Below are positions 1 to 24,717 of a DNA stretch of 24,717 bases, piece after piece. Every line of letters starts with the position of its first letter. Positions within the stretch are counted from its first letter, which is position 1. Position numbers and translations under genes: made by a program. Under the pieces are notes generated by a model. That model was not told where the DNA came from. It searched no databases and saw nothing but the letters and a program-made list of their open reading frames with translations. The DNA lies in IMG/VR virus record IMGVR_UViG_3300042373_001177, positions 1 through 24,717 of that record. One strand, written 5' to 3'. The stretch comes from a virus.

Positions 1-447
1 ACCTGATGTACCGGCAGATGAAACAGCTTTAATTTGTGAACCATTTGTCAATCTTAAACTTAATCTGTTGTCTTCTTGTTCTTTTACTTTTAACCAAGAA
101 GGAAGATTGTCATTCGCAAATCTTACACGGGTTACAATTTCTTTAGATGTTTCTTGATTAATACTAATACAAAGAACATTTTTATCTTTATGAAATACCA
201 TTAACCACAAACTGTATGCGGCGGTTAATGTACTAATACCCATTTGTCTAGACTTTAATATGATATTAAAATCGTGGTCTACTAAATCAGTTAAAGTTTT
301 TTCTTGAAATGGATATAAATCAAAGTTTACAGTTCCACGAATAGGATGTTGAATTTTAACATACTTTTTCATGAAGTAAATTGGATCTACAAGACATTTC
401 TTATATTCCTCCTTAATTACTTCTTTAAGTGTCTTTGGAGTACTCAT
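1..447 (-). CDS. terL: Terminase large subunit, N-terminal part (cut by window edge)
   Basis: This is the ATPase motor that packages DNA into the prohead, acting at the portal. The first 149 residues are visible; the rest lies beyond base 1. Starting at the ATG at 447-445, the frame is open to the edge. Residues 36-50 hold the segment before the ATPase core with the Q-like motif YPFQ (45-48). Residues 65-73 read KSRQMGIST, the deviant Walker A typical of phage large terminases. VLCISINQETSKEI (91-104) fits the next strand and helix of the terminase ATPase fold. T4 gp17 has SRQLGKTT at this place; here the GK lysine is replaced by Ile, so K65 or R67 may take its role (inference). The ATG overlaps the stop of the upstream zinc-ribbon gene as ATGA, which suggests translational coupling. 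Walker B and the nuclease domain are not in the window. Confidence 0.9.
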   Translation of the reverse strand, partial: MSTPKTLKEVIKEEYKKCLVDPIYFMKKYVKIQHPIRGTVNFDLYPFQEKTLTDLVDHDFNIILKSRQMGISTLTAAYSLWLMVFHKDKNVLCISINQETSKEIVTRVRFANDNLPSWLKVKEQEDNRLSLRLTNGSQIKAVSSAGTSG

Positions 448-1103
448 TGATTTAATTTATCCAAAACCATTTGTTTGGCTTTCTTTTCTATTTCTGGATT
501 ATAATTTAATTTAGTCAATTCTTCGTTTGCTTTTGCAATATTTTCCTCAACATTTTTCAAATCTTCTTTTAAATCAGACAATACTTTTTGTATTTGTGTA
601 GTATCATCCGTCCAGAATTCTTGACTACCATCATCATTAAAAAATTGTAACTTTTCTTCTGGATTCTTTTCCAAATATTCAATACTATCAGTAATATTTT
701 TCTTAAAATCTTTCATTTCTGAAAGCATACTATTATAGATTTTATATCTTTCATAGTCCGCATAAACACCTAATACTTTTAATTTACTATCAAATGAAAT
801 AGTACAATCATAACACTTGCCTGTTTTAGGATAAAATCTATCATCTAAATAATTGCCAAATTTCATATCTGCATTACAGATACTACATCTTTGATCAATT
901 TTTATTTGTCCGAGTTTGGATACTTTTCTTTTACTTCCATTTTTCCAAACCCATTTATTTCCTTGACCATCTTCCCATTCTTCACCTTCTTTTCTTTTAC
1001 TGTTGTTCAAGTTAGGATCATAACCAACTTGAATAAATGGGCGGTTTCCCTCAACATAATCTTTAACTATGTCGAGATTGCTTTTTCCTGTTGCTCTTTT
1101 CAT
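444..1103 (-). CDS. Zinc-ribbon and coiled-coil protein directly upstream of terL
   Basis: A 219-residue protein I do not recognise by family. Residues 1-70 are charged and rich in Lys, Asn and Gly, with a tryptophan-containing patch (EWEDGQGNKWVW). A four-cysteine cluster follows, CSIC and CYDC about 20 residues apart, spaced like a treble-clef or zinc-ribbon site. The C-terminal half (about 125-219) is Lys/Glu-rich with heptad-like hydrophobic spacing and probably forms a coiled coil. Its ATG overlaps the stop of the 990-aa gene upstream, and its stop overlaps the terL start, each as ATGA, so it is probably translated in coupling with both. Many T4-type phages have the small terminase (gp16) just before gp17. 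Position and the coiled coil fit that role, but a zinc site is not usual for gp16, so the role is only a candidate. Confidence 0.75.
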   Translation of the reverse strand: MKRATGKSNLDIVKDYVEGNRPFIQVGYDPNLNNSKRKEGEEWEDGQGNKWVWKNGSKRKVSKLGQIKIDQRCSICNADMKFGNYLDDRFYPKTGKCYDCTISFDSKLKVLGVYADYERYKIYNSMLSEMKDFKKNITDSIEYLEKNPEEKLQFFNDDGSQEFWTDDTTQIQKVLSDLKEDLKNVEENIAKANEELTKLNYNPEIEKKAKQMVLDKLNQ

Positions 1104-4072
1104 AACTTTACTTTTAATCTATCCAATTCCTTTTTGAAATCATTTAAGATTTCAGTTCTTTTGTTTTTATAACGAAAAGTATTACCTTTCACTAATTTAA
1201 TTAGTTTTTCTAAAGTGTTAATATCATTAAATGTTACATTTTTGCCAAATAAAAATTCAGCAACATCGTCCATATCAGTATAAACAGTTTTTATATTTTG
1301 TTTTTCTTGTTTACCTTTTTCATTTGTTATAACATCCGCACTTTGAAGACCTTTTTTCCAATTAAATTGATATCTCTTCATCTTATTTGGATCTTCGGTT
1401 GGTTCATAACTATGTGACATAATATTCATTAATAGAATATTTCTTAACGCAGCTTTATATTTTGATTCTGGTGCTCCGGATAAAGCCTTAATCATGAAAT
1501 TTAAATCACCAATCATCAAATCAATTTGTACATAACCATCTTCATTTGGTATTTCTGTGGATTTTACTGGATTGCCATCTTCATCTACAATAGGAACATT
1601 CAAATGCAATTGGTCCAATCCTGTATTTATTTTAAAAGCAGGTGTTGGTACATTTGATGGAGTATTTGATTCTACATGTTGTTTTAATTTTTCATAAAAT
1701 GACTTTTTATCATAATCATAATTTATACCAAGCAATTCATTCAATTGTTCTGTAGATACTGCAACATCAATATCACCCAATATTGGTTTTGATTTGTTTC
1801 CGATTATTTCATATTTTAAAGAATCAAGATTCCATATTTTCAAACCGTTTTTTACGGTAGAATCCAAATACTGTTTTGGCAATTCACTATTTGCAGCTAC
1901 TGCATTACCACCTTCCGTAATTAAAAATTCTCTCAATATATCGTTTACGATTTTGTTTCCTATATCAGCGTGTTTTTTGATTTTATCAATTGATGCTTGA
2001 GTTTCTGGTGTGGTTGCTTTCTTTTCTTTCTTTGAATATTGTTCAATCATTTTTTCGGCATATTTGTCTTTTATAGCTTTGATAAATGATGCATAATCAA
2101 ATCCTAAATCTGAAAGAATGCCATTCTTATCAAGAGTTCTTGCAAATCCTAGAACTCCTGTAGTCAAATCTTTTAATTTAACATCCTGTGGATTTACACC
2201 ACTATGTGCAGATAAATTTGGGTCAATAATAGTAATTTTTTTATTAAACAATTCAGCCAAAAAGTCTGCCAAATCTCTTAAAAATGTACGAGGACTGTTT
2301 GATATTAATTTATCTACAACATCTTTTCTTAACATTGGAGATACAATCTTACCATCCTTAAATTTAGCTCTTACACCTGTATCACCAATTCTAATATTAA
2401 GAACTTCTGCCAATGCAGAGTACATTCCTCCCATTGTAAATCCTTTTATACCTCTTTCTGGAGTAAATCTAGTAGCAAACCAATCTTTATATATTTTTGT
2501 AGTATATAATAAATCTAATTGAACCCAAGTGTCTTCTTCAATTTTAATTATAATTTGTTTACCGTCAGATCTCTTTGCACTTTCAATATCAATATAATTT
2601 TGACCACTTGTTTCAATAAATTTAATTACATTATTTATATATTCTTTTTTTGTATCGGTGACATCATCTTTTGATTCAATAGGTATAACAACCATTACAT
2701 CAATATCACCATATGTTATTTCTTTTTTGTCTTGTTGGTCTTGTTTATAATACCCAGCAGAACCTAATATTTGATAATCCTTTATTGGAGCCAACGGTAC
2801 ATTACTTAAAAACATATTCAAATCAGCTAAAAAATCCTTAAATTTTTCAGTTGCTTTTTCAATAGTATCTGGAGACAAAACTGTTTTGGAAGTTAATTCT
2901 GGTTTTAACCAACCACCTTCATCAATAGGTTGTTTATGTGCAGCTCTATTTGCTGCGCTGAATTTGGAACGAGAAACATACTTAATATCACCTTCTGGGT
3001 GAGAGAATACATAACCTTCGCCTCCTGGTTCATTGCCTATATATGATTTAATTTCAGTATCTTGATTATCGATTTGATTAATAATTTCTTCTTTGACTGA
3101 CATTATTTCTACAACTACTTTCCATAAAGATTCAAATCCGTCACGATTACTACTAACATAATCAGTAATCTTTTTCTTCATCGCTCCTGTAAGATTACTT
3201 TGATCTACCCATTGTATAAAATCATCACCAATATTCACTAATCCAGTATCAACTTTACTGTTCAAATATTTATATAAAATATCTGGAAAATTAGTCATTT
3301 TCATACTAGCCAATTTAGAAGGATTAATAAAATCATCTATATTTCTAGCATGTTTATTTATATAAAGTATAATATCTTTTAATCTTTTTTCATTTACATC
3401 TGGTGGATTATTTACAGATATAGGTGGTATTACCAATAATTGTTTACCTTGAAATATATTGTAATTTGTAATTGCAGTTTCATTTCCAAAACTATCCACT
3501 TCTCTGTGAACTACAACCGCAGCTTTGCTTTGAGCAATTTTTCGTCCCAACTCGGAATTAATATCAACTGCATAAGTTACAATATTTGGTTTGAAAACAT
3601 ATCGTCCATTTTCAATTAATGGCGTATTAAAATATAACAAATCTCCCTTAAAATAACCTCTAAATGTAGATGGAACTGCGGATTCAAATATTGAAAATGC
3701 ATTTTTCATATTTTGAACGAAAAATCTATATTCGTCTGTTTTAACACTTTTACCTCTATTCAAAAACATTTGTTCCAATTCTTCCGGTGAAGTTGGTCTA
3801 CCATTATATCCTTTAGCAACAAATCCACTTTTATCTGTCAATACGAATTTACCTTCGTCATTTCTGCCAAATACAACCGCAGGAGAACCATCCCATTTCA
3901 TTGTAACATTTTTATATCCCCCTTGTTCTAATTCAATAAAACTTTTAATGGAACGAATTGCTCCTTTTGATCCTTCCCAAAAAATTAAATCTTCGGCATG
4001 ATCTATACGAGTAGCTTCGTTTATCAATATATTAGATACCAAAAATTGTTCTAAGTTATTCAGCTTTATCAT
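1100..4072 (-). CDS. Multidomain nucleotidyltransferase: ligase-type adenylyltransferase plus two Pol-beta-type NTase domains
   Basis: A 990-residue protein with three apparent catalytic sites. Residues 1-19 form a possible capsid-targeting segment ending LINE|A. Residues about 50-375 carry covalent nucleotidyltransferase motifs: KWDG (K59-G62, motif I, where Lys would take AMP), KGDLLYF (142-148, motif III), EGYV (352-355, motif IV) and IKYVSRSK (363-370, motif V). Residues about 400-560 form a Pol-beta-type nucleotidyltransferase: GS (437-438), GDID (455-458) and a third acid in VQLDLL (D520). Residues about 735-870 form a second one: GDID (766-769) and VQIDLM (D851). No OB-fold or DNA-binding domain was recognised, so ligation is not assured; RNA or protein adenylylation is equally possible. 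The start overlaps the flavoprotein gene by 17 nt and the stop overlaps the next ATG. Motifs are seen; function and substrate are inference. Confidence 0.85.
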   Translation of the reverse strand: MIKLNNLEQFLVSNILINEATRIDHAEDLIFWEGSKGAIRSIKSFIELEQGGYKNVTMKWDGSPAVVFGRNDEGKFVLTDKSGFVAKGYNGRPTSPEELEQMFLNRGKSVKTDEYRFFVQNMKNAFSIFESAVPSTFRGYFKGDLLYFNTPLIENGRYVFKPNIVTYAVDINSELGRKIAQSKAAVVVHREVDSFGNETAITNYNIFQGKQLLVIPPISVNNPPDVNEKRLKDIILYINKHARNIDDFINPSKLASMKMTNFPDILYKYLNSKVDTGLVNIGDDFIQWVDQSNLTGAMKKKITDYVSSNRDGFESLWKVVVEIMSVKEEIINQIDNQDTEIKSYIGNEPGGEGYVFSHPEGDIKYVSRSKFSAANRAAHKQPIDEGGWLKPELTSKTVLSPDTIEKATEKFKDFLADLNMFLSNVPLAPIKDYQILGSAGYYKQDQQDKKEITYGDIDVMVVIPIESKDDVTDTKKEYINNVIKFIETSGQNYIDIESAKRSDGKQIIIKIEEDTWVQLDLLYTTKIYKDWFATRFTPERGIKGFTMGGMYSALAEVLNIRIGDTGVRAKFKDGKIVSPMLRKDVVDKLISNSPRTFLRDLADFLAELFNKKITIIDPNLSAHSGVNPQDVKLKDLTTGVLGFARTLDKNGILSDLGFDYASFIKAIKDKYAEKMIEQYSKKEKKATTPETQASIDKIKKHADIGNKIVNDILREFLITEGGNAVAANSELPKQYLDSTVKNGLKIWNLDSLKYEIIGNKSKPILGDIDVAVSTEQLNELLGINYDYDKKSFYEKLKQHVESNTPSNVPTPAFKINTGLDQLHLNVPIVDEDGNPVKSTEIPNEDGYVQIDLMIGDLNFMIKALSGAPESKYKAALRNILLMNIMSHSYEPTEDPNKMKRYQFNWKKGLQSADVITNEKGKQEKQNIKTVYTDMDDVAEFLFGKNVTFNDINTLEKLIKLVKGNTFRYKNKRTEILNDFKKELDRLKVKL

Positions 4073-4838
4073 ATGGTTTTAAAAATGTTTTATCAAATAC
4101 AGTTATCGCTTTATTATATGAACGAGTTGTTTCATCCAATGTATTATCAGTAAATTGCCAATTCCAAAATAATTCATTTGGTGTTTTGAATCCAAAAAAT
4201 TGAAGTACTTCTTTTTGTGTTTCAGTTACATCTTTACCGTTCCAATTTTGTCCAGTTGCAATGAAACCAGCATCAATATCTTTTACTATATTTTTCTCTC
4301 CCAAATTACTATGTCTATTTTCAATCCAAGTTAATCTTTCAATTAATTTTTGATAATATCCATTTGCTTGTCCCCATCTTATACTAGCAAAAAATAAAAC
4401 GGTATCACTTTCAAATAATTCTTTACTTATTTTCCATAATTCATCGTTCTTTTCATTTATACTAGCCCAACAACGATGATATCCACTCGGATTCTTTTCT
4501 TTATCTTTTAATAATGCTTTTGCAGTTCCACAATGATTGCCACCAAATTCTCTATTGCTACTTACATTACCTTCACATGGAAATATATTTAGTTTGGTAG
4601 TGTCTATAAGAGTTACCTTTTCTTTGCCTAATAAATCTTGAATTTTAGTAGCTAGTTGATTGCTTTTAGGTACATCTTCTTTGTGTTGTGACCATCTATT
4701 ACTGGTAGTCAATAATAGTACTTTATTCTTATTTCTTAAATAATCAATGGTTTTCTTATACTTTTTCGCATAAAAATCCATATCTTGTTCACTAGAAGGC
4801 ATTTGTGCTTCTAATAATAAGTCAGTTAGCTTAATCAT
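4056..4838 (-). CDS. Flavodoxin-fold NAD(P)H-dependent FMN reductase-like protein
   Basis: A 260-residue protein that resembles the NADPH-dependent FMN reductase / flavodoxin-like superfamily. Residues 39-46 (KVLLLTTS) form the first beta strand, followed by a phosphate-binding loop (S46 to N60) and helix start SNQLA. VTLIDTTKL (74-82) is the second strand. FFASIRWGQANGYYQKLIER near 150-168 matches the loop and helix that flank the flavin ring. Three cysteines (C87, C102, C122) sit where iron-sulfur flavoproteins carry a cysteine cluster, though the spacing is not canonical. The first ten residues (MIKLTDLLLE, then A) look like a T4-type capsid-targeting segment with an LxE|A cleavage site. 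The gene lies just after the terminator of the sheath gene and overlaps the 990-aa gene by 17 nt. The substrate is unknown. Fold confidence is fair; the redox role is inferred. Confidence 0.75.
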   Translation of the reverse strand: MIKLTDLLLEAQMPSSEQDMDFYAKKYKKTIDYLRNKNKVLLLTTSNRWSQHKEDVPKSNQLATKIQDLLGKEKVTLIDTTKLNIFPCEGNVSSNREFGGNHCGTAKALLKDKEKNPSGYHRCWASINEKNDELWKISKELFESDTVLFFASIRWGQANGYYQKLIERLTWIENRHSNLGEKNIVKDIDAGFIATGQNWNGKDVTETQKEVLQFFGFKTPNELFWNWQFTDNTLDETTRSYNKAITVFDKTFLKPYDKAE

Positions 4839-4845
4839 CGTACAA

Positions 4846-4853
4846 TATAAATA
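4846..4853. promoter_or_regulatory. A/T octamer before the flavoprotein gene
   Basis: The plus strand reads TATAAATA, so the coding strand reads TATTTATA, ending 7 nt before the ATG at 4838. It is one of several such octamers in the short intergenic gaps. It could be a promoter element for a transcript restarting after the sheath terminator, or simply A/T-rich leader. No Shine-Dalgarno sequence is visible here. Confidence 0.3.
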
Positions 4854-4860
4854 GATTTAA

Positions 4861-4895
4861 CAAAGAAAAAACCCCACTTATTTCTAAGTGGGGTT
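4861..4895 (-). terminator. Intrinsic terminator after the tail sheath gene
   Basis: There is a perfect 11-bp inverted repeat (arms 4870-4880 and 4885-4895; on the transcribed strand AACCCCACTTA and TAAGTGGGGTT) around a 4-nt loop that reads GAAA in the RNA, a GNRA tetraloop. The transcript continues into a T-rich tail (TTTTTCTTTG, 4870-4861). It begins 17 nt after the sheath stop codon and is by far the most G+C-rich hairpin noticed in the gaps. It separates the highly expressed virion gene from the packaging/enzyme cluster. Confidence 0.88.
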
Positions 4896-4911
4896 CGTTG
4901 TTTAGCGTTGT

Positions 4912-7900
4912 TTAACCATTAGGGAAGGTTGCGCCTGTTGGTAGAATGTTGAAGTCAAGTACGATGAATTCAGCAGTCTTTGTTGGTTGTAGATAGATTT
5001 GTCCGTATAGGATATTTCTATCAACCAAGTCAGGAGTATTGTTTGTATCATCCATTACAACTTGGAAAGCGTACAATCCACTGCGTTGTTGTACTGATTC
5101 CAAATATGGATTTACGATACTCAAGAAACGATTTCTTGTAGCAGCTACATTTTGTTCGAATACCAAGAACTTACTGCTACTTGCAATAAACTTCTTAAGT
5201 GCGATTAACAATCTGCGAACATTTACTCTGTCAAGAGCACTTGGTTGAATTTGAAGTGTCTTTTGACCCCATACACAGATACCTTGACCAGGGAATGCTG
5301 CGATTGGATTTACACGACCTTCATACAATGTATCTCTTTCACCGTGAGTTGTTCTGTCTAGAACTTGAACTGCTTGTGCGATTCCACCACGGTTTAAACC
5401 GGCTGGTGCGAACCATTCAGCAGCAGCATTGTCATTAGCAGCATAAACTGCTGGCATTACTACTGAAGGAGGTACACTTACAATCTTGTTCAAGTTAGTG
5501 TCTAGAATCTTAACCCAAGGATAATATGTAGAAACATAACTACTATCAATTGTAGATACATCGTTTACTGCGGCATCAATCAATCCTACTGTTTGATTGC
5601 TTGATGGGAACACAATGTTATCCATGATGTAGAATGTATCACCACGGGCTTCACACATATCTGTTACCAAGTCAGTAACATAACTGTGTTGTTCGTGGAA
5701 AATACCTGGTGTTACGATCAAGTTGATGTCAAATTCATCGGCATTTCCAAGAGCACCTACACATTGTTTGTAAGCGATTGAACCTGCACTATTGATATTT
5801 GTACAATTCAAACCTTGAGTATTACCTGCGATAATGTCACTTCCAACATTAATTGGAATTGCTGGTGATTGACCATCAAATCCGCCTTGGAATCCAACTA
5901 CGAATTTACGCATCTTAACATATGTAGCTTCGTTAGTTGCATCATATGTTGAAGGAATGCTTCCGCTCAATGAAGCAGCGAGTAGTGAACCTGTACCAAC
6001 ATTAGAACTTGTTGATTCCAAGTCAAATGCGATATTATATCCTACAGTAGCACCAAATGGTAGAGGAGCAAAATATTGTTCTGTATCAACCTTTACACCT
6101 GCGTTTGCAGAACTGGTTGGATATAGAGAAGTCAATTCACTATCTGCACCAAGTGGAATGTCACTCATTACAGTACCAGACGCATATTTACCTGGAGCCA
6201 TTCCGTAAATACTTGCTTTGCTATATTGTACTACTGGAACATAATCTCCAATTGTACCTCCAAGTGGAGTAACATAAGCTTCATTGCCATAAGGAACAGC
6301 AGATACTGGATATGGTATAGTAGCCATTTCAATTCTTACATACTTACTCAAATTTGTATAAGTACCAAATTCAATGATCTTACCGGCATAAGTAATAAAA
6401 TTGTATCTATCACCGATTCTACGAGCAACAAAGTTTGAAGAATTTGGATCTAGACTCAAGTTTTGGAAGATTTCCAAATACTTTGGCTTCTTATCAGTAT
6501 CACTATAAGATCTTACTGCAAGTGTGAATGAACCCCAATCACTTCCTGCAACAGTACCAGACAATTTAACATTGCTGATTTCAATCTTATATTGTTTATT
6601 TGTATTTGTGCCATCACTCAAAGTGTGTACTTTAAACAATTGATATTTTGTTACAGAACCTGGATTTGCATTACCACTCCAAGGAGCAATTCCTTGTGAA
6701 AGAATCCAAGGTGTTGCTGCACTTGTTAGACCATATTGGGAATCACCGGCATTCAAGTTTGTTGAATATTGATCAGTAAACTTTAATACTTCACCAGTTG
6801 CGAATGAACTGGATGGTAGATATGCACCATATACTTTCCATCCACCAGTGTTTAATTCATCATTTACTTTTTGGATTGAATCTTCGAATGTCTTATACAA
6901 ATAAGCTGCTTCAATCTTAGCACCAGAAACTTGGTCGTCTTGATTACCAACCGTTGCATCATTTCCAAATACATTTGTAATATAATTTGAATCTGCTGGA
7001 TTTAATGAAAAATCATAATATCCGATTAAAGAAGTATCTTGCGCCAATATTAATTGGAAATCACTCAATGATGTTGGATTACCTGTAACAGACCCACTAT
7101 AATTTCCAGAAGATGGTATTTTTTGAGTCAATGATGAACCACTAAAACCAGGAGCATTGAAACTGCTATCCAATGTACCATATTGAGTATTTGCTAATAC
7201 TGCTAATACTCTTGGTTTAACTGCTACTGCAGTTGGATTACATGGATCAGCTGGAGCAGTCCAAGTAGGTGTAAATGTTCCTGTAATTTTACCAAATGAA
7301 CCACTGATTACACCTTTAAGATAAACTTGTGTTCCACATCCAGTTGAAGATCTTAGAGCAAAAATACTACCACTTACCAGTGTAATATTAGTACCAACCA
7401 AATTTCCGTCAGAATTTGTGATTGTTACACTATTTGCTAGTGATGCACTAAAATTTGAAATGGTTGAAGTAGATTCTGCAATTGATTGTAATAATTTTTC
7501 ATCATTGGTATATGCACCATTTCCTTGATAAGAAGAGGTTACATGTGATGTAGCAAATGATACGGAACCTATAGTAAAACTGTAAGTTTGACCACTATTA
7601 TATAAACTTCCACTTGTAGAGTTTATATTTAAATCAGTAGCATCTCCAGCAACAGAGTTAAATTTTGCGGTAAATGTTGCACCAGATATAAATGACAATG
7701 TTCCGTTGTCAGGACCACTTCCTGAAGCATAGGTAAATGTACTTGAAATATTATCACTGTCATATAGTACATATGATGAACCACTGTTTAAAGCACCAGC
7801 AGAACCGCTTCTGGCCCATGTACCTGGTTGTGCCCAGATTACGAATGGATTAATTTGTCTATATCCAGTTAATGCACCTACACGACAAACAGTAACGAAT

Positions 7901-8160
7901 CCTTTTTCATTTAAGTATTCTTTTGCAGTGTATGGACCATAATAAACACCATCAGCAACACCGAACTTTTCTTCAAGATCGGCAGTGTTAGTGATTAATG
8001 TTGGTGCGAATCCAGGACCTTTTGGAAACGGAGCAAGTACTACTGCTCCGATATCAGCAACACCTTGTGCTACTCCGCTTAGGTCGTTTTCTCTTGTAAA
8101 TACTCCTGGACTGACTATACGGTCAACAGGACTAAATTTTCCTCCTTCAGTTATTGGCAT
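4912..8160 (-). CDS. Contractile tail sheath protein
   Basis: This is the sheath subunit that polymerises around the tail tube and contracts on infection, the equivalent of T4 gp18. At 1082 residues it is much longer than gp18 (659). The N-terminus has the sheath pattern VSPGVFTRENDLSG (17-30) followed by a Gly/Ala-rich strand (VVLAPFPKGP). The last 200 residues carry the conserved C-terminal sheath domain: GERDTLYEGRVNPIAAF, then GICVWGQKTLQ, then SALDRVNVRRLLIALKKFI, ending with the beta segment around LQPTKTAEFIVLDFNI. The middle (about 115-640) is Ser, Gly, Thr and Asn-rich and looks like inserted surface domains. The start is the ATG at 8160-8158, preceded by the best Shine-Dalgarno in the window. 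An intrinsic terminator follows the stop. Confidence 0.95.
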   Translation of the reverse strand: MPITEGGKFSPVDRIVSPGVFTRENDLSGVAQGVADIGAVVLAPFPKGPGFAPTLITNTADLEEKFGVADGVYYGPYTAKEYLNEKGFVTVCRVGALTGYRQINPFVIWAQPGTWARSGSAGALNSGSSYVLYDSDNISSTFTYASGSGPDNGTLSFISGATFTAKFNSVAGDATDLNINSTSGSLYNSGQTYSFTIGSVSFATSHVTSSYQGNGAYTNDEKLLQSIAESTSTISNFSASLANSVTITNSDGNLVGTNITLVSGSIFALRSSTGCGTQVYLKGVISGSFGKITGTFTPTWTAPADPCNPTAVAVKPRVLAVLANTQYGTLDSSFNAPGFSGSSLTQKIPSSGNYSGSVTGNPTSLSDFQLILAQDTSLIGYYDFSLNPADSNYITNVFGNDATVGNQDDQVSGAKIEAAYLYKTFEDSIQKVNDELNTGGWKVYGAYLPSSSFATGEVLKFTDQYSTNLNAGDSQYGLTSAATPWILSQGIAPWSGNANPGSVTKYQLFKVHTLSDGTNTNKQYKIEISNVKLSGTVAGSDWGSFTLAVRSYSDTDKKPKYLEIFQNLSLDPNSSNFVARRIGDRYNFITYAGKIIEFGTYTNLSKYVRIEMATIPYPVSAVPYGNEAYVTPLGGTIGDYVPVVQYSKASIYGMAPGKYASGTVMSDIPLGADSELTSLYPTSSANAGVKVDTEQYFAPLPFGATVGYNIAFDLESTSSNVGTGSLLAASLSGSIPSTYDATNEATYVKMRKFVVGFQGGFDGQSPAIPINVGSDIIAGNTQGLNCTNINSAGSIAYKQCVGALGNADEFDINLIVTPGIFHEQHSYVTDLVTDMCEARGDTFYIMDNIVFPSSNQTVGLIDAAVNDVSTIDSSYVSTYYPWVKILDTNLNKIVSVPPSVVMPAVYAANDNAAAEWFAPAGLNRGGIAQAVQVLDRTTHGERDTLYEGRVNPIAAFPGQGICVWGQKTLQIQPSALDRVNVRRLLIALKKFIASSSKFLVFEQNVAATRNRFLSIVNPYLESVQQRSGLYAFQVVMDDTNNTPDLVDRNILYGQIYLQPTKTAEFIVLDFNILPTGATFPNG

Positions 8161-8168
8161 ATGTTAAA

Positions 8169-8176
8169 TTCCTTTC
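8169..8176 (-). promoter_or_regulatory. Strong ribosome binding site of the sheath gene
   Basis: The coding strand reads GAAAGGAA, 8 nt before the ATG at 8160. It is the only good Shine-Dalgarno match I saw before a gene here; most other starts have only A/T-rich leaders. It supports this start and fits the high copy number needed for sheath. Confidence 0.7.
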
Positions 8177-8239
8177 AAATGTAGAAATTTTGATAAAAAA
8201 ATCTAAATATAAATATTCCCAAAAAATTCAAGATGTTAA

Positions 8240-8247
8240 TATTTATA
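8240..8247 (-). promoter_or_regulatory. Candidate T4-late-type promoter before the sheath gene
   Basis: On the coding strand this reads TATAAATA, the consensus -10 element of T4 late promoters, about 80 nt before the sheath ATG. It lies in the 100-nt gap after the fibre gene stop. The inverse octamer (TATTTATA on the coding strand) lies 24 nt downstream at 8208-8215, so the two form an inverted pair. No -35 element is evident, which also fits T4 late promoters. A/T richness makes chance matches common. Confidence 0.4.
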
Positions 8248-8260
8248 AACAATTTTAAAA

Positions 8261-11200
8261 TTATTGGTATAAAGGAAAAAATCTTCGTCCAGCACCTTCA
8301 ACATATACGGGCGCCCATCCCCAAAATGTTTTACTTCCAATACCACTTAAGTCTTGACTTGTACCGCCTCCATTAATTGTAAATATATAAGCATTTGGAT
8401 CAGTCAATCCACCACCACCAATACTATAATCACCTTCTCCAATTAAATAAAGATTTGGTATAATTGTTTTATTTTCTAATCCTGGCGTCTTTAAATCGGA
8501 TACAAATGCACTATATTTCTTCTCGGGATACAAAGAAGATGTATTATTATAATAAATAAAGGATAAAACCATTTCTTGAGATGGTGCAAGTGTAATTGAA
8601 CCTGATTCTTCAATTGACCCACTTCCTGGACCGTCAAAACCGGCTACACCACTCCATTCTATTTGTTGATATGGATAAAAATTAATTGTGTTACTTGTAC
8701 TTCCAGAAGAGACTAATCTAATACTAAATGAGCCTGATTCTACTGATGAACTAATATGTACATTTAAATTATTGAGTGTATGTAAATGCCAAAAAGAATA
8801 ATCAGTTGAACAGGTAATTGACGATGTAGATCCACTAAAATATGAAGATGTAAAAGAAAATTCACCTTGACCTGCTGGACCTGTTGGTGCAGGTATCCAA
8901 TAAGTATCATAATCATTTGAACTGCTCTTTGCTAAAATATAAGATGATGTTCCTCCCGCAGGTATTCCATTATTAGCATAACTAGCACTAGTAGCAAAAG
9001 AACTGCTTAATGAATAACTAGATGTATTAGAATAACTGGATGAAACTGTATAACTTGCAGTAATTGCTCTTGATGCACTAATTGCCCAAGAAGCAGTACC
9101 ATATAAACTAGAGGTAATATTATATGAATATATCGATCCTGTAACCGTCAAAGATCCTGTAATTTCTGCACTTCCAGTAAATGGAAATCCACTTCCTGTT
9201 CCACCAGCACTCGCACTAATAGTTACTATCGGACCAGATCCACTTATTATAGTTACTCCTGGTCCACCAATTATAGAAGTAATATTACCGCCACCACTTC
9301 CAGATATAATACTTCCAGAAGCAACCGCACTAGAAGTCATTACACAAATTTTCCCGGAACCAGAATCCCAAGTTAGAAAATAATTAAAAGGAACAGGACT
9401 ATTAGATATACAATCTGGACTAATCCAAGTAATACTTGAAGTAACAATTAAATTATCAGTTGAAATCGTCGTACTGCTTCCAATATCTGGAGGCGAACTA
9501 CTGCCAGACGGATCAAAAACTTGAACGGTTCTTAAATTAGTATAAGAAAGATTTGAGTTTACATCATACAGTTCAGATTTTATTTCAAATACTTCATTAG
9601 CTACATTTATTGGGAATGGAACTTTTACATAATATGCATTTCCAGTATATCCATACAATTCAGAAACTTTTATTGACAAGTCAGATACAATTATTTGTTT
9701 GACATTTTCAGGATAAACAACTAAAGTACCATAAAGATCTTCCGGAAATTTAAATTCAAAATTTTGTTTTTGATCAAAATATTTTCCGGTTGTACTTCCA
9801 CTATAAACAAATTCAGCAATTAATACACCACGATTTGAATCATATCCTAGATTTTTACTTACACTTGGTAATGAACTAGTAATATAAAACTTTAATTTAG
9901 AAATTGCAGAAGAATCTTTTTCTACTACAGATGTTCTGAATGATAAAACATAATCTGTATCTTTATAAAAACCCAAAAAGTTACTGTCAAAATTTGATCC
10001 TGATTGTTCTGATTGTTGATTTGCGTCATAAGGCAAATAAGAAACATTTCTGTTTGTAAATGATGTATTTGCTTTTACAATTGCATATGTACCATTTAGA
10101 TTACTACCGGATATTTTTAATCCATCAACGAATGTTTGATTGTCATATTTAAGATTCAAATCATTTGAACTTGTAAACCAAAAATTATTTATATGAAACT
10201 GGCTAAAAAATACACCTAATCTTTCAAATGCTTTATTTGGTGTAACAGGATCTTTTAATATTTCAGTATCACCGAATGTTTCATCAATTACAGATTCAAA
10301 ATCACCAAGAGTTCTTAAACTTTTTCTATAAACTTTATGTTTTGCAGGTTTACCTGTAAAAGTATTAATATTTTTATAAATTATATTCGCATAAGAAAAC
10401 TTCTTATATTGTTTTGCACCACTTAATCCCAAAGATTCTTGCAAATAAGACGAAGATAAAAATAAATTGGAATTATAAGTAATATCATTATAAACAATTT
10501 TATAATTACCACTTGTAATCGTAGCAACTTTATTATTATAAGTAAATGGCGTATCTAAAATTAATGTAGTAGTATTTAATACATCTTTAATTAAAAATGA
10601 CGATGTAGTATTGACACTGATTTCGTTTAAACTCGCATAATCTCTAATTTTATTGACATACAATTGTACTTGGAAATTTTTTAAACTTGAACTAAAATTT
10701 GCAGAATTATCAATAATTCTATAATCTACAAGATTTTTTCTATATCCAAATTTTTGAATGTCAAAATCTGCTTTAGGTTGGACTGCAGTTGATAGAAAAC
10801 TGCCTGTAACTGTTTTTGGATTGTTTTCTACGGATGATGATACTGCATAAGATAATATTGGTTCAACTTCAATTAATGGTTGATTATAGAATCTAATTTT
10901 TGAATCGGTAACTTTATTAACATTTATATTTATATTTGCTGTCCATCTTACCGTTTTATTATCTGTGGTTGTAGATACTAAAATTATCTTTCCAGAACCA
11001 ATTGAATTTTGTTCATAGACATAGATTGATAGTACAATAATTCTTTTGTTTGTTAATTGATCAACACTAATAGCTTTTTCTATAAAAAGAGGTACACCAT
11101 TACCATCAAATGCTTCGGTAAGTATTTCTGCGCCAATTTTAAGTTTATCACTTCCATTGATTACTAGCGCATTTTTCCCTACAAAGAATTCAGGTGAAAA

Positions 11201-11299
11201 CTCTGTAAGGTTAAAATATTCGGATAAGTATGTCTTATCTTCTATATTAACAGTTTGACTTGATAAACCTAAAATTTGACCTGTCTTTATGCTGGGCAT
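8261..11299 (-). CDS. Large Ser/Gly-rich fibre or baseplate-associated virion protein
   Basis: A 1012-residue protein, probably a tail fibre or baseplate appendage. The N-terminal 600 residues are beta-rich with no recognised enzyme motif. About residues 640-720 are Gly/Ser-rich (GSGGGN, GGPGVT). Residues 705-777 carry short repeats of the TGSLTVTGS and TASY/SASYA kind, which in phage fibres usually mark thin trimeric shaft segments. They are followed by SYILAKSSSNDYDTYW, a fibre-type junction, and a tiny collagen-like PTGPAGQG. The tail end is very Gly-rich (GGGGLTD, NGGGTSQ). The ATG at 11299 has no Shine-Dalgarno. The gene lies between the SbcCD-like fusion and the sheath. Exact place in the virion is unknown; a receptor-binding role is an inference from composition and repeats. 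Confidence 0.7.
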   Translation of the reverse strand: MPSIKTGQILGLSSQTVNIEDKTYLSEYFNLTEFSPEFFVGKNALVINGSDKLKIGAEILTEAFDGNGVPLFIEKAISVDQLTNKRIIVLSIYVYEQNSIGSGKIILVSTTTDNKTVRWTANININVNKVTDSKIRFYNQPLIEVEPILSYAVSSSVENNPKTVTGSFLSTAVQPKADFDIQKFGYRKNLVDYRIIDNSANFSSSLKNFQVQLYVNKIRDYASLNEISVNTTSSFLIKDVLNTTTLILDTPFTYNNKVATITSGNYKIVYNDITYNSNLFLSSSYLQESLGLSGAKQYKKFSYANIIYKNINTFTGKPAKHKVYRKSLRTLGDFESVIDETFGDTEILKDPVTPNKAFERLGVFFSQFHINNFWFTSSNDLNLKYDNQTFVDGLKISGSNLNGTYAIVKANTSFTNRNVSYLPYDANQQSEQSGSNFDSNFLGFYKDTDYVLSFRTSVVEKDSSAISKLKFYITSSLPSVSKNLGYDSNRGVLIAEFVYSGSTTGKYFDQKQNFEFKFPEDLYGTLVVYPENVKQIIVSDLSIKVSELYGYTGNAYYVKVPFPINVANEVFEIKSELYDVNSNLSYTNLRTVQVFDPSGSSSPPDIGSSTTISTDNLIVTSSITWISPDCISNSPVPFNYFLTWDSGSGKICVMTSSAVASGSIISGSGGGNITSIIGGPGVTIISGSGPIVTISASAGGTGSGFPFTGSAEITGSLTVTGSIYSYNITSSLYGTASWAISASRAITASYTVSSSYSNTSSYSLSSSFATSASYANNGIPAGGTSSYILAKSSSNDYDTYWIPAPTGPAGQGEFSFTSSYFSGSTSSITCSTDYSFWHLHTLNNLNVHISSSVESGSFSIRLVSSGSTSNTINFYPYQQIEWSGVAGFDGPGSGSIEESGSITLAPSQEMVLSFIYYNNTSSLYPEKKYSAFVSDLKTPGLENKTIIPNLYLIGEGDYSIGGGGLTDPNAYIFTINGGGTSQDLSGIGSKTFWGWAPVYVEGAGRRFFPLYQ
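8970..9112 (-). repeat. ASYA/SSSY-type repeat segment in the fibre protein
   Basis: It encodes about residues 730-777, where Ser-rich units of 5-8 residues with Tyr, Phe or Trp at regular places recur (TASWAIS, SASRAIT, ASYTVSS, SSYSLSS, SASYANN). The DNA is only weakly repetitive, so the repeat is kept at protein level. A fibrous shaft is the likely structure. Confidence 0.6.
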
Positions 11300-11305
11300 A
11301 TATAC

Positions 11306-11313
11306 TATAAATA
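11306..11313. promoter_or_regulatory. A/T octamer before the fibre gene
   Basis: The plus strand is TATAAATA (TATTTATA in the coding direction), 6 nt before the ATG at 11299, within the 28-nt gap after the SbcCD-like gene. It has the same motif and orientation as the octamers before the flavoprotein, sheath and 97-aa genes. It may be a regulatory element or just A/T-rich leader. Confidence 0.28.
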
Positions 11314-11327
11314 TATATACCCATTAA

Positions 11328-14300
11328 TTATACATAATTAACTTTAGAGAATCCATTTTCTTTCTTAATTTCAAGTCTATTGTCAACCATATCTCTCATA
11401 CTATCCAAATGACTGATAATCCATACAAAATCAAAATTTGTCTTTAAGAAAGCAAATAAAGCACCCATAGACGATAAATTATCAGCATCTGCACATCCAA
11501 ACCCTTCATCTATAGCTATAAAATTGGGTCTTGGTAAATTACTAATGTTAATTAACGCTACTCTCATAGCCAATGAACTAACAAATCTTTCCATACCACT
11601 AGCCAATTCTAGTGGCCAGCGTTTATCCTCATAATTAATATGTGTAGTTACATTTTTACCATCAGTCTGTAAGATTACCGTAAATTCAACTATCTGGTTT
11701 AATATGTTATTAACTTCCTTTTCAATTGTTGGAAGAGCCTGACTAATCAATTCATATGGAATACCATCTCTAGAGATAGCATTTGTATATAATTGATATG
11801 CTTCATATTCAACTTCAAGTACCTTTACATCTTCAATTGACTTTTGAATTGTTTTTCTTTGTTCTTCTAATCCAGAAATCTTGGTATTATAACTAATAAT
11901 GTTATTGTTCACATTCTTAATTTCAAAATCAATTGTTTTGATATTAGACTTAATTACATCAATTGTTTCTTTAATTGTCTTATTGAATTCAATCGCATCC
12001 TTGTTATTATAATATTCTTCAATCTGATTTTCAATATTAATAAGACTGTTCTGATCAGAACTAATCTTATTTGATATTTTTAAAATTTCATTATTTAATT
12101 TATTAATCTTGGATTGTGTTTCAACATGCAATTTATGCGTGTCATTATACTTTTTCCAATCATCTTTTATATAAGACAATTCATTTACTTTATTTTTAAG
12201 ATTTGTATATTCCCCAACAAGATTTTGAGCTTCAACTTTGTCCGATTCAAGTTCTTCTCTTGTTTTAATTGCATCTTTAACGAATACATTGGTTGTACAA
12301 AAAGTACAATTTGGATCATACTTATGTTCTTCCAATTTCTTTAGTTTCTGTAATTTGGATGTAACAACAATCTTTTTCTTTTCAATACCTTGTTCTTTTT
12401 GACTCAATGAACTTTCTAATTCCTTAAGTGAATCATACTTAGTTGTAATATCTTCAATATCATAATTCTTTATGATTTCATCGTATTCCTTAAATGTAGA
12501 TTCAATAGATGATAATTGATTTTTATAAGAATCTAAACTAGATGACTGTGTTGATATAGAATTACTCAATAAAACTTTCTTTGATTCAAGAGATACAATA
12601 TCAACAATGTTACCATTAACATTGATAATTTTCTTTGTTTCTTCCAAAAGTCTTTCATTTTCAGACTCTCTTTTATCTGTTAGTTTTTCTAAATTAACAT
12701 TTTCATTTCTTAGCGAACCAGAAAAGTTCTCAATGTCAGAATTTAAATTCAATAACTTTTGAGTGTAATCAGTATTCTTAAAGTTCTTCAATAATGAATT
12801 GATTTCTTTGGTTTTATCAGACGCATCATTATATAAACTATCAAATACGGTAAGTCCCATAAATTGAGCCAACAAATCTTTTCTTTCTGTTTGACCCATA
12901 TCTACAAACGAACCCACTTTATTATTTTGAATGCTCAAAACAGTTAAAATAAAGTCATCATAAGTACCAACATAATCACGAATGATGTCATTAGTACTTC
13001 TACGAGCTTCTCCATTAAGTTCAACTACTTTACCACCCTCTTCTTTCCAGAACTTAACATCTACTTTAACATTACCTTTCTTATCTGCATTACCTTTTCT
13101 TTCAATAAAGAAATCTACACTGTTAACTTCAAAGTTAAATTTGCAACGGAATGACATCTTTTGTGTATTAAGAATATGAGATGCCTTAAATGCTCTATCA
13201 CATTTATCAAAAATACAAAAAGATAAAGCAGACAATATACTTGATTTACCAGATGCGTTATTAGCAAATAGTCCAACTACATTATGCATTTTGGTAAAGT
13301 CAATGACATTTTCTTCACCGTAACTAAACATATTATCAAATTCAAACTTCTTTGGTTTCCATCTGATATTTCTTACGACGGATTCTTTTTCCAAAGTTGC
13401 ATTTAAATCCTTATTGATTTTATAAATCTTATCAAGTGTATCTTTTGAAGGATTAAAATTCTTATTGTTAAGATATTCTGTAATTAATTTATTTTGATAA
13501 TCAACATCTGATACATCACTCAAATTAAAATTAGTATTATCAATGATATTGCTAGATGATGAATTTGGTGAATCTACACGAACATAAGCCACTTCTGTGA
13601 CATCAGATTTTTCTCTGATTGTTGATAATACAGATTTAACTTCAGTCGCAACACTTTCAAAACATTTCAATCTTAATCTTGCCTTTTTAGGCATATCAGA
13701 AATGTCAGTAAGCAATTTTCCTTTGCTTATTTCAGCTGTATAAAAACCATAATCATTTGGAATTTCAAAGTGTTTGAATACTTTGGTCTTTAAATCCCAG
13801 AATACAAATCCATGTCCTTTTAGTTCTTCTCCATGGTTCTGTTGAATCAATGAACCTACATAGACAATGATTGGATCGGATTGATTTAAAACTTGATGTC
13901 TATGAATATCACCCAACAATACAATATCATGACCATCAAAAATTTCATTTGTAATGGTTCTACTTGCAACTTTATATCCTACATCAGTAATTGCATTGTT
14001 TACTGGACCATGAAATAAAGCAATTTTGTAACGAGTTTCATTTAGATAAATCTTTGGAATATCCTTGAACTTGATATACTTATCTGGTTCATCAAATACG
14101 CTATAATGATTAAATAAAATATCTCCAAGAATATAAAGACCTGAATCTTTTAGATAAAATAGATTTGTATGATTGATTGCATCAACAATAGGACTTAGAC
14201 TGTCCAATCTATTTTTATTAGCCAAAGTAGCATCATGATTACCAGCGATTAATACGGTTGGTCTTCTGTCAGCAAGATTTTGTAGAAACTCAGTAGTGAT

Positions 14301-14513
14301 CTTTACACATTCCGGTGAAAGATCGCTCTTAGAATGTAAAACATCTCCTAAAACAGCAACTACAGTTTCTGCGGGTGTCCTTTCTACTGCTTTATACAAT
14401 CTTTCAAATACTTGATTGTATTCATCGTGTCTTTTTGTAAGACGCAAATGAATATCAGCAATATGAAACACATTCTTGAACTCTTTTATATCTGATTTAA
14501 GATATTTTACCAT
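11328..14513 (-). CDS. Fused Mre11/SbcD nuclease and Rad50/SbcC ATPase
   Basis: A 1061-residue single-chain version of the Mre11-Rad50 (SbcCD; T4 gp47-gp46) DNA-end processing complex. The N-terminal 240 residues hold the metallophosphatase motifs: DIH (20-22), GD (56-57), GNHD (91-94), FHG (167-169) and GDIHRH (201-206). Residues about 250-330 fit the capping region. From about 385 the Rad50 part starts: Walker A near 415-424 (ASGKSS, K423), Q-loop near VLSIQNN, two long coiled-coil arms, the zinc hook CTFC at 736-739, an ABC signature-like ASGMERFVSS near 970, Walker B IAIDEGFG near 1000 and the switch His in WIISHLD. Walker A has Ala in place of the first Gly. The complex resects DNA ends for recombination-dependent replication. 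T4 uses two genes; the fusion is uninterrupted. It starts 1 nt after the primase stop codon. Confidence 0.93.
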   Translation of the reverse strand: MVKYLKSDIKEFKNVFHIADIHLRLTKRHDEYNQVFERLYKAVERTPAETVVAVLGDVLHSKSDLSPECVKITTEFLQNLADRRPTVLIAGNHDATLANKNRLDSLSPIVDAINHTNLFYLKDSGLYILGDILFNHYSVFDEPDKYIKFKDIPKIYLNETRYKIALFHGPVNNAITDVGYKVASRTITNEIFDGHDIVLLGDIHRHQVLNQSDPIIVYVGSLIQQNHGEELKGHGFVFWDLKTKVFKHFEIPNDYGFYTAEISKGKLLTDISDMPKKARLRLKCFESVATEVKSVLSTIREKSDVTEVAYVRVDSPNSSSSNIIDNTNFNLSDVSDVDYQNKLITEYLNNKNFNPSKDTLDKIYKINKDLNATLEKESVVRNIRWKPKKFEFDNMFSYGEENVIDFTKMHNVVGLFANNASGKSSILSALSFCIFDKCDRAFKASHILNTQKMSFRCKFNFEVNSVDFFIERKGNADKKGNVKVDVKFWKEEGGKVVELNGEARRSTNDIIRDYVGTYDDFILTVLSIQNNKVGSFVDMGQTERKDLLAQFMGLTVFDSLYNDASDKTKEINSLLKNFKNTDYTQKLLNLNSDIENFSGSLRNENVNLEKLTDKRESENERLLEETKKIINVNGNIVDIVSLESKKVLLSNSISTQSSSLDSYKNQLSSIESTFKEYDEIIKNYDIEDITTKYDSLKELESSLSQKEQGIEKKKIVVTSKLQKLKKLEEHKYDPNCTFCTTNVFVKDAIKTREELESDKVEAQNLVGEYTNLKNKVNELSYIKDDWKKYNDTHKLHVETQSKINKLNNEILKISNKISSDQNSLINIENQIEEYYNNKDAIEFNKTIKETIDVIKSNIKTIDFEIKNVNNNIISYNTKISGLEEQRKTIQKSIEDVKVLEVEYEAYQLYTNAISRDGIPYELISQALPTIEKEVNNILNQIVEFTVILQTDGKNVTTHINYEDKRWPLELASGMERFVSSLAMRVALINISNLPRPNFIAIDEGFGCADADNLSSMGALFAFLKTNFDFVWIISHLDSMRDMVDNRLEIKKENGFSKVNYV

Positions 14514-14514
14514 A

Positions 14515-15465
14515 TTATATTCTTAGTTTTAACTTAAACAACTTTTCGAAATCCATAGTATCACAACTATCTATCATTTGCCAAGTTTTTTCAAAACCTA
14601 TTACACTTGGATCTTTACCATCTAACATTACTAGTTTTGTTGGAATACTATTTTTAATTAGAAATTCACATATTTTGATGGAATCTTTTATCGCATCATT
14701 GTCTAATAAAATATGTACCATCGGAACATCGTTTTCTAATAATTTTAATTTTAACTGTTTGCTCATTGTCTTTCCAAACAATGGTATGCAATTATTTTTA
14801 ACTGCAATTGCATCAAATGGACCTTCAACCAAAGTAATCGGTTGTTCAAAGTTAATAAACAATTCAAACCCAATTATATTCTTTGATGCTGAACAACTAA
14901 CATATTTTAATCCTTTGGTTTCAAAAAAACTTCTAGCAGTGTAAAAATTTAATATACCATTACAGTCGTATGATGGTATTACCACTCTGTTTTTCAAATC
15001 ACCTTCAGTACAATACCCAATATTATATCTTACTATATCATTTTTGGTAATATTTCTGGATTTAAGATATTTTACTGCATGTTTATATTCCAATTCGTTT
15101 ATTGGTTCACTTATAGGTTTAAATTCTTTGGGTAATCTTACCAATTTTTGTTCTTCTGGTTCATCTTCAAATGAAATAACAAAATCGGTAATCGGCTTTT
15201 TAGAAAATGATTTCTGACTTAATCCGATACATGTGTAATATTCACCTGGTGCATTTAGTTTCTTAAATAAAGTCTTGAAACTTGTTCCACTGAATCCGCA
15301 TACCCAACAATTATATTTGCCTGTATGTAAATTGATCTCTAGTTTTCTTTTATAATGTTTACAAGAAGGACAATGATAAACTGCATCAGTTCCCTTACGA
15401 ATCTTGGGAGTCTGATTCAGCAATTTATTTAAAACAGATATTATTGTTTCTTGATATAACAACAT
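14515..15465 (-). CDS. DnaG-type DNA primase with zinc finger and TOPRIM domain
   Basis: A 316-residue primase that makes RNA primers for lagging-strand synthesis. A CHC2-like zinc ribbon lies near the N-terminus: CPSC at about 32-35 and CWVC at about 53-56. After a linker (about 90-120) the TOPRIM fold follows: LVEGPFDAIA with the catalytic Glu near 214, LLDNDA with the Asp pair near 255-257, and DGKDPS as the third acidic/Lys motif. It is about half the length of bacterial DnaG and lacks an obvious helicase-binding C-terminal domain, similar in scale to T4 gp61. The frame opens at a TTG one codon upstream, but the ATG at 15465-15463 is the more likely start. It lies immediately upstream of the SbcCD-like fusion, so the two are probably co-translated. 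Confidence 0.88.
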   Translation of the reverse strand: MLLYQETIISVLNKLLNQTPKIRKGTDAVYHCPSCKHYKRKLEINLHTGKYNCWVCGFSGTSFKTLFKKLNAPGEYYTCIGLSQKSFSKKPITDFVISFEDEPEEQKLVRLPKEFKPISEPINELEYKHAVKYLKSRNITKNDIVRYNIGYCTEGDLKNRVVIPSYDCNGILNFYTARSFFETKGLKYVSCSASKNIIGFELFINFEQPITLVEGPFDAIAVKNNCIPLFGKTMSKQLKLKLLENDVPMVHILLDNDAIKDSIKICEFLIKNSIPTKLVMLDGKDPSVIGFEKTWQMIDSCDTMDFEKLFKLKLRI

Positions 15466-15489
15466 CAATGATACTTTACAGTAAAACTT

Positions 15490-16155
15490 TTATTCTATCA
15501 ACTTTTTATTTGGATCGTTTTTAACCCAGAGTTTTTTATCCAATGCAACTGCAATCTTCATCAATTTGATCGGATCAATTGGTGTCTCTTTAACAACATC
15601 TTCGGATTTTTTATCCTTACTAGAAGATTTATCGTTACTTTCTTCGGATTTCTCACTTTTATTATCTTCAGAAATATCTTCAGTTTCTGGTGTAGGAGGT
15701 GTCTGTGGAATATCTGGATGCATAACATTTTCTTGGGTATATGTTTGTGGTTTTGGTACATAACCAATCGCATGTCTAGAAATTATTCCTTGTATTAAAT
15801 ATCTTTTGTAGTCATTGTACATGTCTCTATAATATTCAAACGCACTTGTAATATTGTCATATTCTATTTGAGTAAGATGAATGCAGACACACTTGTTTTT
15901 TTCTTTCCATTTGAACCCAGGAACATCCAATATCATACATGATACATTAATTAATAATTCTCTTTCATTTGAATCATTTATTATAATGTAATAATTTTTT
16001 CTTTCTTCTGATATAGATATTTCATTCTCAGATATATTATATTTTTCACATATCTTTTCTAATTTTTCTTTAGCCGCATTTTTTTCGCCACCTTTACCCT
16101 TTTCGGCTAATGCTTTTATCTTTTTTGCTAACTCTATTATTTTGTTGCGGTTCAT
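15490..16155 (-). CDS. DUF2786-like protein with charged C-terminal linker
   Basis: The N-terminal 45 residues match the DUF2786 pattern: an AKKIKALAE helix, a Gly/Lys turn, then AAKEKLEKICEKYNI. The middle (about 55-130) has alternating beta strands and helices of unknown fold. A low-complexity region rich in Glu, Ser, Lys and Asp (about 150-200) follows, then a short basic tail. The function of DUF2786 proteins is not known; many occur in phages and some near DNA-metabolism genes, as here. I chose the ATG at 16155-16153 (221 aa); the frame also allows a GTG five codons earlier (16170). The start lies inside the resolvase gene, with a 62-nt overlap in a different frame. It lies between the resolvase and the primase, in the DNA-metabolism block. 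Confidence 0.75.
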   Translation of the reverse strand: MNRNKIIELAKKIKALAEKGKGGEKNAAKEKLEKICEKYNISENEISISEERKNYYIIINDSNERELLINVSCMILDVPGFKWKEKNKCVCIHLTQIEYDNITSAFEYYRDMYNDYKRYLIQGIISRHAIGYVPKPQTYTQENVMHPDIPQTPPTPETEDISEDNKSEKSEESNDKSSSKDKKSEDVVKETPIDPIKLMKIAVALDKKLWVKNDPNKKLIE

Positions 16156-16660
16156 CTTTATACAATGCACAAACTATGCCATCATACATATCACCGTTTC
16201 GTTCATCCCAGTTACCCTTTTTGTTAAGAACTGTAAATTTTACGACATCTGGACATAGTGATTCTAATTCAGCTTTAACAAAGTCTTTGGATTTGATACC
16301 TTTAATCCTACATTTACCAAATAACTGTTTACGCATGGTATTTACGGACAACAAATTAACCTTGACTTTAAAGTGTTCTTCAATAATATAAGCAAAAACA
16401 GCATTATGTCTTGCTAGTGTGATGATAACTTGTTGACTGGTAAACCCACCAGCAAATCCACTCAAAGCAGCTTCCAAGTTAATGACAGTAATATCTTTAA
16501 TTAGTGGATTTTTTTCTAATTCTGATATAACAAAAAAAGTTTTTTCTTTTGTCGTTTCAAATTTCTTAGTATCAATATAACCGGCATCTAAGACTTTTCC
16601 GTCTTTACTAAATGCCCAACCTGTAACTGATGTAGATGAATCTAGACCTAATATAACCAT
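16094..16660 (-). CDS. RuvC-like Holliday junction resolvase (RNase H fold)
   Basis: A 188-residue protein with the RuvC/RNase H-like nuclease layout. GLDSSTSVTGWA (5-16) gives the first catalytic Asp (D7) on strand 1. VINLEAALSGF (59-69) gives Glu 63. DERNGDMYDGIVCALY (152-167) gives the closing Asp residues (D157, D160) on the last helix. VNTMRKQLFGK and the Lys-rich stretch after it fit DNA contacts. It is similar in length to bacterial RuvC (about 170 aa). The likely job is resolving branched DNA from recombination-driven replication before packaging; in T4 an unrelated enzyme (gp49) does this. The basic C-terminal tail is encoded where the downstream DUF2786-like gene already begins. The metal-binding residues are seen; the substrate is inferred. 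Confidence 0.88.
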   Translation of the reverse strand: MVILGLDSSTSVTGWAFSKDGKVLDAGYIDTKKFETTKEKTFFVISELEKNPLIKDITVINLEAALSGFAGGFTSQQVIITLARHNAVFAYIIEEHFKVKVNLLSVNTMRKQLFGKCRIKGIKSKDFVKAELESLCPDVVKFTVLNKKGNWDERNGDMYDGIVCALYKDEPQQNNRVSKKDKSISRKG

Positions 16661-16672
16661 TTAAAATACATA

Positions 16673-16924
16673 TCAACCTTTTTTATTAGGTGCGTAATTT
16701 TTATTAGTAAAATTTTCTATGTACTTAGATTTACCTTTTTTAATTCCTGCAATTCCAATACCTGGTGGTATTCCACCGAAGCCTGGTGGAGTCCAATCTT
16801 TTTCTAATTTTCCAAAAATATCAGGAGTAGGTTTTTTAGCATCAAATGCGCCACCAACTTTTTGAGTATTATATCTTTCTACTAAACCTTTAGTTAAAGA
16901 TTCTCTATTAATTGGTGCTGGCAT
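16673..16924 (-). CDS. Small paralogous protein, second of a tandem pair
   Basis: An 83-residue protein of unknown function. Its first 31 residues closely follow those of the 97-aa protein encoded just upstream: MPxPxNRESLxKGL, then ERYxTQ, then GGAFxAK. After that the two differ: this one has a Pro/Gly-rich stretch (PPGFGGIPPGIGIAGI) and a basic end. No signal peptide or membrane helix is seen. It sits 3 nt after its paralogue and 12 nt before the resolvase gene, and may be a minor virion or assembly protein. The ATG at 16924 is supported by the aligned N-termini. Confidence 0.72.
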   Translation of the reverse strand: MPAPINRESLTKGLVERYNTQKVGGAFDAKKPTPDIFGKLEKDWTPPGFGGIPPGIGIAGIKKGKSKYIENFTNKNYAPNKKG

Positions 16925-16925
16925 A
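16838..16925 (-). repeat. Direct repeat copy 2 (88 bp, 5' end of the 83-aa gene)
   Basis: It aligns without gaps to 17135-17222, offset by exactly 297 bp. The best-conserved part is the 5' coding end (for example TTAAAGATTCTCTATT on the plus strand in both). It marks a gene duplication covering the N-terminal 29 codons and one base before the ATG. Confidence 0.8.
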
Positions 16926-16927
16926 AC

Positions 16928-17221
16928 TTATTTATATTTTCTTGTATCAAGTCCTTTAACATAACTTGATAATTCTTTAGATGTACTATTTCTTCTATCT
17001 GGAACATCTGCTAAATTTGACAATCCAATTGGTTGTTTTACTCTAAAACCGCCTTTATCAATAGTAAATTGTTGACCTTTTGCAGAAGGATTTGGACCAG
17101 TTGTTATAGAATCTGGTTTGGTATTAATGTCCTTAGCATTAAATGCACCTCCTGAACTTTGAGTTTTATATCTTTCTTCTAGACCCTTGTTTAAAGATTC
17201 TCTATTTACTGGTGTTGGCAT
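16928..17221 (-). CDS. Small paralogous protein, first of a tandem pair
   Basis: A 97-residue protein of unknown function whose N-terminal 31 residues match the following 83-aa protein (NRESLxKGLxERY, GGAFxAK). The rest is hydrophilic, with Gly/Ser/Thr-rich and basic segments (DRRNSTSKELSSYVKGL near the end). No catalytic motif, signal peptide or membrane segment was seen. It follows the propeller/dockerin protein gene after a 28-nt A/T-rich gap. Tandem duplication with diverged C-termini suggests a shared docking N-terminus and different partners, which is inference. Confidence 0.72.
   Translation of the reverse strand: MPTPVNRESLNKGLEERYKTQSSGGAFNAKDINTKPDSITTGPNPSAKGQQFTIDKGGFRVKQPIGLSNLADVPDRRNSTSKELSSYVKGLDTRKYK
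16929..16936 (-). promoter_or_regulatory. T4-late-like octamer before the 83-aa gene
   Basis: The coding strand reads TATAAATA, 4 nt before the ATG at 16924 and overlapping the end of the 97-aa gene. It is too close to the start for an ordinary promoter with a leader, so it may be a chance match created by the 97-aa gene's C-terminal codons. Confidence 0.15.
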
Positions 17222-17222
17222 A
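17135..17222 (-). repeat. Direct repeat copy 1 (88 bp, 5' end of the 97-aa gene)
   Basis: This is the partner of 16838-16925. It encodes the shared N-terminus up to the GGAFxAK motif. There are no indels between the copies, and divergence is concentrated at the GGAF-proximal end. Confidence 0.8.
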
Positions 17223-17238
17223 TATTATACTTTCTTTT

Positions 17239-17246
17239 TATAAATA
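17239..17246. promoter_or_regulatory. A/T octamer before the 97-aa gene
   Basis: The plus strand is TATAAATA (TATTTATA in the coding direction), 17 nt before the ATG at 17221, in a 28-nt gap. A purine run (AAAAAGAAAG) lies between it and the start and may act as a weak ribosome binding site. Confidence 0.3.
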
Positions 17247-17249
17247 TGT

Positions 17250-19565
17250 TTAAATATCCCATTTTACCAAAATATTTAATGGTAATTCACCGGTATTTTT
17301 AATTGGCATACCCAATTTAGCAACCGCAACTAAATCTGCACCACTATAAAGTCCTACAGTTGTTATATATGGAGCTAAATACGAACCAGTTGGGTCAATT
17401 GATGAACTATAATTGAATCCGAAAAATTCTTCTTTTATTGATTTACCACCAAATTTCCCAGACTTTTCTTCAATATAACTTACTATCTGTTGTACTGTTT
17501 TTCTGGTAGACTTTGGTTCTACATATTTAAATAATTCGGTTTGATTTAAATTATTATTAAAATACTTCCAAAGTATGTACATGTCGTTCAAATTAACTTT
17601 ATTATTACCATCAATATCAAAATTATTATAATTTGAAATTAAATTTGAATTATATTCACTAGTATAACTTGATGAAATATTATAATTTACCGAATATAAG
17701 TCAAATAATGATTGTTCTTCGTTTGTGAATGTCATATAATTCCACCAATTATATGAATTATTAATTTGATAATTGATATACTTCAAAATCAAATCCAAAT
17801 CGGTAAAATCAAATACTTTATTATTATCAATATCAAAATCAAATGTATTTGGAATTAATGATGTAGGATTTGTACTGTAGTTGAATTCTCCAGGTTCAAT
17901 TCTACAAAAAACTTGTTTTTCATATATTTTGATATTACTATTGTATTCAATATTATACTTAGATTCTAGAGGATTAGAACGATTTTTTAATAAATTATCA
18001 AAAATAGATCCACTATTTGATAAAATAATCTTACCGTCTCTATAAAACACATTTCCGATATGATAGTTAGTAACAATATCATTAAAATTATAAATGTATG
18101 AATAACCGTTAATGGTGTCATATACAGAAGATGTTATTTCATTTGGATTTACCAAGAATAATGGAGAACCAATAGACACTATATTATCTGTAATTGCTGA
18201 ACTATATCCAAATGTTGTATATGGGTAACCATATTGTTTCTTTTTAGTTATTACGGACTTAATTTCCCATAGTGATGTAGATAGTGATGAAGTATAGTAA
18301 ACAAATTGACCTAATGTATCAATTACACTATCATTTGGATTACAATCAAATCTTTTATTAATTGTATTTTTAATATAACTAGAACTAAATTGACTAATAT
18401 CTTTTATACTAGTAGCAATCGCATTGCCATTATAAATGTCAACTGAATATCCTAAATTATTTGATTCCAGAATATTTTCATTTCCAAATGATTTTTCCAA
18501 CAAATACCAATCGGTTTCATCCGAACATTTTTTCCAAAAATAAACTGCTCCTCTATTTCTTAAAACAGTAGATCCACTCCATTCATAATAATACATGTCA
18601 TTTGGTGAACCTATTATGATTGTATCACCGTATATAGCTACTGAATTGCCATAATTACTGCCGCTTGGTTGACTGCCTGGAAAATATGGTTTTGTATCTA
18701 TAAAATTCAATGATCCGGTAATAGTTCTATCTTGATCTAAGATATCATTTTGTTCCCATTGATTTGTAGTCGTATTTAATTCATATACATAAACCGCACT
18801 ACCAGTAGATTTGTTACCAACAACTATTCTATTTGATCCACTTGGATCGATTTTAACTACACTTCCATAATAATAATCCGCAGGTAATCCACCGGGAGAT
18901 AGTGTTTGATAATGACTCCATACACCAAGAGATTGAGTGTATATATAAGCACAATTATTTTTACTTGATCCAATTACTAATTTATTTTCATAAATTGAAA
19001 CGGATTCACCAAATGTAGAATATTCTAAATTATCAAAAGAATTTGTAATACTATATTTTGGATAATAGATCGTTCCAGAAACATAACTGCTTGAATAATC
19101 GGATAAATCGTATATATCAACACAAGAACCGGTATAAACAATAGATCCTGTAATTAATGAAAATCTATAATATGGATTTCCGATTACTACTACAGATCCA
19201 GATACATCTACTGATACACCATATGAATCATCATAAATAATAGGATTCCATCCTCCTAAATCTATTTCTATGTTTAATCCTAAAACAGGAACAGACGATG
19301 TATCTGCATTAATATATGTTGTATCTAAACTACTAGTATCAGCGGATAAATAACCAGGAAAATCATCAGGATTTATGTATTTATAAAAAATAAAATTGGG
19401 ATTGTATAAATCTGTAGTTTTTGAATATTTGAAAATTTCTACAGACCCTTTATTATTTAATACAAACGATCCAGATAAAAAAGATGTTGGATTTCCAACT
19501 GCAACATAATCACCATCCGCAGCAATTGAATATCCTGTTTTTAATTTATAAATTGGATCAATCAT
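17250..19565 (-). CDS. Virion protein with seven FG-GAP-like blades and paired dockerin-like calcium loops
   Basis: A 771-residue protein. Seven repeats of the FG-GAP/integrin-propeller kind are visible near residues 11-26, 114-131, 184-201, 232-251, 304-321, 370-386 and 451-468. Each has a Gly-Tyr/Phe-Gly-x-Ser/Val start and most a VxIGxP-type end (for example NYGNSVAIYGDTIIIGSP). Seven blades is the number that closes an integrin-type beta-propeller. Two dockerin-like loops follow: D578-x-D-x-N-...-D589 with helix LDLILKYI, and D650-x-D-x-N-...-D661 with helix MYILWKYF. Residues 731-771 form a C-terminal module (PYITTVGLY, LVAVAKL, ending in WD-I) shared with the 368-aa protein. There is no signal peptide. 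Its start overlaps the 207-aa gene's stop as ATGA. It is likely a surface-exposed baseplate or fibre component; the binding role is inferred. Confidence 0.75.
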   Translation of the reverse strand: MIDPIYKLKTGYSIAADGDYVAVGNPTSFLSGSFVLNNKGSVEIFKYSKTTDLYNPNFIFYKYINPDDFPGYLSADTSSLDTTYINADTSSVPVLGLNIEIDLGGWNPIIYDDSYGVSVDVSGSVVVIGNPYYRFSLITGSIVYTGSCVDIYDLSDYSSSYVSGTIYYPKYSITNSFDNLEYSTFGESVSIYENKLVIGSSKNNCAYIYTQSLGVWSHYQTLSPGGLPADYYYGSVVKIDPSGSNRIVVGNKSTGSAVYVYELNTTTNQWEQNDILDQDRTITGSLNFIDTKPYFPGSQPSGSNYGNSVAIYGDTIIIGSPNDMYYYEWSGSTVLRNRGAVYFWKKCSDETDWYLLEKSFGNENILESNNLGYSVDIYNGNAIATSIKDISQFSSSYIKNTINKRFDCNPNDSVIDTLGQFVYYTSSLSTSLWEIKSVITKKKQYGYPYTTFGYSSAITDNIVSIGSPLFLVNPNEITSSVYDTINGYSYIYNFNDIVTNYHIGNVFYRDGKIILSNSGSIFDNLLKNRSNPLESKYNIEYNSNIKIYEKQVFCRIEPGEFNYSTNPTSLIPNTFDFDIDNNKVFDFTDLDLILKYINYQINNSYNWWNYMTFTNEEQSLFDLYSVNYNISSSYTSEYNSNLISNYNNFDIDGNNKVNLNDMYILWKYFNNNLNQTELFKYVEPKSTRKTVQQIVSYIEEKSGKFGGKSIKEEFFGFNYSSSIDPTGSYLAPYITTVGLYSGADLVAVAKLGMPIKNTGELPLNILVKWDI

Positions 19566-20185
19566 ATATCAGTGAATTCTATTTCTTGATAAGTAGAAAA
19601 ATAACTTCCACTAAGTATTAAATTTTCATTTCCATCATCTACAATTATGTAATTAGCATCATCTTGATCGTCAATTATTGTTACACTATAAGGTGAAATC
19701 TTTTCCCCAAACTTAATTCTGGGAATTGTAAATACATCCATTACATCCGTTAAAAGTCTATATGTAGTGTTTAAATTGAAATTTTCCACTCCCCACAATT
19801 GAACTGGATTATTATAAGTATTATAAAATAATTGTTTATTGGTATTATATACTAATCGCATATAAGTACCGTCAGTATTAGTTGGATTGGATGATGAATT
19901 ATAATATTGATTTCCAACTGGAAAAAATGTACCAGTAATATTTAAACCACGATGATATTGAACAAAATCATCACTTTGTTGTTGTAATGCTAAATCACAA
20001 TAACTATTTGTTGTAGGTAAACTTGTACCGTCACCATAATCAATATAAATATGAGATATCGACCCACTTAATGATCCGGACATCCATAATATCAAATCTG
20101 TAGCTTCAATATTTGTAGGATTCCAGAGTTTTTTGGCAACAAATGGGGTAACTTGGACATCATCTCTATTTAAACTTTTTATCAT
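19562..20185 (-). CDS. Virion-associated protein of unknown function (207 aa)
   Basis: I do not recognise a named family. The N-terminus (MIKSLNRDDVQVTPFVAKKLW) resembles proteins often found in tail gene clusters of uncultured phages. The body is beta-strand-rich with many Tyr, Asn, Ser and Asp residues, which is usual for tail or baseplate parts. Examples are ISHIYIDYGDGT (about 43-54) and the acidic VTIIDDQDDANYIIVDDG near 168-185. No catalytic motif, signal peptide or membrane segment is visible. A GGA lies 6 nt before the ATG at 20185 and may help ribosome binding. It sits 12 nt after the 368-aa gene, and its stop overlaps the start of the propeller/dockerin gene, so the three are probably one translation unit. 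Confidence 0.65.
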   Translation of the reverse strand: MIKSLNRDDVQVTPFVAKKLWNPTNIEATDLILWMSGSLSGSISHIYIDYGDGTSLPTTNSYCDLALQQQSDDFVQYHRGLNITGTFFPVGNQYYNSSSNPTNTDGTYMRLVYNTNKQLFYNTYNNPVQLWGVENFNLNTTYRLLTDVMDVFTIPRIKFGEKISPYSVTIIDDQDDANYIIVDDGNENLILSGSYFSTYQEIEFTDI

Positions 20186-20197
20186 TTATCCATTAGT

Positions 20198-21304
20198 TTA
20201 AAAATCAAGTCTAACTCTAATCAACAATTCACTATCAAAAGTTTTTTGTGTTGGTTGACTCAATTTTGCAACAGCTACAAGTTCATTATCACTATCATAT
20301 AAACCAACAGTAGTAATATATGTTGTAGGATTGTTTACAAAATCGTTGATCTTAATAGAACCTCTTGCTAATACTACACCATTCAAACTATCAGTAGTAC
20401 CATTTGCAATAAATGTTGGATTATTAGTATAATTGTAGTCTTGATTCTTTACTCTTACGAAATATTGAGCGGATGGCAAATATTCAGATTTTCTTACTTT
20501 AAATGTCTTTGTTGTACATTTAGTAATTGCTTGGAACATAGTTCTTTGATTCAATGCATATGTATTGGTTTGATCCGCAACTGTTGCGAACGATCCAGTC
20601 AAAGATACACCAACAGATGAACTAATCGCACCTGCATTTAATACTACTGTTCCAGTCTTTGGATAAAATAATCCAATAGAATTATATGTGATCACACCAC
20701 CATTTGAGTATGCAGATGGCACACCATCATTTACACTTCCACTAATAATATTGTAAACATCCAATTGTTTCTTAACTACTGAAGAGTCATCAATAAATGT
20801 AAACTGACCATTAGCACCACTAATACTAAATTCAATTTGACCTTCATCCACACGATCTTTGTATTTATCAGCAGAAAAATTCAATACTACTATACCAGAA
20901 CTAGTTACTGATGTTGTAGAATCAATAGATGTAGCAACGGTATAATTGCCTGATTTAAAATTGAAGAAAGTATCATCTGGTGTTAATAATACATTCTTAT
21001 ATTGATTATAAATTGCTTGGGTTGGACGAATATATAATGCAGTTGAATCTGTTATAGATGAACCAGATCCATAATAATCACCGTATGTTATTGAAAAATG
21101 TGGTTGGTTTTGGTAATATACATTGTAATAATACAACCCATTTTGAACATCATATTGGTTTGAACCAGTCAATACTACTTGAGTAGATGATGTTGTAAAA
21201 GATGATTGTGTTACAGCATAATTGCCGTCAACCCAAAATCCAGAAGAAACTTTATTGATTCTTCCGGCTACGATATCTGTAGATTCAAAGTTTTTAAAAA
21301 TCAT
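20198..21304 (-). CDS. Virion protein with shared C-terminal YITTVGLY/VAVAKL module (368 aa)
   Basis: A 368-residue structural protein. The N-terminus (KNFESTDIVAGRINKVSSGFW) and the central stretches ISYGDYYGSGSS and FSADKYKDRVDEGQIEFS form a pattern I associate with tail clusters of uncultured marine phages; no functional name is secure. The last 45 residues (NDFVNNPTTYITTVGLY, then NELVAVAKL, then LLIRVRLDF) match the C-terminus of the 771-aa protein two genes downstream. This suggests a common attachment or fold module. The body is beta-rich, and no catalytic residues or calcium loops were seen. It starts 6 nt after the 214-aa gene and has no clear Shine-Dalgarno sequence. Confidence 0.7.
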   Translation of the reverse strand: MIFKNFESTDIVAGRINKVSSGFWVDGNYAVTQSSFTTSSTQVVLTGSNQYDVQNGLYYYNVYYQNQPHFSITYGDYYGSGSSITDSTALYIRPTQAIYNQYKNVLLTPDDTFFNFKSGNYTVATSIDSTTSVTSSGIVVLNFSADKYKDRVDEGQIEFSISGANGQFTFIDDSSVVKKQLDVYNIISGSVNDGVPSAYSNGGVITYNSIGLFYPKTGTVVLNAGAISSSVGVSLTGSFATVADQTNTYALNQRTMFQAITKCTTKTFKVRKSEYLPSAQYFVRVKNQDYNYTNNPTFIANGTTDSLNGVVLARGSIKINDFVNNPTTYITTVGLYDSDNELVAVAKLSQPTQKTFDSELLIRVRLDF

Positions 21305-21310
21305 ATTTTA

Positions 21311-21955
21311 TTAAGCGGTTGTAGTTGGAACTGTAATGGTCACTGGAATTGTCAAACTACCACCACTTTCATTTCCAATAATAGTTAATGTTGTAGTTAT
21401 AGTAGATATCAAAGCGTTATTTGGTACAAATTTGAATTTGTTACCAACTACTACTTGAGAAGCAGCAGTAACAGCATCACCTGCAAAACTTGGAACAGTT
21501 GCACTAGTAGAATTAATACTATTTGTTTCGGTTACCAACAATGTTCCTGCATTTTTATTACCCAATATAGCAGTATATCCCAATGTTGTGTTGTATGTAG
21601 GATTAGTACTTGGTGAAATTATAAATTCACTTGTGTTTAGTCTATCTGTTACAATGCTCGTTTGTGCGATAGAAATTACTGGGATTGCTGTTACTCCTGA
21701 CGGTAATGTTACCAACTTATATTTCATTACTTGTGTTTCATCACTAAATGGTTCCAACACAGGTGTATTTCTAATAGCTATATCATAAAATGCACTACCA
21801 AGTGGATGTGTTGAATTATATAAGTTATAGTCAATTTCGTCATCCGCAAGTGCAAATGATGTAATATTCAAAGAACCGTTCTTTGCTAACAATTGTCTAC
21901 CTTTTTGGGTTAAAATCGCATCAACTGTTATTGTTTTGTTATCTAGATATGCCAT
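21311..21955 (-). CDS. Tail/baseplate-type virion protein (214 aa)
   Basis: A 214-residue protein with an N-terminal pattern common in tail modules of uncultured phages: VDAILTQKGRQLLAKNGSLN (11-30), then ITSFALADDEIDYNLYN, then HPLGSAFYD. The N-terminal 90 residues look like a compact alpha/beta domain. The rest is Thr/Ser/Val-rich and beta-like, ending TVPTTTA, which may form an Ig-like fold. No enzyme motif, signal peptide or membrane helix is visible. It follows the large baseplate-type gene after a 46-nt gap that holds a perfect inverted repeat, so it may begin a new transcript. Function is not established; a baseplate or appendage part is the best guess from context. Confidence 0.7.
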   Translation of the reverse strand: MAYLDNKTITVDAILTQKGRQLLAKNGSLNITSFALADDEIDYNLYNSTHPLGSAFYDIAIRNTPVLEPFSDETQVMKYKLVTLPSGVTAIPVISIAQTSIVTDRLNTSEFIISPSTNPTYNTTLGYTAILGNKNAGTLLVTETNSINSTSATVPSFAGDAVTAASQVVVGNKFKFVPNNALISTITTTLTIIGNESGGSLTIPVTITVPTTTA

Positions 21956-21966
21956 ATAATATAAGT

Positions 21967-21984
21967 ATATTTATCAATAAATAT
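21967..21984. repeat. Perfect 8-bp inverted repeat between the baseplate-type and 214-aa genes
   Basis: ATATTTAT and ATAAATAT are separated by CA on the plus strand. It lies 11 nt before the ATG at 21955. It contains the A/T octamer theme of the other gaps in both orientations. It is too A/T-rich and has too small a loop for a good terminator; an operator or promoter site is possible. Confidence 0.4.
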
Positions 21985-22001
21985 TATTCATTAAATCTTT
22001 T

Positions 22002-24717
22002 TTATGAACTAATCAATGAATTTTCAGAAACTTGTAAATTTATTTGAGTTCTTTCAATTGGTGATGAATTATCACTGTTTCCTTCATCATCTACAGTTGT
22101 ATATCTAGTTTGACTAGATTTTTTATAAAACGAACCAGTTGGTGAATTTACGAAATATTGATTAGTTGAAAATCTTGAAATTCTTCTCTTCAATGAATAA
22201 TGTCCTACTGGATATGATTCAACATCAAAAACCGATGAATTGTTATCATATGTATTAAATAAAGATGACGAATTTGTATTTACATATGAATATGTATTTA
22301 CGAACTTACTGCTAGAATTTTCCAAATTAGTATTTGGGTTTCTACCAAATAAATACACCTTTTTATTGTTTCTATAGATATAATTACTTTCATATCTATC
22401 AAAAAACGATCCACTAATATCAAATATACTCAATCTTTTATCATAATTTAAACTAGAGAACTGGAATGTTGTGTAATTATTAGATGTATATGATGCGGGA
22501 TGCATTGATGATGTCAATGAACCGTATGTAGAAGAAGTTAATGGGAAGTTTAATCCATTTTTACTTAAATTAACTTGACTAGTACTTCTATAATTTCTTT
22601 CAAATGATGCAGAAAAATTTCTTAATGGTTGATATGAACTACTTAAATCATATGCAATAGCACTGTCTATAGGAAGATTTTGATATTTATTTCTTTCCAA
22701 AAGACTAGGTTCGATTAATATACCATCTATAACTTTACTTCTTGCAGGAAGTAATTGTCTTACTGTTTCAAAAAAAGAACCGTCAAAATAGTTTTTGTAT
22801 AGAGTCATAAACTCTTGATACAAAACTTGTTCAGATAAATTATACTTGTTATAATTGTCTCTTAATGTTTGTAAACTTTCATAATTATCAGAATAAATGT
22901 TAGATGGATTACCAATCAAGTCCATTATATCATGTTCACCCAAAAAGTTCAAAATATCATCATCTCTTACTTTAAATGGAGAAATATAGACTGCTAATAA
23001 ATTTGAATCAGTAGTTACTAAGTTGTTTACAACACTAGTTTCATTAGACATTAATCTAGCCTCAACTGTTTGTGTTGCTTTATTAATCTTTGTATTCTTA
23101 AATTTATTTGGACCATATTGTCCCAATTTAATGTTTTGATTAATTTCAATTTCATCAAATTGATATGGATAAAGTGATGCGGAAACAGTTAAACAATTCG
23201 ATTGAGTTGTAGTATTTTGTGCAAAGTTATATGCAGATGCACTATATTGTGAATATAATTTATTTGCATTTCTTACAATAAAGAATGAACCAGTGTACAT
23301 ATTAACTGGATAATCATAACTATATCTAAAATACAAATTATCATAAGTTGTACTATCATCGTTAGTTTTATATGAATCAAAATTCTTACAATGTTCTATA
23401 AATGATTCATCGTCTAATTCATGTTTCCATAGATTTATTTTATCAATATTTCCTTGGAATAAATTACCTCCACCTGTATAATTTCCTACATAAAGTAAAC
23501 CAATGTCGTTAAATGAATAATTTATTGCTTCGGTAGCAGTAATAATTGATTTGTTACTATCAAAAATAATTTCTCCATTATCAACAGATGTTACTCTCAA
23601 TGAATATTGATATGGCAATTGTCCTCCCGATCCACTATCATAACTTGCGGATAAGTTGGTTTGTTTAATCAATACATTGAATACATTACCATTAAACAAT
23701 GGTAAAGAATCACTTTCAATGTAGTCTGTTGGTGCTCCTGATGGAGACAAATCAAATTTTAATTTTCCAAATGTATCTTTTACTTCTTTCTTAATTGTTA
23801 CATCCCAACTTGAAGTTCCACTTTTCAACAAATAAACTTTAGTATTTTGCGGATATATATAATCAGAATCAATTCTAAATTTGAATTCGATTGAATTGAC
23901 ATAATTGGATGACCCGGATACTGGAATTACTATTGCATCCCCATTTCTAGTATATTTTGTAAAATAATATTTATTTTGATATGTGTAGGATGAATTGTCT
24001 TCATCGGATATCTTATTACCGCCATATTCCTTAACATTCAATAGACTACGAGGAATTCCATAGATGTTAGATACTACTCTAATACATTCTTCGGTTCCTT
24101 TAGTCTTATAAATCAATGGAAGAGTCTTTAGAATTCTATTCCAAATTATCTTTAATTTGTCATAATCAGAATAAGCGTTTGATCCCGTCAAATAATTAGC
24201 TTCGATTGATGAATTATCAAATGAACTAATTGGGTTCCATCCAAATTGTTGTAATAATGTATTTGCTACTGTACTTACATAACTTGATGACAAATTATTT
24301 TCAACATATTGTTGAGTTGGGAAATTCTTAATATACAAATAAATGTTATCAAAATGATGACCAATCATTGATAAGAATATCAAATAATCGGTATTATTAT
24401 CATCTAAAAGAATATATTCAGGTGTATTATTTACAAGACTATCTCTATTGTTCTTGTCAAATTCAATTGCATTTTCAATATAATCTGGATAATTGTAGTT
24501 TTGTACATATGCACCACTAACAAATGATGTTGTACTACCACTTACCAATGTAATATTTTGATACAAATATGAATCATATCCGTCAAATGAATTAAAAATT
24601 GTATTTAATTGTGATTGATATCCATTTACTTCTTCGGCATATGATGCACTAATAAATGGATATGAACTTAATAATGTATAAGATGATGCACTATTAGCTG
24701 CAGATGCGGATAAAGTA
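22002..24717 (-). CDS. Large baseplate-type protein with gpI-like segment and LamG-like domain (5' end cut by window)
   Basis: 904 codons are visible and the frame stays open to base 24716, so the true start lies outside the window. A TTG at 24566 is an internal codon, not a start. Residues about 175-225 hold KIIWNRILKTLPLIYKTKGT followed by IYGIP, which resembles the K-GT motif of P2 tail protein gpI-type baseplate proteins. About 240-440 looks like a concanavalin/LamG-type jelly roll, with GLLYVGNYTGGG, then FQGNIDKINLWKHEL, the usual last strands of that fold. A later helical stretch contains YQEFMTLYKNYFDGSFFETV and LLPARSKVIDGILIEP. The C-terminal 200 residues are Ser, Tyr and Asn-rich. 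A baseplate-peripheral role with a carbohydrate-binding-like insert is inferred. Confidence 0.72.
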   Translation of the reverse strand, partial: TLSASAANSASSYTLLSSYPFISASYAEEVNGYQSQLNTIFNSFDGYDSYLYQNITLVSGSTTSFVSGAYVQNYNYPDYIENAIEFDKNNRDSLVNNTPEYILLDDNNTDYLIFLSMIGHHFDNIYLYIKNFPTQQYVENNLSSSYVSTVANTLLQQFGWNPISSFDNSSIEANYLTGSNAYSDYDKLKIIWNRILKTLPLIYKTKGTEECIRVVSNIYGIPRSLLNVKEYGGNKISDEDNSSYTYQNKYYFTKYTRNGDAIVIPVSGSSNYVNSIEFKFRIDSDYIYPQNTKVYLLKSGTSSWDVTIKKEVKDTFGKLKFDLSPSGAPTDYIESDSLPLFNGNVFNVLIKQTNLSASYDSGSGGQLPYQYSLRVTSVDNGEIIFDSNKSIITATEAINYSFNDIGLLYVGNYTGGGNLFQGNIDKINLWKHELDDESFIEHCKNFDSYKTNDDSTTYDNLYFRYSYDYPVNMYTGSFFIVRNANKLYSQYSASAYNFAQNTTTQSNCLTVSASLYPYQFDEIEINQNIKLGQYGPNKFKNTKINKATQTVEARLMSNETSVVNNLVTTDSNLLAVYISPFKVRDDDILNFLGEHDIMDLIGNPSNIYSDNYESLQTLRDNYNKYNLSEQVLYQEFMTLYKNYFDGSFFETVRQLLPARSKVIDGILIEPSLLERNKYQNLPIDSAIAYDLSSSYQPLRNFSASFERNYRSTSQVNLSKNGLNFPLTSSTYGSLTSSMHPASYTSNNYTTFQFSSLNYDKRLSIFDISGSFFDRYESNYIYRNNKKVYLFGRNPNTNLENSSSKFVNTYSYVNTNSSSLFNTYDNNSSVFDVESYPVGHYSLKRRISRFSTNQYFVNSPTGSFYKKSSQTRYTTVDDEGNSDNSSPIERTQINLQVSENSLISS

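Follow-up and report, generated by a model that had tools for sequence, protein, structure and literature searches.

A 990-amino-acid (aa) open reading frame of a freshwater phage joins a predicted leader, a DUF6267 ligase-like domain and two nucleotidyltransferase (NTase) domains of the Pol-beta type, and we marginally favor the reading that it encodes a head-packaged precursor, which would be cut into three enzymes that mend nucleic-acid ends early in infection. The frame occupies positions 1100 to 4072 on the minus strand of the window, by which we mean the whole 24,717-nucleotide stretch of viral DNA that was analyzed (all features below lie on this strand), and its coding span runs from 4072 down to 1103, followed by the stop codon. 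Across the viral collection, 44 loci encode all or part of it at 86–100% identity, so it is not a one-off assembly error. From the N-terminus, we distinguish the leader, a predicted propeptide or capsid-targeting sequence with a pLDDT below 50 over residues 1–19 (4016–4072), the RNA-ligase-like DUF6267 covalent nucleotidyltransferase domain (aa 20–385; 2918–4015), NTase1, with an OAS/TENT-like Pol-beta fold and a helical part (aa 386–720; 1913–2917), and NTase2, with a PolX-like palm and thumb (aa 721–990; 1103–1912). DUF6267 was the only family above cut-off in a Pfam search of the protein, and phmmer returned zero matches among PDB sequences up to E 1; profile matches to TreZ, Tox-HNH and an integrase fell far below the cut-off and were dismissed. 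The first-pass annotation, which had described a single protein with three nucleotidyl-transfer sites, stands in part. It placed every motif correctly: KWDG at aa 59–62 (3887–3898), with K59 as the predicted nucleotidyl-lysine of motif I, EGYV of motif IV at 352–355 (3008–3019), IKYVSRSK at 363–370, and the two GDID sites of NTase1 (455–458; 2699–2710) and NTase2 (766–769; 1766–1777), each with its downstream aspartate, D520 within VQLDL (2513–2515) and D851 within VQIDL (1520–1522).

The first domain had been called a ligase-type adenylyltransferase, which our results uphold, but it had gone unrecognized as a known family: Pfam DUF6267 (PF19782) matches aa 22–378 with 112.1 bits against a cut-off of 27, and PHROG 455 matches with 74.9 bits. 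The window domain is thus a member of this family, and in the window protein two NTase domains are joined to it. DUF6267, which Pfam lists without an assigned function, has matches in 410 phage records, mostly of cyanophages. Among 83 DUF6267 sequences with 19–85% identity to the window protein, K59, D61, G62, D144, H189, E352, G353, K364, R368 and F371 are present in all, and V355 in 82, so that the KxDG, EG-V and lysine motifs of the superfamily are invariant and in order throughout. Of the catalytic residues named earlier, K59, E352 and K364 are thus conserved, while K370 is not, being replaced by E in 42 of the 83; K364 is therefore the likely lysine of motif V. The conserved D144 and H189 had not been listed. 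A confident structure model (mean pLDDT 91.5) was compared with the PDB by VIA-align, and 47 of the 50 entries listed have titles that name a ligase (of RNA, tRNA or DNA) or a ligase domain; the other three are NHEJ complexes, matched over the same residue range as the DNA ligase IV rows. With Z values of 5.7–7.6 among the matches listed, hence under 8, this is moderate evidence that the domain adopts the ligase adenylation-domain fold of the covalent nucleotidyltransferase superfamily. Foldseek alone gave no PDB match with E below 0.001, ligases taking ranks 1–6 and unrelated folds following. Against viral models it gave 17 matches at E 0.001 or below, most of them to uncharacterized or cytidyltransferase-like phage proteins, and RNA ligases came next (E 0.005–0.011). 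A search of PDB sequences returned four matches; the best of them (E 0.003), with ribosomal protein eS8, covers a lysine-rich helical segment extending into motif IV and is in our view compositional.

Which ligases DUF6267 is closest to can be approached through motif I. All 83 sequences read KxDG[AS]P, A or S following KxDG and P, not R, coming next; in a comparison that rests on four RNA ligases and 14 presumed DNA ligases, three of the former read KxDG[AS] and one KxHGS, whereas all 14 of the latter read KxDGxR. By its sequence, motif I of DUF6267 appears RNA-ligase-like, and on this ground we rank membership of the DNA ligases below an RNA-ligase type. ATP-dependent RNA ligases (PF09414; Naegleria Rnl, Trl1 and TbREL1) have the fold and the KxDG[AS], EG-V and K motifs in common with DUF6267, and D144 falls at or next to the place of their motif III acid. 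DUF6267 differs in having an extra helical part, and a C-terminal ligase domain was not identified. RNA_ligase (PF09414) itself was not among the Pfam hits of the 990-aa protein, and direct profile comparison of DUF6267 with RNA and DNA ligases was not significant (best E 0.035). A bridge is offered by the jumbo phages Atu_ph07 and Phosso, where the NTase2 gene overlaps a KLDGS gene with weak, below-cut-off matches to RNA_ligase. Aligned together with EST35_0228 of phage PA5oct, these ligases match both DUF6267 (E 2.1e-5 over 255 columns) and RNA ligases (E 8.6e-5 over 93 columns), with reversed nulls of 0.43 and 0.52, and do not match the DNA-ligase set (E 0.095). Taken alone, EST35_0228 reaches DUF6267 with E 2.5e-4, in motifs IV–V only, but does not match RNA ligases (0.21); the other two without it reach RNA ligases with E 3.1e-4 and DUF6267 with only 0.0023. 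Judged from these profiles, the bridge from DUF6267 to RNA ligases depends on the PA5oct protein.

The claim of two Pol-beta-type domains is likewise supported through VIA, on a model of moderate quality, as the combined model of NTase1 and NTase2 has a mean pLDDT of only 66. NTase2 matches Pol lambda and PolX with Z 8.0–8.7 over 151–173 aligned residues, its hhalign comparison with PolX gives E 5.3e-5, and all 21 aligned sequences have D767, D769 and D851, so that the GDxD, the third Asp and the palm fold of the Pol-beta superfamily are all found. The hG[GS] motif reads IGN in the window and mostly LGS or LGT in the family. Pfam returned no PolX match, so that the hhalign value suggests kinship with PolX without membership, and the NTase2 profile had zero matches among PDB sequences up to E 10. 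Compared with bacterial PolX, NTase2 has the palm and thumb of family X DNA polymerases but lacks the arginines after GS, and no 8-kDa or PHP part was seen. In phages, tblastn of NTase2 gave hits at E 2 to PA5oct-like phages, which a profile search confirmed. Foldseek named DNA polymerase beta in all 50 rows listed for the C-terminal model, 28 of those listed having E up to 0.001, yet the rmsd was 14–21 Å and we therefore do not rely on this list; one VIA row for the same model showed a designed protein that aligned over a pair of helices.

NTase1 gave VIA Z values of 8.1–8.7 to OAS1/2/3 and GLD-2, mostly over model residues 6–146, and carries the hGS, GDxD and third Asp motifs. It may thus resemble OAS/TENT enzymes, the palm match being made on a weaker model and without distant homologs. 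The alignment search found relatives only in the window's own clade, at 85–100% identity, and because these are all close, conservation says little; tblastn of NTase1 in phages found none. A single match among PDB sequences, to a spike protein (E 3), and an E of 0.024 to PolX that covers 9 columns only were set aside.

Outside the clade of the window, the domains occur as separate genes or fused in reverse order. At 58 of 63 non-clade NTase2 loci a DUF6267 ORF is found, 43 of them within −70 to +125 bp, 13 in the same ORF and two farther off, which means that NTase2 adjoins or is fused to DUF6267 in 56 of the 63. The DUF6267 members examined are mostly stand-alone proteins of about 380–430 aa. 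In several phages a cytidylyltransferase/NMNAT-like gene adjoins DUF6267, and in L108 and L134 the two are fused; several cyanophage DUF6267 genes are leaderless and lie downstream of primase-helicase genes. By eye, the upstream partner genes in cyanophages, of 300–500 aa, look PD-(D/E)XK-like. Since the domains are separate or reordered elsewhere and, as described next, sites of the prohead-protease type stand at each joint of the window protein, it is unlikely that the three nucleotidyl-transfer sites operate within a single protein.

The leader had escaped the first-pass annotation, and with it the link to the virion. In T4, a capsid-targeting sequence of 10 aa ends in a site for gp21, which cleaves at L/I-x-E. 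The window leader is N-terminal and ends in L/I-x-E as well, but has 19 aa. The window protein contains the strict pattern [LI]xE[AG] exactly three times, once where the leader ends and once at each domain joint; as 12% of shuffles give at least three, the count alone is not rare, and only the places are telling. Predicted site 1 (INE|A, aa 17–20; 4013–4024) resembles in type the LNE|AT of a relative's major head protein, and reads L/I-x-E in all 22 distinct clade sequences placeable by pattern. Site 2 (IDE|G, aa 383–386; 2915–2926) keeps L/I-x-E in every one of the 30 distinct clade sequences that could be placed, with pLDDT below 50 at 384–386 in the first model and over the opening residues of the second model. 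Site 3 (ITE|G, aa 718–721; 1910–1921) keeps ITE in 30 of 30, lies in a stretch with pLDDT under 50 and corresponds to the N-terminus of the separate NTase2 genes, where [LIVMF]xE precedes GG or SG in 71 of 72. The conservation of E720 and the two following G could serve the fold rather than cleavage, and leaders of about 5 aa, as in NTase2, would make short targeting signals. Beyond the clade, 13 ORFs fuse NTase2 and DUF6267; five distinct joints could be placed in these, and all five carry a site.

This pattern extends to the family. In a dereplicated set of 108 DUF6267 proteins whose core is preceded by more than 8 aa, 91 have [LIVM]xE[AGSDNQKE] within 16 aa of the core where 6.0 are expected, and 17 do not; 12 of 120 proteins have no leader. 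Several relatives that lack a leader start where the mature protein is predicted to begin (MAKNTHLEH against E|AKNTHLEH; M-GG). DUF6267 proteins thus often seem to bear T4-like capsid-targeting leaders that end in L/I-x-E, which is new here; among cultured phages, Methylophilales phage Melnitz EXVC044M is one that has a leader-bearing DUF6267 gene. We searched 9 clade contigs for a gp21-type (S77) protease and found one in 5, whereas the other four clade fragments and four marine fragments yielded none; the window itself ends inside a terminase gene. One clade contig examined holds the S77 protease together with major head protein, portal and terminase genes, and in one relative a gp21-type protease lies within 7 kb of the gene. 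The leader and site, and the protease gene in contigs of relatives, are reminiscent of the T4 internal proteins and Alt; the enzymes are unrelated to these, and here there would be three per precursor, with internal sites.

Virion data come from partners and orthologs. PA5oct EST35_0231, an NTase2 ortholog by profile (89.8 bits), is labeled 'structural protein, ESI-MS/MS' in its record, and partner-type cytidylyltransferases/NMNAT-like proteins were detected by mass spectrometry in the virion proteomes of S-SZBM1, S-SCSM1 and S-CREM2. These cyanophage proteins, DUF6267 neighbors that often bear leaders, are HIGH-type enzymes, of which the window has none; as annotated, the S-CREM2 virion enzyme is not adjacent to a DUF6267 gene. 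Virion data turned up neither for the window phage nor for any protein of the DUF6267 family.

Under the reading that we favor, the 990-aa precursor would be packaged into the phage head during assembly, where a gp21-type prohead protease, cutting after L/I-x-E, would first remove the 19-aa leader and by further cuts free a DUF6267 RNA-ligase-type enzyme, an OAS/TENT-like NTase and a PolX-like NTase. We infer that these would then enter the host together with the phage DNA and start work immediately on broken nucleic acid. The Pol-beta enzymes would restore or fill in nucleotides where there are ends or gaps, and the sealing would fall to the ligase-type enzyme. The most likely substrate would be RNA (tRNA cut by host defense nucleases) and, next to it, nicked or gapped phage DNA. 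More tentatively, and with a probability below even, the frame could be a polyprotein that carries a whole end-repair pathway of RNA-ligase-type sealer, OAS/TENT-like end-adder and PolX-like filler into the capsid, its three enzymes freed by the head-maturation protease and RNA or DNA damaged by host defense mended from the first minute of infection. The combination had been thought to have no described counterpart, which is too strong: PMC7824862 describes RNA ligases working with a Pol-beta NTase (RlaP) in phage RNA repair, the theme that RlaP (PF10127) has in common with the window protein, though the RlaP family was not detected here, neither as a Pfam match nor by profile similarity to NTase1 or NTase2, a low-power test since the PolX control fails too. 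Polyvalent proteins, as treated by Iyer et al. (2017; PMC5512222), also unite several effector domains in one phage protein that is thought to be packaged and then split; there the splitting is ascribed to a built-in metallopeptidase, whereas here it would fall to the prohead protease. Above its cut-offs, the Pfam search of the window protein showed no polyvalent-protein domains.

An alternative without any virion stage, in which the protein stays whole as an ordinary enzyme of nucleic-acid metabolism and the N-terminal motif is no capsid signal, we consider unlikely. It would fit the leaderless cyanophage genes behind primase-helicase genes, and the one complete virion table checked, where the leaderless DUF6267 protein _141 of S-SZBM1 is absent from all 30 rows; the leader statistics, the sites at the joints, the presence in a relative of protease and head genes close by, and the detection of partners or orthologs in virions all speak against it. 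Equally improbable in our view is that the packaged, processed protein is a gap-filling and sealing kit, of PolX-like polymerase and ligase, for nicks and gaps in the incoming phage genome. Some large eukaryotic viruses package base-excision-repair enzymes, to which such a kit may be likened, the palm and thumb match and the PolX profile of NTase2 would agree with it, and DNA ligases make up much of the DUF6267 structural list. However, the R of KxDGxR is missing from motif I, the partner genes in jumbo phages match RNA and not DNA ligases, RNA ligases rank at the top (Z 7.6, although differences of up to 1 Z unit count as ties), and an OB-fold domain was not identified in the protein.

So what if the targets are not nucleic-acid ends at all? 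Phage T4 Alt modifies host RNA polymerase, and packaged, injected NTases might similarly NMPylate host proteins, or make or destroy nucleotide signals. For polyvalent proteins, mostly of conjugative elements, PMC5512222 proposes that Pol-beta NTases transfer NMP to proteins, and the OAS enzymes matched by NTase1 are makers of oligoadenylate. We nevertheless judge this quite improbable, as NTase2 is recurrently paired with ligase-type enzymes, RNA_ligase-like genes included, and this pairing points to nucleic-acid ends.

Read as an RNA-ligase type with a frequent leader, DUF6267, found in hundreds of phage records, gains a testable role and a link to virion proteins already detected by mass spectrometry. 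A packaged precursor would suggest that some phages import ready-made nucleic-acid repair instead of awaiting expression and, if true, splitting such a multi-enzyme precursor with the prohead protease would let a phage load several effectors in a fixed ratio by simple means. An adjacent 260-aa protein (4056–4838), which overlaps the start of the 990-aa frame and has no Pfam or PHROG match, begins with the leader MIKLTDLLLE|A; this leader is retained in the relative G001, and the neighbor is possibly a second packaged protein.

The window covers part of a tailed phage genome: PHROG matches identify a terminase, a primase and a RuvC-like resolvase, and sheath-like and SbcCD-like ORFs are recognizable by eye. 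Among these, a 1061-aa ORF (11328-14513, minus strand) looks like SbcD and SbcC (gp47 and gp46) joined as a single polypeptide. The 990-aa protein considered here is encoded on the minus strand and flanked by genes of 260 and 219 aa, with the terminase after the latter. The first-pass annotation had read it as a ligase-type adenylyltransferase joined to two Pol-beta-type nucleotidyltransferases (NTases), and all motifs it named lie at their positions in the translated ORF. For this protein we establish the kinds of its domains, their conservation and gene partnership, a leader, and sites at the domain joints; its first (DUF6267) and third (NTase2) domains are better established in kind than its second (NTase1).

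Pfam assigns residues 22-378 to DUF6267 (112.1 bits), a family that tblastn with the Methylophilales phage Melnitz member recovered from 410 of the 50,697 phage records, the majority being cyanophages and many of them near-identical isolates. K59, D61, G62, P64, D144, H189, E352, G353, K364, R368 and F371 are kept in all 83 aligned members, which share 19-85% identity with the window protein. The AlphaFold2 model of this domain has a mean pLDDT of 91.5, falling below 50 at residues 1-19 and 384-386. Foldseek against the PDB gave no significant E; structural alignment of its candidates with VIA-align returned 50 entries, 47 titled as RNA, tRNA or DNA ligases or ligase domains and three being NHEJ complexes matched over the DNA ligase IV range. 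Their Z values run from 7.6 (Naegleria RNA ligase) down to 5.7, and values under 8 may reflect a common arrangement; it is the uniform ligase list together with the motifs, not Z alone, that makes a ligase-type fold persuasive.

Compared directly, the DUF6267 and bacterial ligase profiles gave no significant match (E 0.035 at best). A partial bridge to RNA ligases is formed by ligase-like genes near NTase2 in the jumbo phages Atu_ph07 (Agrobacterium) and Phosso (Sinorhizobium) and in Pseudomonas phage PA5oct. Their alignment matches RNA ligases at E 8.6e-5 over 93 columns around motif I (reversed null 0.52) and DUF6267 at E 2.1e-5 over 255 columns (reversed null 0.43), the latter with motifs I, IV and V aligned and the motif III acids offset by one column; against the DNA-ligase set E was 0.095. 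Leaving out PA5oct gives 3.1e-4 to RNA ligases and 0.0023 to DUF6267, and PA5oct alone gives 0.21 and 2.5e-4. Motif I itself resembles that of the four RNA ligases compared (KxDG[AS] in three, KxHGS in one): it reads KxDG[AS]P in 83 of 83 DUF6267 sequences, without the DNA-ligase-type arginine present in all 14 sequences classed here as DNA ligases.

Neither NTase has an above-cut-off match to the Pol-beta Pfam models (NTP_transf_7 reaches E 0.14 for NTase1). In a moderate model of residues 386-990 (mean pLDDT 66, pTM 0.42), NTase2 matches the palm and thumb of Pol lambda/PolX over model residues ~341-570 (protein 726-955; VIA-align Z 8.0-8.7), and NTase1 matches OAS1/2/3 and GLD-2, mostly over model residues 6-146 (protein 391-531; Z 8.1-8.7). 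An alignment of 53 NTase2 members also matches a PolX profile built from 10 bacterial genomes (hhalign E 5.3e-5, probability 67%, reversed null 0.51).

In marine relatives the NTase2 homologue has its own gene, immediately upstream of DUF6267. Scanning with NTase2 alone gave at least 80 loci, of which 10 belong to the window clade, seven had already been found through DUF6267 and were left uncounted, and 63 are new. Among those listed, 58 of the 63 have a DUF6267 ORF, 43 at -70 to +125 bp, 13 in a single ORF and two more distant; three of the remaining five have 217 bp or less downstream, and in L220 (1.3 kb) and L226 (5.3 kb) no DUF6267 ORF appears. There is redundancy among these loci, and their ranking follows similarity to the window, so they are not independent events. 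Other phages have DUF6267 followed by, or fused with, a HIGH-type cytidylyltransferase, the fusion being at the DUF6267 C-terminus in L108 (5293-7224) and L134 (7950-9896). In Atu_ph07 and Phosso, NTase2 and a KLDGS gene overlap, and the latter scores weakly against Pfam RNA_ligase (18.7 and 13.4 bits, where the cut-off is 27). The separate, fused and jumbo-phage pairings thus join a ligase-type enzyme and an NTase2-type Pol-beta enzyme by different routes. At loci L046-L054, proteins of 300-500 aa directly upstream of DUF6267 carry TD/SD...hSxK stretches and look PD-(D/E)XK nuclease-like by eye, as does PA5oct EST35_0229.

T4 gp21 cleaves after L/I-x-E, and for capsid targeting the N-terminal 10 residues of IPIII are enough (PMC9026906). 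DUF6267 proteins commonly have starts of the type MTSFKDFLSE/D, MITFQTFIAE/A or MRFTEFLTE/Q, the slash marking the cut predicted for a gp21-type prohead protease. Of 243 DUF6267 ORFs, the core could be located in 220, which dereplicated to 120; 12 of these lack a leader. In 91 of the 108 with a leader, [LIVM]xE[AGSDNQKE] lies within 16 aa of the core, against 6.0 expected from other stretches of those proteins; the 17 without it include one misplaced core (L093). Many leaderless forms begin M-AKNTHLEH, at the predicted cut point of leader forms such as L156 (E/AKNTHLEH). In the window protein, strict [LI]xE[AG] occurs three times, at INE/A (19/20), IDE/G (385/386) and ITE/G (720/721), which are the leader end and both domain joints. 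Shuffled versions average 1.2 strict sites and 12% have at least three, so the number is ordinary and it is the positions that matter; without the A/G rule there are 10 [LI]xE, seven of them inside domains or elsewhere. Among 32 distinct ORFs of the window clade, patterns placed sites 1, 2 and 3 in 22, 30 and 30, and L/I-x-E is kept at every one, with I and L exchanging at P3 of site 1, one middle-residue change at site 2 and three post-cut changes overall. Site 3 falls at the position where NTase2 starts when it is a gene of its own: a GG/SG pattern placed 72 of 78 distinct non-clade NTase2 ORFs, and [LIVMF]xE precedes it in 71, the exception starting M-GG. NTase2 starts M-GG in Atu_ph07 and Phosso, and M-SG in PA5oct.

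On the 69-kb contig of a close relative (G001), a prohead protease lies ~6 kb from the 990-aa homologue gene, with portal and terminase between them; the major head protein, encoded at a distance of 11-12 kb, has LNE/AT at residues 58-60. Five of 59 listed ORFs there carry the N-terminal leader pattern: the 990-aa homologue, its 260-aa neighbour, the protease, a scaffold-like protein and a 144-aa protein among the head genes (L258 7948-8379, minus strand; MIKLTEIAE/A), a protein that this group of phages may package as well. The 260-aa neighbour in the window (4056-4838, minus strand; MIKLTDLLLE/A) has no match in Pfam, PHROG or phage records; by eye only, it looks flavodoxin/FMN-reductase-like.

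Virion data from records and papers bear on related proteins. PA5oct EST35_0231, an NTase2 ortholog (89.8 bits), is recorded as a "structural protein" with ESI-MS/MS noted. The complete S-SZBM1 virion table (30 proteins) includes the cytidylyltransferase S-SZBM1_140, with leader MRFRQFIIE/A, and S-SZBM1_139; the leaderless DUF6267 protein S-SZBM1_141 is absent from it (PMC9146016). S-CREM2 virions contain both the cytidylyltransferase gp154 and gp156, the latter given in Table 3 of the authors, who caution that abundant cell proteins may carry over into virion preparations (PMC10665884). Here gp154 has the leader MKNFSSFLTE/A and is preceded by an annotated sigma factor, not DUF6267, and Pfam identifies the "hypothetical" gp156 (L300 5013-5726) as a Pol-beta NTase (21.4 bits; cut-off 21). 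An NMNAT-like protein is reported from S-SCSM1 virions (PMC9602691). The Atu_ph07 NTase2 and ligase genes, gp65 and gp66 counting from gp18, lie inside cluster CDS 31-76, for which PMC6102473 gives a cluster-level total of 29 virion proteins.

We propose that the DUF6267 protein itself would be packaged into the phage head, its precursor cut at the predicted sites, and the enzymes injected into the host. RNA ends are the favoured candidate substrate, because of motif I, the RNA-ligase-like jumbo-phage partners and the OAS/TENT-like middle domain; repair of DNA gaps comes second, since the third domain is PolX-like. An RNA ligase acting with a Pol-beta NTase (RlaP) is a model already established for RNA repair in phages (PMC7824862); that theme is shared, but the RlaP family itself was not detected in the NTases of the window protein. 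The literature searched did not mention DUF6267 by name, and searches on virion-packaged RNA ligase/NTase combinations, on packaged base-excision-repair sets with PolX and on capsid targeting sequences in phage showed nothing on this system among the papers listed. Effectors packaged in virions, leaders that target the capsid and injected proteins with several enzymes have all been described; within the literature searched, a precursor of three NTases with prohead-protease sites at the joints is a new form of them.

Elsewhere in the window, an adjacent pair of small ORFs (16673-17221, minus strand), starting MPAPINRESLTKGLVERY and MPTPVNRESLNKGLEERY, appear to be tandem paralogs.
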